Origin: Aureimonas sp. AU12
Lineage (GTDB): Bacteria; Pseudomonadota; Alphaproteobacteria; Rhizobiales; Rhizobiaceae
DNA length: 64,000 bases
Direction of reading: 5' to 3'
Assembly (NCBI RefSeq): GCF_001463705.1
Contig: NZ_BBWH01000034.1
Location: 1-64,000 of the forward strand
Within the stretch, counting starts at the first letter, position 1. Each line of letters starts with the position of its first letter. Positions 1 through 64,000 of the stretch are shown here, piece by piece. The translations under genes and the position numbers were made by a program. The notes under the pieces are model-generated. The model was not told the origin of the DNA and did not search any database. It saw only the letters and a program-made list of their open reading frames with translations.

Positions 1-158
1 GCCCGCCGTTCTGCGCAGCGGCGGGATCGGGGCATGGCGTTCTCCATCCGCCACCCACGGCAACATGGCGTTTCTTGTGCGGCGGCGGCATTCCCGCGAG
101 ATTGCGACCCAACCGGCCGCGGGTTTCGCGCGCTGCCGCATCGCCTTCGGAGACTGCC

Positions 159-944
159 ATGAAACTCGCCCTCGCCGGCTTTGCCGCCTCGTTCGCCACG
201 ATCCTCGCCGTGACGCTCGGCTTCGCCGCGCCCGCCCATGCCGACGATCTCGACGCCATTCGTGCCGCCAAGGTGCTGCGCATCGGCACCGAGGGCACCT
301 ACGCGCCCTTCACCTTCCACGACGCGTCCGGCAAGCTCGTCGGCTTCGACGTCGAGATCGGCCGCGCGGTGGCGGCGAAGCTCGGCGTCGAGCCGCAGTT
401 CGTCGAGGGCAAGTGGGACGGGCTGATCGCCGGGCTCGGCGCCGGGCGCTACGACGTCGTGATCAACCAGGTCGGCATCACGCCCGAGCGCCAAAAGGCG
501 TTCGACTTCTCCGAGCCCTACATCACCTCCAAGGCCGTGCTGATCGTCAAGTCCGACAACACCGAGATCACCGGCTTTGCCGATCTGAAGGGCAAGCGCG
601 CGGCGCAGAGCCTGACGAGCAATTACGGGCGCCTCGCCACCGAGGCCGGAGCCGAGCTGGTCGGCACCGACGGGTTCGACCAGTCGATCCAGCTGGTGCT
701 GACGGGCCGCGCCGACGCCACGCTGAACAGCAGCCTATCTTTCCTCGACTTCCGCAAGCAGAAGCCCGACGCGCCGGTGAAGACCGTCGCCGAACAGGAC
801 GGGGGCGATGCCTCCGGCATTCTTCTTCGCAAGGACAACCCGGCGCTGAAGGCCGCGATCGACACGGCGCTGGCCGACATCAAGGCCGACGGCACCTTCG
901 CGGCGATCTCGCAGACCTATTTCGGCGCCGACGTCTCGAAGTAG
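159..944 (+). CDS. Amino-acid ABC transporter substrate-binding protein
   Basis: Predicted periplasmic receptor of a polar amino-acid importer (SBP_bac_3 family), 261 aa, a normal length. A signal peptide covers about residues 1-30, with basic Lys2, a hydrophobic core and an AHA cleavage motif. The mature start KVLRIGTEGTYAPFTF and the segment GFDVEIGRAVA are typical of this family, as is the later INQVGITPERQKAFDFSEPY region. I chose the ATG at 159 because GGAG lies 8 nt upstream and the signal peptide begins there; an in-frame TTG at 75 adds unrelated residues. The cognate permease and ATPase are most likely the genes at 2874-4342, on the same strand but about 1.9 kb away beyond an opposite-strand exporter. 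Exact substrate unknown; a cystine/polar amino-acid type is possible. Confidence 0.93.
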   Translation: MKLALAGFAASFATILAVTLGFAAPAHADDLDAIRAAKVLRIGTEGTYAPFTFHDASGKLVGFDVEIGRAVAAKLGVEPQFVEGKWDGLIAGLGAGRYDVVINQVGITPERQKAFDFSEPYITSKAVLIVKSDNTEITGFADLKGKRAAQSLTSNYGRLATEAGAELVGTDGFDQSIQLVLTGRADATLNSSLSFLDFRKQKPDAPVKTVAEQDGGDASGILLRKDNPALKAAIDTALADIKADGTFAAISQTYFGADVSK

Positions 945-1589
945 GGCGGAAGGCGCAGCCATCGTGGGGGTCCATGGGGGGGCGTGGACCGCCCTCCCAT
1001 GCAAAACCACCCGGGCGGCGCGAGACAGACCGGATCCGTCCTCGGCGGTGCCGGTTGGAAAACAGTCGGGCAGCTTGAGGATGGGATGCGTCGAACATCG
1101 AACGTTTGACGCAGCATACCGCTCTTTAGAAATGAAGCGTCAGACAGCCGGGGGTGTTGCAGGCCATCCCGCCGTAGAGCGGTTCGCGGTACCATGCCGC
1201 AATCGTTCCGGCAGCGCATAGCGTGCATTCCAGCGTCGTCTCGAAGGGGGCACGACCATCGCGCTCCCGCTCAAAACGCAACTGAAGGGCATCCGCCTTT
1301 GCCATAGCTTCGCGTAGTCGCTTGTCGCACGGATTGGATCGGGTCTTTTCCATCAGAGGCTGTCTAGCATCGTTTCAACGGAGCCCGTTTCTACATATTC
1401 GCTTTCCGGTATGGCGCCGAAGCAGCACCAATGGCGTGAACGGGTCGTTAGCCGATAGACCGCTCCCAAGCGTCCGCTTCCTTTATCACCTGAGACCGGA
1501 CGGTGTTGAGAGCCGACGGTCCGCTTCTGATGGTCTTGTTAAGAGACGCGGACCTCGATCGATTAAGGCTTCAGCCTCGCAGAGAGCGC
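945..1589. other. Gap between binding protein and EamA gene
   Basis: This stretch separates the amino-acid binding protein from the opposite-strand exporter. From about 1050 on it is visibly less GC-rich than the surrounding genes. It holds one weak candidate gene (1126-1353, minus strand, listed separately). An imperfect hairpin at 1088-1112 has 9-nt arms with a single G-T mismatch and a 7-nt loop. A short stem of GGTCCA against TGGACC near 985-1006 could terminate the binding-protein transcript. I see no transposase remnant and no flanking direct repeats. Confidence 0.5.
1126..1353 (-). CDS. Small putative zinc-ribbon-like protein
   Basis: Possible 75-aa protein, not recognised. The N-terminal half is charged and probably helical (KRLREAMAKADALQLRFERE). 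The C-terminal half has paired cysteines, ECTLC and then ACNTPGC, spaced as in a small zinc ribbon, followed by a hydrophobic end. This ordered arrangement is why I list it, since the overlapping frames give low-complexity translations. It starts with ATG but has no clear ribosome-binding site. It lies in a lower-GC stretch between the amino-acid binding protein and the EamA exporter, which may be inserted DNA. No function can be assigned. The alternative is a chance open frame. Confidence 0.4.
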   Translation of the reverse strand: MEKTRSNPCDKRLREAMAKADALQLRFERERDGRAPFETTLECTLCAAGTIAAWYREPLYGGMACNTPGCLTLHF

Positions 1590-2612
1590 TCAGATGTCTC
1601 GGCCCTGGTAGATCGCGGGATCGCTGATGGCTGGAGGTGCATCGTCGGCCTGTGCCGTCGCTTCGCTTCCGGAGCGGAATTTCGCCATGACGCGTCCGTC
1701 GATCGCCGCGAGCCCCAGCCCGATGCAGAGCATCCCCGCGAAGTGCTTCGCTTGCAGCGTTTCGCCGAGCACCAGCGATCCCAGGACGATCGCGCTGACG
1801 GGGATCAGAAACGTGACCAGAAGGAGATTGGTCGCCCCGGCGGACGCCAACAGTCGAAAGTAGAGGACGTAGGCTAGGGCCGTTGAAAGCGCCGCGATGC
1901 CGAGCATGGCTCCCCATGTCGCTGCGTGCGGCACGGGGAGCGTCCATGGCTGGTCGGCGACGAGGACCACGGGAAGGAGCATGATCGCCGATGCGCTCAC
2001 CTGTCCCGTCGCCGTCGCGAGAGCCGGGACACCCATGCGTTTGAAGCGGCGACCGTAGATTCCGGCGAAGGCATAGGAGACGGCGGCGCTCAGCACAGCG
2101 AGCTGCGCTAGGACGTTGGTCCCCAACGTGTCGAGAACGGCGGGGCCGATCATAACGACGACGCCGACGAGGCCGAAGAACACGCCCGCCAAACGGCCGC
2201 CGGTCATCTTCTCGTCGGCTGTCAGGGCATGTGCCACCATGACCGTGAAGAGCGGCGTTGTCGCGTTCAGGATAGAGGCCAGCCCAGAGGCGATGTGCGT
2301 CTGCCCCCAGACGATGAGGCAGAAGGGCACGACGTTGTTCAAGAAGCCCATGCCGAGGAAGGCCAGCCAGACCGACCGATCCTTCGGCATCCGTAAGCCG
2401 ATCGCCTTCAGGACCGTAAGCAGGATCACGGCGGCCAGCGCGACCCGCAGGAAGACGATCGTCAGGGGCGGAAGCTCCCGGATGGCAACGCCGGTAAAGA
2501 AGAACGAGCCGCCCCAGAGGACCGAGAGTGCGACAAGCATTCCCCATTCGAGCGACGTCATGGCCCGGTGGACGCTTGCAGACGGCGGGGATGCTAAGGC
2601 GGAACGGCTCAT
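1590..2612 (-). CDS. EamA/DMT-family transporter
   Basis: Inner-membrane drug/metabolite transporter of the EamA (RhaT/YdcZ-like) family, 340 aa, with about ten hydrophobic segments forming two EamA repeats. The first repeat begins near SVLWGGSFFFTGVAIRELPP, a hallmark opening of the family, and the second near NVLAQLAVLSAAVSYAFAGIY. The C-terminal tail after the last membrane segment is polar. I placed the start at the ATG at 2612 (MSRSALASPP), since translation further upstream gives a basic, non-membrane extension; the ribosome-binding site is weak. Substrate unknown; family members export amino acids, nucleotides or drugs. It is transcribed against the flanking ABC genes and physically separates the binding protein from the permease, so it looks like an insertion into that operon. 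Confidence 0.9.
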   Translation of the reverse strand: MSRSALASPPSASVHRAMTSLEWGMLVALSVLWGGSFFFTGVAIRELPPLTIVFLRVALAAVILLTVLKAIGLRMPKDRSVWLAFLGMGFLNNVVPFCLIVWGQTHIASGLASILNATTPLFTVMVAHALTADEKMTGGRLAGVFFGLVGVVVMIGPAVLDTLGTNVLAQLAVLSAAVSYAFAGIYGRRFKRMGVPALATATGQVSASAIMLLPVVLVADQPWTLPVPHAATWGAMLGIAALSTALAYVLYFRLLASAGATNLLLVTFLIPVSAIVLGSLVLGETLQAKHFAGMLCIGLGLAAIDGRVMAKFRSGSEATAQADDAPPAISDPAIYQGRDI

Positions 2613-2819
2613 GGACTTTTGGCTTCCGGAAAAGGTGCCAACAAGCGTAGGAAAAGGCCATCGCTTCAGCCACCCGTTTTCCTGTTGAGCGATCGTCCGC
2701 TTACGGCTCGCAGTGAAAGAACTCAGAAGGACAATTTTCAGTCGAAACCGGCCATGGACCCGGCTGCCTCGCCATCGCGCGCCGTGTTCCTTTCGCAAAC
2801 CGCCGCCATACATTCCCTC

Positions 2820-2853
2820 GCGAAGCCGGATGCAGTCCCGCATCCGGCTTCGC
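2820..2853 (+). repeat. Perfect 14-bp hairpin before ABC permease gene
   Basis: The arms GCGAAGCCGGATGC (2820-2833) and its exact reverse complement (2840-2853) flank the 6-nt loop AGTCCC. The element ends 20 nt before the GTG of the permease gene. There is no T-run, so a simple intrinsic terminator is unlikely. An intercistronic stabilising or attenuating hairpin fits better. Comparable hairpins follow the binding-protein genes of other ABC operons in this window. Confidence 0.75.
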
Positions 2854-2873
2854 CCGTTTCGAAAGGCTTGCCC

Positions 2874-3554
2874 GTGCCGCCCTGGCTCGACCTGATGATC
2901 CAGTCGTTCGGCCCGCTGATGCGCGCCGCGCTCGCCTTCACCGTGCCGCTGACGCTGATCTCCTTCGCGCTCGGCCTGTCGCTGGGGCTGGTGATCGCGC
3001 TCACCCGCCTGTTCGCGCCCCGGCCGCTGGCGGCGCTCGCCTGGACCTTCGTCTGGATCTTTCGCGGCACGCCGCTTCTCGTGCAGCTCTTCGTCATCTT
3101 CTACGGCCTGCCGAGCGCCGGCATCCTCATCGACGCCTTTCCCGCCGCGGTGATCGGCTTCACGCTGATCGTCGGCGCCTACACGTCGGAGATCGTGCGC
3201 GCGGCCATCGCCTCGCTGCCGAAGGGCCAGTGGGAGGCCGCCTATTCGATCGGCATGACGCCGGTGCAGGCGATGCGCCGCACCGTGCTGCCGCAGGCGG
3301 CGCGTGTCGCCGTGCCCCCGCTGTCGAACTCTTTCATCTCGCTGGTGAAGGACACCTCGCTCGCCGCCGCGATCACCGTGCCCGAACTGTTCCAGTCGGC
3401 GCAGCGCATCGTCGCCGTCACCTACGAGCCGCTGATCCTCTACATCGAGGTGGCGCTGATCTATCTCGCCCTGTCCTCCGTCCTCTCCTGGCTGCAGACC
3501 CGGCTGGAGACGCGCTTCGGGCGCTATGGCGGCTATCTGGAGGCGCGCACGTGA
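2874..3554 (+). CDS. Amino-acid ABC transporter permease
   Basis: Inner-membrane subunit of a polar amino-acid importer (HisM/GlnP type), 226 aa, the usual size. It has about five hydrophobic segments. The ATPase-contact EAA loop is clear: EAAYSIGMTPVQAMRRTVLP. The segment FRGTPLLVQLFVIFYG is diagnostic of the amino-acid subfamily. I prefer the GTG at 2874, with GAAAGG about 7 nt upstream; further upstream the frame runs through hairpin DNA and gives a non-membrane extension. An ATG at 2895 is an alternative. The stop overlaps the ATPase GTG start (GTGA), showing translational coupling. It presumably works with the binding protein at 159-944. The gene would normally follow the binding-protein gene directly. 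Confidence 0.92.
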   Translation: MPPWLDLMIQSFGPLMRAALAFTVPLTLISFALGLSLGLVIALTRLFAPRPLAALAWTFVWIFRGTPLLVQLFVIFYGLPSAGILIDAFPAAVIGFTLIVGAYTSEIVRAAIASLPKGQWEAAYSIGMTPVQAMRRTVLPQAARVAVPPLSNSFISLVKDTSLAAAITVPELFQSAQRIVAVTYEPLILYIEVALIYLALSSVLSWLQTRLETRFGRYGGYLEART

Positions 3555-4342
3555 TCACCCTCGACCGCATCGAGAAGCGCTTCGGCGACAACCTCGTCCT
3601 CAAGGGCGTCGACCTGCCGGTGGCGGAGGGCCGCGTCACCGCGCTCATCGGCCCGTCCGGCAGCGGCAAGTCGACGCTGCTGCGCTGCGTCAACCTTCTG
3701 GAGATGCCCGACGCCGGGAGGCTGGCGATCGGCGAGATCCGCCTCGATTTCCGGCCGGGCGCGCCGCCGGCTCGGCGCGACGTCCTGGCCGTGCGCCGCC
3801 AGACCGGCATGGTGTTCCAGAACTTCCAGCTCTTTCCCCATCGCACCGTCGCCGAGAACGTGATGGAGGGCCTCGTGACCGTGCTCCAGTGGCCGGAGGC
3901 ACGGGCGCGCGCGCGCGCGATGGAGCTTCTGGAGAAGGTCGGGCTCGCGCACAAGGCGCCGGACTGGCCGGCCTCGCTCTCGGGCGGGCAGCAGCAGCGC
4001 GTCGCGATCGCGCGGGCGCTGGCGCCCTCGCCGCGCCTGCTCCTGTGCGACGAGCCGACCTCGGCGCTCGACCCGCAGCTCGCCGCCGAGGTGGTGGCGG
4101 TGCTGGCGGATCTGGCGCGCGAGGGCATGACGATGCTGATGGCGACGCACGATCTGCGCCTGGCCGAGAGCATCGCCCACGACGTCGCCTTCCTCGAAGG
4201 CGGCGAGATCGTCGAGCGGGCGCCGCCCGAGGTGATCTTCCGCCGTCCCGTCGATCCGCGCACCGTGCGCTTCGTCGAGACGCTGACGGGGGAGCGTACG
4301 GCATCGAGGGGTGCGGAAGAGGCCCAGCCGCCGCGCTCGTAG
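3551..4342 (+). CDS. Amino-acid ABC transporter ATP-binding protein
   Basis: Cytoplasmic ATPase of the polar amino-acid importer (GlnQ/HisP type), 263 aa. Walker A GPSGSGKST is at residues 34-42. The Q-loop is in GMVFQNFQLFPH, the signature is LSGGQQQRVAIARALA, Walker B is LLLCDEPTSALDP, and the switch histidine is in ATHDLR. It starts with GTG at 3551, overlapping the permease stop by 4 nt. The C-terminus is the short tail normal for this subfamily. The residues FQNFQLFPHRTVAENVMEG match the amino-acid importer group. A perfect 12-bp palindrome (4358-4369) lies just downstream. Confidence 0.95.
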   Translation: MITLDRIEKRFGDNLVLKGVDLPVAEGRVTALIGPSGSGKSTLLRCVNLLEMPDAGRLAIGEIRLDFRPGAPPARRDVLAVRRQTGMVFQNFQLFPHRTVAENVMEGLVTVLQWPEARARARAMELLEKVGLAHKAPDWPASLSGGQQQRVAIARALAPSPRLLLCDEPTSALDPQLAAEVVAVLADLAREGMTMLMATHDLRLAESIAHDVAFLEGGEIVERAPPEVIFRRPVDPRTVRFVETLTGERTASRGAEEAQPPRS

Positions 4343-4441
4343 CAGAGGGTCATCCGGTAAGCCGGCTTATGAAAGAGAATGGCGGGCGCTTGGGTTCGCG
4401 CTCACGCCCGAAGACGGAGGTGAGCCCAACCTCTCCTCGTC

Positions 4442-5026
4442 TCAGCAGCGTTTCAACTGCGCGGCGTAGCGCGCGGCCATCTTCGACGCGCGCTCGGCGC
4501 CGCGCAGGGCCTCCGGCCGATTGCGCCAGACGCCGCGCTCATAGCCGGCATGGCCCGAATGATAGGCGAGATAGAGTCGGTAGGCATCAGTGCGAGCGAC
4601 GCCCGTACGCCGCGCGGTGGAGGCGTGATACCAGCCGATGAAATGCACCGCGTCGGCGAACCGGTCGCGCCGCGCCAAGGCCCGGCCGGTGCGGCGGCGA
4701 TACTCGTCCCAGGTCCCGTCGAGCGCCTGTGCGAAGCCGAAGGCGGTGGAGGGCCGCTTGCCCGGAAAGATGCCGAGGATCCAGCGCCGCGGCGGACGGG
4801 CGCGCGGATCGAAGTTGGATTCCGCCTGGATCGTCGCCATCAGGACGGAGACGGGCACGCCGAACTCGGCCGAGACCCGCTCGGCGTCCCTGCGCCAGTC
4901 GGTGAAGAGGCCCTCGCGCTGTTCGAAGATCGCGCAGCTGTTGCCGGTGTTCTTCGGCGCGGAGGCACAGCCCGCAAGCGCCAGAACGGCGAGGATCGGG
5001 AGAAGACGCAACGAGGACCCTGTCAT
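4442..5026 (-). CDS. Lipoprotein with lytic-transglycosylase (SLT) fold
   Basis: Predicted outer-membrane-anchored murein lytic transglycosylase, 194 aa. The signal peptide ends in a lipobox LALAGC, with lipidated Cys20. The SLT-like domain follows. It has a probable catalytic glutamate at residue 69 in QAESNFDP, then a motif AFGFAQALDGTWDEY corresponding to the family's G-x-x-Q-x-M-P-x-T region, and then an aromatic-rich helix around HFIGWYHAS and LYLAYHSG. Enzymes of this type cut the MurNAc-GlcNAc bond to form 1,6-anhydro ends. The protein is short and has only the catalytic domain. No clear Shine-Dalgarno is visible, but the lipobox fixes the start region. It faces the ABC ATPase gene convergently. 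Confidence 0.85.
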   Translation of the reverse strand: MTGSSLRLLPILAVLALAGCASAPKNTGNSCAIFEQREGLFTDWRRDAERVSAEFGVPVSVLMATIQAESNFDPRARPPRRWILGIFPGKRPSTAFGFAQALDGTWDEYRRRTGRALARRDRFADAVHFIGWYHASTARRTGVARTDAYRLYLAYHSGHAGYERGVWRNRPEALRGAERASKMAARYAAQLKRC

Positions 5027-5061
5027 GGCGCGAAGGCTAGGACGGGACCGTTAAGGCCAGG

Positions 5062-5397
5062 TTACGCCGCGTCGTCGCCATCGGGACCGACGCCGGGTTC
5101 ACCGGGGGGGATAGGGGGCGATCCGACGCGCCCCGATCCCGCCACCCGCGCCCGGGCCCGGCGATGCTCGATCCAGCGCGTCAGCTCGTCGAGATCGTCG
5201 AAGGTCTCGTCGGGCAGGCAGGCGAGGTGATCGAAGCCTGCCTCGATCGACCAGCGTCCGTCGAGCGCCCCACCGGCATTCGCCTCGCTGAGGCGCACGG
5301 CGACCGCGATGAGGGCTCCGCCGTCATAGACCAGCACGCCGCGGGCCTCGTCCGGCGGGAAGGCCACGGTGACGGGTTCCAGCGTGATATTCGGCAT
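5062..5397 (-). CDS. Conserved-looking hypothetical protein
   Basis: A 111-aa protein I do not recognise. The first 85 residues look folded, with alternating strands (MPNITLEPVTVAF, GVLVYDGGALIAVAVRLSE, GRWSIEAGF) and a helix near FDDLDELTRWIEHRRAR. The remaining residues are a Gly/Pro/Asp-rich tail. There is no signal peptide or membrane segment, so it is probably cytoplasmic. I set the start at the ATG at 5397 because AAAGGAG lies 7-8 nt upstream; earlier in-frame codons give an Arg-rich extension. It is divergent from a 59-aa gene at 5621, and the intergenic DNA carries a CtrA-type site. Confidence 0.7.
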   Translation of the reverse strand: MPNITLEPVTVAFPPDEARGVLVYDGGALIAVAVRLSEANAGGALDGRWSIEAGFDHLACLPDETFDDLDELTRWIEHRRARARVAGSGRVGSPPIPPGEPGVGPDGDDAA

Positions 5398-5487
5398 GCG
5401 CAGCTCCTTTCGGCGGGATCGTCCAGCCCGCTTCAGGACACCAATGCCTGATCGAGGCAAAGAGAAGCAGAGCGCTGCGGGGCGCGG

Positions 5488-5502
5488 TTAATTTTTAGTT
5501 AA
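5488..5502 (+). promoter_or_regulatory. CtrA-type site TTAA-N7-TTAA
   Basis: Two TTAA half-sites (5488-5491 and 5499-5502) are separated by exactly 7 nt. This is the full binding site described for the alphaproteobacterial cell-cycle regulator CtrA. A further TTAAC lies at 5512. The site sits in a short AT-rich island between the divergent genes 5062-5397 and 5621-5800, in otherwise very GC-rich DNA where TTAA is rare. Function is inferred from pattern and position only. Confidence 0.55.
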
Positions 5503-5620
5503 ATTACAACCTTAACACTGTATCGATGAAACCGTCGGTTCCAGAACTCTTAGATTGAAGCCAAAATGTGTCTGACATACTTCAGGTCTCAACTCGGTGT
5601 TGTAGCTGAAGGCTGGCCTC

Positions 5621-5800
5621 ATGGTGTCCGATACGCTCTCGCGCGTCGCTTTCGCGATCCAGGACGACAAGATCGGCCTTCTTCAGGCGCGGCGGATCGC
5701 GGCCGTCGCCTTGGCCGCGCTGCAGGCCGGGGACGACCTGGGACGCGGCCTGCGCGTGGCGGCGACGCCATCCGAGCCGCTGAGGTTCCGCCAGCCCTGA
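5621..5800 (+). CDS. Small hypothetical protein (59 aa)
   Basis: The short open frame MVSDTLSRVAFAIQDDKIGL... encodes 59 residues. It starts at an ATG with GAAGG about 8 nt upstream. The middle (LLQARRIAAVALAALQAGDD) is a probable amphipathic helix. There is no signal peptide or obvious motif. Codon use resembles that of neighbouring real genes, with GC-ending codons. It lies directly upstream of the lipoprotein gene at 5867 and downstream of the CtrA-type site, so it may be the first gene of a small cell-cycle-linked transcript. Function unknown. Confidence 0.5.
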   Translation: MVSDTLSRVAFAIQDDKIGLLQARRIAAVALAALQAGDDLGRGLRVAATPSEPLRFRQP

Positions 5801-5866
5801 GCCTTCGGCCGACATATCGACGGATGAGCCGGCCGCCCCATGTTCAACGCAAACGGGAGATGTCTG

Positions 5867-6361
5867 ATGAAACGGTTCTTGCTGCTTGCGGCGGCCGCGC
5901 TCACCCTATCGGGTTGCGTGTCCGGCGGACCCGGCTATGGCGGCGGTTACGACCGCTATCCCGGCCTCTACGAGTCACGGCCCGCGGTGGTCTATCGCGA
6001 CGGTCGCCGGCCCCGCCCGCCGATCTACCGCGACTATCGAAATGATCGCTACGATCGCTACGATCGCGACGACCGCGCCTTCTGGCGCGCACCCCCGCGC
6101 GGGCCCTATCGCGGCGATCGGCGCTTCGACGACCGCCGCGAGCCGTCGCGACGGTTCGAGGGACGGGTGGAGAACCGCCGCTTCGACGAGCGGATCGCCC
6201 CGCGCCGCCGGGCGGAGGTCGCGCCGCCGATCCAGCCGCGCCGCATCGGCCCGCAGGTGGTGCGCGCCGAGCGGCCGGTCGTGGGACCGGGCAATGGCGG
6301 CGTCCCCGTGCGCCGCATCGGCCCGCGCCCCTACACGCCTCCGGTGATCGGCCCGCAGTAA
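5867..6361 (+). CDS. Small Arg/Tyr/Asp-rich lipoprotein
   Basis: Predicted exported lipoprotein of 164 aa. The signal peptide MKRFLLLAAAALTLSGC contains a clear lipobox (LSGC, lipidated Cys17). The mature part is low-complexity: a Gly/Tyr segment, then repeats of DRYDRYDRDDR type, then basic segments with recurring RRIGPQ and PPxIxP motifs. No enzymatic domain is visible. I chose the ATG at 5867 because GGGAG lies 7 nt upstream and the signal peptide begins there. It probably sits in the outer membrane with a disordered, charged periplasmic part, perhaps a cell-wall or surface-binding role. Function unknown. Confidence 0.75.
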   Translation: MKRFLLLAAAALTLSGCVSGGPGYGGGYDRYPGLYESRPAVVYRDGRRPRPPIYRDYRNDRYDRYDRDDRAFWRAPPRGPYRGDRRFDDRREPSRRFEGRVENRRFDERIAPRRRAEVAPPIQPRRIGPQVVRAERPVVGPGNGGVPVRRIGPRPYTPPVIGPQ

Positions 6362-6561
6362 CGGCGCGTCGAGGGCAGGTCATCGGCCTGCATTGGCGGC
6401 GAAGCGGAACGGACGATCGGCTTGCCAGGCTTGCGGGCCGACGTGGCTGATCGATCCGCCAGCCCACGAGATGAGGGGCAGGCGGTTGGCTAGGCGCGAC
6501 GACAGGTCGGGGCAAGCGCGCCGGGGTTGAAGTCCCGGTGAGCCAACGCGTCGGAGCTGTC

Positions 6562-6795
6562 ATGTCACGTCGTCTTCTCACCACGGCGCTGAGCGTCGGC
6601 CTGCTCCTCGCGATCGGTCTCTACGCCTATCGCTGGTTCACGCCCGACAGCCCCGCCGATCTCGCGCGCGTCGGCCAGTGCGAGCCCTATCGCGCCGCGC
6701 TCGCGCGGCTCGACGCGGGGCTGGACAGCGAGATCGCCGCAGATCCGCGCGAGATCGAGCTGGTCGTGGACGAATGCGACCGGCAAGGCCACTGA
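6562..6795 (+). CDS. Small single-pass membrane protein
   Basis: A 77-aa protein with a short basic N-terminus (MSRR), one hydrophobic segment (about residues 5-22, LLTTALSVGLLLAIGLYAY) and a soluble periplasmic tail with two cysteines (QCEPYRAAL and DECDR) that could form a disulfide. The ATG at 6562 has GGAG 5 nt upstream; a GTG at 6538 would add eight residues. It could be an uncleaved anchor or a signal peptide. No family recognised. It lies in a run of small same-strand genes. Confidence 0.6.
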   Translation: MSRRLLTTALSVGLLLAIGLYAYRWFTPDSPADLARVGQCEPYRAALARLDAGLDSEIAADPREIELVVDECDRQGH

Positions 6796-6875
6796 CCGGC
6801 CAAGACATGGGATCGCACGCCGATCCAGCCCAGCGCCAGCATCGGCGCCCACGCTCGAGCCGGGAGGGATGCAGC

Positions 6876-7136
6876 ATGGCCATGCCCGACGACGACGGCT
6901 GGATCCGTGATCTGGCCTCGAGCCTCGACGCGCTCGTTCGCGACATCGAGCGACCGCCCGGCGGCGCGACGCGCCCTCGGCATCCCGCCGCCCCGAGCCC
7001 GCAAATCGCCGCGATGAGCGACCCCCGCGGCGAGGCCGATCGCAGCGGAGAGGCGCCGGACTGGCCGCCGGCGGTGCAGGCGGAGATCGACGCGTTCCGC
7101 TTTCTCGTCGCCCACGGCGCACCGCGCCCGCGCTGA
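6876..7136 (+). CDS. Small hypothetical acidic protein (86 aa)
   Basis: An 86-residue protein, MAMPDDDGWIRDLASSLDALVRDIER..., with a predicted N-terminal helix, a Pro/Arg/Ala-rich linker and a C-terminal helix (PPAVQAEIDAFRFLVAHG). It has no signal peptide. The ATG at 6876 is supported by GGGAGGG 7 nt upstream. It has no recognised domain and is probably cytoplasmic. The DW-PPAV-EIDAF pattern suggests a folded C-terminus rather than a random frame. Confidence 0.55.
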   Translation: MAMPDDDGWIRDLASSLDALVRDIERPPGGATRPRHPAAPSPQIAAMSDPRGEADRSGEAPDWPPAVQAEIDAFRFLVAHGAPRPR

Positions 7137-7388
7137 CCGGGAGGACGGGGCCTGCGCCGGGCACGGGGGTGAACCGCTGCAGCCGCGACGTATCAGCGTT
7201 TCGCGTCGCGCCGGCTTTCGGGCGGTCGCGCAAGGGCCATGCGCTCCGGGAGCACCATCCGGAGGAGGGGCAACACCTTCCATCAGTCGAGATGGACACC
7301 GGCGCGGAAGGCGGGTCTGCTCCTCGCCGGGCCGACGCCCGTGCAACCATCTCCGGGATGGCGGCGGATCGGCAAAGGACCGTCCGCG

Positions 7389-7814
7389 ATGACCGCTCGC
7401 CTTGCCCTGGTCGCCTCGACCCTCGCACTTCTCGCCGCCAGCCCGTCGACCGCGATGTCGAAGGGGGCCGCCTACCTCGTGAAGGAGCGGATCGCCGCGG
7501 TCTGTCCCCATGGCGGCACGTTCGCGCCGAAGGGCATCACCGAGCGCGACCTCACCGGCGACGGCCGGGCCGATCTCGTCCTCGACCTCGCCGGGCTCAC
7601 CTGCCGCGGCGCCGCCAATGGGCTGAACGACGAATGCGGCGCGGCGCATTGCCCGGTCGCCTTCTATGTCCGAAAGGGGGACGTCCTCGTCCTCGTGTCC
7701 GAGGTCGCCTCGATCGGCGCGCAGGTCGGCCCCGGCAACCCGCCGCGCATCACGCTCGTCGGCTTCGAGTACCAGGAGCATTCGGTGCGCTGGAACGGGC
7801 GGGATTTCCAGTAG
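7389..7814 (+). CDS. Secreted hypothetical protein
   Basis: A 141-aa exported protein. The signal peptide covers about residues 1-24 (MTARLALVASTLALLAAS, then PSTAMS). The mature part has four cysteines (VCPHGG, LTCRG, DECGAAHC), likely paired in the periplasm, and a DLTGDGRADLVLDL segment resembling the DxDGxxD loops of FG-GAP/VCBS-type or EF-hand-like repeats. The ATG at 7389 has AAAGGA 9 nt upstream; the frame stays open far upstream but only as Arg-rich translation. Function unknown. A strong hairpin follows the stop. Confidence 0.75.
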   Translation: MTARLALVASTLALLAASPSTAMSKGAAYLVKERIAAVCPHGGTFAPKGITERDLTGDGRADLVLDLAGLTCRGAANGLNDECGAAHCPVAFYVRKGDVLVLVSEVASIGAQVGPGNPPRITLVGFEYQEHSVRWNGRDFQ

Positions 7815-7823
7815 GCCGGCACG

Positions 7824-7849
7824 CGGCAGGACCGCTGCCGGTCCTGCCG
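7824..7849 (+). terminator. Bidirectional terminator-like hairpin
   Basis: Perfect 10-bp arms (7824-7833 and 7840-7849) with a 6-nt loop lie between two convergent genes, the secreted protein ending at 7814 and the aldehyde dehydrogenase ending at 7894. No T-run follows on either side. Position and stem strength suggest termination or 3'-end protection for both transcripts. Confidence 0.55.
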
Positions 7850-7893
7850 GACGGGACGCCGGCCCCCGCGAGGAGGCCGACCGTTCGCGGCGC

Positions 7894-9324
7894 TCAGGCT
7901 GCTTCGTAGCCGACGGTGCCCTTGATCTCGAGAAACTCCTCGAGGCCGAACTCGCCGTATTCGCGCCCGTTGCCGGATTGCTTGTAACCGCCGAAGGGCG
8001 CGCCGGCGTCCCAGGCGGGATAGTTGATGTAGACGTTGCCGGCCCGCATCTTCGACGCCAGCTTGCGGGCGCGGGCGATGTCGGGCGACTGGACGTAGGC
8101 GGCGAGCCCGTAGACCGTGTCGTTGGCCAGACGCACGACCTCCTCCTCGCTCGAATAGGAGAGGATCGCGAGGACGGGACCGAAGATCTCCTCGCGGGCG
8201 ATCGTCATGTCGGGCGTCACGTCGGCAAACACGGTCGGCTTCACGAAATAACCGCGGTTCATGCCGTCCGGGCGCCCCAGACCGCCGGCGACGAGGCGGG
8301 CGCCCTCCTTGATGCCGGTCTCGATCAGCCCCTGGATCTTGTCGTACTGGACCTGGCTGACCACCGGGCCGAGCTGCGTACCCTCGGCATCGGCCGGGCC
8401 GACCTTGAAGGCGCTGGCGGCCCTGGCGGCGATCGCAGCGGCCTCGTCGTGGCGGTCGGCCGGTACGAACATGCGGGTCGGCGCGTTGCAGGACTGGCCG
8501 GTGTTGCCGAAGCAGCCGGCGACGCCCTTCGTCACCGCGCTCTCCAGATCGACGTCGGGCAGCAGGATGTTGGCGGACTTGCCGCCGAGTTCCTGGTGGA
8601 CGCGCTTGATCGTGTCGGCGGCGGCCTTGGCGATGAGGATGCCGGCGCGGGTGGAGCCGGTGAAGGACACCATGTCGATGCCCGGATGCTTCGAGATGGC
8701 CTCGCCCACGCCCGGCCCGTCGCCGTTGACGAGGTTGAAGATGCCCGCCGGCAGGCCGGCCTCGTGCACCATTTCGGCGAAGAGCAGCCCGCTCATCGGC
8801 GCGATCTCGGAGGGCTTGAGAACCATGGTGCAACCCGCCGCCAAAGCCGGCGCGACCTTGCACATGATCTGGTTCATCGGCCAGTTCCACGGCGTGATCA
8901 TGCCGACGACGCCGATCGGCTCCTTCGTGATCAGCGTCGAGCCGCGCATCTCCTCGAATTCGTAGGCGTCCAGCGCCTCGATCATCTTGGCCAGATGCGC
9001 CGTGCCCATGAAGGCCTGCGAGCTTTCGGCGAAGGGGCGGGGTGCGCCCATCTCGCGGGAGATCGCGTCGGCCATCTCGCCGATGCGGGACTCGTAGACC
9101 GCCAGAAGCCTGCGCATCATCGCGAGGCGCTCGGCCTTGGTGGTCTGCGAGAAGCTTTCGAAGGCGCGGCGCGCGGCCGCGACCGCCCGATCGACATCGG
9201 CGGCCGATCCCATCGCGATCTCGGCATAGGCTTCTTCGGTCGAGGGGTCGATGACGGGGAGCGTCGCGGGGCGGGCCGGATCGACCCAGGCCCCGTCGAT
9301 GTAGAACTGCAGTGCATGCGTCAT
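7894..9324 (-). CDS. NAD(P)-dependent aldehyde dehydrogenase
   Basis: Soluble ALDH-superfamily enzyme of 476 aa that oxidises an aldehyde to the acid with NAD(P). The catalytic Cys279 is in GNTGQSCNAPTR and the general-base Glu245 is in HQELGGKSA. Cofactor and oxyanion-site segments MITPWNWPMNQ, VLKPSEIAP and FTGSTRAG are present, and the C-terminal GGYKQSGNGREYGEFGLEEF is typical. I prefer the ATG at 9324 (MTHALQFYIDGAW), with GAAGGA upstream, over an ATG eight codons earlier. Substrate cannot be told from sequence; the FxGNTGQSC type covers many medium-chain and betaine/sugar aldehydes. It stands alone, with msrA upstream on the same strand. Confidence 0.95.
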   Translation of the reverse strand: MTHALQFYIDGAWVDPARPATLPVIDPSTEEAYAEIAMGSAADVDRAVAAARRAFESFSQTTKAERLAMMRRLLAVYESRIGEMADAISREMGAPRPFAESSQAFMGTAHLAKMIEALDAYEFEEMRGSTLITKEPIGVVGMITPWNWPMNQIMCKVAPALAAGCTMVLKPSEIAPMSGLLFAEMVHEAGLPAGIFNLVNGDGPGVGEAISKHPGIDMVSFTGSTRAGILIAKAAADTIKRVHQELGGKSANILLPDVDLESAVTKGVAGCFGNTGQSCNAPTRMFVPADRHDEAAAIAARAASAFKVGPADAEGTQLGPVVSQVQYDKIQGLIETGIKEGARLVAGGLGRPDGMNRGYFVKPTVFADVTPDMTIAREEIFGPVLAILSYSSEEEVVRLANDTVYGLAAYVQSPDIARARKLASKMRAGNVYINYPAWDAGAPFGGYKQSGNGREYGEFGLEEFLEIKGTVGYEAA

Positions 9325-9442
9325 GCCGATGGTGTCCTTCGATCCCATGCGGCCGACGGGTAGCCGCTTGTCGGACGGGACAGTGCCATTGCACCGATCG
9401 GTTCGACAAGCGCCACGCGTCGCTTTTGCCGCAGGCTCCAGC

Positions 9443-9463
9443 GGGCCGCTTGTCGCGCGGCCC
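9443..9463 (-). terminator. Hairpin downstream of msrA
   Basis: A 7-bp GC-rich stem (9443-9449 with 9457-9463) and a 7-nt loop lie about 27 nt beyond the msrA stop, in the gap before the aldehyde dehydrogenase. It could terminate the msrA transcript. There is no T-run, so support is moderate. Confidence 0.4.
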
Positions 9464-9489
9464 GGTCGGTCGCAAGATCCTCCCGGCTG

Positions 9490-10200
9490 TTACTGGCTGA
9501 TGTCGGCCGTCAGCACCGGGGCCGTGCGGAAGCGCTCGGGGAAGAGGCGGCTGAGATCCTCGATCTTCGGCAGGTCGTTGACGACGATGTAGCCGTAGGT
9601 CGGATTGCGGGCGAGGAAATCCTGGTGATAGGCCTCGGCCGGGTAGAAGGCCTTGTCCGCCTCGATCGTGGTGGCGAGCGGCTTGCCGTAGGTCTTGGCG
9701 GTGTCGAGCTGTGCGACATAGGCCTTGGCGACCTTGGCTTGGGCGGCATCGAGCGGGAAGATCGTCGAGCGGTACTGCGTGCCGCTGTCGGGGCCCTGGC
9801 GGTTCAGCTCGGTCGGATCGTGCGCCACCGAGAAGTAGATCTGCAGGATTTCGCCATAGCTGATCACCGAGGGGTCGAACGTCACCTTCACCGCCTCGGC
9901 GTGGCCGGTGCGCCCGGTGCCGACCTCTTCGTACAGCGCGGTGTCGGCCTTGCCGCCGGCATAGCCCGACACCGCGGAGCTGACGCCCTTCACGTGCTGG
10001 AAGACGCCCTGCACGCCCCAGAAGCAGCCGCCCGCGAGGATCGCGGTCTGCTGGCCGGCGGCCTTCGCCTCGGTGACGGTGGGCGCCGGCACGCGGCGGG
10101 CGGCCTGCTCGGCATCGGCGTGCCCCGTCAACGCAAGGCCCGAGATGGCGACGGCGCCGATGGCGAGAAAGCCCGCGAGGCGGGAGAGGGACGTGGACAT
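9490..10200 (-). CDS. msrA: Exported peptide-methionine (S)-S-oxide reductase
   Basis: MsrA-family enzyme, 236 aa, reducing methionine-S-sulfoxide in proteins. The N-terminal hydrophobic segment (about residues 9-26) followed by GHADAEQAARR looks like a signal peptide, so the enzyme should act in the periplasm. The catalytic motif GGCFWG is at residues 57-62, with nucleophile Cys59. Other family blocks are GYAGGKADTALYEEV, GHAEAVKVTFDP and HDPTELNRQGPDSGTQYRS. I see no second cysteine in the mature protein, so the usual resolving cysteines are absent and reduction must use another route. The start ATG at 10200 has GAGGAG about 8 nt upstream. No msrB is adjacent. Confidence 0.95.
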   Translation of the reverse strand: MSTSLSRLAGFLAIGAVAISGLALTGHADAEQAARRVPAPTVTEAKAAGQQTAILAGGCFWGVQGVFQHVKGVSSAVSGYAGGKADTALYEEVGTGRTGHAEAVKVTFDPSVISYGEILQIYFSVAHDPTELNRQGPDSGTQYRSTIFPLDAAQAKVAKAYVAQLDTAKTYGKPLATTIEADKAFYPAEAYHQDFLARNPTYGYIVVNDLPKIEDLSRLFPERFRTAPVLTADISQ

Positions 10201-10466
10201 GATGGAACTCCTCGGTTTCAGCCGATCCTGCGCGCCAATTCGGGCCGGGTTCGGGCAGGCTTGCCGCGTCGGTCCCGGCATGCGATCGGACAGGGTGCGT
10301 GACGCTCGGGCAGGATCCTGGCGCCGCGCTGCGTCCTTGCCATGAGATACGCAGCGTCGATGCGTTTCGCCGCTCCGACCGTGCGATTTTTTTGCGTGGG
10401 GCACCGGCCGCAAGACAGGGCAACGAGACGGGCGGGACGATCCGCCGCAGGGGAACGGGACGATCC

Positions 10467-10904
10467 ATGCCGATCAAGCGCGAGCTGCGCGGCTTCTACC
10501 CGATCGACTGGCGCGAGCTCTCGGCCTCCATCCGCTTTCGCCGCGCCAAGGGATGCTGCGAGCGATGCGGGCGCCCGCACGGGCACAGCGTCACGACGCT
10601 CGCCGACGGGCGCTGGTACGACGAGGCGCAGGCGCAGTGGCGCGACGGGCGCGGCCGGCGGGTGCGCACCAACCTGCCGCAGCCCTGCGACCTGCCGACG
10701 GATTTCGGCCATCGGCGCACGAAGGTCTCGCTCTCCTGCGCCCACCTCAACCACGACCTGTCCGACAATTCGGCCGAGAACCTCGCCGCACTCTGCCAGC
10801 GCTGCCACCTGATGCACGACCGGCCCGAGCACCTGCGCCGCCGCCGCATCACCTACCGGATGCGGCGCGCGATCGGCGATCTCTTCACCGGCCTCTACGA
10901 CTAG
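10467..10904 (+). CDS. HNH-type nuclease-like protein
   Basis: A 145-aa protein with a zinc-binding CERCG near the N-terminus and a C-terminal HNH-like block: CAHLNHDLSDNS, then ENLAALCQRCHLMHD. The paired cysteines plus His/Asn pattern match HNH endonuclease folds, though this group is often annotated only as HNH-like or hypothetical. I chose the ATG at 10467 (MPIKRELRGFYP), where the coherent protein begins; the upstream frame is open but Arg-rich. It stands alone, with no phage genes nearby. The TAG stop lies inside the CTAGAG end of a palindromic element (10902-10937). Confidence 0.75.
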   Translation: MPIKRELRGFYPIDWRELSASIRFRRAKGCCERCGRPHGHSVTTLADGRWYDEAQAQWRDGRGRRVRTNLPQPCDLPTDFGHRRTKVSLSCAHLNHDLSDNSAENLAALCQRCHLMHDRPEHLRRRRITYRMRRAIGDLFTGLYD

Positions 10905-10937
10905 AGCCGATCCCGACGAAGCGGATACGCTTCGTCG
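10902..10937. repeat. Dispersed palindromic element, copy A
   Basis: The core is a perfect 10-bp stem, CGACGAAGCG (10914-10923) with its complement at 10928-10937 and loop GATA. It is preceded by CTAGAGC, which contains the stop codon of the HNH gene. It lies between two convergent genes. Related copies occur at 13384-13401, 13483-13574, 22221-22270 and 26001-26066. Confidence 0.65.
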
Positions 10938-10962
10938 CCGGACGATGCGGCCTTGGAACTCG

Positions 10963-11796
10963 TCAGGCGGGATCGAGGCGGTAGAAGCGCGCGGCGTTGG
11001 CGGAGAAGACCTTCGCCATGTCGTCCTGCGACAGATGCGGGGCGAGCAGCGCGCGGGCAGCGTTGCCCACCTCGCCATAGGCGGCGGCGAGCGTCGCCAC
11101 CGGCCAGTCGCTGCCGAACATCAGGCGGTCCGGCCCGAAGCAGGCGACGACATGGTCGACATAGGGGCGCAGCTGGTCGAGCCGCCAGTCGGCACCGGCT
11201 TCCGTCACCATGCCGGATATCTTGCAGGAGACGTTCGGAAAGGCCGCGATCGCGGCGATCTCGTCCCGCCAGGGGTCGAGCGTCCCGCTTGCGATCTCGG
11301 GCTTGGAGATGTGGTCGACCACGGCGCGCAGGCCCGGCGTTTCGCCGAGCGCCCGGCGGACATGGGGCAGGTGGCGGGTGAAGGTGAGAATATCGAAGGC
11401 CAGGCCCGATTCCGCCACCAGCGCCAGCGACTTCAGGACCCGCGGGCGCAGGATCCAGCGGTCATCGGGCAGGCCCTGCAGCATCGGGCGAAGCCCGACC
11501 AGCCAGCGATTCTGCCGCAGATCCGCGAAGCGGTCGGCAAAGCCCTCGTCGTCGAAATCGAGCCAGCCGACGACGCCGGCGATGAAGTCGGTCTCTTCCG
11601 CGAGATCGAGCAGGAAGCGCGTCTCCGCCTCGGTCTCGGCGGCCTGCACCGCGATCGTGCGGGTGATGCCGGCGCGCGCCAGAAGCGGACGCAGGTCATC
11701 CGGCATGAAGTCGCGCACGATCGGCGCGACGCTCTCGTCCATCCAGCCGTAGTCGCCGCGCTCGATCTTCCAGAAGTGCTGATGGCTGTCGATCAT
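10963..11796 (-). CDS. Amidohydrolase-type sugar lactonase (L-fuconolactonase-like)
   Basis: A 277-aa TIM-barrel metal-dependent hydrolase of the amidohydrolase-2 family, COG3618 type. It opens with the metal-binding motif MIDSHQHFWK. Later blocks are HLPHVRRAL, VVDHISKPEI and MFGSDWPVATL, the last carrying the catalytic Asp. Close relatives open L-fucono- or L-rhamnono-lactones, or 2-pyrone-4,6-dicarboxylate. With FucU, an aldose dehydrogenase-like reductase and a UxaA-type dehydratase nearby, a sugar-lactonase role is the best inference. The ATG at 11796 is preceded by GGGAGGG. It is the last gene of the leftward importer operon. Confidence 0.85.
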   Translation of the reverse strand: MIDSHQHFWKIERGDYGWMDESVAPIVRDFMPDDLRPLLARAGITRTIAVQAAETEAETRFLLDLAEETDFIAGVVGWLDFDDEGFADRFADLRQNRWLVGLRPMLQGLPDDRWILRPRVLKSLALVAESGLAFDILTFTRHLPHVRRALGETPGLRAVVDHISKPEIASGTLDPWRDEIAAIAAFPNVSCKISGMVTEAGADWRLDQLRPYVDHVVACFGPDRLMFGSDWPVATLAAAYGEVGNAARALLAPHLSQDDMAKVFSANAARFYRLDPA

Positions 11797-11830
11797 CGTC
11801 GAAATGTCCCTCCCGCCCGTTCGCCCCGCG

Positions 11831-12253
11831 TCAGGGGCGCAGGACGCCCTTGCGCAGGATGATGTTGCCATAGAGCCGGCGCTCGCCCGACGAAATCACC
11901 GCATAGGCGAGTTTCGCGCGGGCGACGAACTCGCCGGGCTCGATGACGTCGATGCCGATCGCGCGGCCCTCGGCGGCGTCGGCGCTCGCCTGAAACTCGG
12001 CATACATCGCATCGGTCTCGGGCGGCGCCTTCATCACCGCCAGCGGCTTGTCGACGAAATCGTCCAGCGGGAAAACGGTGAGGATGGCCGTGAGGAGGTC
12101 GCTCGCGCTCGTGCCGGGCAGGTCCACCAGCCGCTCGGCCACCGCGTCGGCGCCGAAATTGGCGTCGGTGATCGCGATCTCGTTGCCGTGGCCCATGTCG
12201 TCGAGAAGCGCCAGCAGCGTTCCGTTGAGAAGGGGATCGATATTCTTCAGCAT
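11831..12253 (-). CDS. fucU: L-fucose mutarotase (RbsD/FucU family)
   Basis: A 140-aa cytoplasmic mutarotase that interconverts sugar anomers after import. The whole protein matches the RbsD/FucU fold. The N-terminus MLKNIDPLLNGTLLALLDDMGHGNE contains His22, and ITDANFGAD contains Asp30, the positions used for catalysis in this family. The opening resembles FucU more than RbsD, pointing to fucose or a fucose-like sugar. It lies between the lactonase-like gene and the aldo/keto reductase in a leftward operon. Confidence 0.88.
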   Translation of the reverse strand: MLKNIDPLLNGTLLALLDDMGHGNEIAITDANFGADAVAERLVDLPGTSASDLLTAILTVFPLDDFVDKPLAVMKAPPETDAMYAEFQASADAAEGRAIGIDVIEPGEFVARAKLAYAVISSGERRLYGNIILRKGVLRP

Positions 12254-12322
12254 GATGGGGGTGTTCCGAGAGAGAGCGGCCGGAGCGGCCAGGGATCGAA
12301 GGCCAGGGATCGAAGACTGGGA

Positions 12323-13354
12323 TCAGAGGGCCGGGATCAGGCCGTCCGCTTCGAGCGCCTGCCAGAGTTCGGCGGGGATCGGCTGTTCGAACCAGGCGAC
12401 GTTGCCCTCGACCTGCGCGGCGGTCTTGGCGCCGATCACGACGGCCGTCGCGGCGGGGTGGCGCAGCGGATACTGGATGGCGGCGGCGGGCAGCGGCACC
12501 TCGAAGGCGCGGCAGATGCCCTCCAGCCGCTCGACCTTGGCGAGGATGTCGGCGGGCGCGTCGACATAGTTGAACTTCTTGCGCCCCGAGGACGAGGCGA
12601 GGATGCCGGAATTGAAGACGCCGCCGATCACCAGATCGACGTCGTGGCGCAGCGCCATCGGCAGGAAGGTCTGCGCCGCGTCGCCGTCGAGCAGCGTGTA
12701 GCGCCCGGCCAGCAGGCAGCAGTCGAGGGCCGTCTCGTTCATCGCGTCGGCGATCACCTGCCATTCGTTGACGCCGAGGCCGAAGCCGGCGATCAGCCCG
12801 GCCGCCTTCAGCTCGGCGAGCGCCCGGAAGCCGCCGCCCTTCGTCAGCGCCGCCCAATGGTGGTCGTGCAGTTCGCCATGGGTGACGCGGCCGATATCGT
12901 GGACGTAGAGGAGGTCGAGGGCCCCAAGTCCCGTGCGCTGGCGCGAGTCGTCGTAGGAGCGCAGGATCGCGTCGTAGGAATAGTCGAAGACCTCGCGGAA
13001 CGGCAGGCCGTTGTGCCAGCCGCTGTCGAACTCGTTCTTCGGCGGCTCCGGCGGCAGGGCGCGGCCGGGGCGATCGAAGGTCATCAGGCGCCCGACCTTC
13101 GTCGAGACGCGGAAGGGCTCGCCCTTCTCGCGCAGCATCTCGCCCGAGAGGTGCTCGGAGCGGCCGAGCCCGTACATCGGCGCCATGTCGTAATAGCGGA
13201 TGCCGGCGGCCCAGGCCGCCTCGAGCGCGGCCTTGGCGTCGGCCGTCGAAACGGGGGCATAGAGGCCGCCGAGCGGGGCGGTGCCCATGCCGAGCAGCGT
13301 CAGGTCGATCGCGGCCCGCTTGAGGCGGCGGGTCTGGGAGGCTTTGAAGGACAT
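12323..13354 (-). CDS. Aldo/keto reductase, aldose 1-dehydrogenase type
   Basis: A 343-aa aldo/keto reductase resembling D-threo-aldose 1-dehydrogenase (L-fucose dehydrogenase), which oxidises C1 of the sugar to the lactone with NAD(P). Family landmarks are the early LGMGTAPLGGLY, catalytic Asp/Tyr in RYYDMAPMYGLGRSE, Lys in VSTKVGRLM, and His in DLLYVHDIGR. The NAD(P) site lies near AVVIGAKTAAQVEGN. The ATG at 13354 opens the coherent protein; GAGG lies upstream. Together with the lactonase-like protein and FucU it would make aldonate from the imported sugar. Substrate is inferred from context only. Confidence 0.88.
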   Translation of the reverse strand: MSFKASQTRRLKRAAIDLTLLGMGTAPLGGLYAPVSTADAKAALEAAWAAGIRYYDMAPMYGLGRSEHLSGEMLREKGEPFRVSTKVGRLMTFDRPGRALPPEPPKNEFDSGWHNGLPFREVFDYSYDAILRSYDDSRQRTGLGALDLLYVHDIGRVTHGELHDHHWAALTKGGGFRALAELKAAGLIAGFGLGVNEWQVIADAMNETALDCCLLAGRYTLLDGDAAQTFLPMALRHDVDLVIGGVFNSGILASSSGRKKFNYVDAPADILAKVERLEGICRAFEVPLPAAAIQYPLRHPAATAVVIGAKTAAQVEGNVAWFEQPIPAELWQALEADGLIPAL

Positions 13355-13383
13355 GGGGGCGGGGGCCTCTGAGCAGGTGCGGG

Positions 13384-13401
13384 CGAAGCGGATGCGCTTC
13401 G
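13384..13401. repeat. Dispersed palindromic element, copy B
   Basis: A short copy with a 7-bp stem, CGAAGCG (13384-13390) with CGCTTCG (13395-13401) and loop GATG, then GTCGTCGGAGG. It lies just upstream of the aldo/keto reductase gene and 80 nt from copy C. The core and flank match copy A closely. Confidence 0.55.
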
Positions 13402-13482
13402 TCGTCGGAGGTTGAGTACCTAGAACCGGACGCCCGGCCGGCGAACCGGTGGCCGCCGGGCGGGGGCGCGAAAGCATGTCCA

Positions 13483-13574
13483 GATGAAGCGGACACGCTT
13501 CGTCGTCGGACAAGGCGGACAAGACAAACACCTGGAGCGCATCTGGCGAACCCATGTCCGCCGGATGCGCTCTA
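13483..13574. repeat. Dispersed palindromic element, copy C (two stems)
   Basis: The fullest copy. Its first stem is GAAGCG/CGCTTC (13486-13501) with loop GACA. Its second stem is 14 bp with one T-G mismatch (13535-13548 with 13559-13572) and a 10-nt loop. The element ends CTCTAG, which contains the TAG stop of the permease gene read leftward (13572-13574). It lies between two genes of the same operon and could attenuate the 3' half. Confidence 0.65.
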
Positions 13575-14576
13575 GAGATGCGCGCGGGTCTTGCGCCGTG
13601 TCCAGACCACCAGCGCGACGCCGGCGATGAGGAGCGCGGCGCGCACGATCTGGCGCTGCGAGTCGGTCCAGCCGAGAAGCGCCGCGCCGCTGAGGAGGAC
13701 GGCGAGCAGCAGGACGCCGGTCAGCGTTCCCACGACGTTGGGCTTGCCCATCTTCAGCGCCATGCCGCCGAGCAACACCGCCGTCAGCCCGTCGATGAAG
13801 TAGGACGAGCCGATATAGGGCTGGCCGGACGAGAGATCGGCGGTGAGGAGGATACCGGCGAGCGCCGAGAGGACGCCGGAGAGGATGTAGAGGAGGAAGA
13901 GCAGCCGCTCGGCCGGCACGCCCGCCTCCACCACCGCGTTGCGGTTCTGCTCCATCGCATAGATGTAGTGGCCGAAGGTCGTGCGGTCCTGCAGGAGATA
14001 GGCGGCGCCGTAGAGCAGGGCGACGCCGAGCGCGATGAGCGGCACAAGCCCAAGATCGGCCGCGACGATCTCGCCGACGAAGCCGGTAGTGCGCAGCGAG
14101 ATCGACGTGCCCTTGCCGATCGCCGCCGCGATCGAGCCGGCAAGGCCCCCGGTGGCGATGGTGATGACGAGGGCGGGCAGCCGCATCACCGCGACGAGCA
14201 GCCCGTTGAGGCAGCCGACGACGAGCCCGGCGATGAGCGCGGCGAGCGAGGCCAGCGGCCAGCCGACACCGGCCGCGACGAGCCCGGCGACGATCATCGT
14301 GGCGAGCGCGGCCACCGACATGAACGAGACGTCGATCTCGCCGGCGGCGATGATCCAGGTGAGGCCGAGGAACATCAGCGCCGAGATCGAGGCCGAGCGC
14401 AGGATGTCGTTGGCGTTGGCCGCGCTCGCAAAGCTCGGGCGCAGCCAGGAGAAGGCGACGACGAGCGCGGCCAGGAGGATGAAGAGGCCGAAGCGCACTA
14501 GGAAGCGGCGCGCGTCGAAAGCGGGGGACCGGGATGCGGATCCGGTGGCGGTGGTGGTCGGCATGACGGCGCTCAT
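13572..14576 (-). CDS. Ribose-type ABC transporter permease
   Basis: A 334-aa polytopic inner-membrane protein of the BPD_transp_2 (RbsC/AraH/XylH) family with about nine to ten hydrophobic segments. The family loop after the first helices, FLGLTWIIAAGEIDVSFMSVAALA, is clear. The later segments GGLAGSIAAAIGKG and GLTAVLLGGMALKMGKPN are also typical. Its start overlaps the upstream permease stop by 4 nt (ATGA), so the two permeases are translationally coupled and probably form a heterodimer. The stop lies in palindromic element C. Confidence 0.93.
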   Translation of the reverse strand: MSAVMPTTTATGSASRSPAFDARRFLVRFGLFILLAALVVAFSWLRPSFASAANANDILRSASISALMFLGLTWIIAAGEIDVSFMSVAALATMIVAGLVAAGVGWPLASLAALIAGLVVGCLNGLLVAVMRLPALVITIATGGLAGSIAAAIGKGTSISLRTTGFVGEIVAADLGLVPLIALGVALLYGAAYLLQDRTTFGHYIYAMEQNRNAVVEAGVPAERLLFLLYILSGVLSALAGILLTADLSSGQPYIGSSYFIDGLTAVLLGGMALKMGKPNVVGTLTGVLLLAVLLSGAALLGWTDSQRQIVRAALLIAGVALVVWTRRKTRAHL

Positions 14577-15616
14577 GAGCGGGCCTCGCGCAGGGGGGCG
14601 CTCGCGGTGCGCTGGGCGCGAAGGCGCCGGAGCGCTGCGCCGACCTTCGGGTCGAAGGCCGCGATGGCTGCGATGAGGACGGTGGAGACGATGGCGTCGG
14701 AGTAGAAATACGGCACCGCCATCAGCGTGAAGCCGTTGAGCATGGCCGACATCAGGAGCGTGCCGGCGATCGTGGCGGGCACCGAGGGCGCGCCGAACAG
14801 GGCCGCGCCCAGATAGACCGCGGCATAGGCGGGCATCAGCAGCTGGTTGCCGGCGCTGACATTGGCCGCGCCCGAGGAGGCGACGAGGAGCGTGATGGCA
14901 AGGCAGGCGAGGCCGCCGCAGAGGGCGAAGGCGGCGAGGACGTAGAGCTTGACGCGGATGCCGGAGAAGATCGCCGAGGTGCGGTTCTCGCCGGTGGCGT
15001 AGAAGGCCCGCCCGAAGCGCGAGCCGTGCAGCACGAGCGCGGCGGCGGCGGCGGCGAGCGCCAGGATCGCCACCGGCGCATCGAGCCCGAAATAGCGGGC
15101 GTCGTTGAGATCGAGGATGCCCGACATGAAGAAGTTCTTCGAGATCGAGCTGCCGTTCGAATAGAAATAGGCGAGCCCGACGGCGAGACCCCCCATGGCG
15201 ATCGTCGCGACGATGTCGGGCAGGCGCAGATGCGCCACCGCGAACCCGTTGACGAGGCCGCAGACGAGACCGACCGCCACCGCTCCCGCGACGGCGACGC
15301 CGACCCCGTGGCCGCCGGCGATGAGGAAGCCGAGCGTCATCGCGCCGAGCGAGGCGACGCCGGGGAAGGACAGGTCGAACTGGCGCACCACGATGACGAA
15401 GGTGAGCCCGAGCGCGGCGAGCCCCTGCACCGCCATGTGACGCAGCAGCGCGTGGAGGTTGCCCGGCGAGAGATAAGCCGGCGTTAGGCTCTGGAAGACG
15501 GCGGCGATGAGCGTGAGGAGGAGCGCGAAGGCGAGGATGCGCCAGAGCATCGGGCTCATGCGGCGGGCCGCCTTGGCGTCGCCCGTGCGGGCCGTGTGGA
15601 TGGGTGAGGAGGTCAT
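14573..15616 (-). CDS. Ribose-type ABC transporter permease
   Basis: A 347-aa inner-membrane permease of the BPD_transp_2 family, paired with the next gene. A cytoplasmic N-terminus of about 22 residues precedes the first helix. The characteristic loop ALGLTFVIVVRQFDLSFPGVASLG replaces the usual GGIDLS with RQFDLS. The late segment YAAVYLGAALFGAPSVPATIAGTLL is conserved in the family. It overlaps the ATPase stop upstream (ATGA) and the second permease downstream. Two non-identical permeases are as in AI-2 and rhamnose importers, rather than the single RbsC of ribose. Confidence 0.93.
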   Translation of the reverse strand: MTSSPIHTARTGDAKAARRMSPMLWRILAFALLLTLIAAVFQSLTPAYLSPGNLHALLRHMAVQGLAALGLTFVIVVRQFDLSFPGVASLGAMTLGFLIAGGHGVGVAVAGAVAVGLVCGLVNGFAVAHLRLPDIVATIAMGGLAVGLAYFYSNGSSISKNFFMSGILDLNDARYFGLDAPVAILALAAAAAALVLHGSRFGRAFYATGENRTSAIFSGIRVKLYVLAAFALCGGLACLAITLLVASSGAANVSAGNQLLMPAYAAVYLGAALFGAPSVPATIAGTLLMSAMLNGFTLMAVPYFYSDAIVSTVLIAAIAAFDPKVGAALRRLRAQRTASAPLREARS

Positions 15617-17136
15617 GCGGCGCGCGCTCCCATGATGCCGGCTGCGAGGAGCTGGTCGCGCGAGGCGGCGGCCCCGGCGGTCTCGATGGGGCGGCCCTTG
15701 TAGAGGGCCATCACCCGGTCGGCGAGGCCGTGGACCTCGTCGCAGTCCGAGGACATGACGATCACGGCGGCGCGCTTGGAAAGGTCACGCATTAGCACGT
15801 AGAGCTTGGCGCGCGCGCCGATGTCGACGCCCACGGTGGGTTCCACGAAGATGTAGATGTCGGCGTCGCGGTAGAGGCCCTTGGCGATGACGATCTTCTG
15901 CTGGTTGCCCCCCGAAAAGCCGCTGACGGGCCGGTCGAGCTCGAGGGGCTGGAGGCCCACGTCGCGCGCCAGGCGCTCGGTATCGCGCCGGTTGCGCGAG
16001 AAGCGCAGGAGGCCGAAGCCGAGCGAGGCGTGGCCGAGATGGGCGACGGTGGTGTTGAAGACGACGTCCTGCGTCATCGTCAGCCCTTCGGTGCGCCGGT
16101 CGCCGGGCACGAGGAAGATGCCGGCGCGCAGCGCATCGTGCGGGCCGGCGAAGCGGACCTCGCGGCCCTTGACGTGCAGGCTGCCCTCGTCGGGCTTCAG
16201 CGCGCCGAAGAGGGTCTTCGACAGTTCGTCGACGCCCGAGCCGACCAGCCCGAAGATGCCGAGGATCTCGCCGCGCCGCACGGTGAGGTCGACGCCCGAG
16301 AACAGGCCGGAGCGCCCGAGCCCCTTGGCTTCGAGGAGGATCTCGCCGGCGCTCGTGCCCGAGCCGGCACTTGGGCGCTCGGGAAACAGGTCGCCGGCCT
16401 TCTCGTCAAGCATCAGCTCGGGGATCGAGATGCCGCGCTCGCCCGCCTCGCGCGAGGTGAAGGTCGCGACGTTGCGCCCGCCCCGGAAGACGGTGAAGCG
16501 GTCGGCGATCTCGAACACCTCCTCCAGCCGGTGGGTGATGTAGATGATGGCGATGCCGGCCGCGCGCAGCGCCCGCATCAGCTGGAACAGCGAGGCCTTC
16601 TCGCGCTCGGTCAGCGTCGAGGTCGGCTCGTCGAGGATGAGGATCTTCGTGTGGTCGTGGCGTAGCGCATGCAGCACCGCGACGATCTCGCGGTCGACCG
16701 CCGGCATCTCGCCGACGCGGGCCTCGAGGTCGATCTCGATCGGGAACCGGGCGAGCAGGCGCTCGGCGTCGCGCTTCATGCGGGCGCGGTCGAGCCGGCA
16801 GAAGAGGCCGGGCTTCTGGCCCTCGCCGCCGAGGAAGATGTTCTCGACGCCGGTGCAGTCGGCCACCAGCTCGGGATGCTGCTGGACGGTGGCGACCCCG
16901 GCCTCGATCGCGGCGCGCGGGGTGCCGAGATCCTGGGGCACGCCGGCGATCTCGATCGTGCCCTCGTCCATCGTGTAGACGCCCGAGAGGATCTTGATCA
17001 GCGTCGACTTGCCGGCGCCGTTGACGCCGAGCAGCGCGTGGATCTCGCCCGCATCGAGGTCGAAATCGACGCCGTCGAGCGCCTTTACGGGCCCGAAGCG
17101 TTTCTGGATGCCCTGCATCCTCAGGATCTTGGTCAT
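15613..17136 (-). CDS. Sugar ABC transporter ATPase, tandem-domain (RbsA type)
   Basis: A 507-aa protein with two ABC domains, the usual RbsA/XylG/MglA arrangement. Domain 1 has Walker A LLGVNGAGKST and Walker B ILILDEPTSTL, with the divergent signature region VGEMPAVDREIVAVLHAL. Domain 2 has a degenerate Walker A region (IFGLVGSGVDELSK), signature FSGGNQQKIVIAKGL and EPTVGVDIGA. In this family one nucleotide site is normally degenerate. GGAGG lies about 11 nt upstream of the ATG. It powers the two permeases encoded directly downstream. The tandem palindromes at 17165-17257 separate it from the binding-protein gene. Confidence 0.95.
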   Translation of the reverse strand: MTKILRMQGIQKRFGPVKALDGVDFDLDAGEIHALLGVNGAGKSTLIKILSGVYTMDEGTIEIAGVPQDLGTPRAAIEAGVATVQQHPELVADCTGVENIFLGGEGQKPGLFCRLDRARMKRDAERLLARFPIEIDLEARVGEMPAVDREIVAVLHALRHDHTKILILDEPTSTLTEREKASLFQLMRALRAAGIAIIYITHRLEEVFEIADRFTVFRGGRNVATFTSREAGERGISIPELMLDEKAGDLFPERPSAGSGTSAGEILLEAKGLGRSGLFSGVDLTVRRGEILGIFGLVGSGVDELSKTLFGALKPDEGSLHVKGREVRFAGPHDALRAGIFLVPGDRRTEGLTMTQDVVFNTTVAHLGHASLGFGLLRFSRNRRDTERLARDVGLQPLELDRPVSGFSGGNQQKIVIAKGLYRDADIYIFVEPTVGVDIGARAKLYVLMRDLSKRAAVIVMSSDCDEVHGLADRVMALYKGRPIETAGAAASRDQLLAAGIMGARAA

Positions 17137-17164
17137 CGGCGTCGAGCCTCCCCTCGAGAGCGAT

Positions 17165-17257
17165 GGCGCGGCGGCGAGCGCCGCCGCACCCAGGCCGGTC
17201 GGAGTGCGGCGACGAGCGCCGCCTCATGCCGGTCGGAGCGCGGCGGCGAGCGCCGCG
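17165..17257. repeat. Tandem palindromic repeats after binding-protein gene
   Basis: Three copies of a GCGGCGnCGAGCGCCGC palindrome lie between the binding-protein gene and the ATPase gene of the same leftward operon. The second and third are part of 28-bp direct repeats (17194-17221 and 17228-17255) that differ at two positions and are spaced 34 bp apart. The stems are very GC-rich. The position suggests RNA stabilisation of the upstream binding-protein message or partial attenuation of the ATPase and permease genes. Confidence 0.65.
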
Positions 17258-17267
17258 CCGGGATCGA

Positions 17268-18311
17268 TCAGAGCGCGCGCTTCCAGCCGAGCTTGGCGGC
17301 CTCGCCGGGCTGGTCGTAGGTGTCGGGGATCTCGATGTTGGCGAGGCTCTCCTGCGTCACCTCGTAGGAGGGGGTGATGACGAAGCGCGGCGCCAGACGC
17401 CCGGCGATGACCTCGTGGGCGTAGAAGGCGTTCATGTAGGCCATCTCGTAGAAGCTCTGTGCCATCGTCATGGCGAAGGGCGAGCCGGCCTTGATGTATT
17501 CGAACGACTGCTGGCCGCCGTCGATGCCGGTGATGAAGGTCTCGCGACCCGCCGCCTTGATGGCGAGCGTGCCCTCCGAGGCCGCGCCGTCCCAAGCGCA
17601 CCAGATCGCGTCGAGCTCGGCATTGGCGGTGAGGATGTTGTCGACGACCTGGCGCGGCGTCGTGGTGCCGCCGAGCGCGAAGGCGATCTCGGAGACGACC
17701 TGGATGTCGGGATAGCGGATGAAGACCGACTTGGCGCCGAGCGTGCGCTGGTCCCACGATTCGTTCGAGGGCAGCGAGACGAGGGCGACCTTGCCCTTGC
17801 CCTTCAGGCGATCGGCGATGTACTGCGCGCCCGATGCGCCGAGGCCGAAATTGTTGGACATGGCGGTGGAGGTCACCGTCGTGTTCGGCACGTAGCTGTC
17901 GCCGCAGAAGATCGGCACGCCGGAGGCGACCGCCGCCTGCACCGCCGGGGCGATGGCGGCCGCGTCCGCCGGGGTGATGAAGATCGCGGCGGGCTTGGAG
18001 GCGACGAAGGCGGCGATCTGGTCGGCCTGCTTCTTCACGTCGTAATTGGCGTCGGCGATGGTCAGCGTGCCGCCGAGGCGCTTGATCGCGTCCTCGTAGC
18101 CGCTGACGATGTGGCGGCCCGACTCCCAGACGGTCCAGCCGAGCGAGGCGCAGAACTGGGCGTCCTGCGCGAAGGCGAAGTTCGGCCGCGCGAGCGCGGC
18201 GGCCACCGTCATCGCGGCAGCGCCGCCGAGAAAGCCGCGGCGGCTGAGCTTCAGGCGGGCCGTCTCGATCGGATCCGTCCCGGTGGTGCCGGTCTCGTCG
18301 AACTGGGTCAT
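17268..18311 (-). CDS. Sugar ABC transporter substrate-binding protein
   Basis: A 347-aa periplasmic binding protein of the Peripla_BP_4 (ribose/AI-2) family. The N-terminus is a twin-arginine signal: KLSRRGFLGGAAAMTVAAALA, then cleavage near AFAQDA, so it is probably exported folded by Tat. The mature protein shows the family pattern ADANYDVKKQADQIAAFVASKPAAIFITPAD (residue runs split here by function: sugar-stacking start, then hinge). The ATG at 18311 is preceded by GGGGAGGA. It is the receptor of the importer encoded next. Substrate inferred to be L-fucose or a similar sugar from the adjacent FucU and dehydrogenase genes. Confidence 0.93.
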   Translation of the reverse strand: MTQFDETGTTGTDPIETARLKLSRRGFLGGAAAMTVAAALARPNFAFAQDAQFCASLGWTVWESGRHIVSGYEDAIKRLGGTLTIADANYDVKKQADQIAAFVASKPAAIFITPADAAAIAPAVQAAVASGVPIFCGDSYVPNTTVTSTAMSNNFGLGASGAQYIADRLKGKGKVALVSLPSNESWDQRTLGAKSVFIRYPDIQVVSEIAFALGGTTTPRQVVDNILTANAELDAIWCAWDGAASEGTLAIKAAGRETFITGIDGGQQSFEYIKAGSPFAMTMAQSFYEMAYMNAFYAHEVIAGRLAPRFVITPSYEVTQESLANIEIPDTYDQPGEAAKLGWKRAL

Positions 18312-18379
18312 GTGATGTCCTCCCCTTTGGTGTCGTCGGTGGAACCGGCCTCCCAGCCGGGCATGCGAAGCGGGCGGGC

Positions 18380-19492
18380 TCAGCGCGACTGGCGCATCAG
18401 CTCCAGGTATTCGTCGCGCGTGGCGATCCGCGGATTGGTGGCGTGGCAATGGTCCTTCAGCGCGCCGTCGGCGACGACCTCCATCATCGCCGGCGTCACG
18501 CCCATGGCGTCGAGCCCGGACGGCAGGCCGATCTCGGCCGACAGGGCGGCGATCACGGTGTCGGGTTCGCCGCCGAGGATCTCGGCCAGCACGTCCCACT
18601 TGGCGCCGATGGAATCGCGGTTGAAGCGCAGGACGGCGGGCATGAGCACGGCGTTGAGCGTGCCGTGGTGCAGGTTCAGCTCGCGCACCGCGCCGAGCGG
18701 ATGGGTCAGCGCGTGGACCGCGCCCAGACCCTTCTGGAACGCCATCGCGCCCTCGAGCGCGCACATCATCATTTCCCAGCGTGCCTGCCGGTCGGCGCCG
18801 TTCGACACCGCCGTGCGGATCGCGGCGATGCCGCGCTTCAGGCCGTCGATGGCGATGGCGTCGGCGGGCGGGTTGATCGCCGGGGCCATGTAGGTCTCGA
18901 GGCAGTGGGAGAGGGCGTCCATGCCGGTCGCCGCCGTCAGGAAGGGCGGCAGCCCGTAGGTCAGCTCGGGGTCGCAGATCGCCACCGAGGGCAGCATGTG
19001 CGGCGAGACGATGCCGAGCTTGCGGCCCTCGCTGGTGATGATCACGGCGGCGCGCCCGACCTCCGAGCCGGTGCCCGAGGTCGTCGGCACCGCGATGAGC
19101 GGGCAGATGCGGCCGTGGATCTTGGCCGCGCCCCCCTCGACCGCGGTGTACTGCGCCAGCGGGCCTTCGTGGCCGGAGAGAAGGCGCACGGCCTTGGCGA
19201 GATCGATCGAGGAGCCACCGCCGAGCCCGACGATGCCGTCGCAGCCAGCGGAGCGGTAGAGCTCGAACGCCGCCAGCACCGCATCTTCGGTGGGGTTGGC
19301 GGGCGTGCCGTCGAAGACGGTGGGCGCCGTGGCCAGAAGCCCGCAGACGCGATCGACGAGGCCCGTCGCCACCAGCCCGCGATCGGTGACGACGAGGGGC
19401 CGGGCGACGCCGAGACCCTCGAGGATCGCGGGCAGCCGCGCGATGGCGCCTTCGTCGAACTCGATGCGGGTGAGGTAGGTGATGAGAGCCAT
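18380..19492 (-). CDS. Iron-containing alcohol dehydrogenase
   Basis: A 370-aa group III (Fe-ADH) oxidoreductase. NAD-binding motif GLGGGSSIDLAKA and the following PTTSGTGSEVG are intact. Metal ligands are expected at the Asp in AICDPELTYG and the histidines in ATGMDALSHCLE, VHALTHPLGA and LNLHHGT. In a fucose-like pathway the obvious role is reduction or oxidation of lactaldehyde, like FucO, but maleylacetate reductases and other alcohol dehydrogenases look similar. The ATG at 19492 starts the coherent protein; no strong ribosome-binding site is visible. It is the first gene of the leftward operon, divergent from gntR. Confidence 0.92.
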   Translation of the reverse strand: MALITYLTRIEFDEGAIARLPAILEGLGVARPLVVTDRGLVATGLVDRVCGLLATAPTVFDGTPANPTEDAVLAAFELYRSAGCDGIVGLGGGSSIDLAKAVRLLSGHEGPLAQYTAVEGGAAKIHGRICPLIAVPTTSGTGSEVGRAAVIITSEGRKLGIVSPHMLPSVAICDPELTYGLPPFLTAATGMDALSHCLETYMAPAINPPADAIAIDGLKRGIAAIRTAVSNGADRQARWEMMMCALEGAMAFQKGLGAVHALTHPLGAVRELNLHHGTLNAVLMPAVLRFNRDSIGAKWDVLAEILGGEPDTVIAALSAEIGLPSGLDAMGVTPAMMEVVADGALKDHCHATNPRIATRDEYLELMRQSR

Positions 19493-19899
19493 TTGCGGGC
19501 ACGCTTTCGCTGAAGGATGTCGAGGCACTGATCGAAGCCTCGGCACCAAGGGGCATGGGGTCGGACGCGCGCCGGCCGTCGCCGCGCCGGTCCGGCGGGC
19601 GGGACGATCCATCGGGTCCGACAGTGGCGGTCCGGCGGGCACTCCCGCCATCGGCCGCGTCTGAAAATTGAACGTCCTCCCGGTCTCCGACTATGGGGCC
19701 TCTCCCAAAGCCCGCCTCCCGCCGGAGAACCGGCCTCCTGGCCGGTGCGACTGTTTCGCAGAATTCGAACCGGCCTCTCCGCCGGTGCGACACTGGATTA
19801 CCGAATTCCGACTTGCGCCGTCAACCGATATATGAGTTATTCAGCGCAGAGCGACGGGGTGATGTCAACTCCTTCTAACTTCCGAGCGAAAGCCTTGCT
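19493..19899. promoter_or_regulatory. Divergent control region, Fe-ADH/importer and gntR
   Basis: No gene is seen here. The region must hold promoters for the leftward importer operon and the rightward gntR operon. Two 25-bp near-direct repeats, each a palindrome (listed separately), lie at 19727-19791. Closer to gntR there is an AT-rich patch around 19815-19845 with TATATG, a plausible -10 region. GntR-family regulators often bind such divergent regions. Confidence 0.5.
19727..19791. repeat. Two palindromic direct repeats upstream of gntR
   Basis: The 25-bp copies at 19727-19751 and 19767-19791 both run GAACCGGCCTC...CCGGTGCGAC and start 40 bp apart. The first has a perfect CCGGCC/GGCCGG stem. 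The second differs by a few bases in the centre. Each is followed 9-14 nt later by GAATTC. A partial relative lies at about 18341, upstream of the binding-protein gene. The spacing of about four helical turns suggests protein binding sites. Confidence 0.5.
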
Positions 19900-20628
19900 T
19901 TGACTGGACCGACCGCCAAAAGCCTTGCGAGCGAGCCGCTGGAAAAGCCGGCGCAGAAGGCTGAGCAGATATATGGGTTGTTGCGCCAGGCCATCGTGCG
20001 CCTGCGCATGGCGCCGGGCGCCGCGATCTCGGAAAAGGAGTTGTGCCTGCAATACGGGGTGTCGCGGACCCCGGTGCGCGAAGCGCTGAAGCGTCTGGCC
20101 GAGGAGGATCTCGTCGACGTGTTTCCCCATTCGGGCACCTATGTCGGCAAGATCTCCTACCCGGTGGCCGAAGAGGGGTTCGTGATCCGGCGCGCCCTGG
20201 AGATCGTGAGCATCCGGCGCGCCGCCGAGATCGTCACCGACCGCGACGTGGCGCGGCTCGACGGGCTGATCTCCGACATGCGCGCCATCCTCGAGCGCGA
20301 CACGCTGGAGGATTATATCGAGGTCGACGACGCCTTCCATTCGGCCATCGCCGAGATCAGCCGCTACCCGCGCATCTGGAAGTTCATCACCCTCGCCAAG
20401 GTCCATCTCGACCGCATGCGCCAGCTCAGCGCCCCCGTGCCGGGGCATCTGGCCGAGGTGACCGAGCAGCATGCGGCGATCGTGCGCGCGCTGGAGCGCC
20501 GCAACGCCGACCAGGCGGAACTGGCGATGAAGATCCATCTCGACGGCTCCTTCGCGGTGATGAGCGCGATGTACGAGGACGGCGCCACCTTCACCCGAAA
20601 GGACATGGGATGCTCGACAAGCCCCTGA
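19900..20628 (+). CDS. GntR-family transcriptional regulator (FadR subfamily)
   Basis: A 242-aa regulator. The N-terminal winged helix-turn-helix spans about residues 20-85 (QIYGLLRQAIVRLRM, ISEKELCLQYGVSRTPVREALKRLAEEDLV). The C-terminal all-helical FCD ligand domain follows, with metal/ligand positions expected in DDAFHSAIAEIS and EHxAIVRALE-like helices. The start is a TTG at 19900; the next ATG (MAPGAA) would delete part of the DNA-binding helix. It overlaps the dehydratase gene start by 19 nt, so it is co-transcribed with it. It probably controls the divergent sugar operons in response to a sugar acid. Confidence 0.93.
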   Translation: MTGPTAKSLASEPLEKPAQKAEQIYGLLRQAIVRLRMAPGAAISEKELCLQYGVSRTPVREALKRLAEEDLVDVFPHSGTYVGKISYPVAEEGFVIRRALEIVSIRRAAEIVTDRDVARLDGLISDMRAILERDTLEDYIEVDDAFHSAIAEISRYPRIWKFITLAKVHLDRMRQLSAPVPGHLAEVTEQHAAIVRALERRNADQAELAMKIHLDGSFAVMSAMYEDGATFTRKDMGCSTSP

Positions 20629-22181
20629 CGCCCGCTGCTCCCACGGGGCCGGCGGCCGCGGTCGCGCCGCTGATCCGGCTGCATGCGGACGACAACGTCG
20701 CGATCGCGCGCATCACGATCGATCCTGCGGCCATCCCCGTGACCGGCGGCATCGCGGTGCTGGAGCGCATCACGCAGGGCCACAAGCTGGCGCTCACAGC
20801 GATCCCGGCCGGCGCGCCGGTGCTGAAATACGGGCAGGTGATCGGCTTCGCCTCCGCCGACATCGCGGCGGGCGCCCATGTCCACACCCACAATCTGGCC
20901 ATGGCCGACGTCGATCTCGTCCACGAGTTCTGCGCCGGGGCGGAAGAGCCGGCCTTCGTGCCCGAGGCCGAGCGCGCCACCTTCATGGGCTATGCCCGGC
21001 CCGACGGGCGCGTCGGCACCCGCAACTATCTGGCGATCGTCTCTTCGGTGAACTGCTCGGCGACGGTGGCCAAGGCCGTCGCCGCCCATTTCGCCGTGCC
21101 GGGGCGGCTCGATGCCTTCCCCCAGGTCGACGGCGTGATCGCCCTGACCCATGGCGGCGGCTGCGCGCTCAATACGCAGGAGGAGGGCTACCGCTATCTC
21201 ACCCGCGTCCTCGCCGGCTATGCGACGCATCCCAATGTCGGGGCGGTGCTGATGATCGGGCTCGGCTGCGAGACCAACCAGATCCCGCTGCTCCTCAAGC
21301 GCCACGGCCTGAGCGAGGGCGAGGCGCTGCGCACGCTGGTGATCCAGACCGAGGGCGGCACGCGCGCCACGATCGCAGCCGGCATCGAGGCGGTGGAGGC
21401 GATGCTGCCGGCGATGAACGCGGCACGGCGCACGCCGCAATCGGCCGCGCACCTGACGCTGGCGCTCGAATGCGGCGGCTCCGACGGCTATTCCGGCATC
21501 TCCGCCAACCCTGCGCTCGGCTACGCGTCCGACCTTCTGGTGCGCCACGGCGGCACGGCGGTGCTGGCCGAGACGCCCGAGATCTACGGCGCCGAACACC
21601 TGTTGACGCGCCGCGCGGCAAGCCCGGCGGTGGCGCGGAAGCTCCTGGAGCGCATCGAGTGGTGGCGCGACTATGCCGCACGCGGCAAAGCCGAGCTGAA
21701 CAACAACCCCTCGCACGGCAACAAGGCCGGCGGTCTCACCACCATCCTCGAGAAGTCGCTGGGGGCGGTGGCCAAGGGCGGTGCCTCGCGCCTCAACGCC
21801 GTCTACGAATATGCCGAGCCGATCGACGCCAAGGGCTTCGTCTTCATGGACACGCCGGGCTACGATCCGGTGGCCGTGACCGGACAGGTGGCCGGCGGCT
21901 GCACCGTGATCTGCTTCACGACGGGCCGGGGCTCGGTCTCGGGCTTCAAGCCCGCGCCGTCGCTGAAGCTCGCCACCAACACGCCCATGTTCGAGCGCAT
22001 GCGGGACGACATGGACATCGACTGCGGGCCGATCGTCACGGGCACGGAGACGATTGCCGAGGTCGGCGAGCGCATCTTCGCCGCGATCCTGGCGGCAGCC
22101 TCGGGCGAGAAGACGTTGAGCGAAATCCACGACTACGGGGACAACGAGTTCGTGCCCTGGCAGGTCGGGGCCGTGATGTAA
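20610..22181 (+). CDS. UxaA-family (altronate/galactarate-type) dehydratase
   Basis: A 523-aa cytoplasmic sugar-acid dehydratase. An N-terminal SAF-type domain (about residues 20-100, with AHVHTHNLAMAD) is fused to the large GD_AH_C domain: FMGYARPDGRVGTRNYLAIVSSV, HGGGCAL, GLGCETNQI, ECGGSDGYSGISANPALG, and the C-terminal FTTGRGS and GCTVI blocks. Family members dehydrate altronate or galactarate to 2-keto-3-deoxy acids and need a metal. Here it could act on fuconate or another aldonate made by the leftward operon. The ATG at 20610 has AAAGGA 6 nt upstream and overlaps the gntR end. Confidence 0.93.
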   Translation: MLDKPLTPAAPTGPAAAVAPLIRLHADDNVAIARITIDPAAIPVTGGIAVLERITQGHKLALTAIPAGAPVLKYGQVIGFASADIAAGAHVHTHNLAMADVDLVHEFCAGAEEPAFVPEAERATFMGYARPDGRVGTRNYLAIVSSVNCSATVAKAVAAHFAVPGRLDAFPQVDGVIALTHGGGCALNTQEEGYRYLTRVLAGYATHPNVGAVLMIGLGCETNQIPLLLKRHGLSEGEALRTLVIQTEGGTRATIAAGIEAVEAMLPAMNAARRTPQSAAHLTLALECGGSDGYSGISANPALGYASDLLVRHGGTAVLAETPEIYGAEHLLTRRAASPAVARKLLERIEWWRDYAARGKAELNNNPSHGNKAGGLTTILEKSLGAVAKGGASRLNAVYEYAEPIDAKGFVFMDTPGYDPVAVTGQVAGGCTVICFTTGRGSVSGFKPAPSLKLATNTPMFERMRDDMDIDCGPIVTGTETIAEVGERIFAAILAAASGEKTLSEIHDYGDNEFVPWQVGAVM

Positions 22182-22220
22182 CCGACAACCTGCGGGCCGG
22201 TCGGCGGCGGGAGGCCGCCA

Positions 22221-22270
22221 GCGCATGTCCAGCGATAGCCCAAGTCGGCTTTCACGCCCGGACAATGCGC
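22221..22270. repeat. Dispersed palindromic element, copy E (degenerate)
   Basis: An inverted repeat with GCGCATGTCC at 22221-22230 against GGACAATGCGC at 22260-22270, one bulged base, enclosing a 29-nt interior. The ends resemble the GAGCGCAT end of copies C and D. It lies between the dehydratase gene and the GMC oxidoreductase gene. Confidence 0.4.
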
Positions 22271-22342
22271 CGAAACAGGAAGCGCGAGCCCGTCCGGTGA
22301 ACACGAGTTCACGGCAAGGGCTCCGGGCGCGACGGGAGGAGA

Positions 22343-23920
22343 ATGAGCATGAGCGACATCAAGACGAGCTACGACATCGTCATCATCGGCGCGGGCGTCG
22401 GCGGCGGCGCGCTGGCCAACACACTGGCCGCGCCGGGCCGCGAGATCCTGATGATCGAGCGCGGCGCCCGGCTGCCGCGCGAGCCGGACAACTGGAGCGT
22501 CGACGCGGTCTTCCACAAGCGCAAGTATGCCGCCAAGGAGCAGTGGCGCGACAAGAACGGCGAGCTGTTCAGCCCCGGCACCTACTATTATGTCGGCGGC
22601 AACTCGAAGTTCTTCGGCGCCGCCACCGTGCGCTTTCGGCAGGAGGATTTCGAGGATCTGCAGCACGAGGACGGGGTCGCCCCGGCTTGGCCGGTGCGCT
22701 ACGCCGACTTCGAGCCCTACTATGCCCGCGCCGAACGGCTGATGGGCACGCATGGCGAGGCCGGCATCGACCCGATCGAGCCGCCGCGCTCGGGGCCGAT
22801 GCCCTATCCCGCGATCGGACACGAGCCGGAGATCGCGGTGTTCGAGCGCAAGCTGCGCGCCAAGGGCCTGCATCCGTTTCCGCTGCCGATCGCCATCGAT
22901 TACCACGACGGGGGCGCCTGCGCGCGCTGCGCCACCTGCGACGGGTTCGCCTGCAAGATCGGCGCCAAGGGCGACGCCGAGGTGCGCCTCATCAACCCCG
23001 CGCTCGCCAAGGGCGGCGTCACCCTCATCACCGAGACCTACGTGCGCCGTATCCTGACCGATCCCTCGGGCCGGCAGGCGGTCGGCGTCGAGATCGAGCA
23101 CGGCGGCGAGGTCCGCACGATCGCGGCCAAGATCGTCGTCTCGTCGGCCGGCGCCATCAACTCCTCGGCGCTGCTCCTGCGCTCGGCCAACGACAAGCAC
23201 CCGCGGGGCCTCGGCAACAACACGTCCGACCAGCTCGGCCGCAACTACATGGCCCACAACAACACGGCGATGATGGCGGTCTCGCCGTTCAGGAAGAACC
23301 GCGTCGTGTTCCAGAAGTCGATGGCGATCAACGACTACTATCTCGCCAATGCGGAGCGGCCCTATCCGCTCGGCAACATCCAGGGGCTCGGCAAGCTGCA
23401 GGCGGGCATGCTGACGGCGAGCGCCAAATGGGCGCCGGAAAGCCTGATGGGCCTCTTCGCCGAGCGCTCGGTCGACTGGTGGCTGATGTCGGAGGACCTG
23501 CCGGACCCGGAGAACCGCGTCACCGTCGATCCCGACGGCAAGATCCGCTTGAGCTACACCGCCAACAACCTCAAGGCGCATGGCGAACTGGTGAAGGTCT
23601 GGAGCCGGCAGATGCGTTCGCTCGGCTATCCCATCATCATCACCCAGAAGATGGACATCAAGGTGTCGATGCATCAGTGCGGCACCGCGCGCTTCGGCAC
23701 CGACCCCGCGACCTCCGTCCTCGACACCAACTGCAAGGTCTGGGACGTCGACAATCTCTACGTCGTCGACGCCTCGTTCCTGCCCTCGTCCACCGGGTTC
23801 AACCCGTCGCTGACGATCGTGGCGCAGGCGCTGCGCACCGGCGAGCACATCCTCGCGCAGCTCGGCGAGACGCAGCTCGCCATGCCCGCGATCCGCACGC
23901 CGGAAACCGTCGCGGCCTGA
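22343..23920 (+). CDS. GMC-family FAD oxidoreductase
   Basis: A 525-aa flavoprotein of the glucose-methanol-choline family. The N-terminal dinucleotide motif IIGAGVGGGALANTLA is followed by IERG. A cysteine-rich stretch CARCATCDGFACKIGAKGD occurs in many bacterial GMC sugar/polyol dehydrogenases. The C-terminal block SMHQCGTARFG and VVDASFLPSSTGFNPSLTI carries the catalytic His region and the FAD site. No signal peptide is visible, so it is probably cytoplasmic unless carried by a partner. Two ATGs (22343 and 22349) share the GGAGGAG site; the second has better spacing. It lies in the sugar operon, so it may oxidise a sugar or polyol. Confidence 0.92.
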   Translation: MSMSDIKTSYDIVIIGAGVGGGALANTLAAPGREILMIERGARLPREPDNWSVDAVFHKRKYAAKEQWRDKNGELFSPGTYYYVGGNSKFFGAATVRFRQEDFEDLQHEDGVAPAWPVRYADFEPYYARAERLMGTHGEAGIDPIEPPRSGPMPYPAIGHEPEIAVFERKLRAKGLHPFPLPIAIDYHDGGACARCATCDGFACKIGAKGDAEVRLINPALAKGGVTLITETYVRRILTDPSGRQAVGVEIEHGGEVRTIAAKIVVSSAGAINSSALLLRSANDKHPRGLGNNTSDQLGRNYMAHNNTAMMAVSPFRKNRVVFQKSMAINDYYLANAERPYPLGNIQGLGKLQAGMLTASAKWAPESLMGLFAERSVDWWLMSEDLPDPENRVTVDPDGKIRLSYTANNLKAHGELVKVWSRQMRSLGYPIIITQKMDIKVSMHQCGTARFGTDPATSVLDTNCKVWDVDNLYVVDASFLPSSTGFNPSLTIVAQALRTGEHILAQLGETQLAMPAIRTPETVAA

Positions 23921-24023
23921 TCCGGCACCCGCTCGGCGGGCGGCCGGGGAGGGCCGCCGTCCGCCGGGCTTCGCGGGGCCTCAAACCCCTCGCACACACA
24001 TCCATCTCGGGAGGGAAAAACCC

Positions 24024-24818
24024 ATGTCCGCCAAGCGGGACTACACGCGCCTGTTCGATCTCACCGGCCGCAAGGCCATCGTCACCGGGGGCTCGCGGGG
24101 CATCGGCCGGGCGCTCGCCGAGGCGCTGGCCGCGCAGGGCGCCGACGTCGCGATCGTCGTGCGCTCCTCGATCGAACTGGCGGAGAGCTTCGCCGTGGAG
24201 CTGAACGCCGACGGCGGCGACAGTTTCGCGCTCCAGGCCGACGTCTCCGTGCCCGCCGACGTCGAGCGCATGGCGCGCGCGGTGGAAGAGCGCTGGGGCC
24301 GGGTCGACATCCTCGTCAACAATGCCGGCATCGTCCTGCCGGGCGCGGCCGAAGAGTTCTCGCTCGACCACTGGCGCCAGACGATGAGCGTCAATCTCGA
24401 CGGCGTCTTCCTCGTCAGCCAGGCGATCGGCCGGCTGATGATCGCGCAGAAAAGCGGCTCGATCATCAATATCGGTTCGATGTCGGGGCGCATCGTCAAC
24501 TGGCCCTTCCGCCACGCCGCCTACAACGTCTCGAAGGCCGGGGTCCACATGCTCACCAAGTGCCTCGCCACCGAATGGGCCGAGCACGGCATCCGCGTCA
24601 ACGCGCTGGCACCCGGCTACATCATGACGGAGCTGACCGAGGAGGTGCTGCGCGAGCACCCGGACGTCGTCGCCAACCATTGGGCCAAGGGCGCGGTGAT
24701 GGACCGCATCGGCACCGTGGACGAACTGGCCGGCGCCGTCGTCTACCTGGCGAGCGACGCCTCCTCCTTCACCACCGGCGAGATCCACACGGTGGACGGC
24801 GGCCTGACGCTGCGCTGA
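24024..24818 (+). CDS. Short-chain dehydrogenase/reductase
   Basis: A 264-aa classical SDR with Rossmann motif TGGSRGIG near residue 22, NNAG, the catalytic Ser in NIGSMSG and Tyr/Lys in YNVSK. The C-terminal DASSFTTGEIHTVDGG is typical. Related SDRs oxidise or reduce sugars, sugar acids and polyols; in fucose breakdown an SDR oxidises 2-keto-3-deoxyfuconate at C4. GGGAGGG lies 9 nt upstream of the ATG. It sits between the GMC oxidoreductase and the glycerol dehydrogenase-like gene. Direction and substrate are inferred. Confidence 0.93.
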   Translation: MSAKRDYTRLFDLTGRKAIVTGGSRGIGRALAEALAAQGADVAIVVRSSIELAESFAVELNADGGDSFALQADVSVPADVERMARAVEERWGRVDILVNNAGIVLPGAAEEFSLDHWRQTMSVNLDGVFLVSQAIGRLMIAQKSGSIINIGSMSGRIVNWPFRHAAYNVSKAGVHMLTKCLATEWAEHGIRVNALAPGYIMTELTEEVLREHPDVVANHWAKGAVMDRIGTVDELAGAVVYLASDASSFTTGEIHTVDGGLTLR

Positions 24819-24865
24819 GCGCGGCCATCCCCGTCCTTCGATCCACTTCCATGGGAGAGACCGAA

Positions 24866-26011
24866 ATGATCCGACGCGGCTATGGCGGACCCCAGCGCTA
24901 CGTGCAGGGCCCCGGCGTCATCCACGAGATCGGCGAGACGCTAAAGTCGCTGGGCGCGCGCGCGCTCGTCGTCGTCGACGGCTTCTTCTGGGAGACGCTG
25001 CGCCCGCAGATCACGGCCTCGCTCCAGGCCGCCGGCATCACGTCCGAGTTCGTGCGCTTCGGCGGCGAGTCCTCGGAGGCCGAGATCGGCCGCTGCGTCG
25101 AGGCGGCGCGGGCCTTCGAGGCCGCGATGGTGGTGGGCGTCGGCGGCGGCAAGTCGCTCGATACCGCCAAGATCACCGCCTTCCGCACCGGCGCGCGCAT
25201 CGTCACAGTGCCGACCATCGCCTCGACGGATTCGCCCACCAGCGCCATCGGCGTCATCTATTCGCCGGACGGGGTCTACGACCGCGTCATTCGCGGCGGC
25301 CGCAATCCTGACGTGGTGCTCGTCGACAGCGCGCTGATCGTGCAGGCGCCCGTGCGCTTTCTGGCGTCCGGCATGGGCGACGCGCTCTCGACCTTCTTCG
25401 AGGCCCGCTCCAACCTCGAATCCCATTCGAACAACTATGTCGGCGAGGGCAAAGGCTACCGGCCGACCATCGCCGGCTACGAGATCGCCCGCGCCTGCCA
25501 CGCCACCTTGATGCGCGACGGCCGCTCGGCCTTCGCGGCGGCGAGCGCCGGGCGCCTGACGGCCGCGGTGGAGACGATCATCGAGGCCAACACGCTGCTG
25601 TCGGGCCTCGGCTTCGAGAATTGCGGCGTCTCGGCCGCGCACGGCATCCACGACGCGCTGACGGTGCTGGAGCCGACGCATCACTTCTTCCACGGCGAGA
25701 AGGTCGCCTTCGGCGTCATCGGGCTGCTCGTCCTGGAGAACCGGCCGCCGGAGGAACTGAACGAGGCGCTCGATTTCTGCATCGATCTCGGCCTTCCGAC
25801 GACGCTGGCCGATCTCGGCCTCGGCGCGGTCTCGGCGGCCGACATGGCCAGGGTCGGCGAGGCCGCGATGCTGCCGGCCAGCGTCATCCATGCGACGCCC
25901 GTGCCCCTCACGGCCGGCGGCGTCGCCGATGCGATCTGGACCGCGAGCGCGCTCGCCACCGAGCGCAAGCGGCGGCGCGGCACCGGGGATGCGTCGGTCG
26001 GAGCGCATTGA
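24866..26011 (+). CDS. Glycerol dehydrogenase-like Fe/Zn alcohol dehydrogenase
   Basis: A 381-aa metal-dependent polyol dehydrogenase of the GldA type. NAD motif VGVGGGKSLDTAK and PTIASTDSPTSAIGVIY are diagnostic. Metal ligands are expected at Asp in GMGDALSTFFEA and the histidines in SAAHGIHDALT and HHFFHGEKVAFG. Family enzymes oxidise glycerol, 1,2-propanediol or other vicinal diols. With the fucose-like genes, propanediol/lactaldehyde conversion is one possibility. I prefer the ATG at 24866 with GGAGAG 8 nt upstream; an ATG at 24851 is possible. The TGA stop lies in the GAGCGCAT end of palindromic element D. Confidence 0.92.
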   Translation: MIRRGYGGPQRYVQGPGVIHEIGETLKSLGARALVVVDGFFWETLRPQITASLQAAGITSEFVRFGGESSEAEIGRCVEAARAFEAAMVVGVGGGKSLDTAKITAFRTGARIVTVPTIASTDSPTSAIGVIYSPDGVYDRVIRGGRNPDVVLVDSALIVQAPVRFLASGMGDALSTFFEARSNLESHSNNYVGEGKGYRPTIAGYEIARACHATLMRDGRSAFAAASAGRLTAAVETIIEANTLLSGLGFENCGVSAAHGIHDALTVLEPTHHFFHGEKVAFGVIGLLVLENRPPEELNEALDFCIDLGLPTTLADLGLGAVSAADMARVGEAAMLPASVIHATPVPLTAGGVADAIWTASALATERKRRRGTGDASVGAH

Positions 26012-26066
26012 CGCGATTGAAGCCGGTCGCAAAACGAAGCGCTTCGGCGTCCGGTGGGCGGGTCTA
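26001..26066. repeat. Dispersed palindromic element, copy D
   Basis: The element begins GAGCGCAT, holds a perfect 12-bp palindrome CGAAGCGCTTCG (26035-26046) and ends TCTAGAG. The stop codon of the rightward dehydrogenase (26009-26011) lies in one end and the stop codon of the leftward gene (26064-26066) in the other. It therefore forms the shared 3' end of two convergent genes. Confidence 0.6.
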
Positions 26067-26621
26067 GAGGCCGCTCTTCCAGCGCTCGCCGAAAGGCAGT
26101 CCCTTCGTCATCGCCCGCCGGCGCTCGCTGTAGCGAAGGGGGGCTGCGCCCGGCTGCGCCGACGCGGCGGTCGGCGGAACGGCGGCCTCCGCGGCGTGCG
26201 GAGAGGCAGGCGACGCGTCGCGCTCAAGGGTCGGCGCCGCGTCGGCCTCGGGAAGGGCGGGCGTCGGACGGGGCGCCGCGCTGGCCACGGACCGGCGCGG
26301 CCGGCCGACGCCGCGCTTGGGCACGGGAGCCGGTGCGTCCTCGTCCGTCTCCTCGTCCTCGCGAGTGTCCTCCTCCACCGCCGCGACGGCGACCTCGCGC
26401 GCCACGAGGATGCGTCCGCCCGCCTGCGCCTGCGGCGGGGACACCGGCTTCGCCGGCCGGGTGCTCTCCTGCGCCGGGGCCTCGTGCTCTTCCTCGGCGG
26501 CGCCGACGAGACTGCGCATCTCCGAGCCGATGGCGCCCGACCAGATCGAGGGCGGCTCACCGCCCGAGGCGCGGGCACGGCGCTTGTGTTCGACGACGAA
26601 GGATTTCGAGGGGCGTTTCAT
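26064..26621 (-). CDS. Basic Ala/Pro-rich protein with AT-hook-like motif
   Basis: A 185-aa protein I do not recognise. The N-terminus MKRPSKSFVVEHKRRAR is strongly basic and followed by SIWSGAIGSEM. The central part is an acidic, Glu/Asp-rich region (AAVEEDTREDEETDED). KRGVGRPRRS then resembles an AT-hook (GRP core flanked by Arg/Lys). The end YSERRRAMTKGLPFGERWK looks conserved-like. It is probably a cytoplasmic, mostly disordered, nucleic-acid-binding protein. It lies divergent from mucR, another DNA-binding protein. The ribosome-binding site is weak. The stop lies inside palindromic element D. Confidence 0.65.
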   Translation of the reverse strand: MKRPSKSFVVEHKRRARASGGEPPSIWSGAIGSEMRSLVGAAEEEHEAPAQESTRPAKPVSPPQAQAGGRILVAREVAVAAVEEDTREDEETDEDAPAPVPKRGVGRPRRSVASAAPRPTPALPEADAAPTLERDASPASPHAAEAAVPPTAASAQPGAAPLRYSERRRAMTKGLPFGERWKSGL

Positions 26622-26828
26622 GCGTATCTCGTCCGGGATGGTGCGGGTCGCTCCGGATCCAGGGCGCGAAGCCGCGAAGGCTCGACACCCGATCCCTCGC
26701 GCAACCGGTCGGCTTCCTTCTGCCATTCGCGGTCCGATCCCGCAATAAGCAGCCGACAAGTCGTATTCGGGTTTGGCAGCGCCACAATCTTGTGCGACAC
26801 GGCGGTTCAACATGAGAAGGACGGCTTC

Positions 26829-27251
26829 ATGACTGCAGACATCGACACTTCCGCCATGCTTCTGGAGCAGACCGCCGAGATCGTCGCGGCCTATGTCAGC
26901 AACAACCACGTTCCCCGCGAGGAGGTGGCGGGATTGATCAGCAGCGTCTACGCCTCGCTCAGCGGCATGGATGCGCGCAAGCCGGAGGTTGTGCCCGAAG
27001 AGGCGCTCGTTCCTGCCGTGTCGATCAAGAAGTCGGTGACCCCCGACTATCTCATCTGTCTCGAGGACGGAAAGCAGTTCAAGTCGCTGAAGCGCCACCT
27101 CATGACGCATTACGACCTGACGCCTGAAGCCTATCGCGCCAAGTGGGGCCTGCCCGGCGACTATCCGATGGTCGCGGCCAACTATGCCGCCAAGCGTTCG
27201 GAACTGGCCAAGGCGATCGGCCTCGGCCGCAAGGCCGCCGTCGAGGAATAA
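26829..27251 (+). CDS. mucR: MucR/Ros-family transcriptional regulator
   Basis: A 140-aa zinc-finger DNA-binding regulator characteristic of alphaproteobacteria. The N-terminal part (residues 10-45, EQTAEIVAAYVSNNHVP) is the conserved oligomerisation region. The single finger has Cys77, Asp80 in place of the second Cys, His90 and His94, in CLEDGKQFKSLKRHLMTHY, followed by LTPEAYRAKWGLP. MucR proteins act as silencers or regulators of exopolysaccharide, motility and symbiosis/virulence genes. AAGGA lies 7 nt upstream of the ATG. It is the strongest single marker here that the host is an alphaproteobacterium. Confidence 0.96.
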   Translation: MTADIDTSAMLLEQTAEIVAAYVSNNHVPREEVAGLISSVYASLSGMDARKPEVVPEEALVPAVSIKKSVTPDYLICLEDGKQFKSLKRHLMTHYDLTPEAYRAKWGLPGDYPMVAANYAAKRSELAKAIGLGRKAAVEE

Positions 27252-27261
27252 GGCCCCGGAC

Positions 27262-27296
27262 ACGGGACGGCGCTCCGCGTCCTCCCGTATCTTTCG
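27262..27296 (+). terminator. Terminator-like hairpin after mucR
   Basis: ACGGGA (27262-27267) pairs with TCCCGT (27283-27288), with additional GC pairing inside, followed by the T-rich stretch ATCTTT. It lies 10 nt after the mucR stop and is a likely intrinsic terminator. Confidence 0.5.
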
Positions 27297-27428
27297 CGTT
27301 TAGGACGGCGCCGCGCGGCCGCGGCGCTTGTGTCCACTGGAAGCGTTTGCTAGAGGCCCATCACCGGTCGGAAACGACCGGCCGGTCCGGTGGATCGGTG
27401 CCGGCCCAAACGGTCGGCAACACGGCGT

Positions 27429-27513
27429 GCGGTCGTGGCGGAATTGGTAGACGCGCAGCGTTGAGGTCGCTGTGGGGCAACCCGTGGAAGTTCGAGTCTT
27501 CTCGACCGCACCA
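27429..27513 (+). tRNA. tRNA-Leu (anticodon GAG)
   Basis: A complete class II tRNA. The acceptor stem GCGGTCG pairs with CGACCGC, and the discriminator A and CCA are encoded. The anticodon stem CAGCG/CGCTG encloses the loop TTGAGGT with anticodon GAG, which reads CUC/CUU leucine codons. The D arm carries AATTGGTAGAC, and the T arm has loop TTCGAGT. A variable arm, as expected for leucine, lies between. Confidence 0.96.
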
Positions 27514-27569
27514 GCCTTGTTTCGAGGTCCTCGCCTCTCATTCCATGCCAGATCCAGCGCGTGATCCCG

Positions 27570-27869
27570 TCAGCTTTGTGGTTCGGCGCCGCTCGCGCGC
27601 AGTCCCGCGATCGCGGCGGCGCAGCCGGGCGTCGTGGCGGCGAGGATCGTCTCGGGCGCCGTCATGCCCGTCCAGATGCCGAACGCGTCGGTCGCCAGGC
27701 CCCACGGATCCGTGGAGGCCCGGTCCACCAGAACGGGCGTGGCCTCACGGAGGCACGAGGTGACGGCGGCCACGGAGGCGCCGGAGACGGGACCCAAGCG
27801 CTCCGCCATCTCGGCCTGCAGCGGCTGGATGAGAAAGAACGAGACGAGCGCGGCAAGGAATTCCTGCAT
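27570..27869 (-). CDS. Small hypothetical protein (99 aa)
   Basis: A 99-residue protein, MQEFLAALVSFFLIQPLQAEM..., with a hydrophobic N-terminal segment that could be a signal or membrane anchor, followed by a helix-rich part with one Cys near residue 43 and another near residue 88 (TSCLREAT, TPGCAAAIAGL). The ATG at 27869 has AAGG 8 nt upstream; an ATG at 27896 is also in frame. I do not recognise a family. It lies downstream of tRNA-Leu on the opposite strand. The QPLQAEMAERLG pattern and ordered composition favour a real, exported small protein. Confidence 0.6.
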   Translation of the reverse strand: MQEFLAALVSFFLIQPLQAEMAERLGPVSGASVAAVTSCLREATPVLVDRASTDPWGLATDAFGIWTGMTAPETILAATTPGCAAAIAGLRASGAEPQS

Positions 27870-28405
27870 GGTCGGGCCTTCGATCGTGTCCGACATCGCG
27901 AGACAGTGGTCTCGCCAGAGGGGCCCGGACGGGTTCCGCGAACATGGGTTCTCACCCGCTCCGCCGCAATCGCTGCCTGCAGTTCCAATCGTCATTCCCG
28001 CCCGACGTCTTGGTCCCGAAGCTTGATGCGAGGACGCCGCGAGCGGGCAACCCACCCGATGCCACTCGTCCAGCCATCCATTCGGCGGATCTTTGGAACA
28101 TCGTTCCGCCGAACGGCTCTTCGGCAGCACGTTTTAGTGTGTACACATTTGATAGCGATTTTGTAGATTGATGCGAACTTGAGGTCGCAACCCGTCGAGA
28201 GGGCTCCATTTCCGATGTTCGATCTTTCGCTTCTCCTCCACAAGTTCGCCGGTCGCGAGCCCAGGCTGCTCGAAGCCGGCGAAGTCATGAGCCCTCGCGC
28301 AAAGCTCACGGCGGTTTCCTTCGAGCGCTCGGCCCGCGTCGGCGATCGCGTCTTCACCGAGGCCCTCGCGGGTCTCGGCCACCCCCTCAACGCCGGTTGA
28401 CTGCC
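27870..28405. other. Gap upstream of the sulfonate cluster
   Basis: No confident gene. An inverted repeat TTCGGCGGA/TCCGCCGAA (28081-28089 and 28105-28113) encloses a smaller one, GGAAC-ATC-GTTCC. A perfect 10-bp palindrome TGTGTACACA lies at 28138-28147 in a less GC-rich patch, a plausible promoter/operator zone for the cluster. A possible 61-aa frame begins at ATG 28215 (MFDLSLLLHKFAGREPRLL) and ends at 28400, just before the flavin reductase gene; I cannot confirm it as a gene. Confidence 0.45.
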
Positions 28406-28936
28406 ATGCTTCACGATCCCTCCCGCTTCGTTCCCGCCGCGCCCGCCGACCTGAAAGCCGCGATGCGCCAGCTCGCCGGGGCGGTCTCGGTAATCACCGC
28501 GGGCCTCGGCGATGCCCGCACCGGCGCCACCGTCACCTCCGCCCATTCGCTGTCGGTGGATCCCGAGACGATGCTCGTCAGCATCAACCGCTCCTCGTCG
28601 AGCTGGCCGGCGATCCGCGACGGCGGTTTTTTCTGCGTCAACGTCCTCGCCGCCTCGCAGATCGCGGTCGCCGACCGTTTCGCCGGGCGCGGCGGGGTGA
28701 AGGGCGCGGCGCGCTACGAGGGCGCCGAGTGGATCACGCTCGCCACCGGCGCGGGCGCGCTCGTCGGCGCGCTCGCCTCGATCGACTGTGAGGTCGAGCA
28801 TGTGGTGGAGCGCCACAGCCATGCGCTGATCTTCGGCGCGGTGCGCTCGATCGTGGTCGGCCCGCCCGGCCCCGCGCTCCTCTATGCGCAGGGTCGCTAC
28901 GCCGCCCTCGATCTCGCAGCCGCCCGCGCGGACTAG
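28406..28936 (+). CDS. Flavin reductase-like (DIM6/HpaC) protein
   Basis: A 176-aa split-barrel flavin reductase domain protein that would supply reduced FMN to a two-component monooxygenase. Landmarks are MRQLAGAVSVITAG, the flavin-site region GATVTSAHSLSVDPETMLVSINRSSSS, FFCVNVLA, and the later SIDCEVEHVVERHSHALIFGAV. It is first in the sulfonate cluster, next to ssuA and ssuD, so it probably replaces the flavodoxin-fold SsuE as partner of the monooxygenase. I chose the ATG at 28406 over a TTG three codons upstream. There is no signal peptide, so it is cytoplasmic. Confidence 0.9.
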   Translation: MLHDPSRFVPAAPADLKAAMRQLAGAVSVITAGLGDARTGATVTSAHSLSVDPETMLVSINRSSSSWPAIRDGGFFCVNVLAASQIAVADRFAGRGGVKGAARYEGAEWITLATGAGALVGALASIDCEVEHVVERHSHALIFGAVRSIVVGPPGPALLYAQGRYAALDLAAARAD

Positions 28937-29011
28937 CCACTCCGCTCACCGCCGCCCGCTGTCCATTTCCGATGCCGCCGTCCCGATCCGATCGGGCGGA
29001 CCGGCGAAGCC

Positions 29012-29983
29012 ATGAGGTTTTCCGACATGTCGTTCCGCACCCGCCTCGCCACCTCCGCCGCCGCGCTCTCCCTCGTCCTCGCCCTTGGCGGCGGGGCGCA
29101 GGCGCAGGCGCTGAAAGAATTCAACGTCGGCTTCCAGAAGAACGGCGTCCTCGTGGTCGCCCGCCAGCAGCAGCTGATCGAGACGGCGCTCGCCGACGAG
29201 GGCATCAAGGTCAACTGGATCGAGTTCCAGGCCGGCCCGCCGCTGCTCGAGGCGCTGAACGTCGGCTCGATCGACTTCGGCACGACGGGCGACGCCCCGC
29301 CGATCTTCGCGCAGGCCGCCGGCGCCGATCTCCTCTACGTCGCGGCCCTGCCGGCCAAGGGCAACAATTCGGCGATCCTTGTGCCCAAGGACAGCCAGAT
29401 CAAGACGCTCGCCGACCTCAAGGGCCATTCGCTCGCCTTCACCAAGGGCTCCAGCGCCCACAACGTCGCCATCGCCGCGCTCGAAAAGGCGGGGCTGACC
29501 TATGACGACATCAAGCCGGTCTATCTCAGCCCCGCCGACGGCGGCGCGGCCTTCTCATCCGGCGCGGTCGACGCCTGGAGCATCTGGGACCCGTTCTATG
29601 CCGCGGCCGAGCTGAACTACGGCGCGCGGGTGCTGGCGGCCGGCCCCGAGATCCTCGGCCAGACCAACTCCTTCTTCCTCGCCAACGGCACCTTCACCAA
29701 GGCCCATCCCGAGATCGTCGCACAGGCGATCGACGCGCTGGGCAAAGCCGGCGCCTGGGCCAACGCCAACAAGGACAAGGTCGCCGAGGCGCTGAGCGAG
29801 GCCACCGGCGTGCCCGTCGAGACGCAGACGCTGACGGCCGAGCGTGGCGAGTTCACGGTGACCCCGGTGACGCCCGAGATCGTCGCGACGCAGCAGCTCG
29901 TCGCCGACCGCTTCTCCAAGCTCAACCTCATCCCCGAGCCGATCAAGGTGAGCGACGTCGTCTGGTCGCGCCCCGGCAGCTGA
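29012..29983 (+). CDS. ssuA: Alkanesulfonate ABC transporter substrate-binding protein
   Basis: A 323-aa periplasmic binding protein of the SsuA/TauA type. The signal peptide covers about residues 1-32, with the cleavage region GAQAQA. The mature protein shows FNVGFQKNGVLVVARQQ, GPPLLEALNVGSIDFGTTGDAPPIFAQAAG and AFTKGSSAHNVAIAALEKAGL, blocks typical of sulfonate receptors. It is followed by ssuD, ssuC and ssuB on the same strand. The family imports aliphatic sulfonates as a sulfur source, normally when sulfate is limiting. The ATG at 29012 is used; a second ATG five codons later is possible, since the ribosome-binding site is weak. Confidence 0.93.
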   Translation: MRFSDMSFRTRLATSAAALSLVLALGGGAQAQALKEFNVGFQKNGVLVVARQQQLIETALADEGIKVNWIEFQAGPPLLEALNVGSIDFGTTGDAPPIFAQAAGADLLYVAALPAKGNNSAILVPKDSQIKTLADLKGHSLAFTKGSSAHNVAIAALEKAGLTYDDIKPVYLSPADGGAAFSSGAVDAWSIWDPFYAAAELNYGARVLAAGPEILGQTNSFFLANGTFTKAHPEIVAQAIDALGKAGAWANANKDKVAEALSEATGVPVETQTLTAERGEFTVTPVTPEIVATQQLVADRFSKLNLIPEPIKVSDVVWSRPGS

Positions 29984-30025
29984 CCGGCCGCGTCCTTCGC
30001 ACCTTTCTCAGAACGAGGCCTTGCC

Positions 30026-31204
30026 ATGAACACCCACGCCTTCATCCAGGACCGTCCGCTCGACCTGTTCTGGTTCCTGCCGACCGCCGGTGACGGGCGC
30101 TATCTCGGCTCCGACGTCGGCAACCGGGCGCCGGACAACGCCTACCTTCGCGAGATCGCGGTGGCGGCGGACCGGCTCGGCTATCGCGGCGTGCTGCTTC
30201 CGACCGGCCAGTTCTGCGAGGACTCGTGGATCACGGCGGCCTCGATCGCGCCCTTCACCGAGCAGCTGAAGTTCCTCGTCGCCATCCGGCCGGGCGTCGC
30301 GACGCCTGCCCATTATGCCCGCCAGGCCGCCGCGCTCGACCGGCTGACGAACGGGCGGCTGCTCCTCAACGTCGTGGTCGGCGGCAATCCGAAGGAGTTG
30401 GCCGGCGACGGTATCCATCTCACCCATGACGAGCGCTATGAGCAGGCCGACGAGTTCCTGTCGATCTGGCGGGCGCTGATGGCCGGCGAGGAGGTCGATT
30501 TCGAAGGCCGGCATCTCGATGCCAAGGGCGGGCGCACCCTCTTCCCGCCGGTGCAGACGCCTCATCCCCCGCTCTACTTCGGCGGCTCCTCGGATGCGGC
30601 GATCGACGTCGCGGCCGATCATGTCGAGATGTACCTGACCTGGGGCGAGCCGCCGGCGGCGGTGGCCGAGAAGATCGCCCGGGTGCGCGCCGCCGCCGCC
30701 GCACGGGGCCGGCGCCTTCGCTTCGGCATCCGCCTGCATCTCATCGTGCGCGAGACCGAGCGGGAGGCCTGGGCCGAGGCCGACCGACTGATCTCGCATC
30801 TCTCGGACGAGACGATCGCCAGCGCGCAGAAGACGCTGCGCGAAAACTCGGACAGCGTCGGCCAGGCGCGCATGGCCGCACTCCACGGCGGGCGGCGCGA
30901 CGCGCTCGAAGTCTCGCCCAATCTCTGGGCCGGCATCGGCCTGGTGCGCCAGGGCGCGGGAACCGCGCTCGTCGGCGATCCCGCCACGGTGGCCGCCCGC
31001 ATCCGCGAGTATCAGGCGCTCGGCATCGATACGGTGATCGCCTCCGGCTACCCGCATCTGGAAGAATCATACCGCGTCGCCGAGCTGCTCTTCCCCGAAC
31101 TGGGGCTGACGGTCGGCAATTACGGCCGCGAGCGCAGCGTGCCGGCCGGTCTCCAGAGCGCCATCGGCGAGCGCTCGGGTCTCGGCGCCGCGCGCGCCAC
31201 CTGA
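30026..31204 (+). CDS. ssuD: FMNH2-dependent alkanesulfonate monooxygenase
   Basis: A 392-aa luciferase-like (TIM-barrel) monooxygenase that cleaves alkanesulfonates to aldehyde and sulfite using FMNH2 and O2. The sequence is SsuD-like throughout: [75 protein letters not shown], and the C-terminal [24 protein letters not shown]. The conserved Cys is in GQFCED. GAGG lies 8 nt upstream of the ATG. It is cytoplasmic. The flavin reductase at 28406 is its likely electron partner. Confidence 0.96.
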
Positions 31205-31220
31205 CGGGAGACTCCAGCCG

Positions 31221-31994
31221 ATGACCCTCCAGCGCCTCTTCGAGCGCGCCGCGCCCTTCCTCCTGCCGCTGCTGGCGCTCGCGCTCTGGCAGGCGGCGAC
31301 GGCGGGCGGCTTCGTCGCCAAGAACGTCCTGCCCTCGCCGGTGGCCGTGGCCAACGCCTTCGCCAAGCTCGTAAGCAACGGCCAGCTCGCCCAGCACCTC
31401 GGCGTCAGCGTCGGCCGGGCGCTCTCGGGCTTTGCCGTCGGCGGCCTCGTCGGCTTCGGGCTGGGTCTGGCCAACGGCCTGTCGCGCCGCTCCGAGACCG
31501 TGCTCGACACCAGCGTCCAGATGATCCGCAACATCCCGCATCTGGCGCTGATCCCGCTCGTGATCGTCTGGTTCGGCATCGGCGAGGAGGCCAAGCTCTT
31601 CCTCGTGGCGCTCGGCGTGTTCTTCCCGGTCTACGTCAACACGTTCCACGGCATCCGCTCGGTCGATCCGCAGCTCATCGAGATGGCGAAGGTCTACGGC
31701 GTCTCGCGGTTCGAGCTGTTCACGCGGGTGGTGTTTCCCGGCGCGCTGCCCTCGATCCTCGTCGGCGTGCGCTACGCGCTCGGCATCATGTGGCTGACGC
31801 TCATCGTCGCCGAGACGATCTCGGCCTCCTCGGGCCTCGGCTACATGGCGATGCAGGCCCGCGAGTTCATGCAGCTCGACGTGGTGATCCTCGCCATCCT
31901 CATCTACGCGCTGCTCGGCAAGCTCGCCGACAGCATCGTGCGGATCCTGGAGCGCGCCGCGCTCTCCTGGCACCCCGGCTACCGTCGGCGCTGA
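31221..31994 (+). CDS. ssuC: Alkanesulfonate ABC transporter permease
   Basis: A 257-aa inner-membrane permease (BPD_transp_1) with about six hydrophobic segments. The ATPase-contact loop is [24 protein letters not shown]. Segments [19 protein letters not shown] and [25 protein letters not shown] are typical of sulfonate/nitrate/taurine permeases. It lies 16 nt after ssuD. It presumably pairs with SsuB encoded downstream. Confidence 0.95.
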
Positions 31995-32112
31995 TTCGCC
32001 GGCCCATCAGCGCGGGGCTCCGGCTGCCCCGCTCGCAGACACAACTCTCTCAAGCCCTGCCCCCCAACAGCCAGACCCCCGAGCCCGGCCCCCCGAGACA
32101 AGGCTTCCCCCG

Positions 32113-33015
32113 ATGAACAGCATCCTCTTTCCCAAGCCCCGCGCCTTTGCCCGTGCGGTTCTTCCGGCGGCCTTCGCGGCAGCGCCCGAGACGGCGAGGC
32201 GCCGCGAGGCCGAACCCGCGTCGCGGGGCGAGGGCGGCCGGGCGCCGGAGCCCTCGATCGGGAACGCGGCCGGGAGCGGGGACACCGGCGCGGCGATCGA
32301 GCTGCGGGGCGTCGCCAAGCGCTTCGGCGACAAGACCGTCCTCTCGGCGATCGACCTCAACGTGCGGCCCGGCGAGTTCCTCGCCATCGTCGGGCGCTCG
32401 GGCTGCGGCAAGTCCACGCTGCTGCGCCTGCTGCTCGGGCTGGAGACGCCGGACGCCGGCACGATCCGCATCGGCGGCCAGACCCCGCGCGAGGCCGGCT
32501 CCATGGCCCGCTTCGTCTTCCAGGAGCCGCGCCTCCTGCCCTGGCAGCGGGTGGAGGCGAACGTGGCGCTCGGCGCCGACCGGCGCCTGCCTGCCGCCGA
32601 GCGCCAGCGTCTGGCGTGCGAGGCCCTGACGGAAGTCGGCCTCACCGATCGCGGCGGCGAGTGGCCCTCGGTGCTCTCGGGCGGCCAGCGCCAGCGCGTG
32701 GCGCTCGCCCGCGCCCTCGTCAGCCACCCCAAGGTGCTGGCCCTCGACGAGCCGCTCGGCGCGCTCGACGCGCTCACCCGCATCGAGATGCAGGGTTTCG
32801 TCGAGCGGGTCTGGCGCGAGCAGGGCTTCACCGCCGTCCTCGTCACCCACGACGTCTCGGAAGCCGTGGCGCTCGCCGACCGGATCGTGCTCGTCGAGGA
32901 CGGCGAGATCACGCTCGAAGAGCGCGTCGACCTGCCCCGCCCGCGCCGGCGCGGCTCGCCCGATGCCGCCGCGATCGAGGGCCGCATCCTGCAGCGGCTG
33001 CTGGCCCGCGCCTGA
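32113..33015 (+). CDS. ssuB: Alkanesulfonate ABC transporter ATP-binding protein
   Basis: A 300-aa ATPase. An unusual low-complexity N-terminal extension of about 60 residues precedes the ABC core, which begins [15 protein letters not shown]. Walker A is GRSGCGKST, the Q-loop is [13 protein letters not shown], the signature is [15 protein letters not shown], Walker B is [12 protein letters not shown], and the switch His is in VTHDVSEA. The FQEPRLLPW motif marks the nitrate/sulfonate/taurine subfamily. AAGG lies 9 nt upstream of the ATG; no later start with a good ribosome-binding site gives a core-only protein. Confidence 0.94.
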
Positions 33016-33351
33016 CAGGCGGCACGCTCCGCGCATCCTGACCGGACGACCGTCGCCGACGCTCAACGAGCGTTCCGGCGATGCGTCGCGTGCCCACGCC
33101 GATGGCTCCTCGGCAAGGTTTGCCCTGTGGGCCCACATGACGGGCGTCCGCCGCCGCAAGCCGCCGAGGCGCCACGCCCCTGCCAACTTGCCTCCACATT
33201 GTCGTTGCGATAACGACCGTTTCAGCACCTATACGGCTCCTCTCATGAGCTTAGCGCCCGCATCGCTGCGGGTCCGCTCGCCCCTTGTCGTCTTTGGCCG
33301 GCTGCGCATTCGGCGCTGAGCCGCCGTCGCCGCCCGTTCCGGAGCCCTGGG
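33016..33351. other. Gap between ssuB and the MscS-type gene
   Basis: No gene seen. A strong hairpin (33051-33083), CGTCGCCGACGCTC-AAC-GAGCGT with a 2-nt bulge and then CGGCGATG, lies 36 nt after ssuB and could terminate it. A 6-bp inverted repeat GTCGTT-N5-AACGAC lies at 33201-33217 in a less GC-rich patch that may be the promoter of the channel gene. Confidence 0.5.
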
Positions 33352-33402
33352 ATCATCAAGCGCCGTCTCTCCCCCCCGCTCGTCCTCCTTCTCGTCCTCG
33401 TA

Positions 33403-35721
33403 ATGTCGGGATGGTCGACCCTCGCCGCCGCGCAGATGCTGCCGATCCCCGGGCTCGGCGGGCTGACGCGTTCCGCGGCCCCGGCGGCGAGCGAGCCGGC
33501 AGCGGGCGAGCCGATTGCCGGCGCTGCGGCCTCATCCGCAAGCGATCTCGAGGCGGTGCGCCGGGCGATCGCCGTGCTCGGCGACGAGGGCCGGCGCAGC
33601 GAACTGCTCGGCGAATTGCGCGCCCTCGAAACGGCTCTCGCCAGCGGCAAGGCGCCGGCGACAGCCGAGGGCGGATCACCGGCAGCGCCGGGCGAACCCG
33701 CCAAGGCCGGCGGCGAGGCCGCCGCACCGGAGGCCCCGGCGGCCGACTCCACCGCGCCGGTCATCGCCGAGGACGGGTTGATCGCGGCGATCTCGGCCAG
33801 CCTCTCGCAGACCGGCGACCTCTTCCGGACCTCGCCGCTCGCCCTGCCGATGGACGAGACGCTGGCGCGCGCCGGCGACGAGCTGGAGAGCCGGGCCGCC
33901 ACGAGCTTCGGCGGGCAGGCGACCCTCGACTTCCTCCTCTGGGCGCTGCCCGGTGGGCTGGGGATCTGCGCCATCACCTACGCGCTCTTCCGCAACGCGT
34001 GGCTACGCCAGCGCCGGCGTCTCGCCGTGCGCCCCACCGGATCGGGCTTTCAGATCCTGCGCCGCGTCCTGGTGCTCGTGCCCTTCGGCATCGCGCCCGT
34101 CCTCGTCATCGCCGGGCTCGCCTCGGCCTGGGCCTCGATCTTCGCCCTCGACGGACGGCAGGTGCAGCTCTTCCTGGCGCTGTTCTCGCCGCTCTTCGCC
34201 GCGCTCCTGTCGCGTCAGGTCGCCTATTACATCCTGCTCGGCCTCGGGCCGACGCGCGGCTGGCGGCTGGTGGGCTACGCGCAGAAGCGGCTGCTGCCCT
34301 GGGTCGGCACGCTGGCGGCGATCGCGGCGATCACCAATCTCCTGCGCGAATTCTCGATCCGGGTCGCCATCGGCATGAACGTCGCCGACATCGCGACGCT
34401 CGCCGCCGATCTCGCTCTGGCGCTCCTCACCGCCGCCTTCGTGCTGCGCCATCGTCTCACCATCCGCTCGCTGCTGCTGCGGGGCCGACGCGAGGGGCCG
34501 GAGGGCAGCAAGGCCTCGGGCGTCCTCTCCAGCGCGCTCCACATCCTCGCCACCTACTGGCACGTCGTGGCGCTGGCCTTCGTCTTCGCCAACATCCTCG
34601 CCCGGCTGATCGGCCTCGGGCGCGGCGACTTCATCCTCCAGAGCTCGGCGGCGCTGCTCTACATCGTCGGCGGTCTGGCCGTGCTGGCCTTCGCCAATGT
34701 CGGCTTCACCCGCCTGTCGGCCAACATGGCGCGCGGGCGCACCACGGTGCGCCGCGCCATCCTGCGACGCTATCTCGACATCTTCCACGTGCTCTTCCAG
34801 ATCGCCGTCGCCGCCTATGTCGTGGTGCGCTCGGTCGATGTCTGGGGCTTCGATCTCGGCGCATGGCTCCTCTCGGACGCCGGCCAGCGCTTCGTGCGCC
34901 CCTCGGTCTCGCTCATCCTCGTGCCGGCGGTGATCTACGCGGTGTGGACGACGATCGACACGGCAGTGACGCACAGCCTGGAGCCGACCGACAGCCGCGG
35001 GCGCCAGCGCAACCGCTCGGGGCGCCTGCGAACGCTCCTGCCGCTCCTGCGCAACCTCGTCTTCGTGGTGCTCGTGGTGGTCTCAGTGATCGCCATGCTC
35101 GCCAATATCGGCGTCGACGTCACGCCGCTGCTCGCCGGTGCCGGCGTCATCGGCCTCGCCTTCTCCTTCGGCGCCCAGCAGCTGGTGCAGGACGTCATCA
35201 CCGGCTTCTTCATCATCTTCGAGGACACGATCTCGGTCGGCGACGTCGTCACGGTGGGTGCCGTCACCGGCACGGTCGAAGGCCTGACGATCCGCACCGT
35301 GCGCATCCGCGACGGCAACGGCGCGCTGCATTCGATGCCGTTCAGCCAGCTGAAGGCGGTGCAGAACAATTCGCGCGGCTTCGGCATCTTTCCGGTGTCG
35401 ATCGGCCTCGCCTTCGGGGCCGATGCCGACCGGGCGATGGAGGTCATGGCCGAGGTCGGCCGCGAGATCCTGACCGACGAGGATCTGGGCGCCGACATGC
35501 TGGCGCCGATCGAGATCTGGGGCGTCGACGGCTTCACCCCCAACGGCGTCGTCCTCAAGGGCGCGATCCGCTGCAAGCCGCTGCAGCAATGGGGCGTCGG
35601 GCGCGAGTTCAACCGCCGCCTGAAGCGCCGGCTCGATGCCGAGGGCATCGACTTCTACGCCGCCGAACAGCGGGTCCAGTTCCAGGGACGGTTGCCGCAG
35701 GAGCCCGAGCCCGCCGTCTGA
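33403..35721 (+). CDS. Large MscS-family mechanosensitive channel
   Basis: At least 772 aa, an inner-membrane MscS-type channel of the long (YbiO/YnaI-like) class. An exported Ala/Pro-rich N-terminal domain (to about residue 175) is followed by many membrane segments. The MscS pore helix and beta domain are clear: TPLLAGAGVIGLAFSFGAQ, QQLVQDVITGFFIIFEDTISVGD and IRDGNGALHSMPFSQL. The first canonical start is the ATG at 33403, but it cuts into what looks like the signal peptide. Reading upstream in frame from ATC 33352 gives IIKRRLSPPLVLLLVLV, with GGAG 7 nt before. No ATG, GTG or TTG lies between the upstream stop (33211) and 33403. The true start is therefore probably earlier and non-canonical. 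Confidence 0.9.
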   Translation: MSGWSTLAAAQMLPIPGLGGLTRSAAPAASEPAAGEPIAGAAASSASDLEAVRRAIAVLGDEGRRSELLGELRALETALASGKAPATAEGGSPAAPGEPAKAGGEAAAPEAPAADSTAPVIAEDGLIAAISASLSQTGDLFRTSPLALPMDETLARAGDELESRAATSFGGQATLDFLLWALPGGLGICAITYALFRNAWLRQRRRLAVRPTGSGFQILRRVLVLVPFGIAPVLVIAGLASAWASIFALDGRQVQLFLALFSPLFAALLSRQVAYYILLGLGPTRGWRLVGYAQKRLLPWVGTLAAIAAITNLLREFSIRVAIGMNVADIATLAADLALALLTAAFVLRHRLTIRSLLLRGRREGPEGSKASGVLSSALHILATYWHVVALAFVFANILARLIGLGRGDFILQSSAALLYIVGGLAVLAFANVGFTRLSANMARGRTTVRRAILRRYLDIFHVLFQIAVAAYVVVRSVDVWGFDLGAWLLSDAGQRFVRPSVSLILVPAVIYAVWTTIDTAVTHSLEPTDSRGRQRNRSGRLRTLLPLLRNLVFVVLVVVSVIAMLANIGVDVTPLLAGAGVIGLAFSFGAQQLVQDVITGFFIIFEDTISVGDVVTVGAVTGTVEGLTIRTVRIRDGNGALHSMPFSQLKAVQNNSRGFGIFPVSIGLAFGADADRAMEVMAEVGREILTDEDLGADMLAPIEIWGVDGFTPNGVVLKGAIRCKPLQQWGVGREFNRRLKRRLDAEGIDFYAAEQRVQFQGRLPQEPEPAV

Positions 35722-35837
35722 GATGGCGCGCCGGCGGCTGTCGGTTGGTCGGCCACATCACCCGCACGGGAGCCGCGTGGCCATGGCTTCGGCGCGAGGC
35801 TCCCAGAACGCCGCCGCCGCGTGCAAAGCCACCGGGA

Positions 35838-36077
35838 TCAGGGGGTGGGCTGGTCTTCTGGCGCCGCCGTCTCGTCCGTTGCGCCGGCCGCAGGCCGCAG
35901 ATGATCGAACGCGCCGTCCTGCGCCATCCGGGCGATCGCCGCATTGAACTCGGCCGCCGCGATGATCTCGCGGCTTTCGTCCGGGATCAGCCCGACGAAG
36001 CTGCCGGGCAGGTCGCCGGCCGGCGCCTCGTCGGCGGGCCGCACTGGCGCGGGGTTCTCGGGGTCGGTCTCGCCCAT
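35838..36077 (-). CDS. Small acidic hypothetical protein (79 aa)
   Basis: A 79-residue acidic, Pro-rich protein, MGETDPENPAPVRPADEAPAG..., with a likely folded centre GSFVGLIPDESREIIAAAEFNAAIARMAQDGAFDHLR and disordered ends. It has no signal or membrane segment. The ATG at 36077 has an AAAGA-type site about 9 nt upstream; a TTG five codons earlier also fits. It faces the MscS gene convergently. The central helix argues for a real gene. Function unknown. Confidence 0.5.
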   Translation of the reverse strand: MGETDPENPAPVRPADEAPAGDLPGSFVGLIPDESREIIAAAEFNAAIARMAQDGAFDHLRPAAGATDETAAPEDQPTP

Positions 36078-36170
36078 CCGTGGATCTTTCAAACCTTGCG
36101 CTGCGTGCGGGGGCCGATCCGGCCTCCAGCGCTCTCGTGCCGTGCAGCCGATCCTACCGCATCGTGTCGC

Positions 36171-37229
36171 TCAGAGCGACAAGGCGCGACGCAGCGCCGC
36201 GTGCTTGGCGGCATTGAAGCGGCGGGCGATTTGCGTGTCGGCGGGGAACGTGTCGAACCCGTGGAACGCCCCGGTGACGACATTCAGCTCGACCGGAACG
36301 CCCGACGCCTTCAAGTGATCGGCATAGGCGATGCTCTCCTCGAGGAAGAGGTCGATCGAGCCGACGCCGATGAAGGCCGGCGGCAGGCCTGAAAGATCGC
36401 GCGTGCGGGCCGGCACGGCCTGCGCCGGAACCGACCGGCGGCCGGGCGTCTCGCCGAGGAAGGAGGCCCAGCCGAAGCGATTGGACGGGGCGGTCCAGCC
36501 GATCACGCCGAGTGGCGCCGGCACGGATCGCGAACTGCCCGTCCGGTCGTCGAGCATGGGGTAGACGAGAAGCTGGAACGCCAGCGGCGGCAACTCGCCG
36601 CGATCGCGCGCCGCGATGGCGAGGAGTGCCGCATGCCCGCCGCCGGCGCTCTCGCCCATCACCGCGATGCGCGCCGGATCGACGCCGGCGGTGCCGGCAT
36701 GGGCGTGCAGCCAACGCAGTGCGGCGTAGGTGTCCTCGGTGGATCCGGCAAAGCTCGTCTCGGGGGCGAGGCGATACTCGACGGCGAGGATGGTGCAGTC
36801 GAGATCGCGCGCCAGCCCCTGCAGGTCCGCGACCGCGCCCGCCGCCGACCCGAGGACGAAGCCGCCGCCATGCAGGTGGACGATCCCGGGGCGGCTGGCG
36901 CCCGGCTTGGCGTTGATGAGATAGACGGTGACGCCCGGCTGCCCGTCGGCGCCGGGAACGGTGAGCGGCACGAAGGGCACGTCGGGCGAGGGCGGGCGCA
37001 CGGCCGAGGCCATCTGCCGACGCAATGCCGGAAGGCTTTCCACTGACAGCGGCGGCATCTCGTAGGTCAGTTTCTGGATCTGCCGGGCCGCCGGCCGCAA
37101 TTCGGGATCGACGAACCAGAAGGGATCGGCGGCCTCGGGCGCCTGCGCAGCGGCCGGGGCGGCCACGGTCGCGGCGAGCGCCGCACAGAGGGCTGCGAAG
37201 GCGAGGTCGCGGCGCGTGAGGCTCGTCAT
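36171..37229 (-). CDS. Exported alpha/beta-hydrolase (HSL-type esterase)
   Basis: A 352-aa esterase/lipase of the hormone-sensitive-lipase-like family. The N-terminus MTSLTRRDLAFAALCAALAATVA is a twin-arginine-like signal with cleavage near AAAQA, so it is probably periplasmic. The oxyanion motif HLHGGGFVLGS is followed by the nucleophile elbow GESAGGG. The catalytic Asp is expected in GSIDLFLEES and His in GAFHGFD. GGAGAG lies about 9 nt upstream of the ATG. Substrate unknown; such enzymes hydrolyse short acyl esters. It is a single gene. Confidence 0.92.
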   Translation of the reverse strand: MTSLTRRDLAFAALCAALAATVAAPAAAQAPEAADPFWFVDPELRPAARQIQKLTYEMPPLSVESLPALRRQMASAVRPPSPDVPFVPLTVPGADGQPGVTVYLINAKPGASRPGIVHLHGGGFVLGSAAGAVADLQGLARDLDCTILAVEYRLAPETSFAGSTEDTYAALRWLHAHAGTAGVDPARIAVMGESAGGGHAALLAIAARDRGELPPLAFQLLVYPMLDDRTGSSRSVPAPLGVIGWTAPSNRFGWASFLGETPGRRSVPAQAVPARTRDLSGLPPAFIGVGSIDLFLEESIAYADHLKASGVPVELNVVTGAFHGFDTFPADTQIARRFNAAKHAALRRALSL

Positions 37230-37447
37230 CCCGGTCTCTCCAAGGCGCGGCGCGAGCCGGCGGGGCGCACCGGATACGACGGCGCGCGGGACGGGGATAG
37301 GGGGCGCGGCGAAACGGTCGTGTCGAGGTCGGAGCAAGTGCGTGGGGTGCCGCGTGAATCGAACGCGGCACCGAACCCCGAACCCTCCGGCGAACCGAGG
37401 ATCTCGGGACGGGCTCCGGCGACGTGGCGCCGTCGGAACCCGGATCG

Positions 37448-37801
37448 TCAGTTGGCGTAGACGGGCAGCTTGGCGAGCTCGGCGGCCGAGATGTCGACCG
37501 TGATCACGCCGTTGCTCGACTTGAAGCGTTCGAGTGGCACGATGTACTTCATCTCGGAATTCTCCGCGTCGATGACGAGGGCCGACGGACCCGCCTCGGC
37601 GGTGCCGACGACCTTCTCGATGTCGCCGAGTCGCGTGCCGGCCGCATCGGTGATCGCGAGCTTTTCCAGCTTGCCGACCGTGAGGCCGAAGGGCTGAACG
37701 ACGACGTCGCTCTTCAGCTCGACGACGGTCACGACCTGTGCGGAGGCGGTGGATACGAGAGAGCCGGCAAGGATCGAGGCGGCGACGAGGATGGCTTTCA
37801 T
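37448..37801 (-). CDS. Exported PRC-barrel-like protein
   Basis: A 117-aa protein with a signal peptide (MKAILVAASILAGSLVSTASA, cleavage about residue 21). The mature part shows a strand-rich pattern with DAAGTRLGDIEKVVGTAEAGPSALVIDAE. This is the usual PRC-barrel signature of a G-x-x-L/I-G-x-I/V-xx-V/L core followed by a hydrophobic strand. Small exported PRC-barrel proteins are common in this class of bacteria; their ligands are unknown. AGGAG lies 7 nt upstream of the ATG. It is a single gene. Confidence 0.75.
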   Translation of the reverse strand: MKAILVAASILAGSLVSTASAQVVTVVELKSDVVVQPFGLTVGKLEKLAITDAAGTRLGDIEKVVGTAEAGPSALVIDAENSEMKYIVPLERFKSSNGVITVDISAAELAKLPVYAN

Positions 37802-38213
37802 GATGGTCTCCTATAGGGACGATGGCCGTTCAACCGCCCGGTCGGAGCATTCGTTCCTGCGGTCTGGGGAAAAGAGGCGTGATCGGGACCGGATCGGGCC
37901 TGCGAGCACCGAGTGCCTGTGTGCGCCGCCGGGATGCGGGTCGCGCAGCCCGCCCGGCAGCGGCAAGACGCGGAGGCGGCAGCGCTTTTCGCGTTTCTGG
38001 AACCCTGGCGAAGCGGCACACGCCCTTGCCGCGTCGCCGGCCGCTCTGGTGCGTTGCACAATGCGCATGCACCGTCGGTCTCTGCCGGACCTCCGAGCGA
38101 TCTGAAAACGAATTTCATGAACGTGGGATTTCCCGACATTCTATTGACGTTTATGCGCGCCTGTCTCAACCTGCGTAAATGAATTACGTCGCCTCGCAGG
38201 GACTGTCGCGCAT
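37802..38213. promoter_or_regulatory. Control region upstream of the Gfo/CUT1 operon
   Basis: No gene is supported; the many overlapping short frames are low-complexity. From about 38100 the DNA becomes less GC-rich and likely contains the promoter of the rightward sugar operon; a TTGACG lies near 38144. A clean inverted repeat at 38174-38188 is listed separately. Confidence 0.45.
38174..38188. promoter_or_regulatory. Candidate operator CGTAA-N5-TTACG
   Basis: A perfect 5-bp inverted repeat, CGTAA (38174-38178) and TTACG (38184-38188), with spacer ATGAA. It lies 26 nt before the ATG of the first gene of the sugar operon, in an AT-richer patch. The size and position suit a dimeric repressor. 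No regulator gene is adjacent. Confidence 0.4.
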
Positions 38214-39371
38214 ATGAGAGTTGGCATCGTCGGCCTGGGCTTTCGACTCGGCTATCTCGGCTACGTCTTCGATGCCGTCCACGAGGGATTCGAGATCGCC
38301 GGCTATGTCGATCCCGAGCCGGCGGGCCTTGCCGATCTCGCCGCCAAGACCGTGTCTGCCGGCAAGGCCTACGGGTCGGTGGCCGACCTCATCGCCAATG
38401 AGCGCCTCGATCTCCTGATGGTCGGCTCGCCCAACCATCTTCATCTCGATCACATCCGCCAGGGGCTGGAAGCCGGGCTGAAGGTGTTCTGCGAGAAGCC
38501 CGTCGTCACCACGATCGCGGAGAGCCTGGAGCTCGCCGCGCTGATGGCGCGCTTCGGCCACGAGCGGCTGATGGTCGGCCTCGTGCTGCGCTATTCGCCG
38601 ATGTATCGCGACCTTCTCGCCGCGCAGGCCGCCGGCACGCTCGGCCAGATCGTCTCGATCGAGGCGTCCGAGCATATCGAGCCCTATCACGGCGCCTTCT
38701 TCATGCGCGACTGGCGCCGCTACGCCCGCTATTCCGGCAGCTTCATGCTGGAGAAGTGCTGCCACGACCTCGATCTCTACAACGGCGTCGTCGGCGCCCG
38801 GCCCGAGCGGGTGGCGAGCTTCGGCGGCCGCAAGAGCTTCGTGCCCGCCAACGATCCCGCGCTCGAGGGCGTCAACGATCTCGAACTCTTCCACCGCAAG
38901 AAGAGCGGCTGGATGGGCTCCGACAAGGTTTTCGACGGCGACGGCGACATCGTCGACTATCAGGTCGCCATCGTCGAATACGCCAACGGCGTCGGCCTCA
39001 ACTTCCATACCAATCTCAACGTCCCCGACCAGTTCCGCCGCTTCTGCGTCATGGGCTCGCGCGGCATGGCCGAGGGCGACTTCATCCGCGGCTTCCTGCA
39101 GGTGCACGAGAGCCTGAGCGGCGCCAAGGTGGTCGACAAGACCTATTCGGCCACCGCCCTGTCGCAGCATTACGGCGCCGACGAGCAGATGGCGGCCGAT
39201 CTCGTCGCCCACGTCCTCCAAGACGCGCCGCTGCCGGTTTCCACCCTCAACGCGCTGGAGGCGGGCATCCTGGCGCTGGCGATGGACGAGGCGCGCACCA
39301 CGCGCTCGGTGGTGGACCTTCGCCCGGTCTGGGACCGGTTCGACGAGGCGCTCCTAGCGCGTGCGGCTTGA
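38214..39371 (+). CDS. Gfo/Idh/MocA-family oxidoreductase
   Basis: A 385-aa NAD(P)-dependent dehydrogenase. The Rossmann start is MRVGIVGLGFRLGYLGY, and the conserved cofactor/catalytic motif CEKPVVT lies near residue 97. The C-terminal domain begins around VGLVLRYSPMYRDL. Family members oxidise sugars, inositols or sugar acids. As first gene of an operon with a CUT1 importer it probably oxidises the imported sugar or a derivative. It ends 13 nt before the permease ATG at 39385. Substrate cannot be assigned. Confidence 0.93.
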   Translation: MRVGIVGLGFRLGYLGYVFDAVHEGFEIAGYVDPEPAGLADLAAKTVSAGKAYGSVADLIANERLDLLMVGSPNHLHLDHIRQGLEAGLKVFCEKPVVTTIAESLELAALMARFGHERLMVGLVLRYSPMYRDLLAAQAAGTLGQIVSIEASEHIEPYHGAFFMRDWRRYARYSGSFMLEKCCHDLDLYNGVVGARPERVASFGGRKSFVPANDPALEGVNDLELFHRKKSGWMGSDKVFDGDGDIVDYQVAIVEYANGVGLNFHTNLNVPDQFRRFCVMGSRGMAEGDFIRGFLQVHESLSGAKVVDKTYSATALSQHYGADEQMAADLVAHVLQDAPLPVSTLNALEAGILALAMDEARTTRSVVDLRPVWDRFDEALLARAA

Positions 39372-39384
39372 GCGCGGGGCGGGG

Positions 39385-40269
39385 ATGAGCGTCCAGCGCA
39401 GCACCGTCCTCTTCGCCTGGCTGCTCTTGGCTCCGGCGCTCCTCTACGTCACGGTGATCGTCGCCTATCCGCTGGTGCAGACCTTCATCCTCTCCTTCAC
39501 CGACGCCTCGCTGAAGCGCACCACCGAATGGGTGGGCACCGACAATTACGAGCGCATCTTCAACGCCACCTTCGCCACCGTCATCGGCCGCACCTTCCTG
39601 TGGACCTTCTTCTCGGTGGTGCTGAAGATGGGCATCGGCATCTTCGGCGCCGCGATGCTCAACGCCGCGGTGCCCGGCCGCGCCCTGTTCCGCCTCCTCA
39701 CCATGCCGCCCTGGATCGTGCCGATGGCCATCGGCATCTTCATGTGGGGCTGGATGTACAACGGCCAGTTCGGCATGATTTCGGGGCTCCTGCAGAACTT
39801 CGGCATCACCGACGGGCCCGTCGCCTTCCTCGCCCAAGGGCGCACCGCCTTCTGGGCCACCGTCGTCACCGACGTCTGGATCGGCGTGCCGCTCGTGACG
39901 CTCTACATGCTGGCGGCGATGCAGTCGGTGCCGCAGGATCTCTACGAGGCCGCCTGGACCGACGGGGCCGGGCGCTTCTACCGCTTCCGCCGCATCACCC
40001 TGCCGCTCATCGTGCCCGCCATCATCACCATGTCGATGCTCTCGCTCATCGCCACGTTCAATTCCTTCGACATCATCTGGATCCTGACGCGCGGCGGCCC
40101 GAGCGGCACCACCACGACGATGATCATCGACACCTATTCCACCGCCATCGGCTCGAAGCGCTACGGCGAGGGCGCCGCCCGCGCGGTGATGATCTGCCTG
40201 TTCCTGTCGGTCTTCTGCTTCGCCTATTTCCGCCTCGTCAGCCGCCTGTCCGGGGGAATGAAGCGATGA
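39385..40269 (+). CDS. CUT1 sugar ABC transporter permease (MalF/UgpA type)
   Basis: A 294-aa inner-membrane permease with six hydrophobic segments. The N-terminus FAWLLLAPALLYVTVIVAYPLVQTFILSF is typical of MalF/UgpA proteins. The EAA loop is YEAAWTDGAGRFYRFRRITLP. It couples to the second permease by a 4-nt overlap (ATGA). I prefer the ATG at 39385 over a GTG at 39361 that overlaps the previous gene. Substrate: an oligosaccharide, sugar acid or polyol, not defined. Confidence 0.94.
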   Translation: MSVQRSTVLFAWLLLAPALLYVTVIVAYPLVQTFILSFTDASLKRTTEWVGTDNYERIFNATFATVIGRTFLWTFFSVVLKMGIGIFGAAMLNAAVPGRALFRLLTMPPWIVPMAIGIFMWGWMYNGQFGMISGLLQNFGITDGPVAFLAQGRTAFWATVVTDVWIGVPLVTLYMLAAMQSVPQDLYEAAWTDGAGRFYRFRRITLPLIVPAIITMSMLSLIATFNSFDIIWILTRGGPSGTTTTMIIDTYSTAIGSKRYGEGAARAVMICLFLSVFCFAYFRLVSRLSGGMKR

Positions 40270-41123
40270 ACCGGTCGACGATGATCAACCGCTACCGCTG
40301 GTACGAGCTGGTCGGCATCTATGCCGGCATCGCGGTCTTTCTCGCCTTCATCCTGGCGCCCTTCGTCGAGGGTTTCCTCGTCTCGCTCAAACCCCTGTCG
40401 CTGCTCTTCTCCTCGCCCTACCGGTTCTGGCCCGAGAACGGATCGTTCGATGCCTACCGCACGATGTGGACGAGCGTGCCGGGCTTCGGCTGGTACATCT
40501 TCAACTCGTTCTTCATCTCGCTCACCGTCACCGCCGTGGTGCTCGTGCTCGTGGTGCCCGCGGCCTACGCCTTCGCGCGCTTCGAGTTTCGCGGCAGCGG
40601 GCCGCTTCTGGCCTCGTTCCTGGCGGTCAACATGTTCTCCGGCGCGGTGCTCCTGATCCCGCTGTTCCGGCTGATGCGCACGCTCGGCGTCCTCAACACC
40701 TATCTGGCGATGATCGTGCCGGGCGTCGCCTTCCTCATCCCCACGGCGATCTGGCTCCTGCGCACCTACATGATGCGCATTCCGCGCGAGCTGGACGAGG
40801 CTGCCTACATGGACGGCGCCGGCACGCTCTACACGCTGCGCCGCGTCATCCTGCCGATCGCCATGCCCGGCATCACCGTGGTCGCCATCACCACCTTCAT
40901 CGGCGCCTATGCCCAGCAGTTCATCTACGCCCTGACCTTCAACTCGAAGACCGAATACATGCCGCTGCCGGTGGGCCTCTTCGCCTATTTCGGCAAGCAG
41001 GAGGTGATCTGGAACGAGCTGATGGCGGCGAGCTTCGTGGGCATCGCGCCCGCCATGGTCCTGATCTTCTTCATGCAGCGCTATCTCGTGGCGGGTCTCA
41101 CCGCCGGCGCGGTGAAGCAGTAG
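40266..41123 (+). CDS. CUT1 sugar ABC transporter permease (MalG/UgpE type)
   Basis: A 285-aa permease with six hydrophobic segments. The conserved PAAYAFARFEFRG segment follows the second helix and the EAA loop is DEAAYMDGAGTLYTLRRVILP. These are standard features of MalG-type subunits. It begins in overlap with the first permease and is followed by the binding-protein gene. The gene order (dehydrogenase, two permeases, binding protein, ATPase) differs from the more common binding-protein-first order. Confidence 0.94.
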   Translation: MNRSTMINRYRWYELVGIYAGIAVFLAFILAPFVEGFLVSLKPLSLLFSSPYRFWPENGSFDAYRTMWTSVPGFGWYIFNSFFISLTVTAVVLVLVVPAAYAFARFEFRGSGPLLASFLAVNMFSGAVLLIPLFRLMRTLGVLNTYLAMIVPGVAFLIPTAIWLLRTYMMRIPRELDEAAYMDGAGTLYTLRRVILPIAMPGITVVAITTFIGAYAQQFIYALTFNSKTEYMPLPVGLFAYFGKQEVIWNELMAASFVGIAPAMVLIFFMQRYLVAGLTAGAVKQ

Positions 41124-41183
41124 AGCCGCCCAAGCCCTGAACCCCCCTTTCCCCTCAACACAAGCCGAACGGGATCCCGCGCC

Positions 41184-42407
41184 ATGAAACCCTCCACCAC
41201 GTTGCTCGCCGGGGCGCTCGCGCTCCTGGCGACCACCGCGCTGCCCTCGATGGCCAGCGCCGCCGACATCAGCTTCATCTATTGCGGCGACCAGATCGAT
41301 CCCGTGCAGGACCGCACGATCAAGGAATGGAACACGGCCAACGCCGACGATCAGGTGAAGGTCGAGGTGGTCGGCTGGGAGCAGTGCCAGGACAAGGCGA
41401 CGACGCTCGCCGCCGCCGGCACCCCGGTCGGGCTCGCCTATGTCGGCTCGCGCACCCTGAAGGAGTTCGCGCAGAACGACCTCATCGTTCCCATCCCGAT
41501 GAGCGACGCGGAGAAGGCCAGCTACTTCCCCAACATCGTCGAGACCATCACCTTCGAGGACAAGCAGTGGGGCGTGCCCGTCGCCTTCTCGACGAAGGCG
41601 CTGTTCTGGAACAAGGACCTCTTCGCCAAGGCCGGCCTCGACCCCGAGACGCCGCCCAAGACCTGGGCCGAGGAGATCGAGTTCGCCAAGGTCATCAAGG
41701 AGAAGACCGGCATCGGCGGTTTCGGCCTCGTCGCCAAGACCTTCGACAACACGATGCACCAGTTCCTTCACTGGGTGTACACGAACAACGGCCGCATCGT
41801 GGACACGGAGGGCAACATCACGCTCGACAGCCCGCAGGTGCTCGCCGCGCTCCAGGCGGTGAAGGACATCACCCCCTATTCGGAAGAGGGCCCGACCGCC
41901 TACGAGCAGAACGAGGTGCGCGCCATCTTCCTCGACGGCAAGCTCGGCATGATCCACAACTCGACCGGCGCGATCCCGCGCCTCGAGGGCACGAAGATCC
42001 AGTGGGGCGTCGCCAACCTGCCGCTCGGCCCCGAGGCCAAGGGCCCGGGCACGCTGCTGATCACCGACAGCCTCGCGGTCTTCTCCGGCACCGGCGTCGA
42101 GGACAAGGCGATCGAGTTCGCCAAGTTCCTCACCAAGCCCGCCACGCAGGAAGAGTACGAGCTGACCGGCGACGACGGTCTCGTGCCGCTGCGCCCGTCG
42201 GCCAATGTCGACAAGTACGTGGCCGAGCATCCCGCCTGGAAGCCGTTCATCGACGGCATCGCCTTCGGCGGTCCCGAGCCGCTCTTCACCGACTACAAGG
42301 GCTTCCAGAACGCGATGATCGCGATGGTCCAGTCGGTGGTGACGGGCCAGGCGACCCCGGAAGAGGCGATCAAGACCGCCTCGGCCGAGATCGAGCGTTT
42401 CCGCTAA
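41184..42407 (+). CDS. CUT1 sugar ABC transporter substrate-binding protein
   Basis: A 407-aa periplasmic receptor of the SBP_bac_1 family. The signal peptide spans about residues 1-27 ([21 protein letters not shown], then cleavage near ASAAD). The mature protein begins [12 protein letters not shown]. Typical segments are [41 protein letters not shown] and the late [19 protein letters not shown] strong hairpin lies 11 nt after the stop, before the ATPase gene, probably raising binding-protein levels over ATPase. Ligand unknown. Confidence 0.94.
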
Positions 42408-42417
42408 CCTCTCAGAT

Positions 42418-42453
42418 CCGAAGGCCCCGCTGCCGCGAGCGGGGGGCCTTCGG
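42418..42453 (+). repeat. Intercistronic hairpin between binding protein and ATPase
   Basis: CCGAAGGCCCCGCT (42418-42431) pairs with AGCGGGGGGCCTTCGG (42438-42453) apart from a 2-nt bulge, with loop GCCGCG. No T-run follows and an ATPase ribosome-binding site lies just beyond. It is therefore more likely an attenuating or message-stabilising structure than a full terminator. Confidence 0.65.
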
Positions 42454-42487
42454 GCAAAGCCTTCCACCGCATCAGGAGATCCGCCCC

Positions 42488-43621
<1,134 letters not shown>

Positions 43622-43701
43622 GGCGCGGTTTCAGGACCGGCTCGGCTCTTCAAGGGCCGCTCGAACCCGGCCGGCGCCGACTCACAACGAGTTGTCGACG
43701 G

Positions 43702-43727
43702 CCTCACCCCGAGCCCGTCGAAGGGCG
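43702..43727. repeat. Short CCTCACCCCGAGCCCGTCGAAGGG-type element
   Basis: A sequence close to the CACCCTGAGC-N-GTCGAAGGG intergenic element that I recall from several alphaproteobacterial genomes. It lies in the gap between two convergent genes. Only one copy is seen in this window, so repeat status rests on general knowledge. Confidence 0.35.
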
Positions 43728-43784
43728 ATGATGCGAGAAGGGGTCGGGGCGCGGCCGGTTGCGCCAACGCCCCAAGCGCCGCCG

Positions 43785-44906
43785 CTACCAGACCAGCCCG
43801 CGCGCGGCCACCGGCTCGACGCGGGTGACGATCCCGTCGCGGTGGAAGATCATGTGGTCGAAGAGGTTCGAGACCACGCAGGTGTGGTTCGGCACGATGC
43901 GCAGGCGCTCGCCGATCGCCGGGCCGGCGCCATCGCCCGCGCCGAGATCGATCACGCCGTGCTCCTCCGACAGGCCGACGATGCGCGCGTTCGGGTAGCC
44001 GAGGACGAGGCCGTGATCGGCAAAGCCCAGGAGGTCTGAGGTCAGCGCCTTCGTGCCGGCGTCGATCACCGCGCGCGTCGCGGTCGGGCGCGACACCACC
44101 GTCGCCAGGACGTGCATGGCGCAGTCCTCCTCGCCGCAATGGCCGGCGCGCACGGTGGAGCGGTCGTTGTAGATGTAGGTGCCGGCGCGATGCTCGGTGG
44201 CGCTCGTCACCAGATGGGCGTCGAAGAGGCTCGGCGTGCCGCCGTTGCTGATCGCGGGGCAGTCGAGGCCGCGTGCCGACAGACCCGCCAGCGTCGCGGC
44301 GAAGAACGCCTCGACCTCCGCCGCCCCGCCGGTGCGCGGATAGGTCATCAGCCCGCCGAAGGCGAGGCCGTCGGCGGCATGGATGCGCGCCGCCAGCGCC
44401 ACGGCGTCCTCCGGGCTCTGGACGCCGCAGCGCCCCCCGCCCGTGTCGCATTCCACCAGAACGGGCAGGGGGCGGCTCTCGCCCGCAAAGACGCCGGAGA
44501 GGCCCGCCACCGTTTCGGCGCTGTCGGCAGTGGCCTTCAGCCCGGCGATCCGCCGGTGCAGGCTCAGGAGCCGCGCCAGCTTCTCCGCGCCCCAGATGTT
44601 GAAGGTGATGAGGATGTCCTCGATGCCGGCATCGGCGAAGATCTCGGCCTCGGTGATCTTCTGGCAGTTGATGCCGCGGGCGCCCGCCGCGATCTGCTCG
44701 TGCGCCAGCGCCGGGATCTTGTGGGTCTTGATGTGCGGGCGAAAGCTCAAGCCCTGCGCGTCCATGTAGCGCTGGACACGGGCGATGTTGCCGGCGAGCC
44801 GGTCCTCGTCGATCACCGGGCGCGGCGTCGAGACGCTCTCCAGCCGGTCGCCGGGGCGCGGCAGCAGCGGTTCGTCGGTGGGGCGGCTCCGGGTTGCGAT
44901 CGACAT
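43785..44906 (-). CDS. Fold-III PLP enzyme, D-serine/3-hydroxyaspartate dehydratase-like
   Basis: A 373-aa PLP enzyme with an alanine-racemase-like N-terminal barrel. The PLP lysine lies in RPHIKTHK (residues 57-63). Metal-site residues near the C-terminus are His341 and Cys343 in PNHTC. The family includes D-threonine aldolases and eukaryotic-type D-serine or D-threo-3-hydroxyaspartate dehydratases. As I recall, an H-x-C metal pair is the dehydratase pattern and H-x-D the aldolase one, so I lean to a dehydratase. Such a reaction releases an enamine/imine, which would fit the RidA gene across the divergent promoter. Its ATG lies 1 nt after the MlrC-type gene's stop. Confidence 0.88.
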   Translation of the reverse strand: MSIATRSRPTDEPLLPRPGDRLESVSTPRPVIDEDRLAGNIARVQRYMDAQGLSFRPHIKTHKIPALAHEQIAAGARGINCQKITEAEIFADAGIEDILITFNIWGAEKLARLLSLHRRIAGLKATADSAETVAGLSGVFAGESRPLPVLVECDTGGGRCGVQSPEDAVALAARIHAADGLAFGGLMTYPRTGGAAEVEAFFAATLAGLSARGLDCPAISNGGTPSLFDAHLVTSATEHRAGTYIYNDRSTVRAGHCGEEDCAMHVLATVVSRPTATRAVIDAGTKALTSDLLGFADHGLVLGYPNARIVGLSEEHGVIDLGAGDGAGPAIGERLRIVPNHTCVVSNLFDHMIFHRDGIVTRVEPVAARGLVW

Positions 44907-44907
44907 G

Positions 44908-46419
44908 TCAGGCGGCCTGTCCGTCTCGGGATGGATGTGTGGCATCGGGGAGGCCGAGGCCGTGCGGGTCGGCGACCATCGGCCAGATGTCGCGCGGCGC
45001 GCGGCGATAGGCGGTGGTCGCCGGCTGGTTGGGATAGGGCGTCCCGGCCGAACAATAGATGATCTCGGAGGCGATCTTCGAGAAGGAGGCGAAGAAATGG
45101 TTCGTCGACTTGATCGCGAGAATGCGCTTCGCGGCGGGATCGATGCCCATCTCGGAGAACAGGCTGGGATCGAAGCTCTGCGCCCGCGTCGAGTTGAGGA
45201 TGACGTCGAGCCCGTCGAAGCGGATATGGGCGGCGTCGCCGAAGGGCGCGAAGCTCTCGCCGAAGCGCATCTGCGCGTCGCGCTTCAGCCGCACGACCTC
45301 GACCCGCGCGTCGATCGGCTGGCCGGTGCCCGGCGCGGATTTGGCCCCGAAGCGCAGCGCGATCGTCGCGCCCTCGCCGGCGGCCATGCAGACCTGTACC
45401 GCCATCGGGTCCCAGATCGTGCCGACCGCGACGCCCTCGGCGCCTTGCCCCAGAAGCTCCGCGAGGAGGACGGTCGCGTCCCCCGCCGTGCCGCCGCCTG
45501 GATTGTCCCAGACGTCGGCGATCACCACCGGTCCGGCGCTCGCGCTCGCGCTCATCGCCCGTGCCACCGCCTCGGCCGCCGACACCTGCGGCATGATGAA
45601 GGTGCCGCGTCCGGCGAAGAGCTCCAGCCCGAGCCGGCGTGCGATCGCCGCGCCCTTGTCGGGCCGCGCGTTGGTGACGGCGAGGACCTTCGTGCCCATC
45701 TCCGGCACGTCGCCGGCCATGAAACCGTGGATCACCGAAAGCGACAGGATGTCGGGGTCAGTGGCCTCGATCGCCGTCATCCGGTCGACGAAGGAGCGCA
45801 TCGGCTCGCGCGAGGTCGGGAACACGTCGATCATCCGGCAGTCGAACACCGACATGACCGGCCGCACCCGGCCCTCCAGCGTGTCGGCCGCGATGCGCCA
45901 GAGATCGCGCGCCCGGTCGACGAAGTCGGTGTGCGGGAACTCCTTGAAGGCGACGAAGAATTCGGCGGCCGCGAGGCGCCGCGCCGTCAGGTGACTGTGC
46001 GGGTCGAGCTCGGCGCAGACGAGGATGTCGGGGCCGACGATCGCGCGGACATGATCCAGGAAATCGCCCTCGGTGTCCTCGTAGCCGTCGGCCACCATCG
46101 CCCCGTGCAGGCCGAGCACCACCGCGTCCACCGGCATCGCCGCGCGCAGCTGATCGAGGATCTCGTCGCGCAGGCTCTCATAGGCGAGGCGGTTGACGAG
46201 GCCCGCCGGGTCGGCCCAGGTCGCCGTGCCCTCGATGAGGGTCCAGCCCTTCTCGCGCGCCACCTCGCGCCCCACCGTGATCGGCGCGGTGCAGAGGGTC
46301 GGCGTCTCCGGGTGCTGCCCGGGCGGGGCGTAGAGCGAGGCCTCGAAGGCCCGGCGATCGACGCAGATAGGCGAGAACGTGTTGGTTTCGGTCGCCAGCG
46401 CCGCCGTGAAGATCCGCAC
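44908..46419 (-). CDS. MlrC-type (peptidase family M81) protein, copy 1
   Basis: A 503-aa member of the M81/MlrC family, named for microcystin-degrading MlrC. The N-terminal DUF1485 part begins MRIFTAALATETNTFSP. It contains VLGLHGAMVADGYEDTEGD and ELDPHSHLT (candidate zinc His/Asp). The C-terminal part has VIADVWDNPGGGTAGDATVLL. The start is a GTG at 46419 with AAGGGA upstream. There is no signal peptide. In most bacteria these proteins lie in amino-acid or amide catabolic clusters and their true substrates are unknown. It lies between an NTF2-like gene and a fold-III PLP enzyme gene. Confidence 0.9.
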   Translation of the reverse strand: MRIFTAALATETNTFSPICVDRRAFEASLYAPPGQHPETPTLCTAPITVGREVAREKGWTLIEGTATWADPAGLVNRLAYESLRDEILDQLRAAMPVDAVVLGLHGAMVADGYEDTEGDFLDHVRAIVGPDILVCAELDPHSHLTARRLAAAEFFVAFKEFPHTDFVDRARDLWRIAADTLEGRVRPVMSVFDCRMIDVFPTSREPMRSFVDRMTAIEATDPDILSLSVIHGFMAGDVPEMGTKVLAVTNARPDKGAAIARRLGLELFAGRGTFIMPQVSAAEAVARAMSASASAGPVVIADVWDNPGGGTAGDATVLLAELLGQGAEGVAVGTIWDPMAVQVCMAAGEGATIALRFGAKSAPGTGQPIDARVEVVRLKRDAQMRFGESFAPFGDAAHIRFDGLDVILNSTRAQSFDPSLFSEMGIDPAAKRILAIKSTNHFFASFSKIASEIIYCSAGTPYPNQPATTAYRRAPRDIWPMVADPHGLGLPDATHPSRDGQAA

Positions 46420-46442
46420 GTGAGGTTCCCTTCCGATCTCTG

Positions 46443-46484
46443 AGAGTCCGTTTGACGACCCGAGCGGGTCGTCAAACGGACTCT
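46443..46484. repeat. Perfect 19-bp inverted repeat at a gene 3' end
   Basis: The arms 46443-46461 and 46466-46484 are exact reverse complements with loop GAGC. The 42-bp element lies between the MlrC-type gene and the NTF2-like gene. It encodes the last residues (ESV) and the TGA stop of the latter. The stem would be extremely stable in RNA from either strand. It differs in sequence from the GAAGCG/CTAGAG elements. Confidence 0.75.
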
Positions 46485-46975
46485 GAAGCCGTGCCCATCG
46501 GGTTCGGCAGGTAGCCGGTGAAACCGGCGATCTTCCACCGGCCCTCGACGTGCCGGCAGAGATAAAGCGTCTGCCAGTTCATCGCGTCGAAGCCGCCGTC
46601 GGCTTTGCGCAGCCCCCCGTCGAACTTCTTGCGCGCCAGCGCCGTGTCGCCCTCGATGTCGATGACCGTGAGGGTCGTGGCGGCGAAGATCGCGGCGCGC
46701 GGGTCTTCGGCAAATCTCTGGCCGGCGAAATCGCGGGCCTGACGCAGCCATTCCTCGCGATAGGCGGCGAGATCGGGAAAGCCGAGGCGCCAGCGGTCGG
46801 GGTTGTCGCCGCGTCCCGCATCGATGCCGACGAAGCCCTCCTCCACGAAGTCGCCGGCCACCATGGCCCAGTCGGCGGCGAGGAAGGCGTCGATGTCCCG
46901 CGTCACCAGCATGGTCCAGATCGCGCGCCGCGCGGGGTCGGAGGCCGGGAAGGGATTGGCGAGGGGATCGCGCAT
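46472..46975 (-). CDS. NTF2/SnoaL-like protein
   Basis: A 167-aa protein with the pattern of a cone-fold NTF2-like domain. The first helix region is FLAADWAMVAGDFVEEGFVGIDAG, then come FPDLAAYREEWLRQARDF and strands FAATTLTVIDIEGDTALARKKF and GRWKIAGFTGYLP. Such domains bind small hydrophobic or polar ligands; some are isomerases or dehydratases. The ATG at 46975 lacks a strong ribosome-binding site. It heads the leftward operon with the MlrC-type protein and the PLP enzyme. Its 3' end lies in the 19-bp inverted repeat, which may have changed the original C-terminus. Confidence 0.75.
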   Translation of the reverse strand: MRDPLANPFPASDPARRAIWTMLVTRDIDAFLAADWAMVAGDFVEEGFVGIDAGRGDNPDRWRLGFPDLAAYREEWLRQARDFAGQRFAEDPRAAIFAATTLTVIDIEGDTALARKKFDGGLRKADGGFDAMNWQTLYLCRHVEGRWKIAGFTGYLPNPMGTASESV

Positions 46976-47058
46976 GAAGGGCCCATTCTCGAAACGATTT
47001 TCACGGATGCGATTTTCTCTGGCAAAATTCGGCGTTCCATGGTGCTCTGTCAATCGAA

Positions 47059-47075
47059 TGCGAAAATAATTTGCA
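47059..47075. promoter_or_regulatory. Candidate operator before RidA gene
   Basis: The imperfect palindrome TGCGAAAATAATTTGCA has symmetrical TGC-n-AA ... TT-n-GCA arms. It lies next to the ribosome-binding site of the RidA gene in an AT-rich divergent region (46976-47088) that also contains GAAACGATTTTC and GATTTTCTC. RpiR regulators, one of which is encoded in this operon, often bind AT-rich GAAA/TTTC palindromes. Confidence 0.4.
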
Positions 47076-47088
47076 AGGACGACCGGCC

Positions 47089-47478
47089 ATGACGATCACG
47101 CGCTACGGGACGGGAGAGAGCGGTGCCGGTGGCAAGGCCCTGCCGTTCGCGCGCGCCGTGGAGGCCGCCGGCTGGCTCCACGTCTCCGGTCAGGTGGCGA
47201 TGGAGGGCGGCGAAATCATTGAGGGCGGCATCGTCCCGCAGACCCACAAGACCCTCGCCAACCTGATGGCGATCCTGCGCGAGGCCGGCTACGGGCCGGA
47301 GCATGTCGTGCGCGTCGGCGTCTGGCTCGACGACCCCCGCGACTTCTGGACCTTCAACAGGATCTACGCCGAGACGTTCGGTGCCCATCCGCCGGCGAGG
47401 GCCTGCGTCCAGGCCTCGATGATGGTGGACTGCAAGGTCGAGATCGACTGCATCGCCTACAAGGCGCCGGCGGCGTGA
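47089..47478 (+). CDS. RidA/YjgF-family protein
   Basis: A 129-aa trimeric cytoplasmic protein of the RidA family, which hydrolyses reactive enamine/imine intermediates made by PLP enzymes. Segments WLHVSGQVAMEGGEIIEGG, QTHKTLANLMAILREAGYG, VVRVGVWLDDPRDFWTFNRIYAE, and PPARACVQASMMVDCKVEIDCIAY cover the fold. The usual catalytic arginine lies in PPARAC. The ATG at 47089 has AAGGA 9 nt upstream. It is the first gene of the rightward operon and divergent from the PLP-enzyme operon. Confidence 0.93.
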   Translation: MTITRYGTGESGAGGKALPFARAVEAAGWLHVSGQVAMEGGEIIEGGIVPQTHKTLANLMAILREAGYGPEHVVRVGVWLDDPRDFWTFNRIYAETFGAHPPARACVQASMMVDCKVEIDCIAYKAPAA

Positions 47479-47502
47479 GCGTTTAAGACAGACGAGGCGC
47501 GG

Positions 47503-48372
47503 ATGCCGGCGGATCTCTTCACCGTGCTGCAGGATGAGCGGCCCCGCCTGTCGCCTTCCGAGGCGCGGATCGCCGACATCCTCCTCAGCGACTTCGAGTT
47601 CGCGGTGAACGCCTCGATCATCGAGCTGGCGGGCCGCGCCGACGTCTCGCCCCCCACCGTCACCCGCTTCTGCCGGCGTCTGGGCTGCGACAGCTTCTCG
47701 GACTTCAAGGTGCAGCTGGCGCGCACCGCCTATGTCGGCCTGCGCTATCTGCGCCCCGAGCCGCAGAGCCGCGACACCGCGGATGTCGCGAGCGACATCG
47801 TGGAAAAGGCGCAGAACGCACTCTTCCTCATGCATCGCGCGCTCGATCTTCCCGCCATCGAGCGGGCGGTCGAGCGGATCGCCGCGGCCGAGATGATCTA
47901 CGCCTTCGGTTCGGGCGGCAATTCCTCGATGATCGCGGGCGAGATCCAGAACCGGCTCTTCCGGCTCGGCCTTCGCGTCACCGCCAGCGCCGACCATGCG
48001 ATGCAGCTGATGATGGCCGCCGCCGCGTCCCCGCGCGACGTCATCGTCGGCTCGTCCTTCTCGGGCCGCAATGCCGAGCTGGTGCGCGCCTTCGCCTTGG
48101 CCCGCGAGGGCGGCGTCGCGACGATCGCCATCGCCCAGAGCGCCAGTCCGGTGGCCGAGGCCGCCGACATCGTGGTGCCGGTGGACCTCCCGGAGGGCGT
48201 CGACATCTTCCGGCCGACCTCGACGCGCATCGCCTACGTCGCGGTGGTCGACATCATCGCCAGCCTCGTCGCCTACCGCGTGCAGCCGCAGGCGAGCGCG
48301 ACGCTCCGGCGCATCAAGCAGCAGCTCGTCGCCCATCGCGACGGCGACGACCGGCAGATCCTGGGAGACTGA
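47503..48372 (+). CDS. RpiR/MurR-family transcriptional regulator
   Basis: A 289-aa regulator. The N-terminal helix-turn-helix (HTH_6, residues 1-77) contains LSPSEARIADILLSDFEFAVNASI, then ELAGRADVSPPTVTRFCRRLGCDSFSDFK. The C-terminal SIS domain (about residues 125-255) contains IYAFGSGGNSSMIAGEIQNRL and VIVGSSFSGRNAELVRAFALAR and probably binds a phosphosugar. Its place in an operon with a GH20 hexosaminidase suggests an amino-sugar phosphate effector. GAGG lies 5 nt upstream of the ATG. Confidence 0.94.
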   Translation: MPADLFTVLQDERPRLSPSEARIADILLSDFEFAVNASIIELAGRADVSPPTVTRFCRRLGCDSFSDFKVQLARTAYVGLRYLRPEPQSRDTADVASDIVEKAQNALFLMHRALDLPAIERAVERIAAAEMIYAFGSGGNSSMIAGEIQNRLFRLGLRVTASADHAMQLMMAAAASPRDVIVGSSFSGRNAELVRAFALAREGGVATIAIAQSASPVAEAADIVVPVDLPEGVDIFRPTSTRIAYVAVVDIIASLVAYRVQPQASATLRRIKQQLVAHRDGDDRQILGD

Positions 48373-48378
48373 CGAGCC

Positions 48379-49176
48379 ATGAGCACGACCTCTTTTCCGG
48401 GCGCCGCCCCGCACACCGTCGCGATCGTCACCGGCGGCGCCGGCGACATCGGCCGCGCCATCGCCGCGCGCCTTGCCCGCGACCATGCGCTCGTGGTGCT
48501 CGTGGATATCGACGAAGCGGCCGGCGAGCAGGCCGCGCGCGCGCTCGGCGAAGCCATCCGCTTCATCGCCGCCGACGTCACCGACCCGTTGAGCGTCGCG
48601 GCGATGGCGCGCGAGGCGCTGGCGCTCGGCCCCGTGCGCACCCTCGTCAACAATGCCGGGGCGGCGCGCGCCGTCAGCCTCCACGACACGACGCCGGAGA
48701 TCTGGCGGGCCGACAACGCGCTTAACCTGGAGGCCGCCTTCCTCTGCTTTCGCGCACTGGAGGAGAGCCTGGCGGCGACCCGTGGCTCGGTGGTCAACAT
48801 CGCCTCGGTCAACGGCCTCGGCGTCTACGGCCATCCCGCCTACAGTGCGGCGAAGGCCGGGCTGATCCACCTGACGCGGCTGATCGCGGTGGAATACGGG
48901 CGGCTCGGCATCCGCGCCAATGCGGTGGCCCCCGGCACGGTTCGCACGCAGGCCTGGGAGGCGAGAGCGCAGGCCAACCCCGCCGTGTTCGAGGAGGCCG
49001 CCCGCTGGTATCCGCTCGGGCGCGTCGTTGACCCCGCCGACGTCGCCGAAGCCGTGGGCTTTCTCGCCAGTCCGCTCGCCAGGGCCATCACCGGGACGTG
49101 CCTCCCCGTCGATTGCGGGCTGAGCGCGGGGCAGGGGGAACTCGCCCGCACCTTTTCCCAGTCCGACCATTACTGA
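48379..49176 (+). CDS. Short-chain dehydrogenase/reductase
   Basis: A 265-aa classical SDR. It has cofactor motif VTGGAGDIGRAIA, Asp in LVDIDE suggesting NAD preference, NNAG, and the catalytic Ser in NIASVNG and Tyr/Lys in YSAAKAG. The end GTCLPVDCGLSAGQG replaces the usual VDGG. Substrate unknown. It starts 6 nt after the RpiR stop with GGGAG upstream. It may reduce a ketone or oxidise an alcohol produced by the adjacent PLP or hydrolase enzymes. Confidence 0.92.
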   Translation: MSTTSFPGAAPHTVAIVTGGAGDIGRAIAARLARDHALVVLVDIDEAAGEQAARALGEAIRFIAADVTDPLSVAAMAREALALGPVRTLVNNAGAARAVSLHDTTPEIWRADNALNLEAAFLCFRALEESLAATRGSVVNIASVNGLGVYGHPAYSAAKAGLIHLTRLIAVEYGRLGIRANAVAPGTVRTQAWEARAQANPAVFEEAARWYPLGRVVDPADVAEAVGFLASPLARAITGTCLPVDCGLSAGQGELARTFSQSDHY

Positions 49177-49234
49177 GCGGGATCGCCGCCCTCATCGGCC
49201 TCGCTCATGGGCCTTGCCCGAAAGGAACCGCCCG

Positions 49235-51151
49235 ATGCTTCCCGCCTTTCGTCTGGACTGCGCCTGGCATGCGGGCGAGAGCCCGAACGGTCGCTTCGCC
49301 TTCGCCCTGTTCAACCTCGGATCCGAGCCGATCGTGGGTTTTCAGCTTGCCTATACCGCGCTCACCCGCGTCATCGACCCCGCCGCCTGTACCGACGCGG
49401 TCTTCGTGTTGCGCGACGCCAACTATCACGCCTACGCCCCGCCCGAGGGCTTCGTGCTGGCGCCGGGCGCGGCGTGGCGCTTCACGGTCGGCGGCCTGCA
49501 CCGTCCGGCCCGCCACTGCACCGATGGCGCGAAATCCGCGATCCTCACGACATCGGACGGGCGCCATCACGCCGTCGCCGTCTCCGACCTCCTGCTCGAG
49601 GGCCGCGTCAGCGAGCCGCCGCCGGTGCTTCTGCCGGAGGGCCGCCTGACCCTGCCCTTCGCGCTCCAGCCCTGGCCGCGCCGGATCGACGCCGTGCCGG
49701 GAGACGGCGTCCTTGCGGTGCTCTATCCCGGCGAGGGCGCAGGGACGGACGACATCCGCGCCGTCCACGCCGTGCTGGCGCTGTTCCAGCGGCTGTTTCC
49801 CGCCGGCCATGCGCCGTTTGCGCTCGGCGCCAGCCCGCAGGGGCGCCCGATCCGCTTCGTGCTCGACGTGGGCCTCGGCCCGGAAGCCTATGCGCTCGCC
49901 TTCTCGCGCGATGGCGTCGAGCTGCGCCACGGCGGCCCGGCAGGACGCCAATATGGGCTGACGAGCCTCGCCCAGCTTCTCGACGGGGCGCGGCGCGACC
50001 CCCGGCGCTTCCGCTTTCCCGTCGGCGGCGGCATCGAGGATGCGCCGCGCCACGGCTGGCGCGGCTGCCATCTCGACGTCTCCCGCCAGTTCTATCCGCT
50101 TGGCGACGTCTTGCGGCTTCTCGACATCCTCGCCTGGTTCAAGCTTAACACCTTCCATTGGCATCTCACCGACGACGAGGCGTGGCGCCTCGAAATCCGG
50201 CGCTATCCTGAACTCACCAGCGTCGGCGTCCTGCGCGGTCCCGACGAGCCGCTGCGCCCGCAGCTCGGCAACGGCGCCGAGCCCATGGGTGGCTTCTACT
50301 CGCAGGACGACGTGCGCGCCGCGGTCGCCCATGCCGCCATGCTGGCGATCGAGGTGGTGCCCGAGATCGACATTCCCGGCCACAACGCCGCGACGCTGGT
50401 CGCCCTCCGGGAGCTGACCGACGGGCAGGAGGCGCCGGACAGCTACCATTCGGTGCAGGGCTACGCCAACAACGCGCTGAACCCGGCGATCCCGCTGACC
50501 TACACCTTCCTCGAAGCCGTGCTGGACGAGATGGCCGAGCTCTTTCCCTCGCGCTACGTCCATATCGGCGGCGACGAGGTGGCGGACGGCGCATGGCTGG
50601 CCTCGCCAATGGCGCGGGCGCTGATGGAGCGCGAGGGCCTGGCCGGCACGTTCGAGCTGCAATCCCATTTCCTCGGCCGGGTGCAGGCGATGCTCACCGC
50701 ACGCGGCAAGGTGCTCGCCGGCTGGAACGAGGTCGCCCATGGCGGCGGCGTCGAGGCGGAGGGGACGCTGCTCATGGCCTGGGAAAAGCCCGAAGTCGGC
50801 ATTGCGCTGGCGCGCGAGGGCTACGACGTGGTGATGACGCCGGGGCAGGCCTATTATCTCGATATGGTGCAGGGCAAGGAATGGCAGGAGCCCGGCGCGA
50901 GCTGGGCCGGCACGGTGCCGCCGGCCCACACCTACGGCTACGAGGCGGCGGGCGACTTTCCGGCCGAGTTGCAGGACCGGCTGAAGGGCGTCCAGGCCTG
51001 CATCTGGAGCGAACATTTCCTGTCGCGCGCCTATTTCAACCGGCTGGTCTTCCCGCGCCTTCCCGCGATCGCCGAGGCCGCCTGGACCCCCGCGGACGCC
51101 AAGGACTGGGAGCGCTTCTGCGCCATCGTGCCGCTCGCCCCCCAGCTTTGA
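49235..51151 (+). CDS. GH20 beta-N-acetylhexosaminidase
   Basis: A 638-aa glycoside hydrolase removing terminal GlcNAc/GalNAc. The N-terminal part (about 1-270) includes a carbohydrate-binding-like region and the GH20b domain. The catalytic barrel begins GWRGCHLDVSRQFYPLGDVLRLLD. The catalytic pair Asp447-Glu448 is in HIGGDEV (443-449). Substrate residues lie in HWHLTDDEAWRLEI and MAWEKPE. No signal peptide is visible, so it is probably cytoplasmic, acting on imported chitobiose-like or glycan fragments. The ATG at 49235 has AAGGA upstream; a TTG at 49214 is also in frame. It lies in the RpiR/MlrC operon. Confidence 0.94.
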   Translation: MLPAFRLDCAWHAGESPNGRFAFALFNLGSEPIVGFQLAYTALTRVIDPAACTDAVFVLRDANYHAYAPPEGFVLAPGAAWRFTVGGLHRPARHCTDGAKSAILTTSDGRHHAVAVSDLLLEGRVSEPPPVLLPEGRLTLPFALQPWPRRIDAVPGDGVLAVLYPGEGAGTDDIRAVHAVLALFQRLFPAGHAPFALGASPQGRPIRFVLDVGLGPEAYALAFSRDGVELRHGGPAGRQYGLTSLAQLLDGARRDPRRFRFPVGGGIEDAPRHGWRGCHLDVSRQFYPLGDVLRLLDILAWFKLNTFHWHLTDDEAWRLEIRRYPELTSVGVLRGPDEPLRPQLGNGAEPMGGFYSQDDVRAAVAHAAMLAIEVVPEIDIPGHNAATLVALRELTDGQEAPDSYHSVQGYANNALNPAIPLTYTFLEAVLDEMAELFPSRYVHIGGDEVADGAWLASPMARALMEREGLAGTFELQSHFLGRVQAMLTARGKVLAGWNEVAHGGGVEAEGTLLMAWEKPEVGIALAREGYDVVMTPGQAYYLDMVQGKEWQEPGASWAGTVPPAHTYGYEAAGDFPAELQDRLKGVQACIWSEHFLSRAYFNRLVFPRLPAIAEAAWTPADAKDWERFCAIVPLAPQL

Positions 51152-51179
51152 CGCATCTTCCTGTCATGACGAGACCTCG

Positions 51180-52646
51180 ATGAACCCAGCCTTCCGCATC
51201 GCCGCCGGCGGCATTCACAGCGAATGCTCGACCTATTCCCCCGTCCTCATGCAGCTGGAGGATTTTCGCGTCCTGCGCGGCCCCGAGATGTCGGGCGCCG
51301 AGACCTTCGCGTTTCTCCATGCCGAGGGCGTCCACGTCACGCCGCTGCTGCATGCGCGCGCCGTGCCGGGCGGGCCGGTGGCGCGCGAGACCTACGAGGC
51401 GCTGAAGGGCGACTTCCTCGCCCGGCTCGAAGCGGCGCTGCCGCTCGACGGGCTCTATCTCGCTCTGCACGGCGCGCTGAACGTCGAGGGCCTGGACGAT
51501 GCCGAGGGCGACTGGGTCACGGCGGCCCGCGCGCTCGTCGGCGAGACCTGCATCATCGTGGCGAGCTACGATCTCCACGGCAATGTCAGCCCCCGCGTCG
51601 TCGACGGGCTCGACATCTTCGCGGCCTATCGCACCGCGCCGCACATCGACACACGTGAAACAATGGAGCGCGCCTTCGCCATGCTCGCCTCGGCGCTGCG
51701 CGACGGCGTGCGGCCGGGGATCGCTTGGGCACCCGTGCCCGTGCTGCTGCCGGGCGAATGCACGTCCACGCAGGACGAGCCGGCGCGCGGGCTCTATGCG
51801 GCGTTGCCGGGCTTCGACGCGCGGCCGGGCATCCTCGATGCCAACCTGATGATCGGCTATGTCTGGGCCGACGAGCCGCGCGCCACCGCCTGCGCCGTCG
51901 TCACCGGCACCGACCGGTTGGCGGCGCTGGCGGCGGCGGGCGAGATCGCCGGCGCCTACTGGGTGGCACGCGAACACTTCGGCTTCGGACCGGTGACGGG
52001 GCCGCTCGCCGAGATGCTGGATCTCGCCGAGTCCGCTACGACGCGGCCCGTCATCCTCGCCGACAGCGGCGACAACCCGACAGGCGGCGGCGTCGGCGAC
52101 CGCGCCGACGTCCTCGCCGGGCTCCTGGCGCGGGATTTCCGCGGCGCTCTCATGGCTGGCATCACCGACCGACCTGCGGTGGAGGCCTGTTTCGCGGCCG
52201 GTGAGGGGGCGACGCTCACCCTCTCGATCGGCGGCAGTCTCGACCCATCGAGCCGGCCCGTGGAGACGCAGGCGACGGTCGTCCGGCTCGACGATGCCGG
52301 GACTGCGCGCGAGCGTCAGGCGGTGGTGGCGCTGGGAGGCGAGGGCGGCATCACGCTCGTGCTGGCGGCGCGCCGTCGGCCCTATCACGACCTCGCCGAC
52401 TTCCACCGCCTCGGCCTCGATCCCGCCGGGGTGCGGCTCCTCGTGGTGAAATCGGGCTACCTCTCGCCGGAACTCGCCCCCATCGCCAACCCCAACCTGA
52501 TGGCGCTGACCGACGGCGTCGTGAACCAGGACATTCCCCGCCTCGCCAGCCGCCGCCGCGCGGGACCGCAGTTCCCGTTCCAGCGCGACTTCGAGTTCAC
52601 GCCCGCGCCCCGGCTCTCGGCGCGCTGGAACGAGGGCGGCGCTTGA
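51180..52646 (+). CDS. MlrC-type (peptidase family M81) protein, copy 2
   Basis: A 488-aa M81/MlrC-family protein, a distant paralogue of the copy at 44908-46419. It begins AFRIAAGGIHSECSTYSPVLM and shows LYLALHGALNVEGLDDAEGDW, ASYDLHGNVSPRVVDGLDIFAAYRTAPHIDTRET (two potential zinc histidine sites) and VILADSGDNPTGGGVGDRADVLAGLL. It overlaps the MFS gene start by 4 nt. The family's general role is unclear. It may hydrolyse amide bonds of an imported compound together with the hexosaminidase. Confidence 0.9.
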   Translation: MNPAFRIAAGGIHSECSTYSPVLMQLEDFRVLRGPEMSGAETFAFLHAEGVHVTPLLHARAVPGGPVARETYEALKGDFLARLEAALPLDGLYLALHGALNVEGLDDAEGDWVTAARALVGETCIIVASYDLHGNVSPRVVDGLDIFAAYRTAPHIDTRETMERAFAMLASALRDGVRPGIAWAPVPVLLPGECTSTQDEPARGLYAALPGFDARPGILDANLMIGYVWADEPRATACAVVTGTDRLAALAAAGEIAGAYWVAREHFGFGPVTGPLAEMLDLAESATTRPVILADSGDNPTGGGVGDRADVLAGLLARDFRGALMAGITDRPAVEACFAAGEGATLTLSIGGSLDPSSRPVETQATVVRLDDAGTARERQAVVALGGEGGITLVLAARRRPYHDLADFHRLGLDPAGVRLLVVKSGYLSPELAPIANPNLMALTDGVVNQDIPRLASRRRAGPQFPFQRDFEFTPAPRLSARWNEGGA

Positions 52647-53905
52647 GCGATCCGGGTCCCGTCGTGAGCGCCCCGACCCCGACGGCCGCCTCGGGGCGCT
52701 CGCTTCCCGCGCTGCTGCGCGATCCCACGATCCGCGCCAGCATCCTCGCCATCTTCTTCTACGGCTTCTCGGGCGCGGCCACCGCGCCCTACCAGTCCGT
52801 CATCGGCCTCACCGAACTGAAGCTCGGCAACGGGCTCTACGCGCTCCTCATCCTCCTCGGCGCCACCGTTAACGTCCTCGTCAGCATCTCGATCGGCATT
52901 CTCGCCGACCGGATCGGGCGCTACCGGTCGCTGATGATCGTGGTCGGCCTGTTCGGCGTCACCGGCTACGGGCTGATCTACGCCGTTCCGACGCCGGCGA
53001 GCTTCGTCCTCGCCTCGCTCCTGCTGCTGCCGGTCTATCACTCGATCAACTCGCTGCTCTTCGCCAACGTGCGGGTGACCACCGACCGGCTCGACGGCGC
53101 CGCGGCGGGCGCGGTGAACTCCACCGTGCGCGCGGCGATCTCGCTCTCCTGGGTGCTGGTGCCCGGCCTCGTGGCGCTTCTGCTCGTCGGGCGCGCCAGC
53201 ATGTTGCCGGCCTATCTCATCGCCAGCCTCGCGGCGCTCGCCACCGTCCTCGCCGTCCTGGTTCTGCTGCCCGACAACCCGGCGCGGCCCCGCGCCGCGC
53301 CGACGGGCGCGGCGGCGTCCGCCTATCTCGCGGGCTTTGCCGAGGTGCTGTCGCCGCGCGTCTTCGTCCGGCTGCTGGCGCTGGCGCTCATTGCCTCGAC
53401 GCTGCATGTCAACGCCGCCGTGCTGCCGATGATCGTGACGGGCGCGGCGGGCGGTGACGTCACGGATATCGGCGTCACCGTCGGCGCGGTGGCGCTGCTC
53501 GAGGTCGTGTTCATCTTCGTCTGGGCCGGCATCCAGCGGCGCATCGGCAACGTGCGGGCGCTGATCGCCGGCACCGTGATCTACGCCGCCTATCTGGCGC
53601 TCCTCGGACTCGCCTCCTCGCCGGTCCACGTCTACGCGCTGACGCTTCTCAGCGGCTTCGGCGCCGCGGCGATCATCTCGATCCCGATCACCTACCTGCA
53701 GGATCTCATCGCGGGTCGGCCGGGCCTCGGGAGCTCGCTGATCTCGGTGAACTTCTTCATGGCCGGCGGGCTCTGCGCCGCGCTCTTCGCCTTCGGCACC
53801 TGGATCACCGACTACAGCGGCACCTCGATCCTCGGTGCGCTCGCCGCCCTCGCCGGCGCGGCCCTGCTCTTCGCGCTCGACGGGCGGCGGGCGGCTGTAA
53901 AGTAG
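52643..53905 (+). CDS. MFS transporter (SetB/sugar-efflux-like)
   Basis: A 420-aa inner-membrane carrier with about twelve hydrophobic segments. The MFS motif after helix 2 is GILADRIGRYRSLM. The opening IRASILAIFFYGFSGAATAPYQSVI and the overall look resemble the SetB-type sugar transporter group. It starts with TTG at 52643, overlapping the MlrC-type stop (TTGA); a GTG at 52664 is an alternative. As last gene of the operon it may import or export the sugar-containing substrate or product. Confidence 0.9.
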   Translation: MSDPGPVVSAPTPTAASGRSLPALLRDPTIRASILAIFFYGFSGAATAPYQSVIGLTELKLGNGLYALLILLGATVNVLVSISIGILADRIGRYRSLMIVVGLFGVTGYGLIYAVPTPASFVLASLLLLPVYHSINSLLFANVRVTTDRLDGAAAGAVNSTVRAAISLSWVLVPGLVALLLVGRASMLPAYLIASLAALATVLAVLVLLPDNPARPRAAPTGAAASAYLAGFAEVLSPRVFVRLLALALIASTLHVNAAVLPMIVTGAAGGDVTDIGVTVGAVALLEVVFIFVWAGIQRRIGNVRALIAGTVIYAAYLALLGLASSPVHVYALTLLSGFGAAAIISIPITYLQDLIAGRPGLGSSLISVNFFMAGGLCAALFAFGTWITDYSGTSILGALAALAGAALLFALDGRRAAVK

Positions 53906-53974
53906 GGGCTGGAGACCGGTCGAGCCCGGTCTGCGTCAGCGCTCGCGAGGCCTTGGCAAGGGCCGGATACGACA

Positions 53975-54007
53975 ACGCCCTTGCCGGGGGAGGACCGGCA
54001 AGGGCGT
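53975..54007. terminator. Perfect 13-bp hairpin between convergent genes
   Basis: ACGCCCTTGCCGG (53975-53987) and its exact complement (53995-54007) flank a 7-nt loop. It lies between the MFS gene (ends 53905) and the leftward DUF1127 gene (ends 54098). There is no T-run. It is likely a shared transcript end. Confidence 0.6.
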
Positions 54008-54097
54008 CATGGTGTGGCCAGGCAACGGTGGGAGGAACCGTGCGGCCGGTCCGCTGCGATCGTGGGAGGAACGACCGCCGCGAAGCTCTGAAACTCG

Positions 54098-54241
54098 TTA
54101 GCGCACCGACTGGCGGGCGAGGGTCGGGATGTCCGAGCGCGAGATGCCGAGGTCGGCGAGTTCGCGCTGCGAGAGACGGTTCAGCTCGGCGGCCGTGTTG
54201 CGATACTGGCGCCAGGTCTGGAAGGAGCGAGCGAGGCTCAT
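54098..54241 (-). CDS. DUF1127 mini-protein
   Basis: A 47-aa basic protein of the DUF1127 family, widespread in alphaproteobacteria. The family pattern is complete: MSLARSFQTWRQYRNTAAEL, then LSQRELADLGISRSDIP and a short tail. The ATG at 54241 has AAAGGA about 9 nt upstream; a longer in-frame start at 54301 lacks this. Some members have been linked to phosphate or sRNA-related and growth regulation. It is a single gene. Confidence 0.88.
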   Translation of the reverse strand: MSLARSFQTWRQYRNTAAELNRLSQRELADLGISRSDIPTLARQSVR

Positions 54242-54301
54242 GGGATCTATCCTTTGGGTCGGCTTCTCGTCGGTGGAAGCCGGTGCGGTTCGTTTCGACA
54301 C

Positions 54302-54772
54302 CCATTACCTAGCCGCTCGCATCGCCGGGCAGTAGCGCTAAGCCGGCATGGCAGCCCTCGCATTCTTCGCTATCTCGCACCTGCGTTGCAGCCATGCGCT
54401 CAGCGAATGGCTTGATCATCTGAAATGGAAACCATTTGATGAATCGACGCTGACAAAGGGTCCGATGGCCTGCAAATGGGGAACTGTGCAAACTGTGTTC
54501 CGGTAGAAGAATCGCCGGAGCCGCATTCCCATATAATCAGCATGACGAATGATTGGATGCACTGCACAAGAACGGGGTCCGACCACCGTCTCGCCTGCGA
54601 TGATCGTCGCCCGGACCCTCTTGTGGGATCGCCCTCTGCGGCAGATCTGTCGTGATCGTGGACCACAACCGACGGCACCCCAACCCCAGCGCGTGGCTCG
54701 ACTGTTCATACGTCGCGTTTCCCCTTAGGAATATGCCTTGAACGAGGTTCAAGCATCGGAAGACGCCACGTC
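54302..54772. other. Lower-GC gap upstream of the XRE-cupin gene
   Basis: No confident gene. The stretch 54350-54560 is distinctly less GC-rich than the rest. A frame from ATG 54348 to TAG 54506 would encode 52 residues (MAALAFFAISHLRCSHALSE...) but has no clear ribosome-binding site. Several minus-strand frames also cross the region. The end carries a clean inverted repeat (54737-54753), listed separately. The promoter of the regulator and that of the DUF1127 gene should lie here. Confidence 0.45.
54737..54753. promoter_or_regulatory. Inverted repeat CTTGAAC-N3-GTTCAAG before XRE gene
   Basis: Perfect 7-bp arms (54737-54743 and 54747-54753) with spacer GAG lie 19 nt before the regulator's ATG. 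The half-site TTCAAG recurs in the inverted repeat at 55484-55500 ahead of the operon. This fits autoregulation by the XRE-cupin protein. Confidence 0.55.
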
Positions 54773-55393
54773 ATGAACGGACAATCCGAGCCACAGGGGC
54801 GAACCGGTCCGGAGGGAGAGCGCAGCCAGGCGGCGTCGCTGCGGCTCGGCGTCCGGCTGAAGCTGGCGCGCCAGACGCGCGGCATGACGCTGAAGGCCCT
54901 GTCGCTGAAGGCCGACTGCTCCGAAAGCCTCCTGTCGAAGGTCGAGAACGGCAAGGCCTCGCCCTCGCTGCCGATGCTGCACAAGCTCGTCGAGGTGCTC
55001 GGCACCAATATCGGCTGGATGTTCGAGGAGGTCGACGGCGAGGAGGGCATCGTCTTCCGCGCGGGATCGCGCCCGCTCATCGCCCTCGACCCGCTACGCC
55101 AGGGCGAGGGTATCGCGCTCGAGCGGGTCATTCCCTATTCGGCCGGGCATCTTCTCCAGTGCAACATCCACCATATCGGCCCCGGCGGCACGAGCGCCGG
55201 CCCGATCCAGCATTCGGGCGAGGAGGTCGGCTATCTCATCGCCGGCGAGATCGAACTCTTCGTCGAGGCGCGCGCCTTCCGGCTCGGCCCCGGCGACAGC
55301 TTCGCCTTCCGCTCGGAGCTGCCGCACCACTACCGCAATGTCGGCGAGGTGCCGGCCAGCATCTTCTGGGTGAACACGCCGCCGACGTTCTAG
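54773..55393 (+). CDS. XRE-family regulator with cupin domain
   Basis: A 206-aa regulator (PuuR/HipB-like). The helix-turn-helix spans about residues 26-82 (LKLARQTRGMTLKALSLKADCSESLLSKVENG). The C-terminal cupin domain (about 125-200) has GPGGTSAGPIQHSGEEVGYLIAGEIELFVE and the second motif GPGDSFAFRSELPHHYRN, with His/Glu positions that could bind metal or ligand. Such proteins often control the adjacent catabolic operon in response to its substrate. The ATG at 54773 lies 19 nt after an inverted repeat. It is followed after 170 nt by the transporter operon. Confidence 0.93.
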   Translation: MNGQSEPQGRTGPEGERSQAASLRLGVRLKLARQTRGMTLKALSLKADCSESLLSKVENGKASPSLPMLHKLVEVLGTNIGWMFEEVDGEEGIVFRAGSRPLIALDPLRQGEGIALERVIPYSAGHLLQCNIHHIGPGGTSAGPIQHSGEEVGYLIAGEIELFVEARAFRLGPGDSFAFRSELPHHYRNVGEVPASIFWVNTPPTF

Positions 55394-55474
55394 GCAGGTC
55401 CTGCCTTCGCTCCGCGCACGAAATGCCTGCAATCTCGGCAGTTTCATTATATGGCGCTGCAGCGAGCAATTGAG

Positions 55475-55503
55475 TTGACAGCCATTCAAGTTTCTTGAAT
55501 TCT
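55475..55503 (+). promoter_or_regulatory. Promoter with overlapping operator ATTCAAG-N3-CTTGAAT
   Basis: A -35-like TTGACA (55475-55480) is followed 17 nt later by AATTCT, a weak -10. The spacer holds a perfect 7-bp inverted repeat, ATTCAAG (55484-55490) and CTTGAAT (55494-55500) with spacer TTT. A repressor bound there would block polymerase. It lies 60 nt upstream of the binding-protein gene. The half-sites match those before the XRE gene. Confidence 0.55.
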
Positions 55504-55563
55504 CTCCCCAGCGCAGAAGCGCGACCGAGGGCCCGCCGGGCCGCCGAGCCAAAGGGGAATTCC

Positions 55564-56505
55564 ATGCGCCTGTCCCAGATCCTCTCCGGTGGCGTCGCCG
55601 CCGCCGTCCTGACCCTCGGCTTCGGCGCCGCCTCCGCGCAGGCCGACACCTACGCGCTCGTGACGATCAACAGCCAGGCGCTGTTCTTCAACCAGATCAA
55701 CGACGGCGCCAAGGCCGCCGCCAAGGCCGCCGGCGCCGAGCTGGTGATCTTCGACGCCAACAACGTGCCGGCGGCGCAGAACTCGGCGATCGAGACCTAC
55801 ATCACCCAGAAGGTCGACGGCATCATCCTCGTCGCCATCGACGTGAACGGCGTCAAGCCGGCCATCACCGAGGCCAAGGCCGCCGGCATCCCCGTGGTGG
55901 CGATCGACGCGCAGATCCCCGGCGGCGACAACGTCTCCTTCATCGGCGTCGACAACGCCAAGGCCGGCGCCGACATCGGCAAGTTCTACGCCGACTACGT
56001 GAAGGCCGAGATGGGCGGGGAGGCGACCGTCGGCGTCGTCGGCGCGCTCAACTCCTTCATCCAGAACCAGCGCCTCGACGGCTTCAAGCAGGCCGCCACC
56101 GCCAGCGGCGAGAAGATTGCGTTCCTCGACACGGTGGACGGGCAGAACGTGCAGGACGTGGCGCTCGGCGCCGCCGAGAACCTGATGACCGCCAACCCGA
56201 CGATGAAGACGCTCTACGCCACCGGCGAGCCGGCGCTGATCGGCGCGGTCTCGGCCGTCGAGAGCCAAGGCCGGCAGGCCGACGTCAAGGTCTTCGGCTG
56301 GGACCTGACGGCGCAGGCGGTCAAGGGCATCGACGAGGGCTGGGTCGCCGCCGTGGTGCAGCAGGATCCCGCCGGCGAGGGCAAGGCCGCCGTCGAGGCG
56401 CTGGTGAAGCTGAAGAAGGGCGAGAGCGTCGAGCCGATCATCAACGTGCCCGTCACCATCGTCACCAAGGCCAACGTCGATCAGTTCCGCGCCATGTTCA
56501 AGTAA
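55564..56505 (+). CDS. Ribose-type ABC transporter substrate-binding protein
   Basis: A 313-aa periplasmic receptor of the Peripla_BP_4 family. The signal peptide covers about residues 1-29 (MRLSQILSGGVAAAVLTLGFG, then cleavage near AQADTY). The mature part shows ALFFNQINDGAKAAAKAAGAELVIFDANN, ILVAIDVNGVKPAITEAKAAGIPVVAIDAQ and FIGVDNAKAGADIG, as in ribose/xylose receptors. AAGGGGA lies 6 nt upstream of the ATG. It is the first structural gene after the XRE-cupin regulator. Ligand unknown; a nucleoside, pentose or related compound is possible. Confidence 0.93.
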   Translation: MRLSQILSGGVAAAVLTLGFGAASAQADTYALVTINSQALFFNQINDGAKAAAKAAGAELVIFDANNVPAAQNSAIETYITQKVDGIILVAIDVNGVKPAITEAKAAGIPVVAIDAQIPGGDNVSFIGVDNAKAGADIGKFYADYVKAEMGGEATVGVVGALNSFIQNQRLDGFKQAATASGEKIAFLDTVDGQNVQDVALGAAENLMTANPTMKTLYATGEPALIGAVSAVESQGRQADVKVFGWDLTAQAVKGIDEGWVAAVVQQDPAGEGKAAVEALVKLKKGESVEPIINVPVTIVTKANVDQFRAMFK

Positions 56506-56519
56506 GCCGGCGCACAGTT

Positions 56520-56545
56520 CCCCGTGGGCGATCTCGCCCGCGGGG
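56520..56545 (+). repeat. Intercistronic hairpin after binding-protein gene
   Basis: CCCCGTGGGCG (56520-56530) pairs with CGCCCGCGGGG (56535-56545) with one T-G pair and loop ATCT. It lies 15 nt after the binding-protein stop and before the ATPase gene. No T-run. It probably stabilises the binding-protein message or limits read-through. Confidence 0.6.
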
Positions 56546-56623
56546 TTCCCGTCCCGCGAACCATCCAGCCGATCGGATGCCGCCCGTCCGGCGGCGTCCG
56601 CATCCGATGCAGGACCTCAAGCC

Positions 56624-57427
56624 ATGACCCTTCCCCCGCCCGATCGCGTCCGCATGACCGGGATCTCGAAACGCTACGGGCCGATCCAGACGCTGCACGA
56701 CGTCTCGCTGCGGCTGGCGCCGGGCGAAGTGCTCGGCCTCGTCGGTGACAACGGCGCGGGCAAGTCGACGCTGTCGAAGGTCCTGTCCGGCGCGGTGGTG
56801 CCCGATGGCGGCACGATCGAGATCGACGGCGTTCCCGTCGCCTTCGCATCTCCCGCCGACGCGCGCGCCGCCCATGTCGAGATGGTCTACCAGGACCTCT
56901 CGCTCTGCGACACGGTGGATGTCGCGGGCAATCTCTTCCTCGGCCGCGAGCCGCGCCGCAAGGTCGCCGGGCTCCCCTTCCTCGACAAGCCGCGCATGCA
57001 TGCCGACGCCAAGTCGATGCTGGAGCGGCTTGGCATCGTCATCGCCGACACGAAGCTTCTCGTTGAGAACCTCTCGGGCGGCCAGCGCCAGTCGATCGCG
57101 ATCGGGCGCGCCGCCTCCTTCGATCCGAAGGTTCTCATCATGGACGAGCCGACGGCCGCCCTCGCGGTGGCCGAGGTCGAGGCGGTGCTGGAGTTGATCC
57201 GCACGGTCTCGGTGCGCGGCGTCAGCGTCATTCTCATCACCCACCGCCTGCAGGACCTCTTCCTCGTCTGCGACCGCATCCAGGTCATGTACGAGGGCCG
57301 CAACGTCGCCGAGCGGCGTATCGAGGACACCAGCATCGAAGACGTCGTGAACCTCATCGTCGGCCGCAAGTTCCAGGCGCGCTCGGCCGGGCATCGCGGC
57401 GAAGACTCGGGAGCCCTGCCGGCATGA
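56624..57427 (+). CDS. Half-size sugar ABC transporter ATP-binding protein
   Basis: A 267-aa single-domain ATPase. It resembles one half of the tandem RbsA-type proteins. Walker A is GDNGAGKST, the Q-loop region is EMVYQDLSLCDTVDV, the signature is LSGGQRQSIAIGRA, Walker B is VLIMDEPTAAL, and the switch His is in ITHRLQDL. The importer would use two copies of this protein. The ATG at 56624 has AGGA about 8 nt upstream. It overlaps the permease start (ATGA). Confidence 0.94.
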   Translation: MTLPPPDRVRMTGISKRYGPIQTLHDVSLRLAPGEVLGLVGDNGAGKSTLSKVLSGAVVPDGGTIEIDGVPVAFASPADARAAHVEMVYQDLSLCDTVDVAGNLFLGREPRRKVAGLPFLDKPRMHADAKSMLERLGIVIADTKLLVENLSGGQRQSIAIGRAASFDPKVLIMDEPTAALAVAEVEAVLELIRTVSVRGVSVILITHRLQDLFLVCDRIQVMYEGRNVAERRIEDTSIEDVVNLIVGRKFQARSAGHRGEDSGALPA

Positions 57428-58476
57428 CCCCCACCAAGACCGATGCGGCGCTCGACGTCGCCCCCCTTCATGCCGCCCCCCTTCATGCACCGGGCCATGC
57501 GCCGCGCGTGCGCCGGACCAACTGGCGCGATCGCTTCATGGCCAATGGCAGCGTCGCCTCGATCGCGATCTTCTTCGCCCTCGTCTGCCTTCTCTTCACG
57601 CTGACCACCGACGCCTTCCTCACCACGCCGAACCTTCTCAACATCATCCGCCAGTCGGCCCCGCTCCTCATCGTCGCGGCCACCATGACCTTCGTCATCA
57701 CAACCGGCGGCATCGATCTTTCGGTCGGCTCGGTGCTGGCGCTGGTCTGCGCGCTCTCGGCGGCGCTCCTGCAGTTCGGTCTGCCCTGGCCGGTGGTGAT
57801 CCTCGCCATGCTGGCGCTCGGCGCACTCGTCGGTGCGATGCAGGGCTTCTTCGTCGCCTACGAGGGCATTCCCGCCTTCATCGTGACGCTGGCCGGCCTC
57901 TCGGTGATCCGGGGCCTGGCGCTCCTCATCACCGGCGGCTACTCGATCCCCATCGCGCCCGACAGCCCGTTCGTGATCATGGGTCGCGGCTGGTTCCTCG
58001 GTGTGCCCATTCCCGCCTGGATCGCGCTCGCCGCGCTGATCATCGCCTGGATCGCCTTCAACCAGACGCGGTTCGGCCGCTACGTCACCGGCATCGGCGC
58101 CAATGCCGAGGCGGTGCGCCGGGCCGGCGTCGACACGCGCTTCACCACGATGATGGTCTACGTCCTCTCCTCCAGCGCCGCCGCGCTCGCCGGCATCGTG
58201 CTGGCGGGGCGGCTCGGTTCGGGCTCGTCCAATTCCGGCCAGGGCTTCGAGCTGGAGGTGATCGCCGCCGTGGTGCTCGGCGGCACCAGCCTCTTCGGCG
58301 GGCGCGGCACGCTGGTCGGCACTGTTCTCGGCGCGCTCACCGTCTCGGTGATCGCCAACGGGCTGATCCTCTCGCACATGTCGCCTTTCCTGACGCCGAT
58401 CATCACCGGCTGCATCATCCTCGTCGCGATCTGGCTGAACTTCCGCCTGTTCCGCGGCGCGTCCCGCAAGCGCTGA
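57424..58476 (+). CDS. Ribose-type ABC transporter permease
   Basis: A 350-aa inner-membrane permease of the BPD_transp_2 family. A soluble N-terminus of about 38 residues is followed by eight to ten hydrophobic segments. The hallmark FVITTGGIDLSVGSVLALVCALSA is intact. Also typical are YEGIPAFIVTLAGLSVIRGLALL, NQTRFGRYVTGIGANAEAVRRAGV and VIAAVVLGGTSLFGGRGT. The start overlaps the ATPase stop by 4 nt. It is the only permease, so it presumably forms a homodimer. Confidence 0.95.
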   Translation: MTPTKTDAALDVAPLHAAPLHAPGHAPRVRRTNWRDRFMANGSVASIAIFFALVCLLFTLTTDAFLTTPNLLNIIRQSAPLLIVAATMTFVITTGGIDLSVGSVLALVCALSAALLQFGLPWPVVILAMLALGALVGAMQGFFVAYEGIPAFIVTLAGLSVIRGLALLITGGYSIPIAPDSPFVIMGRGWFLGVPIPAWIALAALIIAWIAFNQTRFGRYVTGIGANAEAVRRAGVDTRFTTMMVYVLSSSAAALAGIVLAGRLGSGSSNSGQGFELEVIAAVVLGGTSLFGGRGTLVGTVLGALTVSVIANGLILSHMSPFLTPIITGCIILVAIWLNFRLFRGASRKR

Positions 58477-58480
58477 CCCG

Positions 58481-59569
58481 ATGGAACTCGACTTCCAGCC
58501 CCGCACCCCCGCGCCCACCGGCATCGGCGTCGCCACCGGCCATGCGATGACCGTCGCGGGACCGATCCCGGTCGAAGACATGGGCGTCACGCTCATGCAC
58601 GAGCACATCTTCATCGACGGCGAAAAGTCGTGGTCCTGCCCGTGCCATCCCGATCTTCGCGCGATGGCCGAGGAGCCCGTGCACATGGGCATCATCGGCG
58701 AGCTGCGGATGAACCCCTACATCAACCGCGACAACGTCTCGCTGACCGACAGCGACCTGGCGCTCTCCGAGCTCAAGCTCTTCCAGGCGCTCGGCGGCCA
58801 CACGGTGGTCGATCCCACCAATATCGGCATCGGCCGCGATCCGCAGAAGCTCGCGCGCATCTCGCGCATGAGCGGGCTGAAGATCGTGATGGGCTCGGGC
58901 TTCTATCTCGAGCACACCCATCCCGACTGGCTGAAGCGGATGGATGTCGACGAGGTGACGGAGTTCCTCGTCCACGATGTCGGCGGCGCGGCCGAGAAGC
59001 CGGAGGTCATCGCCGGCATCATCGGCGAGGTCGGGGTGTCCAAGGACTTCACGGCCGAGGAGCGCAAGTCGCTGCGGGCCTCGGCGCGGGCTTCGGCGCG
59101 CACCGGCGTGCCCCTGTCGATCCACCTGCCGGGCTGGGAGCGCCTCGCCCACGAGGTGCTCGACATCGTGGAAGGCGAGGGGGCCGATCTCAGGCACACC
59201 GTGCTCTGCCACATGAACCCCAGCCACGACGACCTGCCCTACCAGAGCGCGCTGGCCCAACGCGGCGCGTTCCTGGAATACGACATGATCGGCATGGACT
59301 ATTACTATGCCGACGCCGACTCGCAGTCGCCCTCCGACGAGGAGAACGCCCGCGCCATCCGTTCGCTGGCGGATCTCGGCCATGCCGACCGGCTGCTGCT
59401 CAGCCAGGACGTCTTCCTCAAGATGATGCTGACCCGCTTCGGCGGCTTCGGCTACGCCTACATCCTCAAGCACTTCGTGCCGCGCCTGAAGCGCCACGGC
59501 CTCGACGCGGCCGTGATCGACCGGATGCTCGTCGACAACCCGCGCGCCGTCTTCTCCTCAGCGGCGTAA
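58481..59569 (+). CDS. Phosphotriesterase-homology (PHP-type) metallohydrolase
   Basis: A 362-aa TIM-barrel binuclear-metal hydrolase of the phosphotriesterase family. The predicted metal ligands are all present: His40 and His42 in LMHEHIF, His215 in SIHLPG, His244 in LCHMNPS and Asp310 in SQDVF. The bridging position holds Glu183 (GEVG) instead of carboxylated lysine, as in E. coli PHP. Family members hydrolyse lactones, phosphate esters or acylated sugars, and rarely organophosphates. It lies 5 nt after the permease gene and is part of the catabolic operon. The natural substrate is probably a lactone or ester form of the imported compound. Confidence 0.92.
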   Translation: MELDFQPRTPAPTGIGVATGHAMTVAGPIPVEDMGVTLMHEHIFIDGEKSWSCPCHPDLRAMAEEPVHMGIIGELRMNPYINRDNVSLTDSDLALSELKLFQALGGHTVVDPTNIGIGRDPQKLARISRMSGLKIVMGSGFYLEHTHPDWLKRMDVDEVTEFLVHDVGGAAEKPEVIAGIIGEVGVSKDFTAEERKSLRASARASARTGVPLSIHLPGWERLAHEVLDIVEGEGADLRHTVLCHMNPSHDDLPYQSALAQRGAFLEYDMIGMDYYYADADSQSPSDEENARAIRSLADLGHADRLLLSQDVFLKMMLTRFGGFGYAYILKHFVPRLKRHGLDAAVIDRMLVDNPRAVFSSAA

Positions 59570-59612
59570 AGCGCTCCCTTCCTCCTCGTCTTCTTCCCAA
59601 GGAAACAGCATC

Positions 59613-60383
59613 ATGTCCCGATCCAAGGTCCTCCTCGCGGGCGAATCCTGGGTGTCCACCGCGACGCACATCAAGGGCTTCGACCAGTTCCCGACCGTCA
59701 CCTACCACCAGGGCGCGGACGAACTCCTCGCGGCGCTGAAGGACAGCCCGTTCGACATCACCTTCATGCCCGCCCATGCCGCGCAGCGCGACTTCCCGCA
59801 GACGATCGAGGGCTTACGCGAATACGACGCGGTGATCCTGTCCGACATCGGCGCCAACACGCTGCTGCTGCATCCCGACACGTGGATCCATTCCAAGACC
59901 ACCCCGAACCGGCTGAAGCTCCTGCGCCAGTATGTCGAGGAAGGCGGCGCGCTCCTGATGTTCGGCGGCTACTACTCGTTCCAGGGCATCAACGGCGGTG
60001 CGCGCTATGCCCGCACCCCGGTCGAGGACGTGCTGCCCGTGACGTGCCTGCGCTTCGACGACCGCGTCGAGGTGCCCGAGGGCTTCACGCCGGTGGTGAC
60101 GGGCGCCGCCTCGCACCCGATCCTTGAGGGGCTCGGGGCCGAGTGGCCGGTGCTTCTGGGCTACAACGAGGTCGAGCTGAAGCCGGGCGCCGAGGTTCTC
60201 GCCACCGTCTCCACCGAATACGGCTCGCAGCCGCTCCTCGTCACCGGCACCTACGGCAAGGGCCGCTCGGTGGTCTGGACCTCGGACGTCGGCCCGCATT
60301 GGCTGCCCTCGACCTTCATCGCCTGGGAGGGCTACGCCAAGCTCTTCGCCGCGATGCTCGCCTGGTCCATCGCCAAGGATTGA
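59613..60383 (+). CDS. ThuA/glutamine-amidotransferase-like protein
   Basis: A 256-aa protein with a class-I glutamine-amidotransferase/ThuA-like flavodoxin fold. It has VLLAGESWVSTATHIKGFDQF, YDAVILSDIGANTLLLHP and VEEGGALLMFGGYYSFQG. There the residue corresponding to the nucleophile position is Gly/Tyr rather than Cys, so amidotransferase activity is unlikely. The end GKGRSVVWTSDVGPHWLP resembles the wider family of sugar-pathway proteins. AAGGAA lies about 8 nt upstream of the ATG. It lies between the PHP-type hydrolase and the PfkB kinase genes. Function unknown; ThuA relatives act in disaccharide/3-keto-sugar metabolism. Confidence 0.85.
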   Translation: MSRSKVLLAGESWVSTATHIKGFDQFPTVTYHQGADELLAALKDSPFDITFMPAHAAQRDFPQTIEGLREYDAVILSDIGANTLLLHPDTWIHSKTTPNRLKLLRQYVEEGGALLMFGGYYSFQGINGGARYARTPVEDVLPVTCLRFDDRVEVPEGFTPVVTGAASHPILEGLGAEWPVLLGYNEVELKPGAEVLATVSTEYGSQPLLVTGTYGKGRSVVWTSDVGPHWLPSTFIAWEGYAKLFAAMLAWSIAKD

Positions 60384-60388
60384 GGCCG

Positions 60389-61315
60389 ATGGCGGGTCCG
60401 GCCTCCACCGTCCACGTCGTCGGCAATGCCGGGCTCGACACGACGTTTCGCTTGGTGCGCCTGCCCGCGCCCGGCGAAACGCTGAACGCCGACGGCGGCG
60501 GGCAGGGCCTCGGCGGCAAGGGCGCCAACCAGGCGGTGGCCGCGAGCCGCACCAGCGCGCGCGTCACCCTCCATGCGGCGCTGGGGTCGGACGCTGCCGC
60601 GGGCACCATCCGCGAGCGGCTGGCGGCTGAAAGCCTCGACCTTGCCGGATTGGTGACGGCGGCGGGGCCGAGCGACAGCTCCGCCATCCTCGTCGACGCC
60701 GTCGGCGAGAACGCCATCGCCACGCTCAACGATCGCGCGCGCGGCTTCGACCCGCTGGCGGGGACGGGCCTGACGGCCCGCCTCGCGCCCGGAGACATCC
60801 TCCTGATGCAGGGCAACCTGCCGGCGGGGGTCACGCAAGCCTGCCTCGCCTTCGCGCGGGCGCGCGGTGCGACGACGATCTTGAACGCCAGCCCGCTCGA
60901 TGAGCGCGAGACGTGGCGCCTCGACGCCGTCGACTGGCTCGTGGTCAATGCCGGCGAGGCCGGGACGTTGACCGGCGCGGATGACCCTGCCGTCGCTGCC
61001 GCCCGCTTGCGGGCGCTCGGCGCGGCGCAGGTGATCGTCAGCCTCGGCGCCGGCGGCGCACTGATGGTGGATACGGCCGGCACGCGGCAGTTTCCCGCCG
61101 CGCCCGTCACGCCGCTCGACACGAGCGGGGCAGGCGACGTCCTCTGCGGCGTCTTCACCGGGCTCCTCGCGCGAGGGCATACATCGACGCGGGCCTTGCG
61201 CCTCGCCGTCACGGCGGCCGGCATCGCGGTGACGCGGCCGGGCACGCTGGAATCCTGTCCGAGCGCCGCCGAGATCGCCGCGCTCCTCCTGTCAGAACCG
61301 AAAGATCCGTCATGA
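60389..61315 (+). CDS. PfkB-family carbohydrate kinase (ribokinase-like)
   Basis: A 308-aa sugar/nucleoside kinase. The first PfkB signature GGQGLGGKGANQAVAASR is followed by TLHAALGSDAAA. The second, TPLDTSGAGDVLCGVFTGLL, contains the catalytic Asp and anion hole. The protein resembles ribokinase but lacks the adenosine-kinase lid insert. GAGG lies 3 nt upstream of the ATG, and the gene starts 5 nt after the ThuA-like stop. It probably phosphorylates the imported sugar or nucleoside, or a product of the hydrolases. Confidence 0.93.
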   Translation: MAGPASTVHVVGNAGLDTTFRLVRLPAPGETLNADGGGQGLGGKGANQAVAASRTSARVTLHAALGSDAAAGTIRERLAAESLDLAGLVTAAGPSDSSAILVDAVGENAIATLNDRARGFDPLAGTGLTARLAPGDILLMQGNLPAGVTQACLAFARARGATTILNASPLDERETWRLDAVDWLVVNAGEAGTLTGADDPAVAAARLRALGAAQVIVSLGAGGALMVDTAGTRQFPAAPVTPLDTSGAGDVLCGVFTGLLARGHTSTRALRLAVTAAGIAVTRPGTLESCPSAAEIAALLLSEPKDPS

Positions 61316-62163
61316 GCACCCAACCCATCGGCCCCCAACCCATTGGACAAGTCGGCGGCGACGCCATCACGGCGATCTTCGGCCGTTCGAAGGCGATCAT
61401 CGGCGTCGTCCACCTCCTGCCGCTGCCCGGTAGTCCCCGCTTCGACGGCGAGGCGGTGGAGGCGATCTACGCCCGCGGGCTGAATGACGCGATCGCCTAT
61501 CTCGCCAACGGCTGCGACGGCGTCATCGTCGAGAACCACGGCGACGTGCCTTTCGCCAAGCCCGACGACATCGGCCCCGAGACCGCCGCGCACATGAGCG
61601 TCGTCGCCGACCGGATCAGGCGCGAACTTGGGAAGCCCATCGGCATCAACGTGCTCGCCAACGCCTCGATTCCCGCGCTCGCCATCGCCAGCGCGTCGGG
61701 CGCCGCCTTCGTGCGCGTCAACCAGTGGGCCAACGCCTATGTCGCCAACGAGGGCTTCATCGAGGGCGAGGCCGCCCGCGCCATGCGCTACCGCGCGCAG
61801 CTTCGCGCCAAGGGCATCCGCATCTTCGCCGACGCGCATGTGAAGCACGGCGCGCACGCCATCGTCGCCGACCGCCCGGTGGAGGAGCAGGTCAAGGACC
61901 TCGTCTTCTTCGACGCCGATGCGGTGATCGCCACTGGCCAGCGCACCGGCCATGCGGCGGATCTCAGCTACATCCGCATGATCAAGGAAGCGTCCGGCCT
62001 GCCGACGCTGGTCGGCAGCGGCGTGACGCCCGAGAACGCCCGCGACATTCTCGACATCGTCGACGGGGTGATCGTCGCCAGCTCCCTGAAGCACGACGGC
62101 GTCTGGTGGAACCCGGTCGAGCCCGAGCGCGTCAAGCGCTTCATCGCCGGCCTCGGGCGGTGA
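61312..62163 (+). CDS. BtpA/SgcQ-family TIM-barrel protein
   Basis: A 283-aa protein of the BtpA family, named for a cyanobacterial photosystem I assembly factor. Most bacterial members, such as SgcQ, lie in sugar operons and have no assigned reaction. Family blocks are IIGVVHLLPLPGSPRF, YLANGCDGVIVENHGDVPF, INVLANASIPALAIASASGAAFVRVN, FADAHVKHGAHA, and VLVGSGVTPENA-like VGSGVTPENARD. The last resembles a phosphate-binding loop of TIM-barrel enzymes. It overlaps the kinase by 4 nt. A phosphosugar or phosphonucleoside substrate, cleaved or isomerised after the kinase step, is a reasonable inference. Confidence 0.9.
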   Translation: MSTQPIGPQPIGQVGGDAITAIFGRSKAIIGVVHLLPLPGSPRFDGEAVEAIYARGLNDAIAYLANGCDGVIVENHGDVPFAKPDDIGPETAAHMSVVADRIRRELGKPIGINVLANASIPALAIASASGAAFVRVNQWANAYVANEGFIEGEAARAMRYRAQLRAKGIRIFADAHVKHGAHAIVADRPVEEQVKDLVFFDADAVIATGQRTGHAADLSYIRMIKEASGLPTLVGSGVTPENARDILDIVDGVIVASSLKHDGVWWNPVEPERVKRFIAGLGR

Positions 62164-63401
62164 GCGCGGCGCCTCCCCGCATCGATGCCGACCGGCTGCT
62201 GAAACGCCTCGACGCCTTCGCGGCGGTCGGCGCCACGCCGCGCGGCGGGGTCGATCGTCAGGCGCTCACCGTGGGCGACCGCGAGGTGCGTGCGATGCTG
62301 GCGGGGCTCGGCGTCGCACGCGGCTTCACGGTAGAGCAGGACGCAGCCGCAAATCTATTCCTGCGCCGGTCCGGCACGGACGGCGCGTTGCCGCCGCTCC
62401 TTCTCGGCAGCCATCTCGACACCCAGCCGACCGGCGGGCGCTTCGACGGAGCGCTCGGCGTCCTCGCCGGCTTCGAGGTGCTGGAGGCGCTGGAGGATGC
62501 CGGCGTCGCCACGCGCCGCGCGGTCGAACTGGCGGTCTGGACCAACGAGGAGGGCAGCCGCTTCCTGCCGGGCTGCCTGGGGTCGCAGGCCTTCGCCGCC
62601 GGCGCGCTGTCGCCCGAATGGGCGGGCCGTCATGGACCGGACGGCGCGCGGCTCGGCGACGAGCTGGCGGCGACGCTCGACGCCCTGCCCGGCGCGGCCC
62701 TTCGCCCGCTCGGCCGGCCGATCTCGGCCTATCTCGAACTCCATATCGAGCAGGGACCGGTGCTCGAGCGCGAGGGCCTCGCCATCGGCGCGGTGACGGG
62801 CATCCAGGGCACGCGCTGGCTGGAGGTGACGATCACCGGCGCCGCCGCCCATGCCGGCACGACGCCGCCCGCCTATCGCCGCGATCCGATGGTGGCCGCG
62901 GCCGCCGCGCTTCACCGGCTCGCAGGGGTGATGGCACGCGATGGGCTGGCGCGCCTGACGGTCGGGCGCATCCGGGCCGAACCCGGCTCGATCAACGCCG
63001 TTCCCGAGCGCGTCGTCCTCACGCTGGACCTGCGCCATCCAGACGCCGAGGCGCTCGACGCCATCGAGCGCATGGTGCGCGAGGAACTGGGGCAAGCGGC
63101 CACGGAGGCCCGCTGCGAGGCGAGCGCGACGGTGGTCTTCGACATGGCGCCGGTGGCCTTCGACGCGGCGATGGTGGCGCTGGTGGAGGCGTCGGCCGCA
63201 GTGGCCGGCCACGCCTCGCGCCGCCTCGTCTCCGGCGCCTTCCACGACGCGCTGTTCCTCGCGCGCCTCGCCCCCGCCGCGATGATCTTCGTGCCCTGCC
63301 GCGACGGGATCAGCCACAACGAGGCCGAGTTCGTCGAACCGCGCTTCGCGGTGGCGGGCGCCGAGACGCTGCTGGAGGCGACGCTTCGGGCGGCGGTTTG
63401 A
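62160..63401 (+). CDS. M20-family carbamoylase/hydantoinase-type hydrolase
   Basis: A 413-aa Zn- or Mn-dependent amidohydrolase of the allantoate/N-carbamoyl-amino-acid hydrolase group (AmaB type). Metal ligands lie in GSHLDTQPTGGRFDGALGVL and TNEEGSRF. ELHIEQGPVLE and GAAAHAGTTP follow, the latter in the dimerisation domain. The end GAFHDALFLARLAP and CRDGISHNEAEF complete the site. It starts with GTG at 62160 in 4-nt overlap with the BtpA gene. It cleaves carbamoyl or ureido groups in known relatives. This suggests the imported compound has a ureido or amide nitrogen, or derives from a nucleobase. Confidence 0.93.
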   Translation: MSAAPPRIDADRLLKRLDAFAAVGATPRGGVDRQALTVGDREVRAMLAGLGVARGFTVEQDAAANLFLRRSGTDGALPPLLLGSHLDTQPTGGRFDGALGVLAGFEVLEALEDAGVATRRAVELAVWTNEEGSRFLPGCLGSQAFAAGALSPEWAGRHGPDGARLGDELAATLDALPGAALRPLGRPISAYLELHIEQGPVLEREGLAIGAVTGIQGTRWLEVTITGAAAHAGTTPPAYRRDPMVAAAAALHRLAGVMARDGLARLTVGRIRAEPGSINAVPERVVLTLDLRHPDAEALDAIERMVREELGQAATEARCEASATVVFDMAPVAFDAAMVALVEASAAVAGHASRRLVSGAFHDALFLARLAPAAMIFVPCRDGISHNEAEFVEPRFAVAGAETLLEATLRAAV

Positions 63402-63540
63402 GGGCAGCGGTCCGTTCCGAGTGGCGCTCGGTGCCCGTCGCCGGGTTGGCTGGCTGCTCGGCCGTTTCGCAGCCCGCGCCAAGCGATGGAGCCCGCCCGG
63501 CGTCCGTGCGTTGATGGCGTGAACCCCACGGGAGACTGCC

Positions 63541-63978
63541 ATGACCGATATGACCCTGTCCGACCTGTCCGACGCCATGCGCGACATCGACTTCTGCATG
63601 CTGTCGACGCGCACCGAGGGCGGCGCCATCGCCGCGCGGCCGATGAGCAACAATGGCGACGTCGCCTACGAGGGCGACTCGTTCTTCTTCACCTACGAGA
63701 CGGCGCGCACCGTCTCCGACATCGAGCGCGACCCGAAGGTCGGGCTCGGCTTCCAGGGCAAGAAGGGCCTTCTCGGCAAGCCGCCGCTCTTCATCTCGGT
63801 CGAGGGCGTCGCCGAGCTGATCCGCGACAAGGCCGTCTTCGAGGCGCACTGGACCAAGGATCTCGACACTTGGTTCAAGGACGGCATCGACACGCCCGGC
63901 ATCGTGCTGGTCAAGGTCCATGCCGCGCGCATCCATTACTGGAACGGCGAGGACGAGGGCGAAATACCGGTTCGCTGA
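63541..63978 (+). CDS. PNPOx-like (general stress protein 26-type) protein
   Basis: A 145-aa split-barrel flavin-binding-type protein. It has LSDAMRDIDFCMLSTRTEGGAIAARPMSNNGDV, DSFFFTYETARTVSDIERDPKVGLGFQG and ISVEGVAELIRDKAVFEAHW, ending VKVHAARIHYWNGED. Relatives are annotated as pyridoxamine 5'-phosphate oxidase-like or stress proteins and bind FMN or F420. GGGAG lies about 8 nt upstream of the ATG. It is a separate gene 139 nt after the operon, with no direct link to it. The gene is complete; the window ends 22 nt later. Confidence 0.9.
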   Translation: MTDMTLSDLSDAMRDIDFCMLSTRTEGGAIAARPMSNNGDVAYEGDSFFFTYETARTVSDIERDPKVGLGFQGKKGLLGKPPLFISVEGVAELIRDKAVFEAHWTKDLDTWFKDGIDTPGIVLVKVHAARIHYWNGEDEGEIPVR

Positions 63979-64000
63979 TCCCGCGTCTTTCACGAGCCGA

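Follow-up and report, generated by a model that had tools for sequence, protein, structure and literature searches.

What does a row of eight genes behind an XRE-cupin regulator do in Aureimonas sp. AU12, and do these genes belong together at all? The locus lies in the 64,000-nucleotide stretch that we analysed (positions 1 to 64,000 of contig NZ_BBWH01000034.1, assembly GCF_001463705.1; hereafter the window), and an earlier sequence-only reading had presented it as an operon for a catabolic pathway. We propose, with a probability of roughly 0.4, that it is an inducible operon for the uptake and breakdown of a ribose-like sugar joined to a nitrogen group that bears amide or imide bonds. What is read directly from the sequence is the gene set, its conservation, a common operator and an altered kinase pocket.

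Gene content of the locus

The XRE-cupin transcriptional regulator (54773-55393, plus strand; HTH_3 plus Cupin_2 in Pfam) is followed by eight genes at 55564-63401, all of which were found on the plus strand and in the order in which they had been described. They encode a ribose-type periplasmic binding protein, the receptor (55564-56505; Pfam Peripla_BP_4), an ABC ATPase with a single ATPase domain (56624-57427; family models), an ABC permease (57424-58476; BPD_transp_2), a metal hydrolase of the phosphotriesterase (PTE) family (58481-59569; PF02126), a PF07090 (GATase1_like) protein (59613-60383; Pfam), a PfkB/ribokinase-like kinase with an altered sugar pocket (60389-61315; family models and alignment), a BtpA/SgcQ-family TIM barrel (61312-62163; family models) and, with a GTG start, an M20 amidohydrolase of the hydantoinase/carbamoylase family (62160-63401; TIGR01879). 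The kinase reading frame opens earlier, at 60143, and the ATG at 60389 is our choice of start. Neighbouring genes overlap by 4 bases at three junctions (ATPase/permease, PfkB/BtpA and BtpA/M20), and the widest gap within the operon, between receptor and ATPase, spans 118 bases.

The nearest solved structure to the receptor is 5hsg (347 bits), and 7 of what we take to be the 13 ribose contacts of RbsB are changed in it. The ATPase had been called half-size, and rightly so: its 267 aa hold one ATPase domain, and of the 510 positions of the AlsA model they match only the first 254 or so.

The genes form a conserved unit

We surveyed the loci of the best 80 of 234 BtpA relatives in genome contigs, a sample biased towards close relatives because only these 80 were kept. 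The co-occurrence of BtpA, PfkB and the PTE-family protein (then called PHP-type), which had been suggested as a check, was borne out: a seven-gene core of receptor, ATPase, permease, PTE, PF07090, PfkB and BtpA is intact, on one strand and ending at BtpA, in 74 of these best 80 loci. In the same set, the XRE-cupin gene stands upstream of the core in 75 loci and an M20 gene downstream of BtpA in 65, while all nine genes (XRE-cupin and the eight) are present in 61.

Among 299 Pseudomonadota genomes, full-length PF07090 (>200 bits) was found in 10 and BtpA (>70 bits) in 14, of which 8 have PF07090 too (hypergeometric P 9e-11, by genus 1.9e-7; the genomes are related and the P values indicative only). 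The two genes are clustered in 5 of these 8 genomes and apart in 3. The set is tightly conserved in bacteria associated with plants; the operon or its variants were found in rhizobia, aurantimonads, Paracoccus relatives and Enterobacteriaceae. The grouping is a real conserved unit, not a chance arrangement, and the word operon is apt for a conserved gene set that shares a promoter motif.

Flanking genes were rejected as members: of 82 loci (L002-L083), just 2 had a match to the M81 peptidase gene upstream, 1 to the MFS gene there and 1 to the downstream PNPOx gene. A defence role was likewise set aside, as the PF07090 and BtpA proteins had no PADLOC match. In Sagittula (L085), the two hypothetical proteins encoded between its BtpA copies had no Pfam match.

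A palindrome within the promoter

A promoter with a putative operator, identified from the sequence and a conserved palindrome, lies at 55475-55503 on the plus strand. The spacer between its -35 box, TTGACA (55475-55480), and a -10-like AATTCT (55498-55503) is filled by the palindrome ATTCAAG-TTT-CTTGAAT (55484-55500). Upstream of the receptor gene, TTCAA-N5-TTGAA occurs in 62 of 76 regions, the window included, where 0.045 would be expected, and in none of 14 variant loci, 13 of which are LacI-type. Before the regulator gene, TTGAA-N5-TTCAA was found in 4 of 76 regions and the reverse order also in 4, so we claim no conserved operator there.

The XRE-cupin protein is presumably the repressor of the operon. 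We infer that it binds the palindrome and, from this place between the -35 and -10 boxes, would block the promoter as long as no ligand is present.

The hydrolases and the PF07090 protein

The supposed PHP-type metallohydrolase is in fact a member of PTE family PF02126 (220.8 bits). Its nearest solved relative is 3k2g, followed by 3rhg and 9efa, and it scores 211 bits to 9efa versus 114 bits to Php. The 9efa protein is named phosphotriesterase-related, as is the amide hydrolase PTER, which acts on N-acetyltaurine and N-acetyl-beta-alanine and binds an acidic group through Arg204 and Arg233 (PMC11374699, PMC13311154). The window protein resembles PTER in falling into the same branch by score and in retaining the metal ligands; the likely binuclear ligands H40, H42, E183, H215, H244 and D310, identified from the alignment, are at least 97% conserved among 97 PTE sequences. 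Unlike PTER, it has Gly218 and Pro247 in place of the two arginines (9efa alignment, with an inferred numbering offset). Therefore its substrate should differ from those of PTER, which we rejected as candidates. The enzyme is predicted, from its sequence relatives, to hydrolyse an amide bond. PTE relatives comprise lactonases as well as amidases, so amide hydrolysis is not certain.

The carbamoylase-type label of the M20 protein holds at the level of the family: it scores 376 bits against TIGR01879 (cut-off 204), which places it in the hydantoinase/carbamoylase subfamily (AmaB/AllC type), and no equivalog of that family reached its own cut-off. Its metal-site residues are conserved in 71 sequences. 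The gene is missing downstream in 11 Mesorhizobium loci for which 10 kb on that side is available, and in other lineages TenA takes its place. In 11 loci the gene directly after BtpA encodes TenA, which was never seen together with an AmaB-type M20 (71 loci, the window itself, as L001 and L125, among them); another 24 BtpA genes, some on short loci, have neither neighbour. M20 and TenA are each dispensable in some lineages, and the system does not depend on the M20 enzyme. Across related loci, amide-type hydrolases (PTE, M20, ArgE/DapE and TenA) recur.

The ThuA-like label of the next protein had to be replaced: it matches PF07090 at 381.9 bits, and its ThuA match is below threshold (24.1 versus a cut-off of 33.4). 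A class I glutamine amidotransferase carries a nucleophilic cysteine at the elbow. Among 116 sequences of the PF07090 protein no cysteine is conserved at 97% or more, and the presumed nucleophile elbow, placed by motif and not by superposition, reads GGY. The protein is a conserved partner and probably not a glutamine amidotransferase. Public records name PF07090 "glutamine amidotransferase".

A kinase pocket altered away from ribose

The window kinase scores 188 bits against ribokinase model TIGR02152 (cut-off 300) and 31 bits against fructoselysine 6-kinase. According to the available text of PMC9604405, E. coli ribokinase contacts ribose through N14, D16, G42, K43, N46, E143 and D255. Compared with E. 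coli RbsK, the window kinase has G for N14, S for A98 and N for E143; two of the seven contacts, N14 and E143, are changed and the other five kept. Of the 108 kinase rows aligned, 94 show the same pattern (E143 to N, N14 replaced, five contacts kept), among them the window kinase and 3i3y. These 94 rows read x-D-G-K-N-N-D, with C (74), A (9), T (6), G (3) or V (2) in first place. N-D-G-K-N-E-D occurs in 5 of the 108 (RbsK, L172, L185, L182 and L183), and the remaining 9 come from truncated frames or from other PfkB paralogues: three VDGMSRD and single rows from L062, L047 (twice), L085, L084 and L152. In L085 (Ala) and L152 (Glu), the kinases lie by more distant BtpA proteins and the signature is broken. 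Four PF07090-linked kinases without BtpA retain the ribokinase pocket N14/A98/E143.

The locus had been likened to the pseudouridine kinase and glycosidase pair, and part of this likeness stands. The Asn of the window kinase shares an alignment column, the RbsK Glu143 position, with Asn143 of PsuK, which contacts N3/O4 of the base according to the available text of PMC9247573. The other PsuK base contacts (Y97, M114, V166, S167 and K170) are not shared, the window kinase having S, N, S, P and E in a comparison that took 23 of the 94 signature kinases; Asn143 alone therefore does not show a nucleobase. What the pocket predicts is a C1-substituted ribose-like substrate, not free ribose. As had been noted, the operon holds no PsuG; the only PsuG of the genome is encoded on contig C43 with a PsuK-like kinase beside it. 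The substrate of the operon is therefore probably not pseudouridine, which we rejected as a candidate.

The BtpA barrel

BtpA belongs to its family (TIGR00259, 231 bits, cut-off 153; PF03437, 249 bits, cut-off 30) and falls below the photosystem I equivalog NF045918 (216 versus a cut-off of 400). The predicted model, built on 35 close homologues, is a TIM barrel (pLDDT 77.7), and its Foldseek matches are the phosphate-binding barrels HisF, ThiE, TrpA, TrpF and RPE. A close relationship to TrpA was rejected (hhalign probability 1.4%), and so was E74 as the equivalent of the TrpA catalytic Glu, since it is not retained in 8 distant BtpA proteins. The TrpF/HisF pathway handles phosphoribosyl-amines, and BtpA genes elsewhere sit with sugar kinases or PTS genes. 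Judging from the model, BtpA may cleave a phosphorylated conjugate.

Proposed pathway and alternative readings

In the pathway that we propose, the receptor, ATPase and permease would import the compound, a candidate nucleoside-like N- or C-riboside or related sugar-amine conjugate. The PTE-family enzyme, together with M20 where present, would cut amide bonds within the nitrogen group by hydrolysis, and the kinase would phosphorylate the 5-OH with the aglycone still on. BtpA, as a phosphate-binding barrel, would then cleave the phosphorylated conjugate, releasing a pentose phosphate and the nitrogen part. Phosphorylation before cleavage is also the logic of PsuK/PsuG and of the fructoselysine pair FrlD/FrlB; here another enzyme would do the cleaving. 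A bolder idea, which we consider unlikely, is that BtpA is a new ribosyl-phosphate-cleaving barrel that does the job of PsuG in the salvage of damaged or modified ribosides with hydrolysable base amides; ring-opened formamidopyrimidine, dihydropyrimidine or ureide ribosides may be examples. It would account for the joint occurrence of TenA, amide hydrolases and a kinase that has a PsuK-like Asn and, if true, would give a first reaction for the BtpA/SgcQ family.

The compound could instead be a glycated amino acid or amide (a deoxy-pentulosyl or fructosyl amine, opine-like), with the hydrolases opening a lactam, lactone or acyl group, the kinase phosphorylating a terminal OH and BtpA acting as a deglycase, as FrlB does on fructoselysine 6-phosphate. 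TrpF and HisF among the fold neighbours of BtpA favour such an Amadori-type route, as does Ti plasmid pTiK224, where genes of the hydantoinase/oxoprolinase, SIS-domain and fructoselysine 6-kinase types are found close to PF07090, as is an ABC transporter. However, an opposite-strand LysR gene separates PF07090 from the fructoselysine-type genes there, the window kinase is ribokinase-like by its scores, and no SIS protein was found among the ten window proteins scanned; we think this route improbable.

We give rather low odds to PTE being a (phospho)sugar lactonase, with the kinase acting on free sugar, BtpA as an isomerase or epimerase and M20 on an unrelated side product. Distant BtpA genes are indeed found alongside FGGY kinases, DeoR and sugar transporters, and PTE weakly matches a phospho-furanose lactonase model (85 bits, cut-off 630), but the protein is closer to 3k2g and 9efa than to Php, deacylases occupy its place in other PF07090 loci, and the kinase pocket has moved away from ribose. 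Salvage or breakdown of a thiamine-like aminopyrimidine, in which TenA would be the general downstream enzyme and M20 its deformylase-like substitute, is very doubtful. It would fit the mutually exclusive TenA and M20 genes and the NMT1/THI5-type receptor (156.2 bits) that adjoins PF07090 in L178; against it, the window operon lacks TenA, no thiamine gene was found among the ten window proteins scanned, and the operon TenA proteins align AEWMY with what we take to be the catalytic Cys position of classical TenA.

Comparison with known systems

In the open-licence PMC literature, as far as its text was available, no paper assigning this gene set to a pathway was found, in agreement with the sequence-only reading. 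The set is apparently undescribed as a pathway, although its logic is of a familiar kind. It ties two widespread orphan families, BtpA/SgcQ and PF07090, to a kinase with a testable pocket, and solved structures of homologues (receptor 5hsg, kinase 3i3y, PTE 3k2g, PF07090 3soz and 2gk3) make ligand finding practical.

With PsuK/PsuG (available text of PMC9247573) the operon shares a PfkB kinase with Asn143 and the proposed order of phosphorylation, then riboside cleavage, but it has no PsuG and BtpA would be the cleaving enzyme. Like FrlD/FrlB, it combines an importer, a PfkB kinase and proposed cleavage of a phosphorylated conjugate, with PF07090 nearby on pTiK224; unlike that system, it has no SIS deglycase and its kinase is of the ribokinase type. 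The E. coli sgc operon, whose function is still putative, likewise combines a BtpA-family protein (SgcQ), a metal hydrolase and genes for taking up and phosphorylating sugar (PMC13343008). It differs in its PTS, M42 and epimerase-like genes, and its BtpA (L127) is about 26% identical to that of the window by alignment.

The closest published relative is the Salmonella rikA-STM3548-STM3549-STM3550 locus (STM3547-STM3550), to which the available text (PMC13432705, Mol Microbiol 2026) assigns no substrate and in which RikA is a demonstrated ribose kinase. There, too, a PfkB kinase, PF07090 and a PTE-family protein are adjacent and accompanied by a transporter, yet as described in that text the transporter is of the DMT type instead of ABC, and BtpA, M20 and TenA are not mentioned, whereas the window operon has BtpA and M20. 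By its gene context RikA belongs with the PF07090-linked kinases that lack BtpA, and it carries an upstream DeoR-type domain, where the window kinase instead has a changed pocket; the rikA-like kinases L172 and L185, through which the pockets were compared, keep N, A and E at 14/98/143. Solving the pathway could give the first reaction of BtpA/SgcQ and help with both the E. coli sgc and the Salmonella rikA loci.

Operon content and conservation

In the 4.67-Mb genome that hosts the window, an XRE-cupin regulator gene (54773-55393, plus strand) is followed on the same strand by genes for a receptor, a single-domain ATPase, a permease, a PTE-family hydrolase, a PF07090 protein, a PfkB kinase, a BtpA protein and an M20 hydrolase, and the operon ends at 63401. 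The gene list of the sequence-only reading was thus correct, but two of its labels were not: the protein called PHP belongs to the PTE family (PF02126), and the one called ThuA-like is PF07090. M81-type peptidase and MFS genes lie upstream (51180-52646 and 52643-53905); an M81-like gene also stands beside the operon in Aureimonas AU20 (L082), in only two of 82 loci overall. The small pyridoxamine-5-phosphate-oxidase-like protein encoded immediately downstream (63541-63978) had a match in one of 82 loci.

BtpA relatives were collected by scanning one genome per species; 234 were obtained and the best 80, headed by one from Aureimonas (95% identity), were kept for locus counts. In these best 80 of 234, every locus had PTE upstream of BtpA. 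PF07090 and the kinase were each found there in 79 loci, ATPase and permease in 78; 76 loci had the receptor and 75 had the regulator. The operon is a conserved unit: the core of seven genes from receptor to BtpA was complete in 74/80 loci, core plus regulator were present in 73, and 61 loci had the full set of nine genes. Seven loci lacked either a core gene or the regulator. Contig ends cut into L006, L058 and L062. L003 had no regulator match, L021 no kinase match at the threshold used, L033 no transporter genes, and L075 carries PF07090 on the opposite strand; these are differences or missed matches.

M20 was not found downstream of BtpA in 15 of the best 80 loci. L038 stops at a contig end, and downstream sequence is limited to about 4 kb or less in L006, L062 and L074. 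The remaining 11, each a Mesorhizobium record, have 10 kb of sequence on the downstream side, and in the eight whose gene calls were viewed BtpA is followed by unrelated genes. Among 299 Pseudomonadota genomes, 10 had full-length PF07090 and 14 had BtpA; the 8 that had both included 5 in which the two genes cluster.

Promoter and operator

The palindrome TTCAA-N5-TTGAA was detected upstream of the receptor gene in 62 of 76 regions (window included), against 0.045 expected from first-order resampling. Within the consensus cTTGACAa..ATTCAAGTctCTTGAAT it occupies the spacer that separates a -35 box from the -10 region. Across the 80 loci, which total 1.58 Mb, the motif was counted 68 times. Both annotated plasmid loci of the XRE type (L082 and L083) carry it as well. 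It was found in none of 14 variant loci, 13 of which have a LacI gene (L120 had no LacI match). We infer that the XRE-cupin protein binds this palindrome. Another palindrome, CTTGAACGAGGTTCAAG, lies upstream of the regulator gene (54737-54753), its half-sites in the reverse order of those in the operon operator. A site of this kind precedes the regulator gene in only 4 of 76 regions.

Receptor and enzymes

The nearest solved relative of the receptor is 5hsg (347 bits). At the 13 ribose contacts attributed to RbsB, seven residues differ, with A in place of R90 and G in place of N190 among them, and F15, F16, D89, R141, D215 and Q235 are retained.

Across 97 sequences, the likely metal ligands of the PTE show 97% conservation or more. 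Its nearest solved enzymes are 3k2g (440 bits), 3rhg (217) and 9efa (211); 9efa bears the name phosphotriesterase-related protein. Mouse phosphotriesterase-related protein (PTER) is an N-acyl amide hydrolase (PMC11374699, PMC13311154), whereas PTER Arg204 and Arg233 correspond to Gly218 and Pro247 in the operon PTE. The M20 hydrolase scored above the cut-off of a subfamily model and reached no equivalog cut-off; its zinc-site residues are conserved in 71 sequences. For PF07090, the name "glutamine amidotransferase" is probably a misnomer, since no Cys is conserved at 97% or more among 116 sequences and the presumed nucleophile position, located by motif rather than by superposition, reads GGY.

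The AlphaFold model of BtpA (35 close homologues, pLDDT 77.7, pTM 0.82) is a TIM barrel. Its first 50 Foldseek matches are HisF, a pyridoxine phosphate synthase, ThiE, TrpA, TrpF, RPE and similar proteins at 12-19% identity, and they do not single out one reaction. A close relationship to TrpA was tested and found unsupported. V136-N141, D174, H176 and K178 distinguish operon-type BtpA from eight distant, Sgc-like BtpA proteins. Distant BtpA genes (30-34% identical) in L146, L147, L148, L149, L150 and L151 lie near DeoR, FGGY-like kinases and sugar transporters, and in L146 and L148 near M42-like peptidases, these families being assigned by eye from sequence starts.

Variant operons and PF07090 without BtpA

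In a second operon group (Rhizobium, Paracoccus, Pannonibacter, Agrobacterium vitis, Pantoea and Enterobacteriaceae), LacI replaces XRE-cupin. TenA adjoins BtpA in most of these LacI-type operons; A. vitis carries AmaB-type M20. Directly after BtpA we observed TenA in 11 loci, AmaB-type M20 in 71 (two of them the window) and both in none; by this adjacency test, 24 BtpA genes had neither. Genome G249 holds a receptor-ATPase-permease-PTE-PF07090 module apart from a cluster of LacI, permease, TenA, BtpA and PfkB, which shows that the import/PTE/PF07090 genes can be separated from the kinase/BtpA genes. Elsewhere in the window's genome there is a tandem pair of TenA-family genes (G000:C31:145869-147139; L193, L194) and a third on contig C6 (L192). 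In Roseivivax a ribokinase-annotated gene followed by TenA (L187:340-972 and L187:1-343) lies about 9 kb from a PF07090 gene.

Without BtpA, PF07090 occurs with ArgE/DapE-type deacylases and a different ABC set (L121, L122, L154, L168), with a PIG-L deacetylase (L184) and, in Rhodococcus, with LacI and PfkB. In L178 its neighbours are an M24 protein and a receptor of NMT1/THI5 type, an arrangement that L179 and the plasmid locus L181 appear to share. L185 combines PF07090 with a PfkB protein of 408 residues, an APC permease and a hydrolase of the proline-iminopeptidase family; this segment (L185:6896-13850) belongs to an E. coli plasmid and has an IS26 copy on each side. L172 resembles L185, its PfkB protein bearing an N-terminal DeoR domain. 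On pTiK224 (L180:11992-24680), genes for hydantoinase/oxoprolinase, a SIS protein, fructoselysine 6-kinase and an ABC transporter lie close to PF07090, possibly forming an Amadori-type opine region. Contexts without BtpA repeatedly contain an importer together with an amide-type hydrolase and a PfkB protein. The exceptions are L120 and L186 (no kinase adjoining PF07090), L182 and L183 (immediate neighbours include no clear amide hydrolase) and L187, where PF07090 is accompanied solely by a peptide-type transporter, with no PTE or kinase adjoining.

PfkB kinases beside PF07090 are fused to differing DNA-binding domains, LacI in L121:8204-9385 and DeoR in L172:10131-11357; the DeoR domain of the Salmonella kinase RikA is already recorded in PMC13432705. 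The LacI-PfkB fusion suggests that kinases of this kind may sense the pathway ligand.

Kinase pocket and proposed pathway

The PfkB kinase is the best clue to operon function. E. coli ribokinase (RbsK) contacts ribose through Asn14, Asp16, Gly42, Lys43, Asn46, Glu143 and Asp255 (PMC9604405). In 94 of 108 aligned rows, among them the window and the solved kinase 3i3y, Glu143 is changed to Asn and Asn14 is replaced, with the other five contacts kept. RbsK Ala98 is Ser in 23/23 operon kinases compared; 3i3y presumably comes from Klebsiella. Position 143 of RbsK shares an alignment column with Asn143 of the pseudouridine kinase PsuK of E. coli, which contacts N3 and O4 of the base (PMC9247573). 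Of the two substitutions, the one at Glu143 alone is informative, because plant enzymes are reported to tolerate loss of the Asn14 equivalent (PMC9247573, PMC9604405).

In this sample, the pocket change tracks the presence of BtpA, because all four kinases adjoining PF07090 without BtpA retain Asn14, Ala98 and Glu143, and Salmonella RikA, which has this kind of gene context, is a demonstrated ribose kinase with eight of ten ribose residues in common with RbsK by its authors' count (PMC13432705).

From the observed gene content, conservation, operator, pocket signatures and domain identities, we infer a catabolic operon of the phosphorylate-then-cleave kind; all enzymatic steps and the ligand class are proposed on that footing, with an amide-bearing riboside or a related sugar-amine conjugate as the likeliest substrate. 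The simplest reading of the pockets would be two kinase orders, split by BtpA presence. In loci without BtpA, free ribose would be released first and phosphorylated second; in loci with BtpA, the sugar would be phosphorylated while the aglycone is still attached, and BtpA would then cleave the conjugate. In L085 and L152, where the adjoining BtpA is more distant, the kinases read Ala and Glu, respectively, and depart from this split, and the base contacts of PsuK other than Asn143 are absent from the operon kinase. Pseudouridine itself as the substrate is argued against by a separate psuG with a PsuK-like kinase in the window's genome.

Comparison with described systems

In the open-licence literature we found no paper assigning this gene set to a pathway, nor any that uses the phrase "SgcQ family" or "BtpA family"; a description in subscription literature is possible. 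The E. coli sgc operon is still termed putative in 2026 (PMC13343008). The closest description is that of the Salmonella rikA locus, whose authors also leave the substrate open (PMC13432705).
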